Shown here: piece after piece, positions 1 through 64,000 of the stretch
How the letters are laid out: the number at the start of each line of letters is the position of its first letter
How positions within the stretch are numbered: position 1 is the stretch's first letter
DNA from: Comamonas sp. lk
GTDB lineage: Bacteria; Pseudomonadota; Gammaproteobacteria; Burkholderiales; Burkholderiaceae_C
Assembly: GCA_945860595.1 (NCBI GenBank)
Contig: CAMAQV010000002.1
Span: forward strand, 61,346 to 125,345
DNA length: 64,000 nucleotides
Reading direction: 5' to 3'
Made by a program: the position numbers and the translations under genes
Notes under the pieces: model-generated
What the model saw: the letters and a program-made list of their open reading frames with translations, nothing else
Told to the model about the DNA's origin: nothing
The model's database searches: none

Positions 1-1014
<1,014 letters not shown>

Positions 1015-1069
1015 TTCGGGCTTCCTTTTTCGGGTTGACGGGGTGCCGCATGGGTCTGGCTTGCGGCTC

Positions 1070-1098
1070 AATGTAGAACCATTATGAACTAGTGTCAA
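1070..1098 (-). promoter_or_regulatory. Sigma-70-like promoter of bchFN
   Basis: On the minus strand TTGACA (1098-1093) and TACATT (1075-1070) are separated by exactly 17 bases, a near-consensus housekeeping promoter. Transcription would start about 48 bases before the bchF GTG. The -35 hexamer lies inside a PpsR-type box, so PpsR binding should block polymerase. Read directly from sequence; activity is inferred. Confidence 0.65.
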
Positions 1099-1126
1099 CC
1101 TAAATTGACGTATTTTTTTTAATACA
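1093..1126. promoter_or_regulatory. Two overlapping PpsR-type operator boxes between bchF and aerR
   Basis: Two copies of the TGT-N12-ACA pattern, each with one mismatch, share two bases: TGTCAACCTAAATTGACG (1093-1110) and CGTATTTTTTTTAATACA (1109-1126). Their centres are 16 bases apart. They lie between the divergent bchF and aerR genes and could control both. PpsR/CrtJ is known to bind paired boxes cooperatively; binding here is inferred from the motif only. Confidence 0.6.
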
Positions 1127-1209
1127 AAACTAGGGTTTTCCATGATTACAAGATGGGCAAGCAACACCACACTTTTGTATCCGAAACCATGCAATCAAAG
1201 GAGTTGCGC

Positions 1210-2007
1210 ATGCTCGACGCAGCGGTCAAACGACTTCCCCGCTTTCTCCTGGATATCGCGCCTATCCAGCGCCTCATCAATGGCCCGAGCCGCCTGCGTT
1301 TGGTGGCCAAGCCGGAGGCGCCCGAACAGTTGGCACATGCGCGCGCGCTGCTGGCTCTGGGCACCAGCCAGTGGTCTGAGTTGGCGCATGCAGCCACAGA
1401 TAGCCAGGACGCGACCCTGAACCTGCTGCGCGCCTGGCGCGACCAGGGTCGCAGCTGGCCCGACATTTACCTGCGCGGGATCAGCCCCACGGCCCAGCTG
1501 ATGGGTGACTGGTGGGGCGCGGATCGCATGGACTTTGCCAGTATGTCGATGGCCATGGTGCGCCTTCAGACGGCGATGTATGCGCTGAGCCCGGAATTCA
1601 TGGCGGGCTCCCGCCCGGTTCAGGGTGCGCCCAGACGGCTTTTGTTGGCCAATGCCGCCTCGCAGCACAGCTTGGGCAGCTTGATGGTTGCTGAGTTTTT
1701 CCGGCTGGCGGGCTGGCGGGTCAAGGCGGTGCACGCGCCCAGCGCGCAGGAGCTGTCACTAGCGCTGCAGTCCGACTGGTTTGACGTGCTGGGCGTGGGT
1801 ATTTCCATGGAACAACAGGTGCCGCAGGTCCAGCAAGCCTTGTCCGGGGCCCGCCAGCGCAGCGCCAACCCGGGCATCAAAATCATGTTGGGTGGGTTCT
1901 TGATTCAGCAACGCCCCGATTTGGTGCACGTTTTGGGCGCCGATTTTTCCGCCGATGCGGCGGATGAAGCCGTGCAGTCAGCCGAACGCTGGCTTGCCAT
2001 GAATTGA
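1210..2007 (+). CDS. aerR: PpaA/AerR-family cobalamin-binding antirepressor of PpsR
   Basis: The protein belongs to the PpaA/AerR family, which in other purple bacteria binds a cobalamin and antagonises PpsR/CrtJ in response to light or oxygen. The C-terminal half looks like a B12-binding fold. The stretch NAASQHSLGSLMVAEFF contains the histidine that serves as cobalt ligand in AerR, and MLGGFLIQQRPDLV follows. The ORF track starts at 1153, but the ATG at 1210 has AAAGGAG six bases upstream, so I use it (265 residues). ppsR follows after 143 bases with its own operator. Symbol choice between ppaA and aerR is a matter of naming. Confidence 0.88.
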   Translation: MLDAAVKRLPRFLLDIAPIQRLINGPSRLRLVAKPEAPEQLAHARALLALGTSQWSELAHAATDSQDATLNLLRAWRDQGRSWPDIYLRGISPTAQLMGDWWGADRMDFASMSMAMVRLQTAMYALSPEFMAGSRPVQGAPRRLLLANAASQHSLGSLMVAEFFRLAGWRVKAVHAPSAQELSLALQSDWFDVLGVGISMEQQVPQVQQALSGARQRSANPGIKIMLGGFLIQQRPDLVHVLGADFSADAADEAVQSAERWLAMN

Positions 2008-2059
2008 CCTCTGGGCGCTATGGCCTCCGTCAATCTGTCAACATTTTGTTTTTTAGCAG

Positions 2060-2077
2060 TGTATTTTTTAGTTGACA
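2060..2077. promoter_or_regulatory. PpsR box upstream of ppsR
   Basis: TGTATTTTTTAGTTGACA is an exact TGT-N12-ACA match, about 74 bases before the ppsR ATG. It contains a TTGACA -35-like hexamer (2072-2077), but I see no convincing -10 at the expected distance. The position suggests autoregulation of ppsR. Confidence 0.65.
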
Positions 2078-2150
2078 CTACGTTTACAATAAACCTAACA
2101 ATACAACCAGTTGGTCAGCAGTGTCCAGCCCCGCTTTCTTGATCACTTAC

Positions 2151-3539
2151 ATGAAACTGCCCCCGATCGACGCTCACACGCTCGCATCCCTGATCGGAGT
2201 GACTTCGGACTTGGCTCTGGTCATCGACAAAGACGGCGTGGTGCAAGACGTCTCGGTGAAAAAAGATGATTTGGCCAGCCTGGCCTGCCACAACTGGGTC
2301 GGGCAGGCATGGATTGACACGGTCGCGGTGGACAGCCGCGGCAAAGTGCAGGACATGTTGGCTTCCGCCTCGGATGGTGCCGATTTGCGTTGGCGCCATG
2401 TGAATCACCCCTCGCCTAAGGGCGTCGATGTCCCCGTGCAATACGCATTGGTCAAGTTTGAATCGGACGGGCGGTTTTTGGCGCTGGGACGCGACATGGA
2501 GGCCTTGGCGGCACTGCAGCGCCGCCTGGTGGAAACCCAGCAGGCCATGGAGCGCGATTACCAGCGCCTGCGGCACATCGAAACCCGTTACCGCATTCTG
2601 TTTGACACCTCGATTGAGGCGGTCATGCTGGTGGAGTCGAACACGCTGCGCGTCACCGAAGTCAACCTCAGCGCCCAGGCGCTGCTCAAAGATGCCACCA
2701 AGCGTCTGGTCGGCCGCGAGGTCATGGAAGCCTTTGAGCCCTCGAGCCGCGAAGACATCCAGGCCCTGATGCGTATGGCCTACGCCACCGGCCGGGTCGA
2801 AATGCGTAAGGCGCGTTTCAGTGGCGCAGTGGCCGAGTGCACCGTCACGGCCACAGTGTTCCGCCAGGAAAGCGGGGCCCAATTCTTAGTGCGCCTCTTA
2901 CCACAGGAGTCTGCCAACGAGCAGGGCGGACAAGGGGTTGCGGCTTTGTTGTCCCAGGCCATGGAGCGTGCGCCGGACGGATTTGTGCTGACCGACCGCA
3001 GCGGCTCTATCAAGGCGGTCAATGCCGAGTTCATGTCCATCGTTGGCGCGACCGCCAGTTCGCAGTTGAACGGCCAGGCGCTGGAGCAGTGGTTTGTGCG
3101 CGGCGGCATTGACTGGGGCGTGCTCAATACCAATTTGCGCCAGCAAACGTCGGTGAAAGACTTTGCTACCAACTTGCTGGGCTTCACCGGTACGGCCGTG
3201 GCAGTGGAAATTGCCGCCCTCACCCTGCAATCGACGGAGAGCGAAGTTTTTTACGCTTTTTATGTGCGCGACGTGACCCGGCGTCAATTGCCAGAAGTAC
3301 GGGAAAGCTCGGGCATGTCGGATTCGGTGGCCCAGCTTGCCCGCCTGGTGGGTCGGCTTCCCATGAAAGACATCGTGGGCGAGACGGTGGACATGATTGA
3401 GCGCATGTGTATCAAGTCGGCCCTGGACCTGACCCACAACAACCGCGCCTCTGCGGCTGAAATGCTGGGTTTGTCGCGCCAGAGTCTGTACGTCAAGCTG
3501 CGCCGCCATGGCATGGTGTCGGAAGGCGAAGCCGAGTAG
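2151..3539 (+). CDS. ppsR: Photosynthesis gene repressor PpsR (CrtJ)
   Basis: PpsR is the redox-sensing repressor of bacteriochlorophyll, carotenoid and antenna genes; it binds TGT-N12-ACA. The protein has an N-terminal PAS-like region (about 10-110), a second PAS (about 155-250), a third (about 270-380) and a Fis-type helix-turn-helix at the C-terminus (NRASAAEMLGLSRQSLYVKL). A cysteine just ahead of the DNA-binding helices (ERMCIKSALDL, about residue 420) lies where the redox-active cysteine of CrtJ/PpsR sits. The ORF track begins at a GTG (2121). I prefer the ATG at 2151 because MKLPPIDAHTL fits the family start, but neither has a clear ribosome-binding site. Confidence 0.92.
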   Translation: MKLPPIDAHTLASLIGVTSDLALVIDKDGVVQDVSVKKDDLASLACHNWVGQAWIDTVAVDSRGKVQDMLASASDGADLRWRHVNHPSPKGVDVPVQYALVKFESDGRFLALGRDMEALAALQRRLVETQQAMERDYQRLRHIETRYRILFDTSIEAVMLVESNTLRVTEVNLSAQALLKDATKRLVGREVMEAFEPSSREDIQALMRMAYATGRVEMRKARFSGAVAECTVTATVFRQESGAQFLVRLLPQESANEQGGQGVAALLSQAMERAPDGFVLTDRSGSIKAVNAEFMSIVGATASSQLNGQALEQWFVRGGIDWGVLNTNLRQQTSVKDFATNLLGFTGTAVAVEIAALTLQSTESEVFYAFYVRDVTRRQLPEVRESSGMSDSVAQLARLVGRLPMKDIVGETVDMIERMCIKSALDLTHNNRASAAEMLGLSRQSLYVKLRRHGMVSEGEAE

Positions 3540-3597
3540 GCCCCGGCCGGAAAAGTCCGGGAAAATCGCTGGCGGCTGTAAAAAACCCGCAAATAAG

Positions 3598-3615
3598 TGT
3601 CAATCCCTATTGACA
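3598..3615. promoter_or_regulatory. PpsR box upstream of bchG
   Basis: TGTCAATCCCTATTGACA is an exact and highly palindromic TGT-N12-ACA site, 28 bases before the bchG ATG. It contains TTGACA on both strands. It probably represses the bchG-bchP-tspO unit. The -10 on the plus strand is weak (AAAACT-like), so the promoter itself is uncertain. Confidence 0.7.
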
Positions 3616-3643
3616 TTCCAAAGTGTCATGCAAAACTGCTTGC

Positions 3644-4543
3644 ATGGATTACCCCAAATTGTCCACTGTCGCGGAGTTGCTCAAGCCGATCACCTGGTTC
3701 CCTCCGGTATGGGCATTCGCCTGCGGAGCGGTGTCCTCCGGGCGGTCGCTGAGCGACAACTGGACGCTGGTACTCGCCGGTTTGATTTTGACTGGGCCGC
3801 TGGTCTGCGCCAGCAGCCAGGCGGTGAATGATTGGTTTGACCGGCACGTAGACGCCATCAACGAGCCGCAGCGTCCCATTCCCTCGGGGCGTATGCCGGG
3901 GCGTTGGGGTCTGTACATCGCGGTGCTATGGACCGTGCTGTCGCTCTTGTGGGCGCAGGCTTTGGGGCCTTGGGGCTTGTACGCCTGCGGTCTGGCCTTG
4001 CTCTTGTCCTGGGCCTACAGCGCGCCACCTTTGCGCTTGAAAAACGACGGTTGGCTGGGTAACGCGGCCTGCGCCTTGAGCTACGAGGGCCTGGCCTGGA
4101 TCACCGGCGCGGCTGTCATGGTGGGCGGCATGATGCCCGCCTCGCCGATTGTGGTGCTGGCCTTGCTGTACAGCCTGGGTGCCCACGGCATCATGACGCT
4201 CAATGATTTCAAAGCGGTGCAAGGCGATTCGCAAATGGGTGTGCGGTCGCTGCCAGTGCAACTGGGCGTGGTCGGCGCTGCCAAGGCCGCATGCCTGGTC
4301 ATGCTGGTGCCGCAAGTGTGGGTGGCCTTGTTGCTGTTGCACTGGGGCGCGCCTTCGCATGCGCTCGCAGTGCTGCTGCTGATGCTGGCGCAGCTGCCTT
4401 TGATGCTTCGATTTATCCAATCTCCGGTTGAAAAAGCGCTGTCGGTCAGTGCTTTTGGTGTCCCGCTCTTCGTGGCCGGGATGATGGTCAGCGCCTGGGC
4501 CTTGCGCCTGGGCTATGGGATGCCACAAGGGCTTGCAGCATGA
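3644..4543 (+). CDS. bchG: Bacteriochlorophyll synthase (geranylgeranyl transferase)
   Basis: BchG esterifies bacteriochlorophyllide a with geranylgeranyl (or phytyl) diphosphate, the penultimate step of the pathway, in the membrane. This is a UbiA-type prenyltransferase with about eight to nine membrane helices. The first Asp-rich motif is NDWFDRHVDAINEPQRP and the second is NDFKAVQGDSQMG. The ORF track starts at a GTG (3623). The ATG at 3644 gives MDYPKLSTVAELLKPITWF, which matches the family N-terminus (299 residues). bchP follows after 82 bases. Confidence 0.94.
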   Translation: MDYPKLSTVAELLKPITWFPPVWAFACGAVSSGRSLSDNWTLVLAGLILTGPLVCASSQAVNDWFDRHVDAINEPQRPIPSGRMPGRWGLYIAVLWTVLSLLWAQALGPWGLYACGLALLLSWAYSAPPLRLKNDGWLGNAACALSYEGLAWITGAAVMVGGMMPASPIVVLALLYSLGAHGIMTLNDFKAVQGDSQMGVRSLPVQLGVVGAAKAACLVMLVPQVWVALLLLHWGAPSHALAVLLLMLAQLPLMLRFIQSPVEKALSVSAFGVPLFVAGMMVSAWALRLGYGMPQGLAA

Positions 4544-4625
4544 ACCGCGCGCCAGCCCTGCGCCGCCCTTTTTGTGTTCTTTGTGCCTGTATTCACCCCC
4601 CTCACCTTTGGCAAGGAGCCACACT

Positions 4626-5819
4626 ATGCAAACCCAAGAATATGATGTCGTAGTCGTCGGCGGCGGACCCGCTGGCGCAACCGCTGCCGATGACCTGGCG
4701 CAAGAAGGCCGCACCGTGTTGCTGCTGGACCGCCAGGGCCGCACGAAACCCTGCGGCGGCGCGATCCCGCCGCGCCTGATCAAAGACTTCCAGATCCCTG
4801 ACCACCTGCTGGTGGCCAAGGCGCGTTGCGCGCGCATGATTTCGCCCAAGGACAAAAAAGTCGATATCCCGATTGAAAACGGCTTTGTCGGCATGGTCAA
4901 CCGCGACGAGTTTGACGAATGGCTGCGCGCGCGGGCGCAGGCCAATGGCGCGCAGCGCGTGCGGGCTGTGTTTGACAAGATCACCGAAGACGCCGACGGC
5001 GTGGCCCGTGTGCACTACACGCCCGCCGGTAAAAACGAAGACCATGCACCGGTCAGCGTGCGTGCCCGCTATGTGATTGGTGCGGACGGTGCCAAGTCCG
5101 AGGTGGCGCGCCAGACCATCGAGGGCTACGAGAAAACCAAGTACGTGTTCGCGTACCACGAGATCGTCAAGGCTCCGCAAGGCGACGCCAGCCACGACCC
5201 GAACCGCTGCGACGTCTACTACAACGGTTTGCTCTCGCCTGATTTTTACGGCTGGGTTTTCCCCCACGGCGACACCATGAGCATCGGCACCGGCAGCGCC
5301 GACAAGGGCTATTCCCTGCGTTCCGCCGTGGGCCGCCTGCGTGAATTGGGTGGTCTGGCGCACCTCGAGACCCTGCGCCGCGAGGGTGCGCCGATCCCGC
5401 TCAAGCCGCTGCCGCGCTGGGAAAACGGCCGTAATGTGGTGCTTGCAGGTGACGCCGCTGGTGTGGTGGCCCCGGCATCGGGTGAAGGCATTTACTACGC
5501 CATGTTCGGTGGCCGTGTTGCCGCGCACGCGGTGAACCAGGCCATCATCCACAACAACCCGGCCATGTTGAAACAAGCCCGTAAGCAGTTCATGCGCTTG
5601 CATGGCAAAGTCTTTTGGGTGCTGGGTATATTGCAGTACTTCTGGTACCAGAATGACAAGCGGCGCGAGCGCTTCGTCAAAATCTGCGAAGACAAAGATG
5701 TGCAGCAACTGACCTTCGAGTCCTACATGAACAAAGAGCTGGTGCGCAAGAAACCCATGGCCCACGTGCGCATCTTCTTCAAAGACCTGGCGCATCTGTT
5801 CGGGATGGCCCGGGCTTGA
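4626..5819 (+). CDS. bchP: Geranylgeranyl reductase of bacteriochlorophyll synthesis
   Basis: BchP reduces the geranylgeranyl tail of bacteriochlorophyll (or its diphosphate) to phytyl in three steps with NADPH. The FAD-binding Rossmann motif VVVVGGGPAGATAADDL is at the N-terminus, RTKPCGGAIPPR is the typical second block, and AGDAAGVVAPASGEGI is the C-terminal flavin contact. The ORF track adds 37 residues upstream that do not look like protein. The ATG at 4626 is preceded by AAGGAG and gives the normal 397 residues. The tspO start overlaps the bchP stop. Confidence 0.95.
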   Translation: MQTQEYDVVVVGGGPAGATAADDLAQEGRTVLLLDRQGRTKPCGGAIPPRLIKDFQIPDHLLVAKARCARMISPKDKKVDIPIENGFVGMVNRDEFDEWLRARAQANGAQRVRAVFDKITEDADGVARVHYTPAGKNEDHAPVSVRARYVIGADGAKSEVARQTIEGYEKTKYVFAYHEIVKAPQGDASHDPNRCDVYYNGLLSPDFYGWVFPHGDTMSIGTGSADKGYSLRSAVGRLRELGGLAHLETLRREGAPIPLKPLPRWENGRNVVLAGDAAGVVAPASGEGIYYAMFGGRVAAHAVNQAIIHNNPAMLKQARKQFMRLHGKVFWVLGILQYFWYQNDKRRERFVKICEDKDVQQLTFESYMNKELVRKKPMAHVRIFFKDLAHLFGMARA

Positions 5820-6313
5820 TTTTTAAGGGGCCACGCCCGCCGCTGTGGCCCGGCCTGCCGCTGGCGTTCGCGCTCAGTTTGGGCGTCGCTGCGGTGGGCG
5901 GTTCGCTGACCGATATAGGGCCCTGGTACCTGGCCTTGCGCCAACCCGACTGGAAGCCGCCGGATATCGCCTTTGGCCCGATTTGGACCACGATTTTCAC
6001 GCTCTGCGCAGTCAGCGGCTGGCTCGCCTGGTATGCCGCAGTGAGCCGCTCGGAGCGCCGCGCCATAGTCAGCGTCTTTGCCTGTAATGCCGTGTGCAAC
6101 GTGCTGTGGAGTTACCTGTATTTCACCGTGCAGCGGCCCGACTGGGCTTTGCTGGAATGGATGGCTTTATGGCTGTCGGTGCTGGCCGTGGTGCGGGTCT
6201 TGCGCCGTATCGAGCCGGCGGCGGGCTGGATGAATCTGCCCTACCTCGTGTGGGTCAGCGCGGCCGGTCTTTTGAATCTGACCACGGTGCAGCTCAACGG
6301 CCCGTTTGGCTGA
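5816..6313 (+). CDS. tspO: TspO/MBR-family tryptophan-rich sensory protein
   Basis: TspO is a five-helix membrane protein that binds porphyrins. In Rhodobacter it lowers expression of photosynthesis genes in response to oxygen. Here WYLALRQPDWKPP, FGPIWTTIF and WSYLYFTVQRPDWAL are characteristic. The start is probably the TTG that overlaps the bchP stop (TTGA), indicating translational coupling and expression in the bchG-bchP operon. Length is 165 residues, normal for the family. The 3' end overlaps the convergent bchO by 20 bases. Confidence 0.92.
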   Translation: MIFKGPRPPLWPGLPLAFALSLGVAAVGGSLTDIGPWYLALRQPDWKPPDIAFGPIWTTIFTLCAVSGWLAWYAAVSRSERRAIVSVFACNAVCNVLWSYLYFTVQRPDWALLEWMALWLSVLAVVRVLRRIEPAAGWMNLPYLVWVSAAGLLNLTTVQLNGPFG

Positions 6314-7208
6314 GCGATTCGAGCGCCCAGCTGCGGATGTAGTCGGCTACCAAAGCGGGTGCTTCTTCGTGCGCCAGATGGCCCAACTCGGGCACGGTGA
6401 TGCCGCGCGCGTGCGCCAGCACCGCGTAGGTGCGCCCGGACCAGCTGGTCGGAACGGTGGTGTCGCGACCGCCCAGATGCAGAAAAACCGGGCCGCGCAG
6501 CTCCGGCATACGCCGCCCCAGCGCGCCCATGTCCCATGCCGCCATCATGGCCAACACACCGCGTACATGCGCCGGTTGTCGAATCAGTCGCGCGTAATAG
6601 TCCACGCCCTGCGCGTTGAGCCGCGAACCGGTTTCGTCCACCAGCTTTTTGACCACCCCCGGGCGCTTTCCGTGGCGTGCAATCCACAGCGCAGACAGTG
6701 GATTGAGGGCCAGCACCTTGGCCGCTGCCGGGAACATCCAGCTGGCCATGCCGGGTATGGGCAGCCAGGCCGGATTCAGCCCGATCAGCGTGGGGCTGCG
6801 CGCTACCGTGTGGTTGTGGCGGTCCAGCACCCATTGCGCGGCCACCGCGCCCCCTGCGGAGTGGCCGACGACCACCTGGGGCTGCAGCCCCAGTGCGCGC
6901 AGCAAATCGTCCAAGGCGTCCGCCATCTCGCGCAGGCCTGGCCGCCAGCTGGGGGCGATGTGGCTGAGCGCGTGGCCTGGCAGGTCCGGGCAGACCACGG
7001 TGAAATCCGCGCTCAGTGTGGGCAACAAATCCCGCCAGGTATGGGTGGACGCGCCCGCACCGTGCAGCAGCAGCAGCACCGGCCCGCTGCCCGCAATCTG
7101 CACATGCCAGCGCACGCCCGGCGTTTGCACAAAGCGGCTGCAGTCCATATGCGGCCAGTCCGGGCCCAGATCAGCAGCTTGCAGCGGCGGGTACAGCCCA
7201 TCTAGCAC
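6294..7208 (-). CDS. bchO: Magnesium chelatase accessory protein, alpha/beta hydrolase family
   Basis: BchO is an alpha/beta-hydrolase-fold protein regularly found with bchI and bchD and thought to assist magnesium chelatase; its exact reaction is not established. The oxyanion-hole motif LLLLHGAGAS and the nucleophile elbow VVGHSAGGAVA (Ser) are present, and a late histidine occurs in ELGHLAHEEAP. The GTG at 7208 lies six bases after the bchD stop. The N-terminus GPDWPHMDCSRFV before WHVQ supports this start over the ATG at 7148. It is last in the bchC-NnrU-bchI-bchD-bchO operon. Confidence 0.92.
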   Translation of the reverse strand: MLDGLYPPLQAADLGPDWPHMDCSRFVQTPGVRWHVQIAGSGPVLLLLHGAGASTHTWRDLLPTLSADFTVVCPDLPGHALSHIAPSWRPGLREMADALDDLLRALGLQPQVVVGHSAGGAVAAQWVLDRHNHTVARSPTLIGLNPAWLPIPGMASWMFPAAAKVLALNPLSALWIARHGKRPGVVKKLVDETGSRLNAQGVDYYARLIRQPAHVRGVLAMMAAWDMGALGRRMPELRGPVFLHLGGRDTTVPTSWSGRTYAVLAHARGITVPELGHLAHEEAPALVADYIRSWALESLSQTGR

Positions 7209-7214
7209 CGTAGT

Positions 7215-9086
7215 TCAGCTCCGCAGGGTTTGCATGGCGGCAGCCATGCGTTGCGCCTGCACATAGGGCATAGGAAGGTACTGCGCGCCCATGGTGCGCG
7301 CCAGCGCCTGGGCCAGTGGTTCGGGTTTGGGCGCGGTATCAATCCACAGCGCCGCCCAGGGGCTCAGGGCCCAGCGTTGTGCCAGGGCCAGGGCGTCGGC
7401 ACCGGCCTGTGCGCGTCCACCCAGACCGGCCAAATCGATGTTGGCGCGCCCATCGCTGAGGACCACCAGGCTGGGCGTCATGCCCGCACGCTGCACCTGC
7501 ATGGCCTGCTCAAGACCGCGCTGCAGCGCCAGGGCCAGCGGTGTGCCGCCGCCGCCGGGTAAGCCCGCCAGTGCACGCTTGGCTCGCACCAGCGAGCGCG
7601 TGGGCGGCAGCAAAACCTCGGCCTTGGCGCCGCGAAAAGCCAGCACGCAGACACTGTCGCGCCGCGCGTAGGATTGTTGCAGGAGGATTTCCACCGCGCC
7701 CTTGGCCTCGGCCAGCCGCTCCAGCGCCGCCGAGCCCGAGGCGTCGATGGCGAATATCAGGCAGGAGGGGCTGCGCTGTTCAAAGCGTTGGATATGGAAG
7801 TCCTCGGGCCACAGGCTGATGCGATTGCGCGCAACGGCGGGGGAGCTAGCCGGCGTGCGGCGCAGTTTTTGTTTGGGCGCTGCCGCGCGCAGCGTGGCCA
7901 GCAGGTGCAGGCGCGCCCCGGCGTGGGGTTTGCCCGCGCGCGGGCTCAAGGGGCGGCCGCGCATCTTGTGTTTTTGTGCCTGTCCGCTGCTGCCGCTTTG
8001 GGCCGCGCGCACGCCTTTCAATGCGTTCTGGCGCTGCAGCAGCATGCGGTCCAGCAGGTGCGGCGGCAGGGCGGCTACGGCGGCGGCAATCAGCATCTCG
8101 GCGAGTTCCTGGTCGGACGGCATCTCAGGCTGCTCGGACTCGCCCTGTTCATCGGGTGGCGGTGGCGCAGGGGTGTCATCGTCCTGCGGCTCCTCCTGCG
8201 CAGGTGGCTCCTGGGGTGGTGGCGGTTCACTGTCGGTTGATTCGGGCGGCGGTTCCTGGGGTGCTGGTACGACGGTTGCGCGCGGGGCCAGCACCCAGCG
8301 TGCGGCCAACGCCAGGTCTTCCTGCGCCACGGCCTCGCGCTGGTTCAGCGCCGCATGTACGCGTGCCACCTGTACTGCCAGCAAAGGCGCGCGCAAACTG
8401 TCAATGCCCAGTGCCAGCGCGGCCTGGCACAGCGCGCCCACGTCCTGGTCCTGGACGCCGACTTTTTTCAGGTCGGATTGGGTGCGGGCCAGCTCCTCGG
8501 GGCTGAGCAGTTCCAGGGTGTTTAGGCTATCGAAGCGGCTGACTGTGTCCAGGCTGATCCAGACCCCCAGGCGCTCGGAAAGGGCCGGGGCCAGGCCTGG
8601 CTCGTCTTCGCCTGATTCGTCCAATGCCACGATGCCAAAGCGGCAGTCCTGCTCGCCCTGCCTGTGGCGGATGCGGCCACGCTCCAGCGTGTAGAGCATT
8701 TGCGCCGCTGTGCCCACGCTCAGGCGTTCGGCCATGGCCAGCGCGACGATGCCGCCGTGGGCCGTGGCCAGCACGCCGTCTTGCCACTGGAGTGCGCCAG
8801 TTTGCAGCGTATGGGTGAGATCGGTGCCGCCCAGCAGGCGTTCGGAGTCGATGTGGTGGGGTACTTTGACCAGTGGGCGTGGTCCTAAAGCGCGGGCCAA
8901 TTGCGCCAGCCAGGCTTCGCGCACCGGCCCATGCCCGGCGCGCAGCCAGACGCCGCCAAAACCGACCGGATCCACCTGTAGCGCCAGCAGCAGCAGCTGT
9001 GCGTCGCTCCAAATGGCCGATGGCGGCGCGTCCTGCTGCGCGTCACCGGCTGCGGGCGGGGTGAGAGTGCCGAGGTCCTGTGTCAT
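7215..9086 (-). CDS. bchD: Magnesium chelatase subunit D
   Basis: BchD, with BchI and BchH, inserts Mg2+ into protoporphyrin IX. It has an N-terminal AAA+ domain lacking a proper Walker A (about 1-280), a long Pro/Glu-rich acidic linker (about 285-340, PPPQEPPAQEEPQDDD), and a C-terminal von Willebrand A domain. The VWA metal site is AIDASGSAALERL with GGGGTPLALAL further on. The ATG at 9086 is two codons inside the track's GTG start. It follows bchI by 38 bases in the same operon. Length of 623 residues is within the family range. Confidence 0.94.
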   Translation of the reverse strand: MTQDLGTLTPPAAGDAQQDAPPSAIWSDAQLLLLALQVDPVGFGGVWLRAGHGPVREAWLAQLARALGPRPLVKVPHHIDSERLLGGTDLTHTLQTGALQWQDGVLATAHGGIVALAMAERLSVGTAAQMLYTLERGRIRHRQGEQDCRFGIVALDESGEDEPGLAPALSERLGVWISLDTVSRFDSLNTLELLSPEELARTQSDLKKVGVQDQDVGALCQAALALGIDSLRAPLLAVQVARVHAALNQREAVAQEDLALAARWVLAPRATVVPAPQEPPPESTDSEPPPPQEPPAQEEPQDDDTPAPPPPDEQGESEQPEMPSDQELAEMLIAAAVAALPPHLLDRMLLQRQNALKGVRAAQSGSSGQAQKHKMRGRPLSPRAGKPHAGARLHLLATLRAAAPKQKLRRTPASSPAVARNRISLWPEDFHIQRFEQRSPSCLIFAIDASGSAALERLAEAKGAVEILLQQSYARRDSVCVLAFRGAKAEVLLPPTRSLVRAKRALAGLPGGGGTPLALALQRGLEQAMQVQRAGMTPSLVVLSDGRANIDLAGLGGRAQAGADALALAQRWALSPWAALWIDTAPKPEPLAQALARTMGAQYLPMPYVQAQRMAAAMQTLRS

Positions 9087-9124
9087 GCGCACCAGATGCC
9101 GGGTATGCCGGAAACAGGCCGGAT

Positions 9125-10207
9125 TCAGCCCTGCGCGGCCGCCGGGTGCGCCCCAGCGGCTCGCACGGCTTGGGCCGCATCGCTGCCCAGCACCTCGTCC
9201 ATGGCACGTTGCACCCGCACGCTGGAGCCGGTGTCGTCCAGCGGGTTGCGCCGCAGGCGGTGGCGCAGCACCATGGGCGCGATTTCGCGCAGATGCGCCA
9301 GCGTCACTTTTTTCGCGCCACGCAAGGCGGCCATGGCGCGGGTGGTGCGCAAGAGCGTGAGCTCAGCGCGCAGTCCGTCGGTGCCCAGTTTCTGGCAGAG
9401 CGCGGCGCACAGGTGCAGCAAGTCGTCGCCCACTTCCAGGCGGTTCAGCGCGCTGCGGGCTTTGAGAATGTTTTTGCGCAGTTTCTGGTTCTCGGCCTCC
9501 CACTCGGCGCGAAAACCGGCCGGGTCGCGTTCGAATGCATCGCGGCGCTTGATCACCTGCACGCGCAGGGCCAGGTCTTGCGGTGTGCGGACTTCCACGG
9601 ACAGGCCAAAACGGTCCAGCAACTGCGGGCGCAACTCGCCCTCTTCGGGGTTGCCGCTGCCCACCAGCACAAAGCGGGCGGGGTGGCGCACGCTCAGGCC
9701 CTCGCGCTCGACCAGGTTCTCACCGGAGGCGGCTACGTCAATCAGCAGGTCGACCAGATGGTCCTCCAGCAGATTGACCTCGTCGATGTACAAAAAGCCC
9801 CGGTTCGCCTGCGCCAGCAGGCCGGGCGCAAATTCCTTGACGCCCTGCGTCAGCGCTTTTTCCAGGTCGAGTGCGCCGACCACGCGGTCTTCGGTTGCGC
9901 CCAAAGGCAGATCGACCACCGGCACCGGGCGCTCCAGGGTTGGGAGTTTTTTGCCCGATGCCGCGCGCGCCGCCTGGCATTGCGCGCAGGGATTTTTGGC
10001 CAAGGGGTCGCAGCCATAGGGGCAGCCTTGCACGACTTGGATGGGCGGCAGCAAATCGGCCAGGGCCCGCACCGCAGTGGATTTGCCGGTACCCCGGTCT
10101 CCGAGCACCAGCACGCCGCCAATGCTGGGGTCGACGGCCACCACCTGGATCGCCAACGTCATTTCTTCCTGGCCAACAATGGCCGCAAAAGGGAAAGTCA
10201 ATGCCAT
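9125..10207 (-). CDS. bchI: Magnesium chelatase ATPase subunit I
   Basis: BchI is the AAA+ ATPase of magnesium chelatase; hexamers act with BchD to drive Mg2+ insertion by BchH. Walker A is GDRGTGKSTAVRAL, Walker B is GFLYIDEVNLLEDHLVD, and FVLVGSGNPEEGELRPQLLD is the sensor region. At 360 residues it is full length. Upstream in the operon is an NnrU-family gene (45-base gap) and bchC before that, so all should share the PpsR-controlled promoter near 12,000. Confidence 0.96.
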   Translation of the reverse strand: MALTFPFAAIVGQEEMTLAIQVVAVDPSIGGVLVLGDRGTGKSTAVRALADLLPPIQVVQGCPYGCDPLAKNPCAQCQAARAASGKKLPTLERPVPVVDLPLGATEDRVVGALDLEKALTQGVKEFAPGLLAQANRGFLYIDEVNLLEDHLVDLLIDVAASGENLVEREGLSVRHPARFVLVGSGNPEEGELRPQLLDRFGLSVEVRTPQDLALRVQVIKRRDAFERDPAGFRAEWEAENQKLRKNILKARSALNRLEVGDDLLHLCAALCQKLGTDGLRAELTLLRTTRAMAALRGAKKVTLAHLREIAPMVLRHRLRRNPLDDTGSSVRVQRAMDEVLGSDAAQAVRAAGAHPAAAQG

Positions 10208-10252
10208 GCGGGTTCTCTCGTTTTCTCGGTTGAGGGCATCGGTGCAGTCGGT

Positions 10253-10858
10253 TCAGGCCGCCATGCCGGGAAGCGGAGCCACGCCAATCAGCCAGACGTG
10301 CACCACCAGAATAAAAGCCGCCCAGGCCACCGTGCCGGCTAGCACCGTGCCGATCGTGGCTGCGCCGGATACGGGCGGCGTCTCGGGTATGTCGCCGGCT
10401 TCAAGGGCTGCACGGTCGCGCTGGCGGGCGGCGCGAAAATTCAGCACCGCCCAGACCAGGAAGCCGCCAAACAGCAGCACATCGTGCAGCCTGCCGTTGG
10501 CCAGGATATGGGCCAGCGCCCAGACTTTGACGCCTAGCACCATGGGGTGGTGCAGGCGGGCTTTGATGGCGTTGCGCGGAATCTCGGCGGCCGCGAGCAG
10601 GACCATGGACACCCACATCAGCGCCACCGTGGCATGCGCCATACCGTGCGGCGGCGTCCAGAGCTGCACCGGCTCCAGCCGGGCCTGCCCGTAGCCCACG
10701 ATGAGCAGATAAAAACCCACGAGTGAAGCGATGGAATACACGCCCTTGAAACCCAAGGGACCCAAGCGCAGCAGCAGGGCACCGCGCAGGCCCTCACCCC
10801 AGACACGCAACGCGTGGACACCCAGAAAAATCACCAAACCCGCTATTAGCATGTCCAT
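10253..10858 (-). CDS. NnrU-family membrane protein (related to zeta-carotene isomerase Z-ISO)
   Basis: This 201-residue integral membrane protein belongs to the NnrU family (named from a nitric-oxide-related gene), which also includes the haem-containing plant 15-cis-zeta-carotene isomerase Z-ISO. About six hydrophobic helices are visible. The family block RLHHPMVLGVKVWALAHIL is present, with histidines that may bind haem by analogy with Z-ISO. It lies between bchC and bchI in one operon, so a role in pigment synthesis is plausible. The actual function is unknown, and I do not assign a carotenoid reaction. Confidence 0.8.
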   Translation of the reverse strand: MDMLIAGLVIFLGVHALRVWGEGLRGALLLRLGPLGFKGVYSIASLVGFYLLIVGYGQARLEPVQLWTPPHGMAHATVALMWVSMVLLAAAEIPRNAIKARLHHPMVLGVKVWALAHILANGRLHDVLLFGGFLVWAVLNFRAARQRDRAALEAGDIPETPPVSGAATIGTVLAGTVAWAAFILVVHVWLIGVAPLPGMAA

Positions 10859-10892
10859 ATCAGCTCCCCGATTGGTGGCGGCAGCGTGGACA

Positions 10893-11864
10893 TCACGGCC
10901 GCCAGGCCAGCACCATTTTCAGGCAGTTCGGGTCGGTGAAGGCCGTGGTGTATGCGGCCTGGGCGTTTTCGGGGGTTTCGGTGTGGGTGATCAGCCCTTC
11001 CAGGTCGAGTTTCCCCTTCTGCACCAGTTCGGTGACCGCCAGCAGGTCGCCCGGCGACCACTGCGCCGCGATGCGGATGCGCGCTTCCCGCATAAAGGCC
11101 GGGGCGTAGGCAAAGCGCAGGTCTTCCTTGTAAAAGCCGGCCAGCACCACCTCGCCGCCCGCGCCGGGCTGCAAACGCCCGATCAGGGTGTTGAGCAGGC
11201 TGGCGTCGCCGCTGACGTCGTAGACGCCACGGTAGTTTTTGCGGCTGTCCTCGTCGGGGTGCACCACCGGGTAACCGTGCGTGCCGGCGCGCCGCGCCGC
11301 CTGCGTTTCCCAGACCGTGGGCGGCGGCAAATCCAGCGCCAGGTTCAGGCGCGCCAGTAAACGCCCCATAACGCCGTGGCCGATGATCAGGTCGGGTACG
11401 CCCAGGGGCAGGTCGTGGCGCCCGCCCGACATGGCGTGGTAGGCGGTGGCCGCCAATGCCAGCAGCACGCCGCGCGCGCCGATGCCGGCGGGCAGGCGCA
11501 CCGCGCGGCTGTCCGCCAGGACCAGACGCTCGGCCGAGCCGCCAAATACATTGGCTGCCTCTTTGAAGCTGTAGGACCCGGGAACAAAAACAGTCTCACC
11601 AATGTCCAGCTTGGCCTCTGCGCCCCGGCGCACCACCGTCCCCACCGACTCATAGCCCGGCACCAGCGGGTAGGACAGGCCGGGGAAGGGCGGCATGGTG
11701 CCGTCCCAGAGCAGGCGTTCGGTGCCGGTGCTAATGCCGCTGAAGGCCACCTCCACCTCCACGTCGGCAGGCCCCATCTCGGCGAGTTGCAGGCTTTGCA
11801 CCGCCAGCACCTGGGGGCTGACGAAGACGATGGCGCGGGCGTGTTGCGGGGCGACGGGTTGCAT
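10893..11864 (-). CDS. bchC: 3-hydroxyethyl bacteriochlorophyllide a dehydrogenase
   Basis: BchC oxidises the C3 1-hydroxyethyl group to acetyl with NAD+, completing the macrocycle of bacteriochlorophyllide a. It belongs to the medium-chain dehydrogenase family; SGISTGTERLLWDG and YPLVPGYESVGTVV are the characteristic N-terminal blocks, and a Rossmann region starts at about residue 145 (LPLGVPDLIIGHGVMGRL). The length, 323 residues, is normal. It is first in the bchC-NnrU-bchI-bchD-bchO operon and divergent from dxs. Confidence 0.94.
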   Translation of the reverse strand: MQPVAPQHARAIVFVSPQVLAVQSLQLAEMGPADVEVEVAFSGISTGTERLLWDGTMPPFPGLSYPLVPGYESVGTVVRRGAEAKLDIGETVFVPGSYSFKEAANVFGGSAERLVLADSRAVRLPAGIGARGVLLALAATAYHAMSGGRHDLPLGVPDLIIGHGVMGRLLARLNLALDLPPPTVWETQAARRAGTHGYPVVHPDEDSRKNYRGVYDVSGDASLLNTLIGRLQPGAGGEVVLAGFYKEDLRFAYAPAFMREARIRIAAQWSPGDLLAVTELVQKGKLDLEGLITHTETPENAQAAYTTAFTDPNCLKMVLAWRP

Positions 11865-11968
11865 GGAGCGGGCCTTCGGTTGCGGGTGACACGGGTGCCG
11901 ACGCTGACAAGCCGGACGGCCCAGCGAAATATTTTTCGCTTAAATCCCACTTTTCGGGAAAAACCGCC

Positions 11969-11996
11969 TTGACTATCGTCAGATTCTTGTTACAGT
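11969..11996 (+). promoter_or_regulatory. Candidate promoter of dxs-hemA-ccmABCDE
   Basis: TTGACT (11969-11974) and TACAGT (11991-11996) are 16 bases apart on the plus strand. The -10 overlaps the -10 of the divergent bchC promoter. A start near 12,003 would put the PpsR box downstream of the start site. Moderate match only. Confidence 0.35.
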
Positions 11997-12017
11997 AATT
12001 TACATCAAAAGTGTCAA
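11989..12017 (-). promoter_or_regulatory. Sigma-70-like promoter of the bchC operon
   Basis: On the minus strand TTGACA (12017-12012) and TGTAAC (11994-11989) are 17 bases apart. The -35 forms the left arm of the PpsR box at 12012-12029. The predicted start leaves an untranslated leader of about 115 bases before bchC. Activity is inferred. Confidence 0.55.
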
Positions 12018-12029
12018 GTAGGGTTGACA
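12012..12029. promoter_or_regulatory. PpsR box shared by bchC and dxs
   Basis: TGTCAAGTAGGGTTGACA is an exact palindromic TGT-N12-ACA site. Its right arm ends two bases before the dxs ATG, and its left arm is the -35 of the bchC promoter. One bound PpsR could therefore silence both transcription units. Confidence 0.7.
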
Positions 12030-12031
12030 AC

Positions 12032-13936
12032 ATGGAAAATTTATTGACATCGATTCAGGGGCCTGCCGATCTTCGCCGCCTGCCGCGCTGGAAGCTGCCC
12101 GCATTGGCTGACGAATTGCGGGCCTTTTTGCTCGACAGCGTGTCCCAGACCGGGGGGCATCTCAGCTCCAATCTGGGCACCGTCGAGCTGACCGTGGCCT
12201 TGCACTACGTCTACAACACGCCGGACGACCGGCTGGTTTGGGATGTGGGCCACCAGACCTATCCGCACAAAATACTCACCGGGCGGCGCGAGCGCATGGC
12301 CACTTTGCGCCAGCAGGGCGGTTTGAGCGGCTTTCCGCGCCGCAGCGAGAGCGAGTTCGACACCTTTGGGACGGCGCATTCTTCCACCAGCATCTCCGCC
12401 GCCTTGGGTATGGCGCTGGGTGCGCAGCACCAGGGCTCAGACCGCCACGCGGTGGCCATCATCGGAGATGGCGCAATGACTGCCGGCATGGCCTACGAGG
12501 CCATGAACAACGCCGGCATCAGCAAGGCGCGCATGCTGGTGGTGCTCAATGACAACGACATGTCTATCAGCCCGCCCGTGGGTGCGCTCAACCGCTATTT
12601 GGGCAAGTTGCTCAGCGGCTCCTTCTATTCAGCCGTGCGCGAGACCGGCAAGGTGGTTTTGCAGGTGGCGCCACCCCTGCGCGAACTGGCCCGGCAGATT
12701 GAGGCCCAGGCGCGCCGCGCTGCGGGCTTCCCGACTATTTTTGAGGAACTGGGCTTCAACTATGTGGGTCCGGTCGATGGCCACGATATGGACGCGCTGG
12801 TCAACGCCTTGCACAAAGTACGCAACGCCAGCGGCCCGCAGTTCTTGCATGTGATCACCCAAAAAGGGCATGGCTACGCGCTGGCAGAGGCCGACCCCGT
12901 GGCTTACCACGGACCGGGCAAGTTTGATCCGGCAGTCGGTTTGAAACCCGCTACCGCCCCACAAAAGCCGACCTTCACCCATGTCTTTGGGCAGTGGCTG
13001 TGCGATATGGCGGCTTGCGACCCCAAGCTGGTGGCCATCACCCCGGCGATGCGCGAGGGATCGGGCATGGTCGAATTTGACCGCCGCTTCCCCGACCGGT
13101 TTTACGACGTCGGTATTGCCGAACAGCACGCGCTGACCTTTGCCGCCGGGCTGGCCTGCGAAGGCATGCGCCCCGTGGTGGCGATTTATTCCACCTTTTT
13201 GCAGCGCGCGTATGACCAGCTGATCCATGACGTGGCTTTGCAAAAGCTGCCCATGGTGCTGGCCCTGGACCGCGCTGGCATCGTCGGTGCCGACGGGGCC
13301 ACGCACGCCGGCGTTTTTGACATTCCCTTTCTGCGCTGCGTGCCCGATGTCAGCATCGCCTGCCCGGCCGACGAGAACGAGTGCCGCCAGCTGCTCAGCA
13401 CCGCCTACCAGCAAGACCACACGGTGGCGGTGCGCTACCCGCGCGGTGCGGGGGTCGGCGTGGCGGTGCAAACCGATTTGTCGCCCCTGCCTTTCGGTCA
13501 GGCTGAGCAGCGGCGCAGCGGAAAAACCATCGCCATCTTGGCCTTTGGCACCCTGCTGTACCCAGCGCTGGCAGCCGGTGAGGCGCTGGATGCCAGCGTG
13601 GTCAATCTGCGCTGGGCCAAGCCCCTGGATACCGGCATGCTGGCGCGTATGGCCGCTGAGCACACGGTCCTGGTCACGGTTGAAGAAGGCGCGCTGATGG
13701 GCGGAGCGGGATCGGCGGTGCTGGAATACCTGGCCGATGCCGGTCTGGCAATTCCAGTGCTGCGCCTGGGCATCAGCGACGCATTCACTGAGCATGGCGA
13801 ACCGGCCAAGCTACTGGCGCAAATGGGTTTGGATGCGGCCGGTATCGAGACCTCCATCCGCGCCCGGTTTGCCGATGTGCTGGAGCGTGCCCGCCACCCG
13901 GCGGTTTATGACGTCAGCAAACGGCGGGCGGCCTGA
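12032..13936 (+). CDS. dxs: 1-deoxy-D-xylulose-5-phosphate synthase
   Basis: Dxs condenses pyruvate and glyceraldehyde 3-phosphate with thiamine diphosphate, the entry to the MEP isoprenoid pathway that feeds carotenoids, the bacteriochlorophyll tail and quinones. The TPP motif is [33 protein letters not shown] and [17 protein letters not shown] are diagnostic blocks. I place the start at ATG 12032 (634 residues) because the track's GTG at 12011 lies inside the PpsR box. hemA begins two bases after the stop, so the two are cotranscribed. Confidence 0.95.
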
Positions 13937-13938
13937 AT

Positions 13939-15198
13939 ATGGCGGTTTGGGCCATCGGGCTGAACCACCACACCGCGCCGGTGGATGTGCGCGGGCGCTT
14001 CGCGTTCGCGCTGGACCAGATCGGCCATCAGCTAGACCAATTGCGCAGCGCAGTTAGCCCGCACCTGGAGGCAGCCATTCTCTCCACCTGTAACCGCACC
14101 GAGATGTATTGCTCGGGCGGCACCGAGCACATGCCGCAGACCCTGGACTGGCTGGCCCAAGCGGGTGGTGTGCAAGCCCAGGAACTGCGCGGATACAGCT
14201 ACAGCCACCAAGACGAGCATGCCGCGCGCCACGCTTTCCGGGTGGCCAGCGGGCTGAATTCCATGGTGCTGGGGGAGCCGCAAATTCTGGGGCAGATGAA
14301 AGACGCCGTGCGGGCAGCCTCAGACGCCGGCGCTTTAGGCACCACGCTCAACCAGCTCTTCCAGCGTTCTTTTTCGGTCGCCAAGGAGGTGCGCAGCGCC
14401 ACCGACATCGGCGCCCATTCCATCAGCATGGCTGCCGCAGCGGTGCGCCTGGCCGGACAATTGTTTGAAAACCTGGACCGCACCCGGATTTTGTTTGTCG
14501 GTGCAGGTGAGATGATCGAGCTATGCGCCACCCACTTCGCCGCCAAGAAGCCGCTCGCCATGGTGATCTCCAACCGCACCCGTACGCGCGGCGAACAGTT
14601 GGCCGCGCAGCACGGCGCGCAGGTGATGGGCCTGGCCGAGCTGCCCGACCGCTTGCACGAGTTCGACATTGTGGTGAGTTGCACTGCCAGCACCCTGCCC
14701 ATCATCGGTTTGGGCGCGGTGGAACGGGCGCTGAAAAAGCGCAAACGCCGGCCCATGTTTCTGGTCGACTTGGCAGTGCCGCGCGATATCGAGATGGAGG
14801 TCAAGTCGCTCAACGACGCCTACCTGTACACAGTGGACGACCTGGCCCACGTTGTCAAATCCGGGCAAGAGTTGCGCCACGCGGCGGTTGCCCAGGCGGA
14901 GTCCATCATCGACGGCGGTGTCAAGGCCTTTGCCCATTGGATGGAGCAGCGCCACACCGTGCCCTTGATCAAACAGGTGCAAGAGCAGACCGACCAATGG
15001 CGGCGTGCCGAACTGGCGCGCGCTCTGAAGCTGCTCGAGCGGGGCGAGGATGCTGCCACGGTACTGGAGACCATGTCGCGTGGTTTGACCCAAAAAATGC
15101 TGCATGGTGCACTGCACGAGTTACGCAGCGCCGAGACCGAGGCCCGTACCCAGGCCTGCGGCAGCGTTCAGCGCTTTTTTCTGGGCCGGCGGCGCTAG
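13939..15198 (+). CDS. hemA: Glutamyl-tRNA reductase
   Basis: HemA reduces glutamyl-tRNA to glutamate-1-semialdehyde with NADPH, the committed step of C5-type tetrapyrrole synthesis for haem and bacteriochlorophyll. The N-terminus AIGLNHHTAPVDVR and the catalytic cysteine in ILSTCNRTEMY are present. The NADPH domain carries LFVGAGEMIELCA, and PRDIEMEVKSLNDAYLY follows. Full length at 419 residues. Clustering with dxs next to the photosynthesis cluster indicates coordinated supply of pigment precursors. Confidence 0.96.
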   Translation: MAVWAIGLNHHTAPVDVRGRFAFALDQIGHQLDQLRSAVSPHLEAAILSTCNRTEMYCSGGTEHMPQTLDWLAQAGGVQAQELRGYSYSHQDEHAARHAFRVASGLNSMVLGEPQILGQMKDAVRAASDAGALGTTLNQLFQRSFSVAKEVRSATDIGAHSISMAAAAVRLAGQLFENLDRTRILFVGAGEMIELCATHFAAKKPLAMVISNRTRTRGEQLAAQHGAQVMGLAELPDRLHEFDIVVSCTASTLPIIGLGAVERALKKRKRRPMFLVDLAVPRDIEMEVKSLNDAYLYTVDDLAHVVKSGQELRHAAVAQAESIIDGGVKAFAHWMEQRHTVPLIKQVQEQTDQWRRAELARALKLLERGEDAATVLETMSRGLTQKMLHGALHELRSAETEARTQACGSVQRFFLGRRR

Positions 15199-15217
15199 TC
15201 GTACGGCTGGGTACCCC

Positions 15218-15826
15218 ATGCTGAGTGTGCAGCAGCTGGCCTGCGAGCGTGGTCGTACGCGGCTTTTTTCCGATCTGACTTTCGAGGTCCAATCCGGTCA
15301 GTGCCTGCACGTACACGGGGCTAACGGTGCGGGCAAGACGTCCTTGCTGCGCATCGTCTGCGGGCTGGCCGAGGCGGTACAGGGCCAGGTGTGCTGGCGT
15401 GGCGAGAACACGCGGCAGGATCCGGGTTCTTTCCGTGCCGAACTGGTCTATCTGGGCCATGCGCCAGGCCTGAAAGACGAGCTCACTGCGGCTGAAAATC
15501 TCCACTTCCAAAGCCAGATCGACGGCTGTGCGTTGAGCCCGCAGCAGATAGCGGCGGCCTTGCAGCGCGTCGGCTTGGGCCGGCAGCAGCACCTGCCGCT
15601 GCGCCGCTTCTCGCAGGGCCAGAAGCGCCGGGCGGCGCTGGCGCGGCTGGTCGCCCGTCCGGCGCGCCTGTGGGTGCTGGACGAGCCGCTGGCCGCGCTG
15701 GATCACGCTGCCCAGCAATTGGTGTCGCAGCTTGTGGCTGCGCACCTACAGGCCGGTGGGCTGGCGCTGGTGACCAGCCACCAGCCTTTGAGGGTGGAGT
15801 CGATGGATCTGAGGTTGGGCGTATGA
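15218..15826 (+). CDS. ccmA: Cytochrome c biogenesis ABC transporter ATP-binding protein CcmA
   Basis: CcmA is the ATPase of the CcmABCD complex that releases haem-loaded CcmE in system I cytochrome c maturation. Walker A is HGANGAGKTSLLRI, the signature is LRRFSQGQKRRAALAR, and Walker B is LWVLDEPLAALD. The track's 240-residue ORF starts inside hemA. The ATG at 15218 gives MLSVQQLACERG, the usual beginning (202 residues). It lies 19 bases after hemA, and its stop overlaps the ccmB start (ATGA). Confidence 0.93.
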   Translation: MLSVQQLACERGRTRLFSDLTFEVQSGQCLHVHGANGAGKTSLLRIVCGLAEAVQGQVCWRGENTRQDPGSFRAELVYLGHAPGLKDELTAAENLHFQSQIDGCALSPQQIAAALQRVGLGRQQHLPLRRFSQGQKRRAALARLVARPARLWVLDEPLAALDHAAQQLVSQLVAAHLQAGGLALVTSHQPLRVESMDLRLGV

Positions 15827-16500
15827 GCGCGGACCTGCGTGCCTGCGCCGCGCTGCTGCTTCGCGATCTGCGCAGTGCCGCCCGCCGCCCCGGCGATGTG
15901 GCCACGCCGCTGTTTTTTTTCGTGGTCGTTTCGGCCTTGTTCCCACTGGCCATCGGGCCGGAGTTGGGCACCTTGCGCCTGATCGGCCCCGGCATTGTCT
16001 GGGTGGGCGCGCTGCTGAGCAGCATTTTGGCCATGCACCGGCTCTTCGCAGCCGATCTGGCCGATGGCAGCCTGGAGCAATTGGCCCTGTCGCCCACCCC
16101 CCTTGGCTTACTGGTGGCCGCAAAGGTGCTGGCGCATTGGCTGCTAACGGGCGCGCCGCTGGTCCTGGTCGCCCCTTTGATTGCGGTGCAGTTTGACCTC
16201 ACTCTGAACTCCACATTGGTGCTGGTGTTGGCATTGTTGCTGGGTACGCCGGTGCTGTCCTTGATCGGCGCCGTCGGCGCGGCCTTGACCCTGGGCCTGC
16301 GCGGCGCGGAGCTCTTGTTGTGTCTGCTGGTTTTGCCCCTATATATTCCAGTGTTGGTCTTTGGTGCCGGAGCGGTGCAGGCGCATCTGGGGGGCTTGGG
16401 TGCCCAGGCGCATGTGTCGGTACTCTTAGCTATCTTGACCGTAGCTGCGTTTCTGTGCCCCTGGGCGGGTTCGGCTGCCCTGCGCATTGCCCTGGAATAA
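15823..16500 (+). CDS. ccmB: Haem exporter permease CcmB
   Basis: CcmB is the six-helix membrane subunit that works with CcmA in system I cytochrome c maturation. The protein is almost wholly hydrophobic after an N-terminal LLRDLRSAARRPGD segment, and LEQLALSPTPLGLLVAAKV is typical. The ATG at 15823 overlaps the ccmA stop by four bases (225 residues). The longer track ORF reads antisense-like sequence within ccmA. ccmC follows after ten bases. Confidence 0.93.
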   Translation: MSADLRACAALLLRDLRSAARRPGDVATPLFFFVVVSALFPLAIGPELGTLRLIGPGIVWVGALLSSILAMHRLFAADLADGSLEQLALSPTPLGLLVAAKVLAHWLLTGAPLVLVAPLIAVQFDLTLNSTLVLVLALLLGTPVLSLIGAVGAALTLGLRGAELLLCLLVLPLYIPVLVFGAGAVQAHLGGLGAQAHVSVLLAILTVAAFLCPWAGSAALRIALE

Positions 16501-16510
16501 CGGAGTTTGT

Positions 16511-17245
16511 ATGTTTTGGTTGCAGTATGCCGCGCCCCAACGCCTGTACGGGCTGGCCGGGCGCATCTACCCGCTGGCTTTCGCGCTGGCCGTCGCGCTC
16601 ACGGCTGTGGGTTTGTACCTCGGCTTCTGGGTTGCGCCGGCTGACTTCCAGCAGGGCCAGGCCTACCGGATTATTTTTGTGCACGTCCCCGCGTCTTGGA
16701 TGTCGATGGTGATTTACGTGGCCATGGCGTTTTGGGCCTGGCTGGGGCTGGGCTTCAAGACCCGGGTCTCGGGCATGATGACCCAGGCCCTGGCACCAAC
16801 CGGGGCCTTGTTTTGCTTTCTCTCCCTGTGGACTGGTGCGCTGTGGGGCAAGCCCATGTGGGGTGCCTGGTGGGTCTGGGATGCGCGGCTGACATCCGAG
16901 CTGATTTTGCTGTTCCTGTATCTGGGCTATATCGCCCTGACCCGCGCCATTGACGACCCGCGCCGCGCCGACCGCGCCGGTGCGGTGGTTGCTTTGGTGG
17001 GAGTGGTCAACGTTCCGATCATTTATTTCTCAGTCAAATGGTGGAACACGCTGCACCAGGGCGCCTCGGTTTCGCTCACCAAATCGCCCAGCATGGCGGC
17101 GGTCATGTTGTGGGCCATGCTGGTAATGACCTTGGCCTTTTGGGCTTATGCCGTGGGCATGGCGTTTTACCGGGTGCGCCAAACGATACTGGAGCGTGAG
17201 CAGGATGCTGCGTGGGTCGGTGAACTCAAGGAAATTGCGCCATGA
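16511..17245 (+). CDS. ccmC: Haem transport protein CcmC
   Basis: CcmC presents haem to CcmE at the periplasmic face. The tryptophan-rich WWD domain [17 protein letters not shown], flanking histidines ([16 protein letters not shown]) and six membrane helices are visible. I use ATG 16511 (244 residues, [15 protein letters not shown]) rather than the track start that overlaps ccmB. The stop overlaps the ccmD start by four bases. Confidence 0.95.
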
Positions 17246-17427
17246 GCTGGAACAGCTGGGAAGAGTTTTGGGATATGGGCGGTTATGCCGTTTTTGTTTG
17301 GGGAAGCTACGGTGTGGTCTTCGTAGGAGTGGCTGTGGAGCTGTGGCTGGCGCTGCGCCAACGCAGCATGGTGCTGCTGGCGCTGCGCCGCAGCCGCGAA
17401 GAAGCATACGCAGGAGATGCACCATGA
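17242..17427 (+). CDS. ccmD: Haem exporter accessory protein CcmD
   Basis: CcmD is a small single-helix membrane protein that stabilises the CcmABC complex and is needed for release of holo-CcmE. This 61-residue protein has the expected pattern: [18 protein letters not shown] followed by a basic tail ([16 protein letters not shown]). It overlaps ccmC and ccmE by four bases each, so the block is translationally coupled. Confidence 0.9.
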
Positions 17428-17870
17428 AGCCGCGTCACCAGCGCCTGGCCCTGATCGGCGGCGGGCTGCTGTGTCTGTGCGTGGCAGCCGCTTTTGTGCT
17501 CAACGCTTTCAACAGCAATTTGGTGTTCTTTTTCAGTCCGACGCAAATCGAGGCGGGCGAGGCACCCAAGTCGGCGGTGTTCCGCGTTGGCGGCCTGGTC
17601 AAGGACGGCTCGCTGCAACGCGCCGGGATGGATGTGCGCTTTGTCGTCACCGACACCATGCACGAGGTGGAAGTGGTGTACGTGGGCATGCTGCCCGATT
17701 TATTCAAAGAGGGTCGCGGGGTTGTGGCCCAGGGCAAGCTCGACGTCCAGGGCCGCTTCAGCGCCAGCGAGGTGCTGGCCAAGCACGATGAAAACTATAT
17801 GCCGCCTGAGGCTGCGGAAGCTTTGACGCAGGCCGGTATGCGCCGCGCAGCGGAGTCGGCCAAACCCTGA
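17424..17870 (+). CDS. ccmE: Periplasmic haem chaperone CcmE
   Basis: CcmE carries haem bound covalently through a histidine and hands it to the CcmFH ligase. An N-terminal signal anchor ([19 protein letters not shown]) precedes the beta-barrel domain, and the haem-binding HxxxY motif is seen in [11 protein letters not shown]. Full length is 148 residues from ATG 17424. ccmF, ccmG and ccmH do not follow; trxA on the other strand begins 17 bases after the stop. The later steps must be encoded elsewhere. Confidence 0.94.
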
Positions 17871-17887
17871 GACCCCGGAGGGGCCGC

Positions 17888-18232
17888 TCAGGCCAGTTGT
17901 TCTTTGATGTTTTCGTCGATGAACGCGGCCATTTGCGATTTACTCAAAGCCCCGACTTTGGTGGCAGCGAGCTTGCCGTCTTTGAACAGCATCAGGGTAG
18001 GAATGCCGCGGATACCGAATTTGCCGGGGATTTCGCGGTTTTCATCCACATTCATCTTGGCAATTTGCAGCTTGCCACTGTAGGCGGTGGCCATCTCGTC
18101 AAGAATTGGGGCAATCATCTTGCAGGGGCCGCACCATTCAGCCCAATAATCGACCAGCACGGGCTGTGCGGACTGCAGCACATCGGCCTCGAAAGACGCA
18201 TCGGAAATATGTTTGATCAAATCGCTGGACAT
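17888..18232 (-). CDS. trxA: Thioredoxin 1
   Basis: This is a cytoplasmic thioredoxin of 114 residues with the active site [13 protein letters not shown] and the conserved cis-proline in [11 protein letters not shown]. The ATG at 18232 has GAGGAA upstream; the track ORF adds 16 residues with no family resemblance. It has no signal peptide, so it is not the CcmG-type thioredoxin of cytochrome c maturation despite its location next to ccmE. Its 3' end faces ccmE. Confidence 0.96.
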
Positions 18233-18333
18233 CTGGGGTTCCTCAGTGGGATGGCAGGGGCTTGTGGCCCGGTGATACATCGCGAAGATTGTGACAGAAA
18301 GCCGCTTACCCGCGGCACCGTTACCGCTTGTAT

Positions 18334-20958
18334 ATGGCTATGGCTGCGATGAATACAAGTGCGGCCCACGCCGGCAGGCGCTGGCTGGACCAGGCGCACG
18401 ACCATCCCGCCACCCGCCTTTGGAGCTGGCCCGGCAGCGGCGTGCTGGCGCGTGTGGCAGAGGCGATGCAGGCGCGTGGAGCGCACCCCGCCCGCACGCT
18501 GGTGCTGCTGCCCTACGCGCAGCTACTCGGTCAGACGCGCCAACTCTGGGCGCAGCAGTTTCCGCATGGGTTTGCGCCCCGCTTTGAGACCACCGGCACC
18601 TGGCGGGATGCCCTGGGCCTTTTTTCCCCTAGCGTGCACGACCTGCGCTTTGACGCCGGGCTGGACGGCCTGAGCGCCCGCGCCCTGCTGCGCCAAGCCG
18701 GTCTGACAGAGCAGGCGCAGCAGCTGGCACCGGCGCTGCTGGAAACCGCCACCACGTTGGCGGCGCTGGCGGCGGCGCGACCCCCGGCGCAGCGGCAGGC
18801 CTGGGCCGATGCCGCCCGCACCACATTGGCCGCGGGCATGGATCCGCAGCGCCTGGCCTGGGAGCTGCACATCGCCCAGGTGGCTTTGGCCTGGGTGGGT
18901 ACCTGCGCCTACGCCAGCGATGTGCTGTTCGACCCAGTACGGCTGCAGGAATGGGATTGCGTGATCGCGGTGCAGGGCCTGGGTCCGGAGCCGCTGGTAC
19001 AGGCTCTTGCCCTTCTGTGGGGTACGCGCTGGGTCAACTTGCCTCTGGTCGGTACCGCTGCCGATGCAGTAAGCGCGCCGGTCGGTACATGCACCGTGCA
19101 GGTCTGCAGCGACTTCCACGACGAGGCCGAACGCGGTGCCGCCTGTGTGCTGGGCCAGATTGCCGCCGGACAGACGCCGCTGGCACTGGTGTCTTCGGAC
19201 CGCGCGCTGACCCGCCGGGTGCGCGCCTTGCTGCACTACCGGGGCGTCCAGATGCGCGATGAGACCGGCTGGAAGCTCTCGACCAGCCAGGCGGGCGCGG
19301 CCGTGATGGCGCTGGTCAAAGCCAGCGCCTGGAGTGCCGGCAGCGACACGGTGCTGGCCTGGCTCAAGCTGGCACCCCATTTCGCGCCCTCGGTGCCGGC
19401 GCTGGAGGCAGGCCTGCGTGCGGACCAGACCCGGATCTGGCGTGATGCCGCGCGCGGCCCGGCGCTGGGCAAGCGGCCCGAGTTGCTGGCGCTGTTGCAG
19501 CGCATCAACCGGGTGCGCGAAGGCTTGCAGGGCCGCGCCCGGTTCAGCCAGTGGTTGGCTGTTTTGCATACCGCCCTACGAGACAGTGGCATGTGGGAGG
19601 GCCTGCAGGCCGACAATGCCGGCTTGCTGGTCTTGCAGGCCTTATGGCTGAAACCCGCGCCGGGGCAGACCGATGCGCTGCACGGCCTAGCCGACGCCCC
19701 ATGGTCACACATGCCCCTTGACCTGGCGGACTTCAGTACCTGGGTGCAGGCCAGCCTGGAAGGCCGCAATTTTTCGCCTCCCTACCCTGAGCAGGAGGAG
19801 GTGGTGATACTGCCCCTGAACCAGACGCTGGGCCGCCCCTTTGCGGCGGTGGTGTTGCTGGGCTGTGACGCGGACAACCTGAAGCTTGTGCCCGATGCGG
19901 GGGGCATCCTCACGCCGCGCCAGCGCGCTGTGCTGGATCTGCCCCTGCGCGACGATGTGGAGCACGCCACGCGCACCGCCTGGGCCCATCTGTTGGCCCA
20001 ACCCGGCTGCGCCGTGTTCTGGCGCACGAGCAGTGCCTCCGGCGAGGCGCAGCAGCCCAGCCCGCTGGTGCAATTGCTGCAGCTGGACGGTGGCGCGGGT
20101 GTATCCGCCGGGGTGGACGCCCGAACGACGCAGACGATTGCGCCGCACCCAGTCGCGCGGCCCCGGCCCAGCGCGCCGGACTTGTCCCTTGCTCGCCTGA
20201 GCCAAGGCGCGTACGAAGACCTGCGTAATTGCCCCTACCGTTTTTTTGCTGTGCGGCAATTGGGCTTGGCCGCCCGTGAAGAGCTGGACGTCGATCCGGG
20301 TAAGCGGGAGTTCGGCCTGTGGTTGCACGAGGTCTTGAGCCGCTTCCACGCCGGGCAGAGCGCTGACCTGCTGCCGCTGCCGCAGCGCGGTGCCCGCTTG
20401 GACGCACTTGCGCAGACGGTGGCGTTGGAGCATGGCTTGGACGAGGCCGAATTTTTACCCTTTCGTGCCTGCTGGCCGCAGCTGCGCGAGGCCTATCTGG
20501 CGTGGCTGCACACCCACGAAGTTAGCGCCCGATTTGAGCTCGCCGAAGCGGACTGCGAGCAGCCGCTTGGGGCGCTGGTGATGCAGGGCCGTCTGGACCG
20601 AATCGACCGCTTGCCCGACGGCACAGCCTTGGTGCTGGATTACAAAACCGAAGCCCTGGAAAAAACCAAAAGCCGGGTGAAAAACCCGCTTGAAGACACG
20701 CAAATGGCTTTTTACGCCGCCTTGCTGGGCACGCAGCCGGTTCATGGCCTGTACCTCAATCTGTCCGATCGCGGGGAGGTGGCGCCGGTCGCATCCAAAG
20801 ATCTTGCCTTGGCCCGCGATGCGCTGCTGCAGGGCATTCAGACGGACATGGCGCGCATTGCCGCTGGGGCCGAATTACCCGCATTAGGCGAGGGCGCTGC
20901 CTGTGATTACTGCGCCGCGCGCGGCCTGTGCCGTAAAGATTTTTGGGCTTCGGTATGA
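18334..20958 (+). CDS. AddB-like nuclease/inactive helicase subunit (PD-(D/E)XK family)
   Basis: This protein of about 875 residues looks like the AddB partner of an AddAB-type double-strand break repair enzyme. No intact Walker A is visible in the N-terminal half. The C-terminal RecB-type nuclease has [26 protein letters not shown] (catalytic Asp and Lys) and [11 protein letters not shown]. Four cysteines suitable for an iron-sulfur cluster are seen: one in LRNCPYRFF and three in [12 protein letters not shown]. The start is uncertain among TTG 18328, ATG 18334, 18340 and 18349. The stop overlaps the addA start (ATGA). Confidence 0.82.
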
Positions 20959-23900
20959 GCGGAGCAGACGTGCAGGCGGCGTATGAATGCAATGGCCAGC
21001 GGGTGGCTCGGGAGCAGTTTTATGCGCTCGCCTGCGACCCACGCCGCAACGTGGTGGTCGAGGCTTGCGCCGGAGCGGGCAAGACATGGATGCTGGTCTC
21101 GCGCATGCTGCGCGCCCTGCTCGATGGGGCTCAGCCGCATGAGATTTTGGCGATCACCTTCACCAAAAAAGCGGCTGGTGAGATGCGGGCGCGCTTGCTG
21201 CAATGGGTCGAGGCGTTCAGCCGGGCGGATGACGCGCAGTTGCGCCGGGAGTTGGCAGCGCGTGGTATGGGAGCGCACGCGCGACCCGAGGATCTGGCGC
21301 GCTTGCGCGGATTGCACCGGCAACTGCTTTCAGCCAGTCGCCCGGTGCAGGTGCGCACGTTTCATAGCTGGTTTGCCAGCATCGCGGCCAGCGCACCGCT
21401 GGGCGAGCTGGCGGCCCTGGGTTTGCCGACCCAGTACGAACTGCTGGAAGACGACAAACCGGCCATCGCGCAGGTCTGGCGGCGCTTTCAGGTGCGCGTG
21501 GCGGCTGATCCGGCCGCCCGTGCGGACTACGTCGCCCTGCTGCAGACCCATGGCCGCAGCAACACGCGAAAAGCCTTGGAGGGCGCGCTGGCTAAGCGGG
21601 TGGAATTGGCGCTGGCGGATGCAGCGGGGGTTCTGGCCGGGTCGGTGGCGATGGTGGGCGCACAGTTCCCGGATTTTGACGGCCTGGATGCGCCTGCGCA
21701 GCGGGTGCACCATGCGGATGCACAGGATCTGTTGTGGGCAGCGGCGAGGGCACTTGGCGCGGCGACGCAAAATACTTTTGTTCAAGCCGCAGGCAAGCTG
21801 GAAAAAGCCCTCAGCAGCGGCGATGCCGAGGGTTTGTTTGCCGCGCTGCTGACGGCTGCGGGTGAAGCCCGCAAATTCAATGACACCCTGCCCGGCATCG
21901 ACTATGTGCGCCGGGCGCAAGACCTTTTACTGCGCGTGCGCGCGGCCCAGCAGCAGCAGGAGGCCTGGGCGCACCAACAGCGCATGACGCGCCTGAGCCG
22001 GGGCCTGCTGCAGGACTACGCCGCGCTCAAGCGCGAGCGCGGCTGGGTCGATATGAACGACCTGGAGCAGCTCGCCCTGCATCTGATGTCCGACCCCGTG
22101 CTCAGCGGCTGGGTGCAGGAGAGGCTCGATGCCCGGGTGACCCATGTGCTGATCGACGAATTCCAGGACACCAGCCCCTTGCAATGGCAGGCGCTCAAGA
22201 GCTGGCTGGGGGCCTACAGCGGTGCCGGTTATGCGCCGGGGATCTTCATTGTGGGTGACCCCAAGCAAAGCATTTACCGATTCCGCCGAGCCGAGCCGCA
22301 GGTTTTCAAGGCCGCTATGGACTATGTGCGCCAAGGGCTGGATGGCACCCTGTTGCGCTGCGACCATACCCGGCGCAACGCGCCCGCAGTGCTCGCGTGC
22401 GTTAACCACACTTTTTCTGCGGCGCAGGACGTGGGGCAGTTCCAGGGCTTTCGGCCCCACACCACCGAGTCGCAGGCCAGCGGACGGGTGCTGGCCCTGC
22501 CGCCCATTGCGCGCGAGGCAGCTGCCCCTGCTGCGCAGGTCGCTCCGCACTGGCGGGACTCGCTCAGCGCCCCGCGCTACGAAGCAGACGAAAACCGCAA
22601 GGCGCTGGAGTGCGCCCAGGTGGCGCATTGGATCGCGGCCGCCGTGCACGACCCAGCGCGCGGCATCGCCGCGCAGGACATCATGGTCCTGTCTCGCAAG
22701 CGGGAGCGGCTGGGCCTCATGCAGCAGGCCTTGGCCGCGCTGGGTGTGCCTGCCGAGCAGGTGGAAAAGCGTGAACTCGCCGAGGTGCCCGAAGTGCAGG
22801 ACCTGCTGTCGCTGGTGGATGCACTGGTCTCGCCCGGCCACGATTTGTCACTGGCGCAGGCGCTTAAATCGCCGGTCTTCGGCGTGGACGACGCGGCGCT
22901 TGCAGCGCTCGCCTTGCATGTGCGCGGCCTGCGTGCGGCGGCCAGTGCGCAGGGGCTGGCGGCGCCCGGTTGGCTGGAGGCTTTGCAAAGCCTCGGGCCG
23001 CAGCCCCCCCCGGACCTGCAGCTTTTTGTTCCCATTGCGGCGCAGCTCAGCCGCTGCCAGACGCTCTTGCGCACGTTGCCGCCGCACGACGCCCTCAGCC
23101 AGATTTTTGAAGAGTGCGACGTCCTGGCCCAGTACGCTCGGTGTGTGCCGCCTGGACGCTGCGCCGGAGTCCTGGCGCATCTGCGCGCGCTGCTGCTGGC
23201 GGCTTTGCAGGTGGATGCCGGACGCTTTGTGCATGCGTATGCGCTGGTGCGGGCGTTGCGTGCGGGTGGCTTCCCCGCCCCTCTGGTGGCGGTGCAGGGA
23301 GCCGTGCGTCTGCTGACGGTTCATGGTGCCAAGGGCTTGGAAGCGCCCGTGGTGGTTCTGCTCGATACCGACAGCGAGGCCCAGCGCGCCGATAGCATGT
23401 GCACGCTGGTGCAATGGCCGGGCGAGGCGGCGCACCCGACGCGCTTTGTGTTTTTGGCCAGCGCTACCCGGCCTCCTGCCTGCGCAGCGCTGGCCTTGGC
23501 CGAGGACCGCTTGGCGCAGGCGCGCGAGGAGCTCAACGCGCTGTACGTGGCGCTGACCCGTGCCGAGTTCACCTTGCTGATCTCTAGCGTGGTGCCCCGT
23601 AACGCCAATCCCTTGAGTTGGTGGACGCTGCTGCGAGCCCAGGACGCGGTGGAGTCGCCGCGGGGCTTGCTACAGGCCGACGAACCGAGGGAATTACCCG
23701 CCTGTGCAGCCTTGCGCGACAGCGCTGCGGCCGTGGTGCACTTGCCGGTTTTGCCCCACTTGGATCGGGTGCTGAGCCCGCAGCAAAGTGCAGTGGGGAA
23801 CGCCGCACCGCCCACTCTCGCGTCGCTGACCGGCCAGGCCATGCACCGCTTGCTTGAACGGCTGCCGGTTCAGCACGCGGCGCTTGCCGCGCCGTGGACG

Positions 23901-24308
23901 GCCGCGGATCTGGCCGCTGTGACAGTGGAATTTGCGCTGGACGCCGTGCAATGCGAAGCCGCACACGCCATGGCTCTGGGTATTCTGCGCGGGACCGCTG
24001 CCTGGTGTTTTGACCCCGGCGCGCTCAGCTGGGCTGCTAACGAAGTCAGCATCCAGGTCAGCGGGCGCAGCCTGCGCATAGACCGCTTGGTTCAGCGTCG
24101 CGACAACGCACAATGGTGGGTGTTGGACTACAAATCCGCCCCAGTGCCCGGGCAGGACGCCACACTACTGTCCCAACTCCGCAGCTACCGCGATGCGGTG
24201 GCCCGCGCCTACCCGCAAGCCACCGTGCGCGCGGCTTTTCTCACCCCACAGGGCGCATGCATTGAACTCCTCACCGACTCCTCCGATTCCGCTGACTCCC
24301 CCGACTGA
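20955..24308 (+). CDS. addA: AddA-like UvrD-type helicase-nuclease
   Basis: This is a 1,117-residue superfamily 1A helicase with a C-terminal nuclease, the expected partner of the preceding AddB-like protein in processing double-strand ends for RecA. Helicase motif I is EACAGAGKTWMLVSR, motif Ia is LAITFTKKAAGEMRARL, motif II is HVLIDEFQDTSPLQW, motif III is IVGDPKQSIYRFRRAEP, and VRLLTVHGAKGLEAPVV is motif V. Nuclease residues are in WWVLDYKSAPVP with QLRSYRDAV after. The start is coupled to the upstream gene (ATGA). Confidence 0.88.
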   Translation: MSGADVQAAYECNGQRVAREQFYALACDPRRNVVVEACAGAGKTWMLVSRMLRALLDGAQPHEILAITFTKKAAGEMRARLLQWVEAFSRADDAQLRRELAARGMGAHARPEDLARLRGLHRQLLSASRPVQVRTFHSWFASIAASAPLGELAALGLPTQYELLEDDKPAIAQVWRRFQVRVAADPAARADYVALLQTHGRSNTRKALEGALAKRVELALADAAGVLAGSVAMVGAQFPDFDGLDAPAQRVHHADAQDLLWAAARALGAATQNTFVQAAGKLEKALSSGDAEGLFAALLTAAGEARKFNDTLPGIDYVRRAQDLLLRVRAAQQQQEAWAHQQRMTRLSRGLLQDYAALKRERGWVDMNDLEQLALHLMSDPVLSGWVQERLDARVTHVLIDEFQDTSPLQWQALKSWLGAYSGAGYAPGIFIVGDPKQSIYRFRRAEPQVFKAAMDYVRQGLDGTLLRCDHTRRNAPAVLACVNHTFSAAQDVGQFQGFRPHTTESQASGRVLALPPIAREAAAPAAQVAPHWRDSLSAPRYEADENRKALECAQVAHWIAAAVHDPARGIAAQDIMVLSRKRERLGLMQQALAALGVPAEQVEKRELAEVPEVQDLLSLVDALVSPGHDLSLAQALKSPVFGVDDAALAALALHVRGLRAAASAQGLAAPGWLEALQSLGPQPPPDLQLFVPIAAQLSRCQTLLRTLPPHDALSQIFEECDVLAQYARCVPPGRCAGVLAHLRALLLAALQVDAGRFVHAYALVRALRAGGFPAPLVAVQGAVRLLTVHGAKGLEAPVVVLLDTDSEAQRADSMCTLVQWPGEAAHPTRFVFLASATRPPACAALALAEDRLAQAREELNALYVALTRAEFTLLISSVVPRNANPLSWWTLLRAQDAVESPRGLLQADEPRELPACAALRDSAAAVVHLPVLPHLDRVLSPQQSAVGNAAPPTLASLTGQAMHRLLERLPVQHAALAAPWTAADLAAVTVEFALDAVQCEAAHAMALGILRGTAAWCFDPGALSWAANEVSIQVSGRSLRIDRLVQRRDNAQWWVLDYKSAPVPGQDATLLSQLRSYRDAVARAYPQATVRAAFLTPQGACIELLTDSSDSADSPD

Positions 24309-25599
24309 TGCTTCCGCTTTCGATGCGCCGGCATGGGACATTCCCGCGCTTGTGATCGGTGCGGGCCCTGCTGGCCTGATGGCGGCCGAGGTCTTGCAGG
24401 CCCAGGGTCATCTGGTGCACGTGTGTGACGCCATGCCATCGGTGGGGCGCAAATTTTTGCTGGCGGGTAAGGGGGGACTCAATATCAGCCACGCGGAACC
24501 TGCGACGATCTTTGCCAGCCGCTATGGTGCGCGCAGCGGGGTGATCGCGCCGATGCTGGAGGACTTCAACGCCGAGGCGCTGCGCAAATGGGTGCAAGAC
24601 CTGGGGCTGGACACTTTTGTCGGCAGCTCCGGGCGCATCTTTCCAACCGATATGAAGTCCGCCCCTTTGCTACGCGCGTGGCTGCACCGCCTGCGGCACC
24701 CGGCCACAGGGCACCCCGTTGTGCTGCACATGCGCCACCGCTGGACCGGGTGGGACGCTGCGCAGCGCTGGATTTTTTCGACGCCGGGTGGCCCGGTGTC
24801 CGTGCAGGCCCGTGCCGTGGTGCTGGCTTTGGGTGGTGCTAGCTGGGCCCGGCTGGGCTCGGATGGTGCCTGGGTGTCCCAGTTACAGGGCGGGGGTGTT
24901 GATGTCGCGCCTCTGTTGCCTTCCAATTGCGGATTCGACGTAGTGGGTGGCTGGAGCCCCTTTTTTGCCCAGCACTTTGCCGGACAGCCCCTGAAAACCG
25001 TGGCCCTTGAACTGCCCGCTGCGCCGGGTGTCACTCCGGATGGCGCGCCCTGGCGGCGCAAGGGTGAGATGGTGGCCACAGCCACCGGCGTGGAGGGCAG
25101 TCTGGTCTACGCCGCTAGCGCATTGCTGCGTGATGCGCTGAGGCGCGATGGGCATGCCGGTTTCCTGCTGGATTTGCTGCCTGACCTCTCTGCGCAAAGG
25201 GTGCGCGCCGAAATCAGCCACCCGCGCGGTGGGCGTTCGCTTGCAAGCCATCTGAAGAGCCGCTTGCGCTTGGATGGAATCAAGAGCGCCTTGTTGCATG
25301 AGGTGGTGCCCAAGTCGGTTTTTAACGATGCTGCCGCGCTGGCAGCAGCCATCAAGGCTTTGCCCATTCGTCTGGCGGGCGCGCGCCCGCTGGATGAGGC
25401 GATCAGTAGCGCGGGCGGAGTGCGCTTTGAGGCGCTAAGCCCGCAACTGATGACCCGCTTGCCGGGCGTTTTTTGTGCCGGTGAAATGCTGGACTGGGAG
25501 GCACCGACCGGCGGCTATTTGCTGCATGCCTGCCTGGCCACGGGGCGACAGGCGGGGCAGGGGGCCAGCAGCTTTTTGACCCGTGCAACGCCGCAGTAA
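24262..25599 (+). CDS. HI0933/YhiN-family flavoprotein (TIGR03862-like)
   Basis: An FAD-binding oxidoreductase of the HI0933 family, of unknown substrate. The N-terminal dinucleotide motif is PALVIGAGPAGLMAAEVL, followed by VGRKFLLAGKGGLNISH, and the C-terminal flavin block is PGVFCAGEMLDWEAPTGGY. The start is unclear: the track ATG (24193) lies deep inside addA. The TTG at 24262 still overlaps addA by 47 bases, and no other in-frame start precedes the flavin motif. Overlap suggests cotranscription with addBA, though no functional link is known. Confidence 0.8.
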   Translation: MNSSPTPPIPLTPPTDASAFDAPAWDIPALVIGAGPAGLMAAEVLQAQGHLVHVCDAMPSVGRKFLLAGKGGLNISHAEPATIFASRYGARSGVIAPMLEDFNAEALRKWVQDLGLDTFVGSSGRIFPTDMKSAPLLRAWLHRLRHPATGHPVVLHMRHRWTGWDAAQRWIFSTPGGPVSVQARAVVLALGGASWARLGSDGAWVSQLQGGGVDVAPLLPSNCGFDVVGGWSPFFAQHFAGQPLKTVALELPAAPGVTPDGAPWRRKGEMVATATGVEGSLVYAASALLRDALRRDGHAGFLLDLLPDLSAQRVRAEISHPRGGRSLASHLKSRLRLDGIKSALLHEVVPKSVFNDAAALAAAIKALPIRLAGARPLDEAISSAGGVRFEALSPQLMTRLPGVFCAGEMLDWEAPTGGYLLHACLATGRQAGQGASSFLTRATPQ

Positions 25600-25644
25600 T
25601 GGGGGCACACCCTTAAAGCCGGATGACAAAAAGGGAAAAATAAA

Positions 25645-25688
25645 CGTCATTTTTTATTGACACTTATGAATGTCACAAATAGACTACA
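25645..25688. promoter_or_regulatory. Two PpsR boxes at the puc promoter
   Basis: CGTCATTTTTTATTGACA (25645-25662, one mismatch) and TGTCACAAATAGACTACA (25671-25688, exact TGT-N12-ACA) are centred 26 bases apart. The first covers the -35 and the second the -10 of the promoter below. This arrangement predicts strong repression of the antenna genes by PpsR. Confidence 0.72.
25657..25685 (+). promoter_or_regulatory. Sigma-70-like promoter of the puc operon
   Basis: TTGACA (25657-25662) and TAGACT (25680-25685) are spaced by 17 bases. The predicted transcript has a leader of about 87 bases before pucB. Inferred from sequence only. Confidence 0.6.
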
Positions 25689-25708
25689 CTGCAAGCAGAC
25701 AAAATTTG

Positions 25709-25750
25709 CGGCCATAGGGGCCGTAAACCCACCGTGCGGGTAGAGCACGG
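25709..25750 (+). promoter_or_regulatory. Two short hairpins in the puc leader
   Basis: CGGCC-ATAGG-GGCCG (25709-25723) and CCGTGC-GGGTAGA-GCACGG (25732-25750) are perfect inverted repeats in the untranslated leader. The second ends 29 bases before the pucB ATG, leaving the GAGGAG ribosome site free. They may stabilise the 5' end of the messenger, as hairpins do in other antenna operons. Confidence 0.45.
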
Positions 25751-25779
25751 ATGTGTAGGTCTATTGAGGAGTCAAAACT

Positions 25780-25926
25780 ATGTCAGATAGCGTAGGGCCA
25801 TCCGGCCTGACCGACGCCCAATCGGAAGAAATACACCGGCACCTGATTCAAGGCACGCAAATCTTCGGAATGATTGCTGCCTTGGCCCATTTGCTGGCGT
25901 ACATCTATTCCCCTTGGCTCAAGTAA
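25780..25926 (+). CDS. pucB: Peripheral light-harvesting (LH2-type) beta polypeptide
   Basis: This 48-residue gene is too short for the ORF track. It encodes the beta chain of the peripheral antenna: a polar N-terminus (GLTDAQSEEIHRHL), one membrane helix, and the bacteriochlorophyll-binding histidine 37 in ALAHLLAYIYSPWL. A second conserved histidine (19) is 18 residues earlier, as in known LH2 beta chains. Position 27 (GTQIF) is Gln where Rhodopseudomonas acidophila LH2 has the Arg20 that contacts B800. TTGAGGAG precedes the ATG. pucA follows after 12 bases. Confidence 0.95.
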   Translation: MSDSVGPSGLTDAQSEEIHRHLIQGTQIFGMIAALAHLLAYIYSPWLK

Positions 25927-25938
25927 AAGGAGAGCACC

Positions 25939-26130
25939 ATGATTTATGGAAAACTTTGGACTGTGGTTAAACCTACGGTTGGGATTCCCATCTTCATCGC
26001 TGCTGTTGCCATTGCATCGTTCTCGGTGCACTTGGCACTCACGCTGAATACCACGTGGGTAAAGGCCTTTCTCAATGGCAAGGCAGCAACGGCGGCAGTT
26101 GTTGTTCAAATGCCGATTGATTCGGCCTGA
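25939..26130 (+). CDS. pucA: Peripheral light-harvesting alpha polypeptide with B800-820 (LH3) signature
   Basis: A 63-residue antenna alpha chain: N-terminal GKLWTVVKPTVGIP, one membrane helix, His31 as ligand of the strongly coupled bacteriochlorophylls, then LNTTWVKAFLNGK. Aligned on His31 and TTW, positions 44 and 45 are Phe and Leu. Ordinary B800-850 LH2 has aromatic hydrogen-bonding residues there (Tyr-Trp in R. acidophila), and the Phe-Leu pair is characteristic of B800-820 complexes. Residues 2-3 are Ile-Tyr instead of the Asn-Gln seen near B800. A C-terminal Ala/Val-rich tail extends beyond the usual 53 residues. Confidence 0.95.
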   Translation: MIYGKLWTVVKPTVGIPIFIAAVAIASFSVHLALTLNTTWVKAFLNGKAATAAVVVQMPIDSA

Positions 26131-26163
26131 TAGACGTCAACTTCGGTTTATGTCTTACGTCGT

Positions 26164-26193
26164 GGACCGGGAACCTGTTCCCGGTCCATTTTT
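26164..26193 (+). terminator. Strong hairpin between pucA and pucC
   Basis: GGACCGGGAAC-CT-GTTCCCGGTCC is an 11-base perfect inverted repeat followed by ATTTTT. It has the form of an intrinsic terminator and ends only a few bases before the pucC start. It most likely terminates or stabilises the abundant pucBA messenger while letting some transcription through to pucC. Confidence 0.8.
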
Positions 26194-26196
26194 CGT

Positions 26197-27597
26197 ATGA
26201 CTAGCTTCACGCACGACGCGCCCGAGACGCCGCAACAGCCCTGGTGGGTGCGCTTGCTGCCCTTTTCGGATGTGGCGTCCAAAGATTTGCCATTGGGCCG
26301 CCTGATGCGGCTGGCCCTGTTCCAGGTTTCGGTCGGTATGGCTTTGGTGCTGCTGATTGGCACCCTCAACCGCGTGATGATTGTCGAGTTGAAGGTGCCG
26401 GCATCCCTGGTGGCGGTCATGGTCGCTATGCCGCTCATTTTTGCCCCTTTTCGCGCGGTGATCGGATACCGCTCCGACAAGCATGTGTCGGCCATCGGCT
26501 GGCGGCGGGTTCCTTATATTTGGATGGGCAGCCTGATTCAGTTCGGTGGGTTGGCCGTTATGCCTTTCGCTTTGTTGGTGTTGGCGGGTGCCGGCCAGTC
26601 GGCGAGCGTTCCGGGCTGGGTCGGACAAGTGGCCGTCGCGCTGGCCTTTTTGTTGGTTGGTGCCGGTTTGCACACCACCCAGACCGTGGGTCTGGCGCTG
26701 GCCACCGACCTGGCTCCGGTCGAAGACCAGCCCAAAGTGGTGGGTCTGATGTACGTGATGCTGCTCGCCGGTATGGTCTTCAGTGCCCTGCTGTTTGGCT
26801 ACCTGTTGCGCGACTTCAGCCCGGGCGCACTGATTCGGGTGATCCAAGGCGCTGCGGTGTTCACCATGGTGCTCAATGGCATTGCGGTATGGAAGCAGGA
26901 AACCATTGCCGCGCCCCGCGCGGCCGCAGTACAGACCGATCAGGATTTCGTGCAGGCCTGGAGCCGTTTCACGAAGGGCGAGAGCGCCAAGCGGCGTCTG
27001 ATCGCAGTGGGCCTGGGGACCATGGCGTTTACCATGGAAGATGTGCTGCTGGAGCCGTTCGGGGGCGAGATCCTGAATTTGACAGTGGGCGTCACCACCG
27101 CATTAACCGCCACGCTGGCCCTGGGTGGCTTGGCTGGGTTCGCATGGGCGTCGCGCGTGCTCAGCCAGGGCTTTGATCCATTTCGCATGGCGATGTGGGG
27201 AACCTTTGTCGGTGTACCGGCTTTCTTGTTGGTCATCGGTTCGGGGCTTACCGGTACCGTGTGGATGTTTGTTTTTGGGACCCTGCTGATCGGTTTCGGC
27301 GCCGGCATTTTTGGCCACGGCACCTTGACGGCAACCATGAATCTCGCCCCCAAAGACCAAGCCGGTCTGGCCCTGGGCGCGTGGGGCGCCGTGCAGGCCA
27401 CCGCTGCGGGCGTCGCGGTAGCCTGGGGCGGTATCATGCGCGATCTTGTGGCCCATGTGACCAACTCAGCTACCGGGTACCTGTCGGTGTACGTGCTGGA
27501 AGTCGTTCTGCTGCTGATCACGATGGTGGCTATGGTTCCCCTGTTACGTTCCCGCCCCGCAGCCAACCCTGCCTTTTTTCAAGGAGAGTCCTCATGA
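26197..27597 (+). CDS. pucC: PucC/LhaA-family light-harvesting complex assembly protein
   Basis: PucC belongs to the BCH2/LhaA family of twelve-helix membrane proteins related to the major facilitator superfamily; they are needed for antenna assembly, possibly delivering bacteriochlorophyll. The conserved block LALFQVSVGMALVLLIGTLN is followed by RVMIVELKVPASLVA, FRAVIGYRSDKH and WRRVPYIWMGSL. Length is 466 residues. The ATG has no visible ribosome site because the terminator-like hairpin fills the upstream region; GTG 26248 is an alternative start. The stop overlaps the next small gene (ATGA). Confidence 0.93.
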   Translation: MTSFTHDAPETPQQPWWVRLLPFSDVASKDLPLGRLMRLALFQVSVGMALVLLIGTLNRVMIVELKVPASLVAVMVAMPLIFAPFRAVIGYRSDKHVSAIGWRRVPYIWMGSLIQFGGLAVMPFALLVLAGAGQSASVPGWVGQVAVALAFLLVGAGLHTTQTVGLALATDLAPVEDQPKVVGLMYVMLLAGMVFSALLFGYLLRDFSPGALIRVIQGAAVFTMVLNGIAVWKQETIAAPRAAAVQTDQDFVQAWSRFTKGESAKRRLIAVGLGTMAFTMEDVLLEPFGGEILNLTVGVTTALTATLALGGLAGFAWASRVLSQGFDPFRMAMWGTFVGVPAFLLVIGSGLTGTVWMFVFGTLLIGFGAGIFGHGTLTATMNLAPKDQAGLALGAWGAVQATAAGVAVAWGGIMRDLVAHVTNSATGYLSVYVLEVVLLLITMVAMVPLLRSRPAANPAFFQGESS

Positions 27598-27680
27598 AAG
27601 TTCACCATATTCTGTTGATCTTGTGGTTTCTGGCCCTGTTTTTCATGTTGGCTAACTGGTTCAACAAACCGAAGAAGTAA
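27594..27680 (+). CDS. 28-residue single-helix membrane peptide of the puc operon, unrecognised
   Basis: This ORF is too short to be listed separately in the track. AAGGAGAG sits five bases before the ATG, which overlaps the pucC stop by four bases (ATGA), so real translation is likely. The product has a short basic start (MKVHH), one hydrophobic helix (ILLILWFLALFFMLANWF) and a basic end (NKPKK). I do not recognise a family. By position and size it could be an antenna gamma-type subunit (such as those resolved in some LH1 and LH2 structures) or an assembly peptide; that is inference. Confidence 0.75.
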   Translation: MKVHHILLILWFLALFFMLANWFNKPKK

Positions 27681-27713
27681 ATCCACTGCGGGCTGCATGC
27701 GCCCTGTTTCCGC

Positions 27714-28631
27714 TCAACGCTTCGCTGAACGCGAAGACACGGCGATGCCGCCCACAATCAGCGCAAAAGCCGCCATGTGGTACCACTGCGGCCATTCGCC
27801 CAACGCCAGTGCCGACAACAGGGCGGCAAACAGCGGCGTGAGGTTGGCGAAAAAACCGGCGATGTTTGGTCCTGCCGCCTGTACGCCCAGGCCCCAGCAA
27901 CGGTAGGCTAGCAAGGCGGGAAATACGGCGACGTACACCAGCGCCGCCAGAAGCGGCAAGCCCCAGTCCACATGGGCCTGTTGCGTCAGCCACTCGGTCG
28001 CCGTGAAGCTACCTGACCAGAACAAGCCAAAGACGATTTGTGCCAACAAGAATGCTGCCCAATCCCCCCGTACCGTGGCTGGGTCTTTCGTCACACTGAG
28101 CAACCAGCTGTAGGCGGCCCAGCAGGCGGTAGCCAGCAACACGAAAATATCACCCAAAACCAGTTCCACCTGGAGCAAGGCGGGGACGTCGCCCCTGCAC
28201 AACACCAGCAGCACTCCCACGACGGACAGTACCGCGCCGATTAGTTGTGGTTTGCGCAGGCTTTGCCCGAAAAAAAGAACGCCGATGGCGAGCATGAACA
28301 CCGGCGTGCTCGATGCGACCAGGGTCACGTTGATCGGACTGGAGGTTTGCAAAGCCAGGTATTGAAAGCTGTTGTAGCACCCCACTCCCAGCAGCCCCAA
28401 CAGCGCGTAGCGGCGCCAGTGTGACCACAAGGCGCTATCAGAGCGCAGTACCCAGCGCGCCAGCGGCAACAACAACAACCCGGCCAGCACCCAGCGTAAA
28501 AAATTCAGAGTCATGGGTGAAATCAGCGTGTAGACCATGCGCCCGACCAGGGCATTACCGGCCCAAAAAAGCGGTGGCAGACACAACAGAAGAGCAGCCC
28601 GGGGTGTCAATCGACCGATGGGGGAAGACAT
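27714..28631 (-). CDS. EamA-family (DMT superfamily) transporter
   Basis: A ten-helix membrane protein made of two EamA repeats. It starts LTPRAALLLCLPPLFWAGNA in the first repeat, and LGDIFVLLATACWAAYSWL opens the second. The family exports metabolites such as amino acids, but the substrate cannot be predicted. I use ATG 28631 (305 residues); the track start lies upstream towards the SRP RNA gene, with no family similarity in the extra residues. It converges with the puc operon, 33 bases apart. Confidence 0.85.
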   Translation of the reverse strand: MSSPIGRLTPRAALLLCLPPLFWAGNALVGRMVYTLISPMTLNFLRWVLAGLLLLPLARWVLRSDSALWSHWRRYALLGLLGVGCYNSFQYLALQTSSPINVTLVASSTPVFMLAIGVLFFGQSLRKPQLIGAVLSVVGVLLVLCRGDVPALLQVELVLGDIFVLLATACWAAYSWLLSVTKDPATVRGDWAAFLLAQIVFGLFWSGSFTATEWLTQQAHVDWGLPLLAALVYVAVFPALLAYRCWGLGVQAAGPNIAGFFANLTPLFAALLSALALGEWPQWYHMAAFALIVGGIAVSSRSAKR

Positions 28632-28691
28632 AGCGCGGGGTTCCGGGTTGCAGTGGGGATTCGCCCACCGGTGCGGCGGCTGAAAAAAGGT

Positions 28692-28785
28692 GACGAGCCT
28701 TGACCCCGGCACTGGCTCTGCAGTTAGGGCTGCTTGGTTCCCCACCTGACCCGGTTGGCCGCTTCACCATGCGGGAAGGCCCGTC
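28692..28785 (-). ncRNA. ffs: Signal recognition particle RNA (4.5S)
   Basis: The minus strand contains GGGTCAGGTGGGGAACCA followed by AGCAGCC, the conserved M-domain-binding hairpin of SRP RNA. The GGAA tetraloop is closed by UGG/CCA instead of the E. coli UCC/GGA, a compensated change. The 5' end GACGGGCCTT pairs completely with the 3' end AAGGCTCGTC, giving a molecule of about 94 nucleotides. A TACAAT -10 element (28798-28793) lies seven bases upstream, and a run of six Ts follows at 28688-28683. It is divergent from dnaX, the same pair of neighbours seen in many proteobacteria. Confidence 0.92.
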
Positions 28786-28837
28786 GAGGGAGATTGTATG
28801 CCCCGACTGGCGCGGGTGCGGCTCTTAGAATCCCGCC

Positions 28838-30700
28838 ATGTCCTACCTTGTGCTCGCCCGCAAATACCGTCCGCGCAATTTTGCGGAAATGGTGGGGCAG
28901 GGCCATGTGGTGCAGGCGCTGTCCAACGCGCTGGGGTCGGGGCGTTTGCACCACGCCTATTTGTTCACCGGAACGCGCGGCGTAGGCAAAACCACCGTGG
29001 CGCGGATACTGGCCAAATCGCTCAACTGTGTGGGTTCCGACGGGCAGGGCGGCATTACCGCCACGCCTTGCGGGGTGTGCCAGGCCTGTGTCGATATCGA
29101 TAGCGGGCGCTTTGTGGACTACACCGAACTCGACGCGGCATCCAACCGCAGCGTTGACGAAATACAGGCCCTGCTGGAGCAGGCGGTGTACAAACCGGTG
29201 CAGGGGCGCTTCAAGGTCTTCATGATCGACGAGGTGCACATGCTGACCGGGCACGCTTTCAACGCCATGCTCAAAACGCTGGAGGAGCCGCCGGAGTACC
29301 TCAAGTTTGTGCTGGCCACCACCGACCCGCAAAAAGTGCCGGTCACCGTGCTTTCGCGCTGTCTGCAGTTCAGCCTGCGACCCATGGCGCCCGAGACGGT
29401 GCGCGAACATCTGGAGCACGTTTTGGCGGCGGAGCAGATTGCCTTCGATGCAGGTGCCCTGCGGCTGTTGGCGCGTGCAGCGCGCGGCTCCATGCGTGAC
29501 GCCCTGAGCCTGACCGATCAGGCGATTGCTTTTGGCGCTGGCCGGCTGGATGAGGCCATGGTGCGCCAGATGCTGGGCAGCGTGGACCAGTCTTATGTGT
29601 TCCAGCTCATCGACGCTTTGGCGCAGGGCGATGGTGCGGCGGTTTGCGCGCTGTGCGAAGTGCTGCGCACCCACGGCTTGAGCGCTGCATCTGCGCTAGA
29701 AGACATGGCCGCAGTGTTGCAGCGTATGGCGGTGTGGCAGGTCGCTGCCGCTGGCGTAGATGAGGACAGCGACCCCGACGCCGCACGTATTGCGCAACTA
29801 GCCGCACTGCTACCACCTGATGAAACCCAGTTGCTCTACAGCCTGTGTCTGCACGGTCGCGCTGATCTCGGCCTGGCCCCCGACGAATATGCCGCCCTGA
29901 CCATGGTTTTGCTGCGCTTGCTGGCCTTCAAGCCGGCGGTTGTCGCTGTGCATGGTTGGCAGGCCACGCAGGAAAAAAAAAGTCTGAATAGTCCGCACGC
30001 ACCACCGGGAAAGCGTGTGCCCGTGCGCGACAGTGCGCGACTGCAACCTGAAGCGCCGGGTGCCGCTGACCCGGATTCCGGTGATGCGGTGTGGCAGGAA
30101 ATCGACTTGGAACGTGACAAACAAGGCCAGCCACTAGAAGCAGTCTGGGCCGGAGACATGGCCGCAGAGCACGTTTCTGCGGGTGACGTACAGGCGTTGG
30201 AGGGCGCGCTGCGGCTTCCAGCTGTGCCGACCCTGCCGACCCGGCTGGTAGGTATCCCGGTGCGCAGTGCCACGACGGCCGAGCCCGAACCCGTGGCCAC
30301 TGCGGGACTGCAACCGACGCCGGAGGGCGATTTCTGGCACGGCGTGGTGCAAGCCCTGGTCGACAGCGCAGCCGTGAATGCCATGGCGCGCGAATTGGCT
30401 TTGCAGTCGCAATTGCTGGCGCGCGATGAGGGGCTGTGGTTGTTGCGGGTGGAGCGCGAATCACTCAACCAGACCAGTAGCCGCGAGCGTTTGGCCCAAG
30501 CCCTGCAGGCTGCGGGTTATGCCGTCGAACTGGCGGTGGAAATCGGCCGCGTCAGTGACTGTCCGGCGCGCCGCAACAGCGCGGCCAGCCAGGGCCGCAT
30601 GGATGCCGCCCGACAGCTCATCGAGGCTGACCCTTTTGTGCAGCGCATGGTGCGCGAGTTTGGGGCGAAAATCGTCCCAGGCTCGATCCAGCCGCTGTAA
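28838..30700 (+). CDS. dnaX: DNA polymerase III subunits tau and gamma
   Basis: DnaX forms the clamp-loader motor and links the polymerase core to the helicase. Walker A is GTRGVGKTTVARILAKSLNC, the zinc module is CGVCQAC, the DEAD-like Walker B is VFMIDEVHML, and the SRC motif is in VLSRCLQFSL. The tau-specific C-terminal part runs from about 385 to 620. At codons 379-381 the message has GG followed by nine As. A -1 slip there ends after KSE at TAG, yielding a gamma-like product of about 385 residues. ybaB and recR follow, the classic order. Confidence 0.96.
   Translation: MSYLVLARKYRPRNFAEMVGQGHVVQALSNALGSGRLHHAYLFTGTRGVGKTTVARILAKSLNCVGSDGQGGITATPCGVCQACVDIDSGRFVDYTELDAASNRSVDEIQALLEQAVYKPVQGRFKVFMIDEVHMLTGHAFNAMLKTLEEPPEYLKFVLATTDPQKVPVTVLSRCLQFSLRPMAPETVREHLEHVLAAEQIAFDAGALRLLARAARGSMRDALSLTDQAIAFGAGRLDEAMVRQMLGSVDQSYVFQLIDALAQGDGAAVCALCEVLRTHGLSAASALEDMAAVLQRMAVWQVAAAGVDEDSDPDAARIAQLAALLPPDETQLLYSLCLHGRADLGLAPDEYAALTMVLLRLLAFKPAVVAVHGWQATQEKKSLNSPHAPPGKRVPVRDSARLQPEAPGAADPDSGDAVWQEIDLERDKQGQPLEAVWAGDMAAEHVSAGDVQALEGALRLPAVPTLPTRLVGIPVRSATTAEPEPVATAGLQPTPEGDFWHGVVQALVDSAAVNAMARELALQSQLLARDEGLWLLRVERESLNQTSSRERLAQALQAAGYAVELAVEIGRVSDCPARRNSAASQGRMDAARQLIEADPFVQRMVREFGAKIVPGSIQPL
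29973..30019 (+). promoter_or_regulatory. Candidate dnaX frameshift/slippage signal
   Basis: A run of nine As (29973-29981) in frame GAA-AAA-AAA-AGT is followed by a 7-base inverted repeat CGCACGC/GCGTGTG (29994-30000 and 30013-30019, one G-U pair). Both the -1 frame (TAG) and the +1 frame (TGA) stop within a few codons. This matches how E. coli (ribosomal) and Thermus (transcriptional) make the gamma form. Confidence 0.6.
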
Positions 30701-30746
30701 CCTGCCGGACGCATCCCCGTTTTATTGACCCTTAAGGAATTTCCCC

Positions 30747-31079
30747 ATGTTCAACAAAGGACAACTTGCCGGCCTGATGAAGCAGGCGCAGGCCATGCAG
30801 GACAACATGAAGCGCGCGCAGGAAGAACTCGGCAGCATCGAGGTCAGCGGCGAGGCGGGCTCCGGCCTGGTCAAAGTCACCATGACCTGCAAGCACGAGG
30901 TCCGGCGCGTGCAGATCGACCCCAGTCTGCTGGTCGATGACAAAGACATGCTCGAAGACCTGGTAGCCGCCGCCTTTAACGCGGCGGCGCGTGCTGTGGA
31001 GGAGACCAGCAACGCCAAGATGGGCAAGGTCACCGCCGGTATGCCCAGCCTGCCCGGCGGCATGAAGCTGCCGTTCTAA
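30747..31079 (+). CDS. ybaB: YbaB/EbfC-family nucleoid-associated protein
   Basis: A 110-residue DNA-binding protein that forms dimers on the nucleoid. The family pattern [22 protein letters not shown] and [21 protein letters not shown] is clear. It lies between dnaX and recR as in most bacteria and is probably cotranscribed with them; recR begins one base after its stop. Confidence 0.95.
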
Positions 31080-31080
31080 G

Positions 31081-31689
31081 GTGGAGCCACACGCGGCTGG
31101 TAGCGACGGCGCGGCGCTGGAGGGTTTGATCGCCGCCTTGCGCCGCCTGCCGGGGGTGGGGCAGAAGTCGGCACAGCGTATGGCGTTTCACCTGCTACAA
31201 CACGACCGCGCTGCAGCGCAGCAACTGGGGCGCGCCTTGCTGCATGCGGCGGAGCATGTGCAGCATTGTCAGCGTTGCAATACATTTTCCCAATCCAGCC
31301 TGTGTACGGTGTGCGCCAACCCGCAGCGCGACGCCAGCCTTTTGTGCGTGGTGGAAACCCCGGCCGATCAGGCCGCACTGGAGCGCACCAAGGCGTACCA
31401 GGGCCTTTACTTTGTGCTCATGGGTAAGCTCAGCCCGCTGGACGGCATCGGCCCCAAAGACATCGGTATTGAGGCCTTGTTTGCACGTGCCTGCGACGGG
31501 GTGGTGCGTGAAGTCATTCTGGCTACCAATTTCACCGCTGAGGGAGAGGCCACCGCCCACGTCATCAGCGAAGGCTTGAAAGCCCGCGGCTTGCGCCCGA
31601 CCCGCCTGGCGCGCGGCGTGCCAGTGGGCAGTGAATTGGAATATGTGGATCTCGGTACCATCGCGCACGCGCTGGTCGATCGCCGTTAG
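31081..31689 (+). CDS. recR: Recombination protein RecR
   Basis: RecR acts with RecO (and RecF) to load RecA on SSB-coated DNA. The helix-hairpin-helix [19 protein letters not shown], the zinc finger [16 protein letters not shown] and the Toprim domain starting at [14 protein letters not shown] are all present. The GTG start directly follows the ybaB stop. Length of 202 residues is standard. Confidence 0.96.
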
Positions 31690-31711
31690 CGCGTATTCAG
31701 GAGGAGCCCCC

Positions 31712-32116
31712 ATGCCCCATTTTTCTCTGGCTTACTGGTGCGTTTTGGCCGCAGCAGTCTTGCCCATTGTTTGCGCCGGTATCGCCAAGTCCGGTCGCTT
31801 TGTGCCCCTGAGCGAGGGCGGCTACGACAACCGCAACCCCCGCGACTGGCTGGCCCGTCAAAGTGCCTGGCGTGCCCGCGCTAACGCCGCGCAAGCCAAC
31901 AGCTTTGAGGCCTTGCCGTTTTTTATCGGGGCCGTGCTCATCGCCCATCAACTCAGCGCGGATGCGGACTGGCTGGACCTGCTCGCGGCCTTGTTTATCA
32001 CGCTGCGGATTGTGTACACCGGCCTGTATGTCGGTGGCATGGCCCATGCGCGCAGTCTGGTGTGGACCGGCGCCTTTTTAACCAATGTGGCGATTCTTTT
32101 CCTGGGCTACCGCTGA
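31712..32116 (+). CDS. MAPEG-family membrane protein
   Basis: A 134-residue, four-helix membrane protein of the MAPEG family (eicosanoid and glutathione metabolism relatives). Bacterial members have no settled function. RQSAWRARANAAQANSFEALPFF is the family motif. The ATG at 31712 is preceded by GGAGGAG, which decides the start against the longer track ORF. It is 22 bases after recR and may be cotranscribed. Confidence 0.88.
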   Translation: MPHFSLAYWCVLAAAVLPIVCAGIAKSGRFVPLSEGGYDNRNPRDWLARQSAWRARANAAQANSFEALPFFIGAVLIAHQLSADADWLDLLAALFITLRIVYTGLYVGGMAHARSLVWTGAFLTNVAILFLGYR

Positions 32117-32130
32117 GGCGGCGCATCGGA

Positions 32131-33540
32131 TCAGCCGGATTTTTTATCGCGTGTGACGGTCGCCGTCTTTTTGACCCGGCCGCCTTTTTTCTCGGCTTTG
32201 GCAGGCAAGAATACGATGATTTTTTGACCAGCCTTAAAACTTGCAGACGCGCTGACCTGATTCCATAGCGCGACATTGCCGGGTGTGGTTTTGTAGCGAC
32301 TGGCGATACTGGCTACCGTATCTTTTTTACCGGCTTTAACCACCGTGCGCTTGAGCACGATTTCAGGGGCTAGCGACAGCTGGCCGTTGTCAGCCACTTT
32401 CCCTGTGACATCCTGTTCCAGCTTAGCTCCGCGTGGCACCAACAGCGACGAACCGGCGCCGATGAGCATGCGCGCCGGAATGCCGTTAATTTCACGCAGC
32501 TGCTGCTCGCCCATCCCTGCCCGTTTGGCCGCTGCCGCCACGGTCATGGTTTGGGGTACCACCCATACCGTCCAACTCGCCAGCCGGGCACCGGCGAAGC
32601 CGTTCAGATTGTTCTGAAACACCTCCGCGTTGTCCCAGGGCAGCAGGATGTAGGGCTTGCCCGCAGCCAGAATGACCGGCTTGCTGGCTGAAGGATTCAG
32701 CGCCTTGAAATCATCCAGAGGGATCTGCGCCAGCTTGGCGGCCAGCGTGACGTCGATGTCGCGACTGATCGGCACACTGGTGAAATACGGGTGGTTGCCG
32801 ATTGCCGGCAATTGTGAATTGAAGGTCTGCGGCTGCGCCACGATGTTCTTGATGGCCTGCAACTTAGGCACATAGAGCCGGGTTTCCGCTGGCATGGGGA
32901 GGTCCAGATAGCTGGTGCCCAGCCCGCGCTGCTGGTTGCGGGCGATGGCGCGTCCCACATTGCCTTCACCCCAGTTGTAGGCGGCGAGCGCCAGATGCCA
33001 GTCGCCAAACATGCCGTAGAGCCTTTGAAGGTAGTCCAACGCTGCGCGGGTGCTGGCTAATACGTCGCGGCGGTCGTCGCGGAAGACGTTTTGTTTGAGC
33101 TCGAAAGACTTGCCGGTGGCCGGCATGAACTGCCACATGCCCGCGGCCTTGGCGGTAGATACCGCTTGGGGATTGAACGCACTTTCCACAAAGGGCAGCA
33201 GTGCCAGCTCGGTAGGCATGCCGCGCAGTTCCAGTTCTTCGACGATGTGGAACAGGTATTTTCGCGAGCGTTCGGTCATGCGGTAGAGGTAGTCAGGACG
33301 GCTGGCGTACCAGACTTCGCGCTCGCGCACCTGGGCGGTGTCCAGATCCGGTATGGCGAACCCGGTGCGGATGCGGTCCCAGATTTCGGATGGCGCCTCC
33401 AGTGTCGCCACCCGTCGACTCGTGCCCTCCAGGTTGGTGGGCGGGGGCAGTGCATCGGGCTCGCTTTGCGCCAACGCTGTGCCACCCGCCAGCATCAGCA
33501 GCGTCAGTCCGACAAGCCGGTTGGCCATGAAATGTTTCAT
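32131..33540 (-). CDS. mltD: Membrane-bound lytic murein transglycosylase D with LysM repeats
   Basis: MltD cleaves peptidoglycan glycan strands in the periplasm. An N-terminal signal-like sequence (RLVGLTLLMLAGGTALAQ) is followed by the lysozyme-like domain with the catalytic glutamate in LLPFVESAFNPQAVS and AAGMWQFMPATGKSF. Two LysM repeats bind murein at the C-terminus (TVWVVPQTMTVAAAAKRAGM; VVKAGKKDTVASIASRYKTT). The tail is Lys-rich. The track start lies about 90 residues too early, opposite the methyltransferase; ATG 33540, 33555 or 33528 are candidates. No lipobox is visible. Confidence 0.9.
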   Translation of the reverse strand: MKHFMANRLVGLTLLMLAGGTALAQSEPDALPPPTNLEGTSRRVATLEAPSEIWDRIRTGFAIPDLDTAQVREREVWYASRPDYLYRMTERSRKYLFHIVEELELRGMPTELALLPFVESAFNPQAVSTAKAAGMWQFMPATGKSFELKQNVFRDDRRDVLASTRAALDYLQRLYGMFGDWHLALAAYNWGEGNVGRAIARNQQRGLGTSYLDLPMPAETRLYVPKLQAIKNIVAQPQTFNSQLPAIGNHPYFTSVPISRDIDVTLAAKLAQIPLDDFKALNPSASKPVILAAGKPYILLPWDNAEVFQNNLNGFAGARLASWTVWVVPQTMTVAAAAKRAGMGEQQLREINGIPARMLIGAGSSLLVPRGAKLEQDVTGKVADNGQLSLAPEIVLKRTVVKAGKKDTVASIASRYKTTPGNVALWNQVSASASFKAGQKIIVFLPAKAEKKGGRVKKTATVTRDKKSG

Positions 33541-33696
33541 CACAAAAAAATGCATAGAGTGTCTGGGTGTGCCGTAACCGAAGCGCCAGCGCAGCAAGCG
33601 CCGAAAGTGCACTGACTTGACTTCGCTGGCAGGTGAATAGAATGCCCCGAAAGATTGGGATGGCCGGGTTCCCAAACGGGCAAGTAAATAGGTTTC

Positions 33697-34491
33697 ATGG
33701 ACGAACAAATTATAGGTTTGCAGGAATGGCTGGCCACGCCTGTGGGCCGCTACCTGCTGGACTGGGAGCAGCACCACATGGATGCAGCGGTGGCCGACGC
33801 ATTCGGTTTCCACGCTTTGCAGCTTGGAGTCCCCGTATTAGACGCCTTGCGCAGCAACCGCATGCCGCACCGCTGGCGTGCCGATCAGCAACCCGACGCC
33901 GTCGCACCGCTGCGTTGCGCCCTGCTCACTGACTTTGCCGCCTTACCTTTTCCCGCCGCCAGTCTGGACCTCCTGGTCTTGCCCCACACCCTGGAGAGCA
34001 GCATCGATCCCCATGCGACCTTGCGCGAGGTGGAGCGCGTGCTGGTGCCGGAAGGGCGCGTGGTGATTTGCGGCCTCAACCCGGTCAGCTTGTGGACATT
34101 GCGCCAGGGTCTGGGCATGCTGCTGCGGCGTGTGGGCTTGCGCGGACAGTGGGGCCCGCTGTATTTGCCGCGGGCAGAAGAAGTCATCGGGCACTGGCGT
34201 TTGCGTGACTGGTTGCGGCTGCTCAGTTTTGACACTGAGCGCGTGCAATTTGGCTGTTATGTGCCGCCTGTGCGCAGCGCGAAATGGCTGGGTCGCTGGG
34301 GCTTTATGGAGCGCTGGGGTGCGCGCTGGTGGCCGGTTCTGGGCGCGTGCTACCTGGTGGTCGGCGTCAAGCGGGTGCGCGGCATGCGCGTGCTGACACC
34401 CGCGTGGAAGCCCGCACCAAAACGCTCTACGCAGGCCGCCCCCGTCGCCAGCCATTTGGAAACCGGAAAACACGGAATGCCCCATGAATGA
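33697..34491 (+). CDS. SAM-dependent methyltransferase, YafS-like
   Basis: A 264-residue protein with a class I methyltransferase core: [18 protein letters not shown] and [19 protein letters not shown] are motifs of the Methyltransf_11 family. The classical glycine-rich SAM loop is degenerate. It is followed by rnhA with an 8-base overlap and preceded divergently by mltD, as yafS is in the E. coli mltD-gloB-yafS-rnhA-dnaQ region. Here gloB and dnaQ are absent. The substrate is unknown. Confidence 0.82.
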
Positions 34492-34936
34492 AGTCGTGAT
34501 GTACACAGACGGAGCCTGCAAAGGCAATCCGGGACCTGGTGGCTGGGGTGTCTTGCTCTGCGCCGCCGATGGCACCCGCAAGGAGTTGTGTGGCGGCGAG
34601 CTGGGCACCACCAACAACCGGATGGAGATGATGGCGGTTATTCAGGCGTTGGCGGCGCTCAAACGTCCCTGCGCTGTCACAGTGCATCTGGACAGCCAGT
34701 ACGTGCTCAAGGGTATTACCGAGTGGCTGCCCGGATGGAAAGCCAAGGGCTGGAGGACGGCTTCGAAACAGCCGGTCAAGAACGTGGACCTATGGCAACG
34801 ACTTGACGAACTCGTGGCCACCGGCGGACACCGCATCGATTGGCGCTGGGTCAAAGGCCATGCGGGCGATCCGGGCAACGAGCGCGCCGACGCGCTGGCC
34901 AACCAAGGCGTCAAGCTGGCCATGGACGTGGCCTGA
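34484..34936 (+). CDS. rnhA: Ribonuclease HI
   Basis: RNase HI degrades the RNA strand of RNA-DNA hybrids (R-loops, primers). The catalytic acidic residues are in [17 protein letters not shown] (Asp), [13 protein letters not shown] (Glu), [12 protein letters not shown] (Asp) and [13 protein letters not shown] (Asp). Length of 150 residues is standard. The start ATG lies eight bases inside the upstream methyltransferase. Confidence 0.96.
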
Positions 34937-34943
34937 GCCGGCG

Positions 34944-36236
34944 CTACATCACCCCGTCAAACAGCATCACGCTGACGGTATCCCCGACCTGGATATTGCC
35001 CTGGTCGTGGGCCAGTACCAGCAGGCCATTGGCCTGCACCATGGAGCGCAGAACCCCTGAGCCCTGCTGCCCCGTGGTCCGCACCGTCAGCGCCCCGGCG
35101 CTGTCGCTGCTGACGATGGCGCGCTGGTATTCGGTACGTCCGGGTTTTTTGCGGATGGCCTCGCTGCTGCGGGCTTGCAGCAACGGTGGCTCGTTGGCAT
35201 CGGCTCCCATCATCTGCCACAGCGCCGGACGGACAAAGGCCAAAAAGGTCACCATGACCGCCACCGGGTTGCCGGGCAGGCCGAACAGCGGCTTGTGCCC
35301 GATGCGCCCGACCGCCATCGGACGGCCCGGGCGCATGGCGATGCGCCAGAACACCACGCCACCGCCGCTGCCGTCGGGCGCGCTGCACGCTAGTTTGCGC
35401 ATCATGGCCTTGGTGTGATCGGCCTCGCCCACGCTGACTCCGCCGCTGGTGATGGTGGCATCGGCCTCGCGCGCAGCGCGGCTGAATGCGGCTTCAAGTG
35501 CTGCGGGTTGGTCGGGCACGACGCCCAGATCCAGCACATCAATACCCATGCGCTGCAACATCCCGAATACCGTGTAGCGGTTGCTGTCAAAGACCGCCCC
35601 TTCGCGCGGAGCCTCACCCAGGCTCAGAATTTCATCGCCAGTGCTGAAATACGCAACCCGCAGGCGCGCAAAAACCCGGACCTCTGCCAGCCCCAGGCTG
35701 GCAATCAGGCCCAGCGCTGCAGGCGTGATGCGGGCGCCGCGGGTGAGCGCTGCACTGCCCCGGCGCAGATCCTCGCCTGCGAACCGCCGGTTGTCGCCGC
35801 AGCCCACCACCCCCGGCGCAAGAGTGACCGCACCGTCTCCCGCAGTCACCAGCTCCTGGGGAACCACGGTATCCAGTCCGGCGGGCATCACCGCGCCGGT
35901 CATGATCTTGACGCACTGCCCCGCGCCAACCGTCCCGCCATACGCCGCGCCGGCGCGCGCCGTTCCCACCACCCGCAGCGACAGGGGTGCGTTCGCGCGC
36001 AATTGGCGGCCATCAAAGGCATAGCCGTCCATCGCCGAGTTGTCGTGATCGGGGACGTTGATGGGGCAGATCACATCGTCGGCCAGCACCCGGCCCAGCG
36101 CCTGCAACAGAGGGATGGTTTCGGTACGGGTCGGCGTGGGCACCAGCTGGGTCAAAAACGCGTTCACTGTGTGGGCGGGCAGGGCCTGCGGGTCGTAGCC
36201 CTCTAACGCGGCGGCAATGTATTCCAGGCTTTTCAT
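34944..36236 (-). CDS. moeA: Molybdopterin molybdenumtransferase MoeA
   Basis: MoeA inserts molybdate into adenylylated molybdopterin. Signature blocks are VPDHDNSAMDGYAF, the MoCF-domain SGGVSVGEADHTK and GLPGNPVAVMVTFL. At 430 residues it is full length. Its ATG overlaps the mobA stop by four bases, so it is the last gene of the moaA-mobA-moeA operon. It converges on rnhA with seven bases between the stops. Confidence 0.95.
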   Translation of the reverse strand: MKSLEYIAAALEGYDPQALPAHTVNAFLTQLVPTPTRTETIPLLQALGRVLADDVICPINVPDHDNSAMDGYAFDGRQLRANAPLSLRVVGTARAGAAYGGTVGAGQCVKIMTGAVMPAGLDTVVPQELVTAGDGAVTLAPGVVGCGDNRRFAGEDLRRGSAALTRGARITPAALGLIASLGLAEVRVFARLRVAYFSTGDEILSLGEAPREGAVFDSNRYTVFGMLQRMGIDVLDLGVVPDQPAALEAAFSRAAREADATITSGGVSVGEADHTKAMMRKLACSAPDGSGGGVVFWRIAMRPGRPMAVGRIGHKPLFGLPGNPVAVMVTFLAFVRPALWQMMGADANEPPLLQARSSEAIRKKPGRTEYQRAIVSSDSAGALTVRTTGQQGSGVLRSMVQANGLLVLAHDQGNIQVGDTVSVMLFDGVM

Positions 36237-36916
36237 GAGTGGCTGGTAGCCGGGTCTTCCAGCATGTGCAAGTCGGCCAGGGTATTGGCGTTGAAAAATG
36301 CGCGCGGGTCATCGTGCGCAAGATTGAATGCCACCTCCACCTGCCGCTGCACCTGCGTCCACGCGTCAATTTTGCGTCCACCTTCGTGCAGGAACTGCGT
36401 CAAACTGGCATAGAGACTGGTTTTCAGTAGGCAAAACACGGGTTGCCTGCGCACGCTGCGGTCCTGCGGTCCGTCCGGGGCGCAGGCCATGGCGACGTTG
36501 GCCTGGTTCGCTGCAAGCGCCTGCGCCAGTCGCGCCAGCAGATCCAGCGGAAACTGGGGTGAGTCGCAGGGCACGGTCAGCAGGTAGTCATGCGTGGCGG
36601 CGCAATGTTCCAAGGCGGTATGGAAACCGGCCAGCGGTCCGGCAAAACCACCCACAGTGTCAGTCCACACCGGGAAGCCCCAGTTGGCGTAGACCGACTG
36701 GCTGCGGTTGGCGTTGATGGCCAGGGTGCGGGGCACGCCCAGTGTCTGCTGTTGCAGGCGTTGCAATGCGTGGCGGGCCAAGGGTTGGCCACGCAAGACT
36801 TGCAGGCCTTTGTCCACCCCGCCCATGCGCCGGCCCTCGCCCCCGGCCAGCACCACAGCACATACCTGGTCGGCGCGGATGGCCGGGCCAGCGGCTATGG
36901 CGGACGTCGGGGACAT
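36233..36916 (-). CDS. mobA: Molybdenum cofactor guanylyltransferase MobA
   Basis: MobA attaches GMP to molybdopterin to form the guanine dinucleotide cofactor used by the DMSO reductase family (nitrate, DMSO/TMAO reductases, formate dehydrogenases). The GTP-binding motif AVVLAGGEGRRMGGVDKGLQ is at the N-terminus and LTVPCDSPQFPLDLL follows. At 227 residues it is slightly longer than the E. coli protein. It begins six bases after moaA. Confidence 0.93.
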   Translation of the reverse strand: MSPTSAIAAGPAIRADQVCAVVLAGGEGRRMGGVDKGLQVLRGQPLARHALQRLQQQTLGVPRTLAINANRSQSVYANWGFPVWTDTVGGFAGPLAGFHTALEHCAATHDYLLTVPCDSPQFPLDLLARLAQALAANQANVAMACAPDGPQDRSVRRQPVFCLLKTSLYASLTQFLHEGGRKIDAWTQVQRQVEVAFNLAHDDPRAFFNANTLADLHMLEDPATSHS

Positions 36917-36922
36917 GCCGGG

Positions 36923-38089
36923 TCAGCCTCCGATGTAGCTCATTTCCACCCTTTGCGCGCTGGTGCCCGCGCCTTGGTCGGGCGGCAAGGCCGCGCGCAG
37001 TGCGGAGTAGCGGTCCTCGCGGCCTCGCCAAATATGGGCAATTGCGCTGGCCAGGTCAGCGTCATCGGCACCGGCGCGCACCAGACTGCGCAGGTCATAG
37101 CCCTGGCTGGCAAACAGGCACAGGTAGAGCTGGCCTTCGGTCGACAGGCGCGCGCGGCTGCAGTCGCCGCAAAAAGCCTGCGTGACGCTGCTGATCACGC
37201 CGATTTCGCCTAAGCGTGGGTCGTGCTGCCCGTTCGCGCCCGCATAGCCCCAGCGCTGCGCGGTCTCACCCGCTTGCGCGGCCTGTAGCGCCACCAGCGG
37301 CATGGCAGCCTGGATACGCGCGACCACGGCGCTGGAGGGCAAGACATCGTCCATGCGCCAGCCGTTGGTGGCGCCCACATCCATGTATTCGATGAAGCGC
37401 AGCACCACGCCGCTTCCCTGAAAATGCCGTGCCATGGGCAGGATCTCGTGGTCATTGGTGCCGCGCTTGACCACCATGTTCACCTTGATGGGCCCCAAGC
37501 CTGCGGCCTGGGCGGCCGCAATGCCCTGCAATACGTCCGAGACCGGGAAATCGACGTCGTTCATGCGCTTGAACACTGCGTCGTCCAGGCCGTCCAGGCT
37601 GACGGTGACGCGCTGCAGGCCCGCAGCCCGCAGGCAGGCTGCCTTGCGCGCCAGCAGCGCACCATTGGTGGTCAGCGTCAGGTCCAGCGGTTTGCCCTGC
37701 GGGGTGCGCAAAGCAGCCAGTTGCGCAACCAGCACCTCCAGGTTTTTGCGCAGCAACGGTTCGCCACCGGTGAGCCGGATTTTTTCGACTCCGTGGGCAA
37801 CGAATTGGGTCGCGATACGGCTGATTTCCTCAAAACTGAGCAAGTCCGACTGCGGCAGGTAGACATAATCCTTATCGAAAACTTCCTTGGGCATGCAATA
37901 GCTGCAGCGGAAATTGCAGCGGTCGGTCACGCTGATGCGCAGGTCATGCAATGGGCGGTGTAGGCGATCCTGAAGGTGTCCGCTGGCCAGCATGCGGGTG
38001 GCTGGTTCCAGCGCGGCTGCGGGTGTGGGCATGCGGCGCGTGCGCTGGTCCACCAGGTGGACAATGCGGGGTGTGGAATTTTCGGCCAT
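36923..38089 (-). CDS. moaA: GTP 3',8-cyclase MoaA (molybdenum cofactor synthesis)
   Basis: MoaA is a radical-SAM enzyme that with MoaC converts GTP to cyclic pyranopterin monophosphate. The N-terminal iron-sulfur motif is [10 protein letters not shown], and a C-terminal cysteine cluster is visible in [34 protein letters not shown] is the SAM-binding region. The protein ends SYIGG, the conserved double-glycine tail. The ATG at 38089 gives 388 residues; the track's longer start is not supported. Confidence 0.95.
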
Positions 38090-38153
38090 GGGGCTTATTG
38101 TGAACCGTGTTCGTCGTCTGCGGTGCGCACGACGAACCGCTGAATAGAAGAGG

Positions 38154-39653
38154 GTGGCCTTGTTGCGGGAATGGGTAATTGCATGGTTGGCACTGGCGTG
38201 TGGCCTCAGCGGGCTGGTGGCATGGCGTGCCGTGCGGCGTGAGCGCATGCAGGCGGCGCGCCTGAACGCAGCCATCCAAAGCCTTGAGAACAATGATTTC
38301 TCCCAGATTGCGGTGCTGGCACGCGCCAATGGGCCCTTGGCACCGAGTTACCGCACGCTGAGCGCCATTGGCCAGCGCTTGCAGTGGGGCAAGGAGGAGC
38401 TTGAGGAGCTGGTTTCCGATGTGACCCGTGAGCTGCGTCTTCGCAAAGAAGAGGCGGAAAAAGCCACCCGGGCGAAGTCGAGTTTTATTGCGGCCGCCAG
38501 CCATGATCTGCGCCAGCCCATGCATGCCATGGGCTTATTCATTGCCCGCTTGGGGCAGTTACCTCTGGGCAGCGGTGCCGACGCTTTGGTTGACAACCTG
38601 GAGTTGGCGGTGCAGTCCATGCAGGATTTGCTGGATGGCTTGCTGAATCTGTCCCAACTCGAGGCCGGCGCGGTCAAGGCCGATTTCCAGGCGCACCCGG
38701 TAGAGCACACCTTCCAGGCAGTGCGTGCCGCGTTGTCTGCGCAAGCCCGTGCCCAGGGTTTGCGCTTGCGTGTGCGTCCTACGAATTTGTGGGCCCTGAC
38801 CGACCCTGCCCTACTGCAGCGGGTGGTGATGAACCTGGGCCACAACGCCCTGCGCTACACCAACCAGGGTGCCGTGCTGATTGTTTGCCGCAAAGTGCAC
38901 GACGGGACCGGCGTACGCATTGATGTGCTGGACAGTGGACGCGGCATCGATCCGGCCCACCACGTGCAAATTTTCCAGGAGTTTTACCGGGTCGATGGCG
39001 AGAGCTCGGATGTGTCCAAGGGCATGGGACTGGGGCTGAATATCGTGGCGCGCACCGCTGACGTCCTGGGTGCTGCCTTGTCTTTGCGCTCGGCACTGGG
39101 CTGCGGGGCCCGCTTTTCGGTGACGCTGCCGATTGCACAGACGCGTCGTACGCAGCCGCAGCCGGGTCGGCCAACTGAGCCGGCCTCCGCGGCTGCGCCT
39201 CTGGCGGATTTGGCAGGCCTGCGCGTGCTGTTGTTGGAGCCCGACGACAGCCTGCGCGCCGCCACGCGGGATTTGCTGGTTTCCTGGGGCTGCACCGTGA
39301 TGGCGGAACCGGCCCTGGCACCGGCGCTTTTGCGCATGAAGGATGAAGATTTCGTCCCTGGCGTGGTGTTGTGTGACTTTTCCCTGGCTGGTCCGGTCGG
39401 TTTGGATGCGGCGAAACCGGGGACAGCGGTGGGGGCTGAGACCGGCGCGCTTGCCGCAGTCAGCCACCAGTGCGGCACCCGAGTTGCGGCCTGCTTGTTT
39501 GGCGGTCCTGGCGAAGCAGTGCTGCGCGCGCAATGGCAGGAGCAGGGGGTCGTCGTGCTGGACAAGCCGGTGCGCCCGGCCAAGTTGCGTGCCTGGTTGC
39601 GCCGCTTGCGCACGGGGGAAGCAGTGCGTCAGATACCCGGTCTGAATCCGTAG
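38154..39653 (+). CDS. Hybrid sensor histidine kinase with C-terminal receiver-like domain
   Basis: One N-terminal membrane helix ([18 protein letters not shown]) is followed by a coiled-coil linker, the H box [20 protein letters not shown] box [16 protein letters not shown]1 [10 protein letters not shown] and G2 [13 protein letters not shown]. The C-terminal receiver-like part has [14 protein letters not shown], a possible phospho-acceptor in [10 protein letters not shown] and the lysine in [12 protein letters not shown]. The switch Thr/Ser is not evident, so it may be degenerate. No periplasmic sensor loop is present. The start is GTG 38154 or TTG 38160. Its 3' end overlaps the convergent regulator by 25 bases. 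Confidence 0.87.
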
Positions 39654-40261
39654 TTGACTCCGGCCAATACAGCCTGGGTGCGGTTCTGCACATCAAAGTG
39701 GCGCAGGATGGATGACACGTGCGACTTCACCGTTTCTTCGCCAATATCGAGCTTGTGCGCAATGTCACGGTTGCTCATGCCATCAATCATGCAGCGGAAA
39801 ACCCGCTCTTGCGTGCGGGAGAGCGAGGCGCGTTTGGGCATGGTGCCGTCCACAATGAGCCCTTCGAGATCACGTAAATCCTTTGGCGTGTAGATGCCAC
39901 CATCCAGCACGACCTTGATGGCTTTGAGCAGTGCAGCGCTGGAGTTGGACTTGCTGATGAACCCGGCGGCCCCGGCAGTCAGCACCTGCCGCATCAATTG
40001 GGCATTGGCCATGCCCGAGATCATCAGAACCGGTACCTCGGGTGCGCGCCGCCCAAGCTGCTGCAGCATTTCGAGCCCCGTCATATCGGGCAGATGGTAG
40101 TCCAGCAAAATCAGATCCAAATCGCGGTGGGATATCAAAACCAAAAAGGCTTGCTGCGCGTTATCGGCCTGGATGACGTCGATGCCATCGCCCAACATAT
40201 GCAGAACGTGGCGCAAGCCTTCGCGCACCAGTTCGTGGTCATCGATCGCCAGAATTTTCAT
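39629..40261 (-). CDS. LuxR/FixJ-type two-component response regulator
   Basis: A 210-residue regulator with an N-terminal receiver (acidic pair in AIDDHELVREG, phospho-Asp in DLILLDYHLPDMTG, Lys in GFISKSNSSAALL) and a C-terminal LuxR helix-turn-helix (NRDIAHKLDIGEETVKSHVSSIL). The ATG at 40261 gives MKILAIDDHE; the track's extra residues come from the hppA terminator. It faces the hybrid kinase tail to tail and is the likely partner, although that is inferred from adjacency. Targets are unknown. Confidence 0.92.
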   Translation of the reverse strand: MKILAIDDHELVREGLRHVLHMLGDGIDVIQADNAQQAFLVLISHRDLDLILLDYHLPDMTGLEMLQQLGRRAPEVPVLMISGMANAQLMRQVLTAGAAGFISKSNSSAALLKAIKVVLDGGIYTPKDLRDLEGLIVDGTMPKRASLSRTQERVFRCMIDGMSNRDIAHKLDIGEETVKSHVSSILRHFDVQNRTQAVLAGVNYGFRPGI

Positions 40262-40301
40262 GCCTGCATGGTATCGGACAGCAAGGGTGCCGGGGCTGGT
40301 C

Positions 40302-40330
40302 AAAAAAAAGCCCGCCAGAGCGGGCTTTTT
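40302..40330 (-). terminator. Intrinsic terminator of hppA
   Basis: Read on the minus strand, AAAAAGCCCGC-TCTG-GCGGGCTTTTTTTT is a GC-rich hairpin with A and T flanks, 30 bases after the hppA stop. The flanks mean it could also work in the other direction. It isolates hppA from the response regulator gene downstream. Confidence 0.85.
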
Positions 40331-40359
40331 CAAGCTGGGAGCTGCTTATTTTCTGGCGA

Positions 40360-42438
40360 TCAGACCCCGTGGATGGACATCATGACGGGCACGATCAACA
40401 GGGCCACGATATTGATAATTTTGATCAAGGGGTTGATCGCCGGGCCGGCGGTGTCCTTGTAGGGGTCGCCTACCGTGTCGCCGGTGACAGCCGCTTTGTG
40501 CGTCTCAGAGCCTTTGCCGCCGTGGTGGCCGTCTTCGATGTATTTCTTGGCGTTGTCCCACGCGCCGCCGCCGGTGCACATGGAAATGGCCACAAACAAG
40601 CCGGTCACGATAGTGCCCATCAACAGGCCACCCAAGGCAGCTGGCCCGAGCACCAGGCCGACCACGATGGGCGCGACTACTGGCAGCAGGCTGGGGACCA
40701 TCATTTCCTTGATCGCTGCGGTGGTCAGCATGTCCACTGCGGTGTCGTACTCCGGCTTACCGGTGCCGTCCATGATGCCCTTGATGTCGCGGAACTGGCG
40801 CCGCACTTCCACCACCACGGCCCCGGCGGCGCGACCCACAGCTTCCATGGCCATGGCACCGAACAGGTAGGGAATCAGGCCGCCGATGAACAGGCCAATG
40901 ATGACTTTGGGATCGCTCAGGTCGAACTTGACGTGTGCGCCCAGGCCTTCAAGCTTGTGGGTGTAGTCGGCAAACAAGACCAGCGCGGCCAAGCCGGCCG
41001 AGCCGATGGCGTAGCCCTTGGTCACCGCTTTGGTGGTATTGCCCACGGCGTCCAGCGGGTCGGTAATGTCGCGCACGCTGGCCGGGAGTTCGGCCATCTC
41101 GGCAATACCGCCGGCGTTGTCGGTGATGGGGCCGTAGGCGTCCAGGGCGACCACGATACCAGCCATGCTGAGCATAGAGGTGGCGGCAATGGCGATGCCG
41201 TACAAACCGCCTAGGGTGAAGGCACTGTAAATCGCAGCGCAGACAAACAGCACGGGCCAGGCAGTGGAGCGCATGGATACGCCCAGACCGGCAATGATGT
41301 TGGTGCCGTGCCCAGTGGTGGAGGCCTGGGCGATGTGCTGCACCGGCGCGTACTGCGTGCCGGTGTAGTACTCGGTGATCCAGACCAGCGCGCCGGTCAG
41401 GATCAGGCCGATGGCACATGCGCCGAACAGGCCGCTGGCGCTTAGCGAGCCACCGTCAGCCAGGGCCACCGGCGCAGGAAACATCGATTGGGTCACAAAG
41501 TAGAAGGCAATCAACGACAAGCCCCCGGCTACCGCCAGGCCTTTGTACAGCGCAGGCATGACGTTCTTCATGTCGGGCGAAGCTTGGACAAAGAAGCAGC
41601 CGATGATGGATGCCACGATGGACACGCCACCCAATGCCAGCGGATACAGCACGGCGTTGGGTCCGGCGGCACCGGCCAGCAGCGCGCCCAGCACCATGGT
41701 CGCAATTAGCGTGACGGCGTAGGTCTCAAACAGGTCGGCGGCCATACCGGCGCAGTCGCCGACGTTGTCGCCGACGTTGTCCGCAATCACCGCCGGGTTG
41801 CGGGGGTCGTCCTCAGGGATGCCGGCTTCAACCTTGCCCACCAGGTCTGCGCCCACGTCAGCGCCCTTGGTGAAGATACCGCCGCCCAGACGGGCAAAAA
41901 TGGAGATCAGTGAGGAACCGAAGGCAAAACCCACCAGCGGGTTGAGCAAGCCGGCAAAAGCCTTGCCGTCCGCCGGAATGCCGCCGGAAGTGAGGTAGGC
42001 ATAAAACCCGGTGACGCCCAGCAGGCCCAAGCCCACCACCAGCATGCCGGTGATTGCGCCGCCGCGAAACGCCACATCGAGCGCCGGACCGATGCCGCGC
42101 GTGGCGGCTTGCGCGGTGCGCACATTGGCGCGCACGGATACGTTCATGCCGATAAAACCGCAGGCACCGGAAAGTACGGCACCCAGAATAAAGCCCACGG
42201 CGCTGAGCTGGTCAAGGAAGACAGCGATAAGAATGGCCAGAACCACGCCCACCATGGCGATGGTTTTGTATTGGCGGGCCAAGTAGGCCGAGGCGCCGGT
42301 TTGGATGGCTGCTGCGATTTCCTGCATCCGGGCATTGCCCGCGTCCTGCGAAAGAATCCAGCTGCGGACCCATACGCCGTAGATGACGGCAATCAAACCG
42401 CATCCTATGGCCAACATGACCGCGTTATTAGCTGACAT
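40360..42438 (-). CDS. hppA: Membrane proton-translocating pyrophosphatase
   Basis: HppA hydrolyses pyrophosphate and pumps protons; in phototrophic bacteria it can also make pyrophosphate in the light. About 15-16 membrane helices and the substrate motifs [20 protein letters not shown] and [19 protein letters not shown] are present. Lysine in [18 protein letters not shown], where potassium-dependent enzymes have alanine, indicates the K+-independent type. ATG 42438 gives 692 residues; the track start adds non-homologous residues. It is divergent from the soluble pyrophosphatase gene ppa. Confidence 0.95.
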
Positions 42439-42679
42439 AAACACACTCCTGCAAATGTTGCGCGATGGTGGGGGCAACGCTTGCGAGACCCCCGCTTGCG
42501 TTGCTTCCTCGCGCGCACATGCAATGGTATGCAGGTAATGCCGATTGGCCAACCGCCGGACTGTAGCGCCATTCCACGACGCGAACCGCCGTGTGCAAGT
42601 GCGGAGTCAGTAAACTAGGGGTTAATCCTAGGTTGTTCTTGCAACCCGGGTTCTTGTCCCGACTACTTCCCCACTATTT

Positions 42680-43216
42680 ATGGCACTCGACAAAGTCTCT
42701 CCCGGAAAACACGCGCCCCAGGCATTCAACGTGATCATCGAAATCCCAATGAACGCCGACCCGGTGAAATACGAAGTCGACAAGGAAACCGGCGCGATTT
42801 TTGTGGACCGCTTCATGAGCACGTCCATGCACTACCCGACGAACTATGGTTACGTGCCCAAAACCATTTCCGGCGATGGTGACCCGGTCGATGTGCTGGT
42901 GATCACCCCGGTTCCGCTGATTCCGGGTGTGGTGGTGACCTGCCGCGCCATCGGTATTTTGAAGATGGAAGACGAAGCGGGGCAGGACGGCAAGATTCTG
43001 GCGGTGCCGACCGACAAGATTTTGTCCATCTACACGCAGTGGCAAAAACCCGAAGACCTGAACCCGATGCGGCTCAAGACCATTGCCCATTTCTTTGAGC
43101 ACTACAAAGACTTGGAGCCGAACAAGTGGGTCAAAATTTTGGGTTGGGAAGGCCCGGAGTCCGCGCACCAGGAAATCCTCGAAGGGATTGCCAACTACCA
43201 GAAATCCCAGGGCTGA
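42680..43216 (+). CDS. ppa: Soluble inorganic pyrophosphatase (family I)
   Basis: Ppa hydrolyses cytoplasmic pyrophosphate, pulling biosynthetic reactions forward. The family I metal-binding signature is [28 protein letters not shown] and [11 protein letters not shown] are other conserved blocks. At 178 residues it has the normal bacterial length. It is transcribed away from hppA across a 241-base region. Its stop directly abuts that of the convergent DUF482 gene. Confidence 0.96.
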
Positions 43217-44419
43217 TCACAGGATACCGGGCGCGCGCTGGCCCGGTGCTCGTAAGGGGCTGCGCGCCTCTAGTTGTTCCAGATAGTTTTCCACCCCGGC
43301 TCCCTCGCGCTCCAAAAAGCGCGCCACCGCGTCAGCAAAGGCTGGGTGCGACAGCCAGTGCGCGCTGCTGGTTTTGATCGGTAGCAGCGCCCGCGCCATT
43401 TTGTGCTCGCCTTGGGCGCCCCCTTCAAAGCGCTGGTAAGCATTGGCGATGCACCACTCCAGCGGCTGGTAGTAGCAGGCCTCAAAGTGCAGGCAGTCGA
43501 CCCGCTCCAGCGCGCCCCAATAACGCCCGTAGGCCACCCGTTGCAGATCGTTGGCGTCATTGAGCCCAATCAAACTGCAGGCAATCGGCTGCCCGCCGCG
43601 CAAACCCAGAAACAGCAGCCAGTTATCGGGCATGGTGTCTTGCATACGCTGGAAAAAGTCGCGGCTCAGGTAGGGTGCGTTGCCGTGTTCCAAGTAGGTG
43701 CGTTCATAGCAGCGATAGAAAAAATCCCAGTCACTGCCGCTCATCTGGCTGCCCTGTTTGTGGATGAATTCCACGCCCGCATCGCGGACTTTGCGCCGCT
43801 CCTGGCGGATTTTTTTGCGCTTGTCCTGCGCCATGCTTGCTAAAAACTGGTCGAAGCTCTCATAGGCGGGTGTCGCATTGGTCCAGTGGAACTGCACTGT
43901 ATGGCGCAGCATCAGGCCAGCCTGGGCGCAACTGATAGTGTCCTCGTCGGTGCCAAAGAGCAGATGCAGGGATGACAGCTCCTTGGTTTCGCACCAGGCT
44001 ACCACGGCGTCGACGAGCGCTGCCCGCGCGTGCGCATCCCGCGCCAGCAGGCGGGGCCCCGGCACGGGGGTGAAAGGTACTGCCACCGTGGCTTTGGGGT
44101 AGTACGCCAGGCCATGTTGCTGGTATGCATTGGCCCAGGCCCAGTCGAACACATATTCGCCGTACGAATGGCTTTTCACATAGAGCGCGCAGGCGGCAGC
44201 CAGCGTTTCGCCGTCCCAGAGCGTGATGAAAGACGGACTCCAGCCGGTGCGCGCGCAGGCGCTGTGGCTTTGGTGCAGTGCGTTCAGGTAGGCGTGGCGC
44301 ATGAACGGGCTGCTGTGCGGCTGGCTGCGCAGCAGCCCGTCCCATAGGGCAGCGTCGATAGCGGAGGGGTTTTCGAAAACCCGAATGACATAATCCAAAC
44401 GACCATCTACCGTGCGCAT
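43217..44419 (-). CDS. GNAT/FemAB-like protein of the DUF482 (peptidogalycan biosynthesis) family
   Basis: A protein of about 400 residues in the DUF482 family, which has an acetyltransferase-like fold related to FemAB. QDKRKKIRQERRKVRDAGVEF, FFYRCYERTYLEHGNAPYLS and HFEACYYQPLEWCIAN are characteristic. The function has not been established; a cell-envelope or amino-acyl transfer role is suggested by the fold. ATG 44419 is likelier than the track's 44434. The start lies only 18 bases from the divergent nadE start. Confidence 0.82.
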   Translation of the reverse strand: MRTVDGRLDYVIRVFENPSAIDAALWDGLLRSQPHSSPFMRHAYLNALHQSHSACARTGWSPSFITLWDGETLAAACALYVKSHSYGEYVFDWAWANAYQQHGLAYYPKATVAVPFTPVPGPRLLARDAHARAALVDAVVAWCETKELSSLHLLFGTDEDTISCAQAGLMLRHTVQFHWTNATPAYESFDQFLASMAQDKRKKIRQERRKVRDAGVEFIHKQGSQMSGSDWDFFYRCYERTYLEHGNAPYLSRDFFQRMQDTMPDNWLLFLGLRGGQPIACSLIGLNDANDLQRVAYGRYWGALERVDCLHFEACYYQPLEWCIANAYQRFEGGAQGEHKMARALLPIKTSSAHWLSHPAFADAVARFLEREGAGVENYLEQLEARSPLRAPGQRAPGIL

Positions 44420-44437
44420 GTTGACCTCTTCCACCCC

Positions 44438-46494
<2,057 letters not shown>

Positions 46495-46501
46495 TCCGGC
46501 C

Positions 46502-47047
46502 CTAGCCGGCGGGCCGGTAATCCACCAGCCGTGTGCCGGCCAGTTCATCGTGCCAGAACTGTTTTTGCGGGTGCCAGTAGCTAAGAGCCGCCCACACTGT
46601 CACCCAGGCAAGGAATACAGCACCAGCACCTGCCGTTCCCATGGAGCCTAGGTAGGCAAAAAGCAAAGGTGGGACGCACCAGACCCACGCCAGCAAGTAG
46701 CGCCGCAAGGCGCGTTGCTGTGTGATGGCTTGGCCGTGTCGATCGACCACCCGGATGCGCCAGGTTTTCATGGCCAGTGTCTGCCCATGGGACCAGAACC
46801 AGACGAAGTACAACGCGAGCACGCAAAACAAAAAAGCCTGCAAGGCCAGCCGGTTGTTCATTGCATGGCGGGTCTGCGTCAGCGTGCCAAACAGGTAGCC
46901 GGAAATAAACACGACGCCGAATAACAGCATGCCTTCGTACAGCCAGCTTCCCATTCGTGAGAAGAGTTTTGGTGCCAACAGATCGGCTGGCGCAGCCTCG
47001 CTTGCAGGGGGCACCGGCGGCTGCCTAGCTGATTCAGGCTCCGCCAT
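46502..47047 (-). CDS. RDD-family membrane protein
   Basis: An RDD domain protein of 181 residues with about three to four membrane helices (GMLLFGVVFISGYLFGTL, ALQAFLFCVLALYFVWFW) and the motif MKTWRIRVVDRHGQAITQ. The ending QKQFWHDELAGTRLVDYRP is typical of RDD proteins. Function is unknown; some are transporters. It is the last gene of the sigma factor operon, overlapping the DUF3106 stop by 14 bases, and converges on glnB. Confidence 0.85.
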   Translation of the reverse strand: MAEPESARQPPVPPASEAAPADLLAPKLFSRMGSWLYEGMLLFGVVFISGYLFGTLTQTRHAMNNRLALQAFLFCVLALYFVWFWSHGQTLAMKTWRIRVVDRHGQAITQQRALRRYLLAWVWCVPPLLFAYLGSMGTAGAGAVFLAWVTVWAALSYWHPQKQFWHDELAGTRLVDYRPAG

Positions 47048-47726
47048 GGGATGCCGGTTTTGCCAGCGTGGCTGGCCGCAGCGGCAGCAAAGTCTTGCGA
47101 TCGATGGGCTGCGCTGCGTTGGCCGTTGCCCGCTCGGCTTCGGTGCTGTGGCGGGTGACCGCAATGGTGGCCAGCTTTTCTTTGGGGATCGGTTTAGGGG
47201 CAATTGCGGCCCCCGCAGGAGCGGTCAGGGTGCGATCGGCTAGTGCTTTGCGATCGGCTTCGCTCAAGGATTGGTAGGCCTCCCAGTTGCTCGCAAGCTG
47301 CTGTGGATTTAAATTTTTACTCTGGGCGAAGTTCAACCGGGCAAGCTGCCGCTCTTTGGTGCTTAGCAGTGCCCACTCCTGCATGCGTGCGCTGAGTTTG
47401 GATTGGTCCGCCGGGCTGAGTTGGGCGTAGTTTTTGACGATGGAGCGCCATTTTCTTCGGCGGGTCGTGGACATGTCATCCCATACCGCGGACAGCGGCT
47501 GCAAAAACTGCCTTTCGTTTTCCGCTAAATCCGCCCACTTGGGTGCAGTAATCGGCGGCAGAACAGGAGATGCCGCTGCGGCCGCTGCAGCCGAGTCAGG
47601 CATTGACTCAGTCGCGACGGCCGAGCCAATCCTGCCAAGCAGACTCATCGCCACAAGGGCCATCCACAGCAGTTGCGGGTAGCAAGCGGAGCGCTCGGGT
47701 TGTGCGTGGCGCGCTCGGAAGTGCAT
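47034..47726 (-). CDS. DUF3106 exported protein
   Basis: A 230-residue protein with an N-terminal hydrophobic segment (LLWMALVAMSLLGRIGSA) that looks like a signal peptide or anchor. The repeated pattern KWADLAENERQFLQPLSAVW, RRKWRSIVKNYAQLSPADQ and QEWALLSTKERQLARLNF is that of DUF3106. Its helical motifs resemble periplasmic stress sensors in shape only. It lies third in the sigma factor operon. Function is unknown. Confidence 0.82.
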   Translation of the reverse strand: MHFRARHAQPERSACYPQLLWMALVAMSLLGRIGSAVATESMPDSAAAAAAASPVLPPITAPKWADLAENERQFLQPLSAVWDDMSTTRRRKWRSIVKNYAQLSPADQSKLSARMQEWALLSTKERQLARLNFAQSKNLNPQQLASNWEAYQSLSEADRKALADRTLTAPAGAAIAPKPIPKEKLATIAVTRHSTEAERATANAAQPIDRKTLLPLRPATLAKPASHGGA

Positions 47727-47738
47727 GTCCTTGGCTCT

Positions 47739-48170
47739 TCAGTCTCTGACAGTGGAACGCAGAAATTGAACAAATCCCGGGTCGGTGTAGGCCAGCGGTG
47801 GCAGCTCAGCGGTCAGCAACTCCACGTCCACATCGGCGAGCTCATCTGCTCGGTATTGGTCTTGTACATAGTCGATACAGAATAGACCAGCAAGCAGCAA
47901 AAGCATCGGCAAAAGGGTGGAAAACTTACCCCAAGCACCGGTTCGGCCACCAAGGGACAGAACGGACGCGTGCCCCTGGCTTGCGACGGCCAGACCCGGC
48001 TGCGCTGCAAGGTGGGCTATGGCGCGCTCCCGTGCGACCCGAAGGCGTTCCGCAACGTTGTGGTTGACGCCACGCGCACCGGCGTCCAGTCGACCACTCA
48101 CACGCCGCGCAAAGCGATCGGCCTGCGCTTGCGGCACGGTAGTGGACGTGGATACTGGCTGGAAGGTCAT
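47739..48170 (-). CDS. DUF3619 membrane protein, possible anti-sigma factor
   Basis: A 143-residue protein with a soluble N-terminal half (RFARRVSGRLDAGARGVNHNVAERLRVARE), one membrane helix (LLPMLLLLAGLFCIDYV) and a short acidic external tail ending GFVQFLRSTVRD. The architecture, and the start overlapping the sigma factor stop by four bases, suit an anti-sigma factor, but DUF3619 is uncharacterised. The ATG at 48170 is chosen over the track's start inside the sigma gene. Confidence 0.8.
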   Translation of the reverse strand: MTFQPVSTSTTVPQAQADRFARRVSGRLDAGARGVNHNVAERLRVARERAIAHLAAQPGLAVASQGHASVLSLGGRTGAWGKFSTLLPMLLLLAGLFCIDYVQDQYRADELADVDVELLTAELPPLAYTDPGFVQFLRSTVRD

Positions 48171-48790
48171 GGTGATATTCCCCTTATTTTCAACGCTTTC
48201 GACAAAGCTGCAACTGCTCTGAAGCAATGCGTTTTGACGCTACCTTGTGAGCAGCCCATGATGGAGGCCGTCTCGGCGACGTCCATCTCCTCCCAGTAAC
48301 GCAAAAGGAAGGCTTCCCGTTGACGTAGCGGCAAATTTTGCAACTCTTGTTCTATTTCGCGCAATATCTGGGCGCGCTGAGCTTGATTTTCGGTGCTTTC
48401 TTGCGCAATTTGCCCATCGCTTGCCAGCATGTGACCCAGTGCGTCGAGGTCAGTGTCGCCCTGCGGATCGTCAAAATCATCCAGATTGGCGAAGTGCGCA
48501 CGGTGGGTTTGCTGCCGACGAAACCAGTCGATGGTGGAGTTGGAGAGAATGCGCTGAAACAGCATCGGCAGCTCTTCAGCTGACTTATGGCTGTAGTGTT
48601 CCACCAGTTTCATCATGCTGTCCTGAACGATATCCAAGGCCGAATCTTCATTGCGCACGTGGTACAGGCTGCGCTTGAATGCCCGCTTTTCAACGCTTTT
48701 GAGGAAGTCCGATATTTCTGCGGGTGTTGCCAAACCTGAGCTACCTTTAGGCTGCGTGCGAGATGCTGACTTGTGTCCAACTGAACACAT
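48167..48790 (-). CDS. ECF-type RNA polymerase sigma factor
   Basis: A 207-residue sigma-70 family protein: region 2 is VRNEDSALDIVQDSMMKLVE with MLFQRILSNSTIDWFRR, and region 4 is LPLRQREAFLLRYWEEMDVAETASI, cut here for length, with GCSQGSVKTHCFRAV as the DNA-recognition helix. It is the first of four overlapping or closely spaced genes (sigma-DUF3619-DUF3106-RDD), an arrangement conserved in Burkholderiales. The start may be ATG 48790 or TTG 48733 (LATPAEISDF). Confidence 0.88.
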   Translation of the reverse strand: MCSVGHKSASRTQPKGSSGLATPAEISDFLKSVEKRAFKRSLYHVRNEDSALDIVQDSMMKLVEHYSHKSAEELPMLFQRILSNSTIDWFRRQQTHRAHFANLDDFDDPQGDTDLDALGHMLASDGQIAQESTENQAQRAQILREIEQELQNLPLRQREAFLLRYWEEMDVAETASIMGCSQGSVKTHCFRAVAALSKALKIRGISP

Positions 48791-49028
48791 TGTGCGCGGG
48801 AAATCATGGCGTCGGATTTTGCGGACTCAGCCCAGCGCACTGTCAAATTCTGACGCGGGTCCGGGAGGTGCCATAATCGCAGGCTGCATTTAACAAAGCA
48901 AACGGGTTCTGGTCCGGCGCATTATTCCCTGCGCCTATGGCCTTGGCCTCAAGTTTCGACCCCTGTTCACGAGATGGCGGGAAGAAGCACCCAAGGTTTT
49001 TCGTTAGAGAAATTCGCAAAGGTTCATC

Positions 49029-50807
49029 ATGGAAATATCGCAAAAAGAAATCGCCGCTACCGCTGGTGCGGCATCCAACCAGGCACCCGAAGAGCTACGC
49101 GGTGCCGAAATCCTGATCAGGGCCTTGCAGGCCGAGAATGTGCAATACGTCTGGGGCTATCCCGGCGGAGCGGTTTTGCACATTTACGACGCTTTTTTCA
49201 AACAGCAGTCGATTCAACACATTCTGGTCCGCCACGAGCAGGCGGCCGTTCACGCGGCAGACGGGTACGCCCGCGCCACTGGCGATGTCGGCGTCGCGCT
49301 CGTCACCTCCGGCCCTGGTGTGACCAACGCAGTGACCGGTATCGCAACCGCCTATATGGACAGCATCCCCATGGTGATCATCACCGGGCAGGTGCCGACC
49401 CACGCGATTGGGTTGGATGCATTCCAGGAATGTGACACTGTGGGCATCACGCGCCCGATCGTGAAGCACAATTTTTTGGTTAAAGACGCGCGCGACATGG
49501 CGCTTACTTTGAAGAAGGCTTTTCATATCGCCCGCAGCGGCCGTCCGGGCCCTGTGGTTGTGGATATTCCCAAAGATGTGTCCTTCAAGAAGGTGCCTTA
49601 CACAGGCTACCCTGAGGCGGTCACCATGCGGTCCTACAACCCGATGCGCAAGGGCCACGGCGGGCAGATTCGCAAGGCTTTGCAGCTGCTTTTAACCGCC
49701 AAGCGTCCATACATCTATACCGGTGGCGGTGTGCTGATGAGCAATGCCAGCGCCGAGCTGCGTATGCTGGTCGATATGCTGGGCTATCCCTGCACCAATA
49801 CCCTGATGGGTCTGGGTGCGTATCCTGCCAGCGACCCCAAGTTTCTGGGCATGCTGGGCATGCATGGAACAGTAGAGGCCAACAACGCGATGCAAAACTG
49901 CGACGTGCTGCTGGCCGTCGGCGCGCGCTTTGACGACCGCGTGATCGGCAACCCCAAGCACTTTGCGCAAAACGAACGCAAGATCATCCACATCGACATT
50001 GATCCGTCCAGCATCTCCAAGCGCGTCAAGGTGGATATTCCCATCGTCGGCGATGTCAAAGAGGTGCTGACCGAGATGATCGCGATGATCAAGGAGACCA
50101 GCACCCGCGCGGACCCGTCGGCACTGGGCGGCTGGTGGGAGACCATCGAAGGCTGGCGCAAACGCGATTGCCTGAAATACAAGCCCGGCAGCGGCGAGAT
50201 CATCAAGCCGCAATACGTGGTCGAAACGCTGTGGAATATGACCAAGGACGTGGAGACTTACATCACGTCCGACGTGGGCCAGCACCAGATGTGGGCGGCG
50301 CAGTATTACCGCTTTGATGAACCGCGGCGCTGGATTAACTCTGGCGGCCTGGGCACCATGGGTGTGGGCATTCCGTATGCCATGGGCATCAAACTGGCCA
50401 AACCCGACGCCGAGGTGTTTTGCATCACCGGCGAAGGATCCGTGCAAATGTGTATCCAAGAGCTGTCCACCTGCTTGCAATACAACACGCCGATCAAAAT
50501 CGTCTCACTCAACAACCGTTATCTGGGCATGGTGCGCCAGTGGCAGGAAGTCGAGTACGAGGGCCGCTACAGCCACAGCTACATGGATGCATTGCCGGAT
50601 TTTGTGAAGCTGGCGCAGGCCTATGGCCATGTGGGTATGCTGATTGAGCGTACCGAAGATGTGGAGCCTGCTTTGCGGGAAGCCCGCAAGCTCAAGGACC
50701 GCACGGTGTTCATGGATTTCCGCACCGACCCCACCGAGAACGTATTCCCCATGGTCCAGGCCGGCAAGGGCATCACCGAGATGCTGCTGGGTTCTGAAGA
50801 CTTGTAG
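49029..50807 (+). CDS. ilvB: Acetolactate synthase large subunit
   Basis: This is the catalytic subunit of acetohydroxyacid synthase, first step of isoleucine and valine synthesis, using thiamine diphosphate and FAD. The catalytic Glu is in VRHEQAAVHAADGYARATG; the TPP motif is GEGSVQMCIQELSTCLQYN with VSLNNRYLGMVRQWQE. At 592 residues it is full length. The regulatory subunit ilvH follows 99 bases later, then ilvC. No leader peptide rich in branched-chain codons was found in the 238 bases upstream. Confidence 0.96.
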   Translation: MEISQKEIAATAGAASNQAPEELRGAEILIRALQAENVQYVWGYPGGAVLHIYDAFFKQQSIQHILVRHEQAAVHAADGYARATGDVGVALVTSGPGVTNAVTGIATAYMDSIPMVIITGQVPTHAIGLDAFQECDTVGITRPIVKHNFLVKDARDMALTLKKAFHIARSGRPGPVVVDIPKDVSFKKVPYTGYPEAVTMRSYNPMRKGHGGQIRKALQLLLTAKRPYIYTGGGVLMSNASAELRMLVDMLGYPCTNTLMGLGAYPASDPKFLGMLGMHGTVEANNAMQNCDVLLAVGARFDDRVIGNPKHFAQNERKIIHIDIDPSSISKRVKVDIPIVGDVKEVLTEMIAMIKETSTRADPSALGGWWETIEGWRKRDCLKYKPGSGEIIKPQYVVETLWNMTKDVETYITSDVGQHQMWAAQYYRFDEPRRWINSGGLGTMGVGIPYAMGIKLAKPDAEVFCITGEGSVQMCIQELSTCLQYNTPIKIVSLNNRYLGMVRQWQEVEYEGRYSHSYMDALPDFVKLAQAYGHVGMLIERTEDVEPALREARKLKDRTVFMDFRTDPTENVFPMVQAGKGITEMLLGSEDL

Positions 50808-50906
50808 CCCCAGTTTTTTTATTCACCAGACAGACGAATCTATTGCCCGTCAAGCCGCGCGGTTACCGCCGTGCGGGGAGGGCGGCGAAAAGAGGAATCG
50901 AGACCT

Positions 50907-52464
<1,558 letters not shown>

Positions 52465-52486
52465 TAGACTGCGACTGGGGAGGCAG

Positions 52487-52504
52487 GGGCCACATGGGTG
52501 GCCC
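52487..52504 (+). terminator. Hairpin after ilvC
   Basis: GGGCCAC-ATGG-GTGGCCC is a perfect 7-base inverted repeat 22 bases after the ilvC stop. The following TTGCTGTTTG is only loosely T-rich, so it may reduce rather than stop transcription into pssA. Confidence 0.45.
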
Positions 52505-52547
52505 TTGCTGTTTGTAGACCAGGCCAGCGGCCCTCAAGGAGTAGAAG

Positions 52548-53363
52548 ATGCATGATGGAATGGACGCCCTGGCAGGCGATGACGATGCGGTCGCCGTGAA
52601 GCGGCCCCGCAAAGGGATATATGTCCTGCCCAACCTCTTCACGCTCGCTGCCTTGTTCGGTGGTTTTTACGGCATGGTGATGGCGGTGAATGGACAATTC
52701 ATGCAGGCCGCCATTGGAATTTTTTGCGCCATGGTGCTCGACAGCCTGGATGGCCGGGTGGCCCGCATGACCAATACCCAAAGTGCGTTTGGCGAGCAGA
52801 TGGACTCGCTATCGGACATGGTGTCCTTTGGCGCTGCCCCCGCGCTCATCGCCTATGTATGGACCTTGCAAAACCTGGGCCGCTGGGGCTGGTTTGCCGC
52901 ATTCGTGTACTGCTCGTGCGCGGCGCTGCGTCTGGCGCGCTTTAACGTCAATACGCATGTCGTTGACAAGCGCTTTTTCCAGGGGCTTCCATCGCCTGCA
53001 GCGGCTGCGCTGCTTGCGGGATTCATCTGGTGGTGCACGGATTCGCACATCGTCCCGTCCAGCGTAGCCTGGCCCATGTTCTGCTGGGCCTTGTACGCGG
53101 GCCTGAGCATGGTCAGCAACATACCTTTTTACAGCTTCAAGGATTTCACCTTGCGCAAAAGCGTGCCTTTTGCGGTCATCGTCCTGATCGCGCTGATGAT
53201 TGCCGTGGTCAATCTGGATCCACCCACTGCCATGTTCGGAATATTTGTGGTGTACGGAGTAAGCGGCTACGTGGTGTACGCCACGCGCAAATTCACAGGT
53301 GGGCACGCCAGTATGGTGAGCACATCCACCGACGAGCCCGATGAGCGTGGGCTCCACAAGTAA
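52548..53363 (+). CDS. pssA: CDP-diacylglycerol-serine O-phosphatidyltransferase
   Basis: PssA makes phosphatidylserine, precursor of phosphatidylethanolamine, in the inner membrane. The CDP-alcohol transferase motif DG-x2-AR-x8-G-x3-D-x3-D is seen in DSLDGRVARMTNTQSAF then GEQMDSLSD. Six to eight membrane helices follow. AAGGAG precedes the ATG. It lies after ilvC, a common order in betaproteobacteria, though the usual leuA does not follow. Confidence 0.95.
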   Translation: MHDGMDALAGDDDAVAVKRPRKGIYVLPNLFTLAALFGGFYGMVMAVNGQFMQAAIGIFCAMVLDSLDGRVARMTNTQSAFGEQMDSLSDMVSFGAAPALIAYVWTLQNLGRWGWFAAFVYCSCAALRLARFNVNTHVVDKRFFQGLPSPAAAALLAGFIWWCTDSHIVPSSVAWPMFCWALYAGLSMVSNIPFYSFKDFTLRKSVPFAVIVLIALMIAVVNLDPPTAMFGIFVVYGVSGYVVYATRKFTGGHASMVSTSTDEPDERGLHK

Positions 53364-53522
53364 GGTTAAACACTGTTTTTCTAGCCAGTGTTGCGACATC
53401 ACAGCAGAGTCAATTCTTTAAGTTTGTCCGCCAAGTGCTTGAAATAGTTCAACATAAACTGAAAATGAGGTCATAATTCTTGCGGTGGGCTGCCCGTTCC
53501 CCGTTGGAATTCCCCGTTTTGG

Positions 53523-54596
53523 ATGAAGCCGTTGAAAAATATAGTTAGAAAACTTGCGTTTTTAGTTGCAACCGCTCTGGTGGCTTCGGCTGCCTGTGCT
53601 GCTGCGGGACCGGTCGTGTCACTGGGCAGCGGCAGTTCGGTTGTGAAGAAAAAGTGGGCGAAACCCGCGCGTGGAGCGATTACCCGGAAAAGTCGCGCCT
53701 CAACCGCAAAAAAGCGTGTGGTGCGTGCCGAGCCCCCCGCACGGCCCTCGGTCGGTCAGCTTGCCGGACTGCACGACGACCGCGACGCGCTGAATCTGAA
53801 GTCCAGCGCCGTTCTGGTGATGGACCAGGACACCAAAGAAATCCTATTCCGTAAAAATGACCAGGTGGTGCTGCCGATCGCTTCATTGACCAAGCTGATG
53901 ACCGGTGTGTTGATCAGCGAAGCCCAGCTTTCCTTGGATGAGCCCATTGTCATTAGCCAGGATGACGTCGACACCGAAAAGGGCAGCCACTCCCGCCTGG
54001 GTGTGGGCACGGAGCTTAGCCGTGGCGAGTTGTTGCATCTGGCTTTGATGTCCAGTGAAAACCGTGCCGCCCATGCGCTGGGCCGCACCTATCCGGGGGG
54101 CCTGGCGCGCTTCGTCGGTTTGATGAACCAGAAAGCGGCCTCGCTGGGCATGCGCGACACCTCCTATGTCGAGCCGACCGGTTTGTCCAGCAACAACCGC
54201 TCCAGCGCTAAAGACCTGGCCACCTTGGTTAACTACGCCTACGGCGATCCGACTCTGCGCGAACTGTCAACCTCCCCCGGTTACCAGGTGTGGGTCGGCA
54301 GCAAGGTGCTGCAGTACAAGAACACCAACCGGTTGGTGAAAAATCCCGACTGGGATATTGGCCTGCAAAAGACCGGCTACATCAGCGAGGCAGGTCAGTG
54401 TCTGGTGATGCAAACCAAAATCGCCGGGCGCAAGCTGATCATGGTGTTCCTGGATTCGGCCGGCAAACTGAGCCGTATTGCTGATGCCGAGCGCATGCGG
54501 CGATGGCTGGAGGGCTCACTGACCGTGCCGTCCAAAACCGGCCCAGTGGCCACTGCCTGGCCGGCGCGCGACCAGGGGCTGCCCCGCATCAACTAG
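53523..54596 (+). CDS. pbpG: D-alanyl-D-alanine endopeptidase (PBP7/PbpG-like)
   Basis: A periplasmic S11-family penicillin-binding protein that cuts peptide cross-links in murein. An N-terminal signal (LAFLVATALVASAACAAA) and a basic linker precede the catalytic domain. The three active-site motifs are SLTK (in PIASLTKLMTGV), SEN (in LMSSENRAAHAL) and KTG (in GLQKTGYISEAG). At 357 residues it is a little longer than E. coli PbpG because of the Lys/Arg-rich linker. The symbol is by similarity. Confidence 0.9.
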   Translation: MKPLKNIVRKLAFLVATALVASAACAAAGPVVSLGSGSSVVKKKWAKPARGAITRKSRASTAKKRVVRAEPPARPSVGQLAGLHDDRDALNLKSSAVLVMDQDTKEILFRKNDQVVLPIASLTKLMTGVLISEAQLSLDEPIVISQDDVDTEKGSHSRLGVGTELSRGELLHLALMSSENRAAHALGRTYPGGLARFVGLMNQKAASLGMRDTSYVEPTGLSSNNRSSAKDLATLVNYAYGDPTLRELSTSPGYQVWVGSKVLQYKNTNRLVKNPDWDIGLQKTGYISEAGQCLVMQTKIAGRKLIMVFLDSAGKLSRIADAERMRRWLEGSLTVPSKTGPVATAWPARDQGLPRIN

Positions 54597-54634
54597 GCCT
54601 GTCACCGCCTGTGCTTGGCGAACGCTTCAGGGGT

Positions 54635-55417
54635 TCATGCCATACCGGTATGGCCCAAGCTGTGTGAAATGGACTCTGCGGTGGCGCGCAGAACAGTGAG
54701 CCAGCGGTCGTCCATGCGCCCGGACGGTGCTGAAATCGACAAGCCCGCCACCAAGTGGGATTGGTCATCGTAGACCCCGACCGCCAGGCAGCGCACACCC
54801 AACTCCAGCTCTTCATTGTCGGTGGCGAATCCGTGTTGTTGAACCACGCTCAGCGCACGCTCTAGCGCTGCAGGCTCACGGATGCTGTTGACCGTGTGCC
54901 CCGGAAGTCCGGTTCGCAGGGCGTAATTACGCACCTGTTGCACCCCATCATGGGCCAGAAACAGCTTGCCCACCGAGGTCAGGTGCAAGGGTGCCCGTCC
55001 CCCGATGGCGCGCACCACCTGCATACCCGATCGTTCGCTGTAGGCGCGCTCGATATAGATGATCTCGTCACCCTGGCGCACGCTCAGGTTCACCGGTTGT
55101 TCAATGACATCGTGCAGAGCGCGCATAGGCCCCAGCGCGGCATCGCGCACATTCAGCCGCCCCTTAACGACATTGCCCAGTTCCAGCAGGCGCATACCCA
55201 AACGGTAGGTGCCCGGCTGGGCGCGGTCGACGTAGCGACCGATGACCAGGTCATTCAGGATACGGTGCGTGGTGGAGGGATGCAGTCCCGCCGCTGCGCT
55301 GATGTCCTTGAGCGACATGGACGACTCGGTCGACGCGAGGATATCTATCAGGTCAAAAACCCGCTCAATCACCTGTACCGAGGGGACCGTGGGCCCCGGC
55401 AGGGTGCGGGTGTTCAT
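54635..55417 (-). CDS. IclR-family transcriptional regulator
   Basis: A 260-residue regulator with an N-terminal winged helix-turn-helix ([20 protein letters not shown]) and a C-terminal effector domain ([36 protein letters not shown]). IclR proteins usually control catabolic genes. The start overlaps the bpt stop by four bases, so it is cotranscribed with the aat-bpt aminoacyl-transferase genes. The ligand and targets cannot be inferred. Confidence 0.92.
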
Positions 55418-56190
55418 GCGGTATTGGCCAAGCTGGCACGCGCTGCATCGGCGCCTGTAAATGGTCGCCAGTGGCCCTCAAGAAGCAACTCAAATGGGCC
55501 GAAGCGAACCTTGTAGTCCATTTTGCTGCTTTGTGCGATCCAATAGCCCAAGTAGACGTGGCGTAGTTGTAACTCACGCGCCTGCTCGATCAGCCATAGC
55601 ACGCCATACGTGCCGTAGCTGGCTTTGTCGGCGGGGTCGTAAAAGGTGTAGACCGCCGACAAGCCGTCGTCCAGTACGTCCACGATAGAGACCATTTTGA
55701 GCACGCCACTGCTGCCTTCCGGTGCGGGTTCCCGGAACTCGATGAGCCGCGAATTCACGCGGCTTTGCAGCAAAAACTGGATGTACTGCGCGCGACTGTC
55801 CTCATCCATGCCCCCGCCGCTGTGGCGGCTGCGCTGGTAGCGCAGGTAGAGGGCGTAGTGCTCTTCGGAATAACCCAGCTGGACGGCCCGTGCCTGCAGG
55901 CTGGCATGCTGGCGGACGGCGCGTTGCTGGCTGCGGTCAGGTTGGAAAGTCGCAGCGGCGACCCGCATGGCCGTGCAGGCTTTGCAGTGATCGCAATACG
56001 GGCGGTAGGTGAACATGCCGCTGCGCCGGAAGCCCTTGGCCACCAGTTCTGAATAGGTGCTGTTGTTGATCAGGTGGCTGGGGGTCGCCACCTGCGAGCG
56101 GGCCTGCCGATCTACCAGATAGCTGCAGTCGTAATGCGCAGTTGCATAAAACTGCAGCGTTTGCAGCGGAAGGTCTTTCAGGTCAGTCAT
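55414..56190 (-). CDS. bpt: Aspartate/glutamate leucyltransferase (Bpt, N-end rule)
   Basis: Bpt transfers leucine from Leu-tRNA to proteins starting with Asp or Glu, marking them for ClpS-ClpAP. It belongs to the Ate1/Bpt family: [34 protein letters not shown] (paired cysteines) and [15 protein letters not shown] are diagnostic. The ATG at 56190 gives 258 residues and overlaps the aat stop by eight bases. The track's 384-residue ORF begins in an antisense frame of aat. Confidence 0.94.
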
Positions 56191-56932
56191 GGCGTGCGCT
56201 GGGCAAAATGTGCTGCCAGTATAGGGCGCTGAATTCCCACTGCAGGGGCGGCTGCAGCGTGGCGGTGCGCAGATGGCGCAGAAACTCGACCCGGCTGATG
56301 GGTGCCGCCCCGAGGCTGGCCATATGCCCGGTTTGCTGCTGGCAATCCACCAAAACCACCTCCTGTGCCCGGCACAGCGCCACCAGGGCTGCCAGGGCGA
56401 CTTTGGAGCCGTTGGTCTGGTTGGTGAACATGGATTCTCCGAATACCGCCCGACCGAGTGCGACGCAATACAGACCGGCAACCAGTGTGCCGTCGATCCA
56501 GACCTCGACACTGTGCGCAAGACCCGCGCGGTGCAATTCGGCATAGGCTTCGACCATGGCGGGGACAATCCAGGTGCCGGGCTGGCCCTTGCGTGCCGTC
56601 TGTGCGCAGCGGCGGATCACCGCCTCAAACGCCGTGTCAATGCGCACGGCGCAATCCGGATTTGCCACAAATTTACGCAGATGCTGTTGCAGCGAGCGGT
56701 GCAAGCGGAATTCTGCCGTGCGAAGCACCGTGCGGGGGGCCGGGCTCCACCACAAAATCGGCTGGTCGTCGTTGAACCAGGGAAAAATGCCGTGCGTGTA
56801 GGCGCGCTGCAAGCTCTCCACGTCGAGCGCGCCGCCTGCCGCCACGAGGCCGGGTGCTGGCGCATCCGGGCCCCAGGCCGCATCGGGAAATGCATCGCCA
56901 GGTTGTAGCCAGGGCAAATGGGGTTCGGACAT
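56183..56932 (-). CDS. aat: Leucyl/phenylalanyl-tRNA-protein transferase
   Basis: Aat adds Leu or Phe to proteins with N-terminal Lys or Arg. [19 protein letters not shown], the central [17 protein letters not shown] and FGESMFTNQ are family blocks. Full length at 249 residues. It is first of the aat-bpt-iclR operon, so both branches of the bacterial N-end rule are encoded together. Confidence 0.95.
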
Positions 56933-57044
56933 GGGGGACGGTTCACGTTGGCGCCGGTCGCAGCGGCAGCGGCAACCGACGTGCGCATGGTACTGCCGTC
57001 ATCGCTGCGGCCCGCAAAAAGGGTGCCGGTTAGAATTAGCGGGT

Positions 57045-57121
<77 letters not shown>

Positions 57122-57130
57122 TCTTTCTAC

Positions 57131-57159
57131 AATGCCAAAGCCGTGTCTTTGGCATTTTT
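57131..57159 (+). terminator. Intrinsic terminator after tRNA-Pro
   Basis: AATGCCAAAG-CCGTGT-CTTTGGCATT is a perfect 10-base hairpin running into a T run. It separates the two tRNA genes, so tRNA-Arg probably has its own promoter or depends on readthrough. Confidence 0.85.
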
Positions 57160-57180
57160 GTTCCTCCCTACACCCCGCAA

Positions 57181-57257
57181 CTGCCCGTAGCTCAGTTGGA
57201 TAGAGCAACAGCCTTCTAAGCTGTAGGTCACAGGTTCGATTCCTGTCGGGCAGGCCA
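57181..57257 (+). tRNA. tRNA-Arg (anticodon TCT)
   Basis: A complete cloverleaf with acceptor CTGCCCG/CGGGCAG, D-arm AGCTCAGTTGGATAGAGC, anticodon loop CTTCTAA with TCT, T-loop GTTCGATTC and encoded CCA. It ends five bases before the stop of the convergent murI, with no terminator visible between. Confidence 0.96.
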
Positions 57258-57262
57258 GTGTT

Positions 57263-58096
57263 CTACCCGTGCGGATCCGGTTGTGCGCTGACGACCGGCA
57301 TACCCAGTCCCAGCCAGCGCAGCGCGCTGCCGCCTAGCGCGGCGGTATTTCCGGTGCTCAGCAGGCGGGTCGTGCCCGCGATGCCCTGCGGTAGCAGCAG
57401 CCCGGCCTGTTCCAGGACCCGCCTGGTTTGCTGGCTGACTGGCGGCCCTGCTTCCAGCAGCGTGGTGTGTGGGCCCACCAGGTTTTGCAGCAGGTCGCCG
57501 ACCAGGGGATAGTGTGTACAGCCCAGAACCAGTTGGTCGATCTGACCGTCCATGGCACCAAACCCGCCCATAGCCTGCACATAGCGCGCGCACAGTAACT
57601 CCGCCGTGCCGGCCTCACCGCTCTCAATCGCGCCGGCAAGACCATCACAGGCTTGCAAGACAAAGCGTGCTTGTCCTTGCAGCTTGTCCAGCAGGGTCTT
57701 GAATTTGGCGCTTTGCAGTGTGCTGCGGGTCGCCATGACGCCCACCACCTTGGTTCGGCTGGCAGCGGCTGCGGGTTTGAGCGCAGGCTCCACGCCGACG
57801 ATGGGAAGCGAAGGCCAGCGTTCGCGCAGCGTGTGGATCGCCGCAGCCGTGGCGGTATTGCAGGCTACCACCAGGGTTTTGACGCCGTGCTGCGCGACCA
57901 GGTAGTCCGCCACGCGCAGGGCGCGGGCGTTCACGTAGTCGTCCGTGCGCTCGCCATAGGGTGCGTGGGCGGCGTCGGAGAGGTAGACGAAGTCTTCCTG
58001 CGGGAGTTCCGCGCGCAGGGCGCGCAGCACGCTCAAACCGCCTACGCCGCTGTCAAACACCCCGATGGGGGCAGCAGCGTGCGCGCAGCGGCTCAC
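57263..58096 (-). CDS. murI: Glutamate racemase
   Basis: MurI makes D-glutamate for peptidoglycan. The two catalytic cysteines are in VVACNTATAAAIHTL and VLGCTHYPLVGDLL; the N-terminus GVFDSGVGGLSVLRAL is canonical. The start is GTG 58096 (277 residues), 11 bases after the fumarase stop, so it may be cotranscribed with the fumarase gene. Confidence 0.95.
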   Translation of the reverse strand: MSRCAHAAAPIGVFDSGVGGLSVLRALRAELPQEDFVYLSDAAHAPYGERTDDYVNARALRVADYLVAQHGVKTLVVACNTATAAAIHTLRERWPSLPIVGVEPALKPAAAASRTKVVGVMATRSTLQSAKFKTLLDKLQGQARFVLQACDGLAGAIESGEAGTAELLCARYVQAMGGFGAMDGQIDQLVLGCTHYPLVGDLLQNLVGPHTTLLEAGPPVSQQTRRVLEQAGLLLPQGIAGTTRLLSTGNTAALGGSALRWLGLGMPVVSAQPDPHG

Positions 58097-58107
58097 CCGG
58101 GTGGCCC

Positions 58108-59661
58108 TCAGGCGGTCGTCAGCGGGATGGATTTGAATTCGCCGCTGGCGATGCGCTCTTTCCAGATCGCCGGGCCGGTGATGTGGGCGCTGGTGCCGCC
58201 GGCGTCGACCGCCACGGTCACCGGCATGTCGACCACATCAAACTCATAAATCGCTTCCATTCCAAGGTCGGCAAAGCCCACGACCCGGGCCTGCTTGATC
58301 GCCTTGCTCACCAGGTAGGCGGCACCGCCCACGGCCATCAGGTACGCGCTATGGTGCTTCTTGATGGCCTCTATGGCCACCGGCCCGCGCTCGGCTTTGC
58401 CCACCATCGCAATCAGCCCGGTCTGCGCCAGCATCATTTCCGTAAAGCCGTCCATGCGGGTGGCGGTGGTCGGGCCGGCCGGGCCGACAGCCTCGCCTGC
58501 AATGGGGTCGACCGGGCCCACGTAGTAAATCACCCGGTTGCTGAAGTCCACGGGCAGGGGCTCGCCTTTGGCCAGCAGGGTTTGTATGCGTTTGTGCGCG
58601 GCGTCGCGCCCGGTCAGCATCTTGCCGTTGAGCAACAGGGTTTGGCCGGGCTTCCAACTGGCAACTGCAGCAGGGGTCAGGGTGTTGAGGTCCACGCGCT
58701 GGCTCTTCTGGGTGTCGGGCGTCCAATTGACGGCCGGCCAGAGGTCCAGCGAGGGCGGATCCAGGTAGACCGGGCCGCTGCCGTCCATCACAAAATGGGC
58801 ATGGCGGGTGGCAGCGCAGTTCGGAATCATAGCCACGGGTTTGCTCGCAGCATGGGTAGGGTACAGCTTGATTTTGATGTCCAGTACCGTGGTCAGCCCG
58901 CCCAGGCCTTGGGCACCAATACCCAGTGCGTTGACTTTGTCATACAACTCCAGCCGCAGGTTCTCCACCGGGGTGAGCACTGCGCCGCTGCTGGATTTGG
59001 TCTGCAGTTCATACATGTCCAGGTCGTCCATCAGACTTTCCTTGGCCATCAGCGCCGCTTTCTCCGCCGTGCCGCCAATGCCAATGCCCAGCATGCCCGG
59101 CGGGCACCAGCCTGCGCCCATGGTGGGCACGGTTTTGAGCACCCAGTCGACCACCGAGTCACCCGGGTTGAGCATGACCAGCTTGCTCTTGTTTTCGCTG
59201 CCGCCGCCTTTGGCCGCGACGGTGACTTCCAGTTTGTCGCCTGGAACCAGCTCGGTGAAGATCACCGCAGGCGTGTTGTCCTGGGTGTTTTTCCGCAGGA
59301 ATTCCGGATCAGCCACCACGCTGGCGCGCAAGGTGTTACCGGGGTGCTGGTAGGCACGGCGCACGCCTTCGTTGATGGCATCGTCCAGACTACCGGTGAA
59401 GCCTTCCCAGCGCACATCCATGCCGACTTTCAGAAAGACGTTGACGATGCCGGTGTCCTGGCACATGGGGCGGTGACCTGTCGCGCTCATCTTGCTGTTG
59501 GTCAGAATCTGGGCGATAGCATCTTTGGCGGCGGGGCTTTGCTCGCGGGCGTAGGCCCGCGCCAGATGGGCGATGTAGTCGGCGGGGTGGTAGTAGCTGA
59601 TGTACTGCAGCGCAGCGGAAACGGACTCGATCAGGTCGTTTTGGCGTATGGTGGTGCTCAT
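58108..59661 (-). CDS. Fumarate hydratase class I (iron-sulfur)
   Basis: This oxygen-sensitive [4Fe-4S] fumarase of the TCA cycle has fused alpha and beta regions (517 residues). Cluster cysteines are seen in HRPMCQDTGIVNVF, in PNCAATRHAHF and probably in GAGWCPPGMLGIGIGG. The beta part has VGPAGPTTATRMDGFT. The ATG at 59661 matches the family start (TTIRQNDLIESV); the track adds 41 residues. Divergent from acs across about 147 bases. Called FumA/FumB type without choosing a symbol. Confidence 0.94.
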   Translation of the reverse strand: MSTTIRQNDLIESVSAALQYISYYHPADYIAHLARAYAREQSPAAKDAIAQILTNSKMSATGHRPMCQDTGIVNVFLKVGMDVRWEGFTGSLDDAINEGVRRAYQHPGNTLRASVVADPEFLRKNTQDNTPAVIFTELVPGDKLEVTVAAKGGGSENKSKLVMLNPGDSVVDWVLKTVPTMGAGWCPPGMLGIGIGGTAEKAALMAKESLMDDLDMYELQTKSSSGAVLTPVENLRLELYDKVNALGIGAQGLGGLTTVLDIKIKLYPTHAASKPVAMIPNCAATRHAHFVMDGSGPVYLDPPSLDLWPAVNWTPDTQKSQRVDLNTLTPAAVASWKPGQTLLLNGKMLTGRDAAHKRIQTLLAKGEPLPVDFSNRVIYYVGPVDPIAGEAVGPAGPTTATRMDGFTEMMLAQTGLIAMVGKAERGPVAIEAIKKHHSAYLMAVGGAAYLVSKAIKQARVVGFADLGMEAIYEFDVVDMPVTVAVDAGGTSAHITGPAIWKERIASGEFKSIPLTTA

Positions 59662-59808
59662 GGGTGTAAATTTGCGCCAGTTGCGCGGTGAAACAGGTGC
59701 GGTGAGTGTAGCCAGGGCCTGCCGGACGGCCCTGCCGCGTCGCGTCAGTGGCTTGTAAGTGCAGACCACGAATATCCGCGCCATAAATCTATTCGAGGAG
59801 AGACATTG

Positions 59809-61806
59809 GTGAGCACGTCAACATCTGCGATTGAATCGGTCCTGGTCGAAAACCGGGTTTTCCACCCCCGTCCCGAAACGGTGGCTGCCGCGCGCATCTC
59901 CGGCATGGACAGCTACCTTGCCATGTGCGCCCACGCCGAGGCCGATCTGGAGGGCTTTTGGGCCACGCTGGCCCGCGACAACCTGGTCTGGAACAAGCCC
60001 TTCACCCGCACGCTGGATGAATCCAACGCGCCCTTTTACCGCTGGTTTGACGACGGCCAGCTCAATGCCAGCGCCAACTGCCTGGACCGGCACATGGGCA
60101 CGCCCACCGAGAACAAGACTGCCATCATTTTTGAAGCCGACGACGGCGCGGTCAGCCGGGTTACTTATAAAGAACTGCTGGCCCGCGTCAGCCAGTTTGC
60201 CAACGCGCTCACAGCCTGTGGCATTCAGCGCGGCGACCGCGTCCTGATTTACATGCCGATGACGGTAGAAGGCGTGATCGCCATGCAGGCCTGTGCCCGC
60301 ATCGGAGCAACCCACAGCGTGGTGTTCGGCGGCTTTTCCGCCAAGGCCTTGAATGAACGCATCATCGATGCCGGTGCGGTCGCAGTGATTACCGCCAACT
60401 ACCAGATGCGTGGCGGCAAGGAGTTGCCCCTCAAAGCCATTGTCGACGAAGGCCTGGCGATGGGCGGTTGCGAGACTATCAAAAATGTGTTGGTCTACGA
60501 GCGCACGGCCACCGCCTGCAATATGGTTGTTGGACGCGACAAAACCTTTGCCCAGGCCTTGGCCGGTCAGAGCACCGACTGCCCCCCGGTGGCCGTGGAC
60601 GCTGAGCATCCCCTGTTCATTCTCTACACCTCTGGTTCGACCGGCAAGCCCAAGGGCGTGCAGCACTCCACCGCCGGTTATCTGCTGTGGGCCAAGCTGA
60701 CCATGGATTGGACCTTTGACCTGCAGCCCAGTGATATTTTCTGGTGCACCGCCGACATCGGCTGGATCACCGGCCACACCTATGTGGCCTATGGGCCGCT
60801 GGCGGCTGGTGCCACGCAAATCATTTTTGAAGGCGTGCCGACTTTTCCGAATGCCGGGCGCTTCTGGCAAATGATCGAGCGCCACAAGTGCTCCATTTTT
60901 TACACCGCGCCAACCGCCATCCGTTCGCTGATCAAGGCGGCCGAGTCCGATGCCGCAGTGCACCCCGCGCGCTCGGACCTGAGCAGCTTGCGCATCCTCG
61001 GTTCGGTGGGCGAGCCCATCAACCCGGAAGCCTGGATGTGGTACCACAAGCATGTGGGCGGCGAGCGCTGTCCCATCGTTGACACCTTCTGGCAGACGGA
61101 GACCGGTGGCCACATGATCACGCCGCTGCCGGGTGCCACGCCGTTGGTTCCGGGCAGTTGCACGCTGCCGCTGCCGGGCATCATGGCCGCCATCGTCGAT
61201 GAGGTAGGTAACCCCATTCCCAACGGAACCGGCGGCATTCTGGTGGTCAAGCGCCCCTGGCCCTCCATGATCCGCACGATTTGGAACGACCCCGAGCGCT
61301 TCAAGAAGAGCTACTTCCCAGAGGAAATGGGCGGAACGCTGTACCTGGCCGGCGACGGCGCAGTTCGCAGCGCCGACCGGGGTTACTTCCGCATTACCGG
61401 GCGCATCGACGATGTGCTCAATGTGTCCGGCCACCGCATGGGCACCATGGAGATCGAGTCCGCCCTGGTGTCCAAAACGGACCTGGTGGCCGAGGCTGCC
61501 GTGGTGGGCCGCCCGGACGCCATGACGGGCGAGGCGATTTGTGCTTTTGTGGTGCTCAAGCGCCCACGCCCCAACGGTGATGAGGCAAAAGCCATTGCCA
61601 AAGAACTGCGAGACTGGGTTGCCAAAGAAATCGGCCCAATCGCCAAGCCCAAAGACATCCGCTTTGGCGAGAACCTGCCCAAGACCCGCAGCGGCAAGAT
61701 CATGCGACGCCTGCTGCGCTCCCTGGCCAAGGGCGAGGCGATCACGCAAGACACCTCGACGCTGGAAAACCCGGCGATCCTGGACCAGTTGGGCCAGGCC
61801 TACTGA
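59809..61806 (+). CDS. acs: Acetyl-CoA synthetase (AMP-forming)
   Basis: Acs activates acetate to acetyl-CoA through acetyl-AMP. The AMP-binding loop is [16 protein letters not shown]; other blocks are [24 protein letters not shown] and [19 protein letters not shown]. The C-terminal catalytic lysine lies in [15 protein letters not shown], the site acetylated in homologues. I place the start at GTG 59809, eight bases after GAGGAG; TTG 59806 is possible. 665 residues. A propionyl-CoA synthetase is less likely from the motifs. Confidence 0.93.
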
Positions 61807-61900
61807 TGCCCCTTGGGTTTCCCGCCCCGCATAGTGCAGCGATAAGCGGGTGCTCTTGGGCCTGTAGCGGTCTATTTGAGCGCGAGTATCCAGTCCACCT

Positions 61901-63604
61901 TCAATAGTCGTCCAGCACCGCGCCTTTGCTGGCGGTGGAGGCATTGAAGGCGAACTTGGCTTGCACGCCGCGCATGTAGCGGGGTGCGGGCGCTTTCCAG
62001 GCGGCGCGGCGGCGGGCGATTTCAGCGTCCGGCACATTCAATTGCAGTAGTAACGCGTGCGCGTCGATGGTGATGGAGTCACCTTCGTGGATCATGGCGA
62101 TCGTGCCGCCTACCGCCGCTTCGGGCGCAACGTGTCCCACCACCATGCCCCAGGTGCCGCCGGAGAAGCGGCCGTCGGTAATCAGGCCCACGCTCTCGCC
62201 CAGGCCGGCACCGATGAGCGCACCGGTGGGTGCCAGCATTTCGGGCATTCCGGGGCCGCCTTTGGGGCCAAGGTAGCGCAGCACCATCACGTCGCCGGCG
62301 ACGATCTGCCCCGCCAAAATGGCTTTCAAGGCGGATTGCTCGTCGTCAAACACCCGTGCCGGGCCGGTCATCACCGGTTTTTTCAGCCCGGTGATCTTGG
62401 CTACACATCCTTCTGGCGAGAGGTTGCCTTTGAGAATGGCCAGGTGGCCCTGGGCGTACATCGGGTTGTTGATGGGGCGGATCACGTCCTGGTCCGCGCG
62501 GGGTGCGTCCGGAATGTCCTTGAGCACCTCGGCAATCGTCTGGCCGGTAATCGTCAGGCAGTCGCCGTGCAGCAGACCGGCCGCCAGCAGAGTTTTCATG
62601 ACCTGGGGAATGCCACCGGCGCGGTGCAAGTCCACCGCCAGGTATTTGCCGCTGGGCTTGAGGTCACACAGCACCGGCGTCTTGACGCGCACGCGCTCGA
62701 AGTCCTCAATCGTCCACTCCACGCCGGCGGCATGCGCAATCGCCAGAAAGTGCAGCACCGCGTTGGTCGAACCGCCGGTGGCCATGATGACGGCGACCGC
62801 GTTCTCGATGGACTTGCGCGTCACGATGTCACGCGGCTTGATATCTTTTTTGATCGCCTCGATCAGGACCTGGGCCGATGCTTTGGCTGAATTCAGCTTC
62901 TCGTCATGGGGATTGGCCATGGTGCTGGAATAGATCAGTGAGATGCCCAAGGCCTCAAAGGCGCTGGACATGGTGTTGGCCGTGTACATGCCGCCGCAGG
63001 AACCGGGACCCGGAATGGCGCGTTGCTCGATTTCGTGCAGATCGAAGTCGCTCATATTGCCCGCCGCGTTCTGGCCCACGGCCTCGAACACGCTGACGAT
63101 ATTGAGATCCTGTCCCTTGTAGCTGCCCGGCAGAATCGTGCCGCCGTACACGTAGATAGCCGGCACATTGGCCCGCAACATGCCCATGAGGCCTCCGGGC
63201 ATATTTTTGTCGCAGCCGCCAATGACCACCACGCCGTCCATCCACTGGCCTTGCACACACGTCTCGATGCAGTCGGAAATCACCTCGCGGCTGACCAGGC
63301 TGTACTTCATGCCCTCAGTTCCCATGGCCATGCCGTCCGAGATGGTGGGGGTGCCAAACACCTGGGCGTTGCCGCCCGCCTCTTCGATGCCCGCGATTGC
63401 CGCGTCTGCTAATTTTTGCAGGCCGCTGTTGCACGGCGTAATCGTGCTGTGCCCGTTGGCCACGCCCACCATGGGCTTTTTGAAGTCGGACTCTTCATAG
63501 CCCATGGCGTAGTACATGGACCGGTTGGGCGCGCGCGATTTGCCCTCCGTGATATTGGCGCTGCGGCGGTTGATGGGCAAGAGGGGGCGTGCGGTGTCGG
63601 TCAT
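61901..63604 (-). CDS. ilvD: Dihydroxy-acid dehydratase
   Basis: IlvD catalyses the dehydration step of branched-chain amino acid synthesis, after IlvC, which is encoded about 10 kb away. Iron-sulfur cysteines are in [23 protein letters not shown] and [22 protein letters not shown]-like [11 protein letters not shown] and [14 protein letters not shown] follow. ATG 63604 gives 567 residues; the 697-residue track ORF runs into the lgt region. Divergent from lgt across 72 bases. Confidence 0.95.
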
Positions 63605-63676
63605 GGTGCTGCGGCAGTGCCGGGTTGGGATGCGAAGGGTAAGCCGACATTTTACGAGCGCGGGCACAATAGCCCC

Positions 63677-64000
63677 ATGCTGCTGCACCCGCAAATTGAC
63701 CCTATTGCCTTGCAGATCGGCCCTCTGGCGGTGCATTGGTATGGCTTGACCTACCTGGCCGCGTTCGGGCTGTTCATGGCGCTGGGTCGGCTGCGCCTGC
63801 GGCACCCGCCCTATGTGCACATGCCACCAGATCGTGCATGGACAGAGGGCGACGTGGAAGATTTTTTGTTCTGGGGCGTGCTCGGCGTGGTGCTGGGTGG
63901 GCGCATCGGCTACTGTCTTTTTTACCAGCCTGCGTATTACGCCCTCAACCCCCTGGAGATATTGGCGGTTTGGAAGGGTGGCATGGCTTTTCACGGCGGC
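63677..64000 (+). CDS. lgt: Prolipoprotein diacylglyceryl transferase (5' part, cut by window edge)
   Basis: Not in the ORF track because the stop lies outside the window. I translated 108 codons: [52 protein letters not shown] and [10 protein letters not shown], all diagnostic of Lgt. The enzyme adds diacylglycerol to the lipobox cysteine of prelipoproteins in the inner membrane. The HGG motif essential for activity is at the very edge. Confidence 0.94.

Follow-up and report, generated by a model that had tools for sequence, protein, structure and literature searches.

In Escherichia coli, the production of the gamma form of DnaX employs the heptamer A_AAA_AAG, an upstream Shine-Dalgarno sequence and a stem-loop located about 5–6 nt downstream, and only a stop codon in the -1 frame is needed. 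The tau domains that are absent from gamma bind the helicase and the polymerase, as known from E. coli. Gamma is made by slippage in Thermus and by frameshifting in enterobacteria and some other bacteria, and its importance is a matter of long-standing dispute. Thermus-type slippage yields an mRNA pool of varied A number, with a gamma:tau ratio near 1:1. In the dnaX gene of Thermus thermophilus, RNA polymerase slips on a run of nine As (A9), and stop codons are present in both other frames (Larsen et al. 2000, as related in PMC1088944 and PMC5009743). Two-ORF dnaX genes with runs of seven to ten As form a GeneTack cluster, and when a 9-A cassette derived from a different gene was placed in E. 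coli, frameshift product amounted to 40% (PMC3711429). The heptamer A_AAA_AAA is reported to be far less shift-prone than A_AAA_AAG (PMC5009743). According to a 2012 review, most bacteria beyond the enterobacteria and Thermus keep no dnaX frameshift signature and may make no gamma (PMC3290774).

The window analysed here, a stretch of 64,000 nucleotides from Comamonas sp. lk, contains a dnaX gene with an A9 run (Table 1). The encoded DnaX protein matches the Pfam families PF13177, PF22608, PF12169 and PF12170 (ATPase, lid, domain III and tau C-terminal, respectively), all above cut-off, and scores 404.6 bits against TIGR02397 (cut-off 250). Domain III (PF12169) comprises residues 238–363 and tau domain V (PF12170) residues 506–616. 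Judged by sequence and position, the downstream genes follow the dnaX-ybaB-recR order of E. coli. A small SRP RNA gene of the bacterial type (Rfam RF00169, 60.5 bits) immediately precedes dnaX and is encoded on the opposite strand (28689–28785, minus strand). The slip site was matched by no family in the Rfam search.

Table 1. Features in and around dnaX of Comamonas sp. lk, in window positions.
Feature	Position	Strand	Basis
dnaX, full-length tau, 620 aa, 66.5 kDa	28838..30700	+	ORF, Pfam, computed mass
A9 slip run (putative), dnaX codons 379–382 (gAA AAA AAA Agt)	29973..29981	+	sequence; kept in relatives
TGA in +1 frame, reached after A8 or A11	29985..29987	+	+1 reading GTC TGA
TAG in -1 frame, reached after A10 or a -1 ribosomal shift	29989..29991	+	reading AAG TCT GAA TAG
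7-bp hairpin, stem 29994–30000 / 30013–30019	29994..30019	+	-11.5 kcal/mol; probably not functional
YbaB/EbfC-family gene, by sequence and position	30747..31079	+	ORF; E. coli gene order
recR, by sequence and position	31081..31689	+	ORF; E. coli gene order

The run is embedded in the dnaX frame as CAG GAA AAA AAA AGT CTG. An mRNA one base shorter would add a single valine before the TGA, with a predicted product of 382 residues and 41.1 kDa ending in EKKV. An mRNA one base longer, or a -1 ribosomal shift, would add KSE before the TAG, with a predicted product of 384 residues and 41.4 kDa ending in EKKKSE. A sequence-only reading of this gene had described the nine As, the KSE extension followed by TAG and the almost immediate TGA, all of which are exact, and its estimates of about 42 and 66 kDa for the two proteins agree with the computed 41.1–41.4 and 66.5 kDa. 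After a -1 shift the TAG would be read as the fourth codon, a near -1 stop of the E. coli type. The slip point is located 16 residues past the end of domain III (residue 363) and well ahead of tau domain V, and translation would therefore yield a clamp-loader subunit resembling gamma.

We propose, with a probability of roughly three in four, that the A9 run of dnaX serves as a programmed site of transcriptional slippage. RNA polymerase would slip at the run and give rise to a mixture of dnaX mRNAs with 8, 9, 10 or 11 As. Messengers with nine (or 9+3n) As would be translated into full-length tau, while with other numbers of As the ribosome would enter one of the two off-frames (+1 or -1) and meet a stop within a few codons. 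The released gamma-like subunit would consist of domains I–III and roughly 20 further residues, without the tau domains. That the run is a built-in slip site yielding a second, shorter DnaX is very probable; the occurrence, step and frequency of the slippage, as well as gamma itself and its role, we infer from the sequence. As in T. thermophilus, the pure A run, the paired off-frame stops and the lack of ribosomal stimulators favour slippage at the level of transcription. In both genes a single tau ORF has about nine As in its sense strand, with close stops in both non-zero frames and a short gamma as the predicted product. In Comamonas sp. lk, however, the run lies at ~61% of the gene rather than at seven-eighths as in Thermus, and the two lineages are unrelated. 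Furthermore, slippage is established in Thermus, whereas the Comamonas-type run, which is kept across a family clade, is known here from sequence. The two-ORF dnaX genes of the GeneTack cluster also contain a poly-A slip site, but require slippage for the synthesis of tau, which in Comamonas sp. lk is the unslipped product.

The run is not a chance occurrence. Only eight A9 or T9 runs are found in the whole 2.8-Mb genome, six of which lie outside genes as judged by our reading of the flanking ORFs, several of them beside terminator-like hairpins. This number, and the synonymous-codon purity with which the run is kept across the family, bear out the earlier remark that nine As are unusual in this GC-rich gene. 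An assembly error was likewise rejected as its source, as complete genomes repeat the run with the tau frame intact. Another coding A9 of the same genome (L123, C16:7814-7822, minus strand) reads GAA AAA AAA ATG and lies close to the 3′ end of a LON-domain-like ORF.

To place the run among its relatives, 326 dnaX loci from the genus, family, order and class were compared, chosen mostly by similarity to the Comamonas sp. lk DnaX and hence not a random sample, together with 80 named genomes that overlap with these. The closest named relatives are Comamonadaceae MAGs; Rhodoferax, Ramlibacter, Polaromonas and Curvibacter are more distant. A run is present in 55 of 55 dnaX genes of the genus (54 A9, one A10), in all 80 named, mostly Comamonadaceae loci (79 A9, one A10) and, as A8–A10, in 85 of the 137 family genes, which were sampled largely one per genus. 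In genus and family genes it nearly always shares one phase and a location near codons 370–392. In a tree based on the DnaX N-terminal domain, one clade of the family, with 107 sampled rows, has the run in 103 of them, and a sister group of ~45 sampled family rows, mostly of GC-rich species, lacks it; production of gamma from A9 would thus not be universal in the family. The distribution takes four state changes, compared to at least 38 in shuffles, and the trait is clade-like.

Codon statistics were obtained from 190 non-identical run-bearing dnaX genes, which are not independent, species kinship inflating the counts. Both lysine codons of the run are AAA in 100% of these genes (background 39%; AAG makes up 61% elsewhere in the same genes), and the glutamate codon is GAA in 100% (background 41%; GAG 59% elsewhere). 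The residue following the run is Thr or Ser, and all 43 serine codons at this place are AGY (background 39%). As serine is always encoded by AGY, the ninth A is also kept, though a ribosomal heptamer needs fewer. The off-frame stops follow the same trend. A +1 stop within three codons is present in 91% of the 190 genes (5.6% in the control, consisting of positions in the same linkers), a -1 stop within ten codons in 92% (24% in the control), and stops within ten codons in both off-frames in 89% (5.3%). Where the leucine codon CTG is replaced by the rare CTA (18% versus 2%), the +1 stop is still there as TAA or TAG. Judged by these figures, selection on the dnaX run is at the nucleotide level. 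The purity of the silent sites and the pairing of the stops support the short gamma form that had been predicted from the sequence.

A different explanation is that the run merely encodes a required Glu-Lys-Lys motif or is neutral, and that the off-frame stops clear the products of accidental slippage. The residues E-K-K-(T/S)-L are indeed conserved, and a stop codon next to a run prone to errors would usefully limit the damage. However, AAG, GAG and TCN codons would preserve the motif without the hazard, yet they are used in 0 of 190 genes; the remainder of the surrounding linker is variable, and sister genera without A9 contain another slip heptamer. We therefore consider this explanation highly improbable. 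One observation counts against the programmed transcriptional slip site as well. Silent sites flanking the run (29970–29990 and the equivalent positions in relatives) are biased, with GCT for the preceding alanine in 62% versus 11% and ACT for the following threonine in 80% versus 6%; simple slippage does not explain this bias.

Alternatively, -1 ribosomal frameshifting of the kind used by E. coli dnaX, here on A_AAA_AAA, could be the main source of gamma, and A9 would then be no more than a long slippery stretch. The gene is the same, and in both species gamma ends, or would end, shortly past a Lys-Lys slip site that follows domain III; the TAG after KSE is a near -1 stop, a ribosomal shift would give the same -1 product, and in sister genera A_AAA_AAG, as found in E. 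coli, occupies approximately this position and is followed by a -1 stop. Unlike E. coli dnaX, however, the Comamonas sp. lk gene has no A_AAA_AAG in frame, no Shine-Dalgarno sequence and no stimulatory stem-loop, and it contains an additional +1 stop. After codon 330, no in-frame A_AAA_AAG occurs in any of the 55 dnaX genes of the genus, and the 0-frame heptamer of Comamonas sp. lk is A_AAA_AAA. Upstream Shine-Dalgarno-like sequences are found in 4% of the 190 run genes compared to 7% of the control, and such a stimulator was rejected for the A9 genes. Ribosomal shifting, moreover, needs neither the ninth A nor the very close +1 stop, yet both are kept, and as the main route it is unlikely.

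The downstream stem-loop had been put forward as an argument on the mechanism, its distance from the run, larger than in E. coli, being taken to favour transcriptional slippage or a mixed mechanism. A 7-bp hairpin does begin 12 nt past A9, but the argument fails, since its stability is that of dinucleotide shuffles (z = 0.05 over 45 nt, z = -1.2 over 60 nt) and it is not conserved, the nearest relatives (L004–L008) showing different folds downstream of the run. Among the run-bearing family genes there is hardly any excess of downstream structure (mean z -0.48 versus -0.19 in the control), and the stem-loop was rejected as a stimulator. The earlier preference for transcriptional slippage is nevertheless backed by the comparative evidence. 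An upstream RNA hairpin, of a type able to aid polymerase slippage, shows a weak excess over 30 nt (z -0.54 versus -0.06) and none over 45 nt. A mixed mechanism, in which RNA polymerase and the ribosome both slip on A9, would be consistent with the stops retained in both off-frames, and A runs are known to make both machines slip (PMC5009743). No conserved feature is specific to ribosomal shifting, however, and we regard such a mixture as quite unlikely.

Four of the 107 members of the run clade lack the run, two of them belonging to the genera g31 and g101. Like E. coli dnaX, all three sampled species of each of these sister genera contain an in-frame A_AAA_AAG, at codons 378–393 and thus at approximately the A9 position. 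A -1 stop follows two or four codons after the heptamer, while a near +1 stop is not consistently present. An upstream Shine-Dalgarno-like sequence of the GGGAG/GAGGAG/GGAGG type precedes it in five of the six genes, and one heptamer gene (L138) has a strong stem-loop of -18.2 kcal/mol over 50 nt. In the dnaX genes of the other two run-less members (L143 and L150) no slip site is visible; one species of the genus of L150 still has A9 (L434). The simplest reading of the g31 and g101 genes is that ribosomal frameshifting took over from polymerase slippage while gamma was kept, the tree suggesting a change from A9 to the heptamer. We lean towards the view that gamma production by polymerase slippage on A9 is ancient and selected throughout this Comamonadaceae-type clade, and that in two genera it was replaced by E. 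coli-type ribosomal frameshifting. If true, this would represent a natural exchange of the slip machinery, in which the short protein and not the mechanism is under selection. The conservation of a slip site at silent positions throughout a large proteobacterial clade, together with its apparent replacement by a different slip mechanism in two genera, speaks for a requirement for gamma in these bacteria. The type of slip site is already known from Thermus dnaX; in a literature search of partial coverage, neither the family-wide presence of A9 in dnaX nor the apparent swap to the heptamer was found described. Since A9, A_AAA_AAG and the lack of both are all represented among species of the family, how gamma is used and which mechanism is chosen can be tested directly.

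It has been suggested that two lysine tRNAs accompany polymerase slippage (PMC5009743). A match to the tRNA-Lys-CUU anticodon arm, judged by an 11-base pattern of which only a few matches were confirmed with ARAGORN, is absent from 26 of the 85 genomes with a run, and the tRNA is present in one heptamer genus. The link is not upheld as a rule, and the lysine tRNA count was rejected as a mechanism switch, as genera with A9 and those with the heptamer cannot be told apart by it.

Runs of A8–A10 are also scattered among dnaX genes of other families in the order and class, some with a near -1 stop only, which is consistent with repeated origin. Five genes from other families of the order (L066, L069, L082, L260 and L296) read cAA or gAA AAA AAA ACT GA/AA, with an immediate -1 stop, and may slip in one direction; in L069, L082 and L296 the +1 stop is not near. 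In three further genomes (G159, G178 and G020), through either a sequencing error or a genuine break, dnaX was found as two overlapping pieces in different frames.
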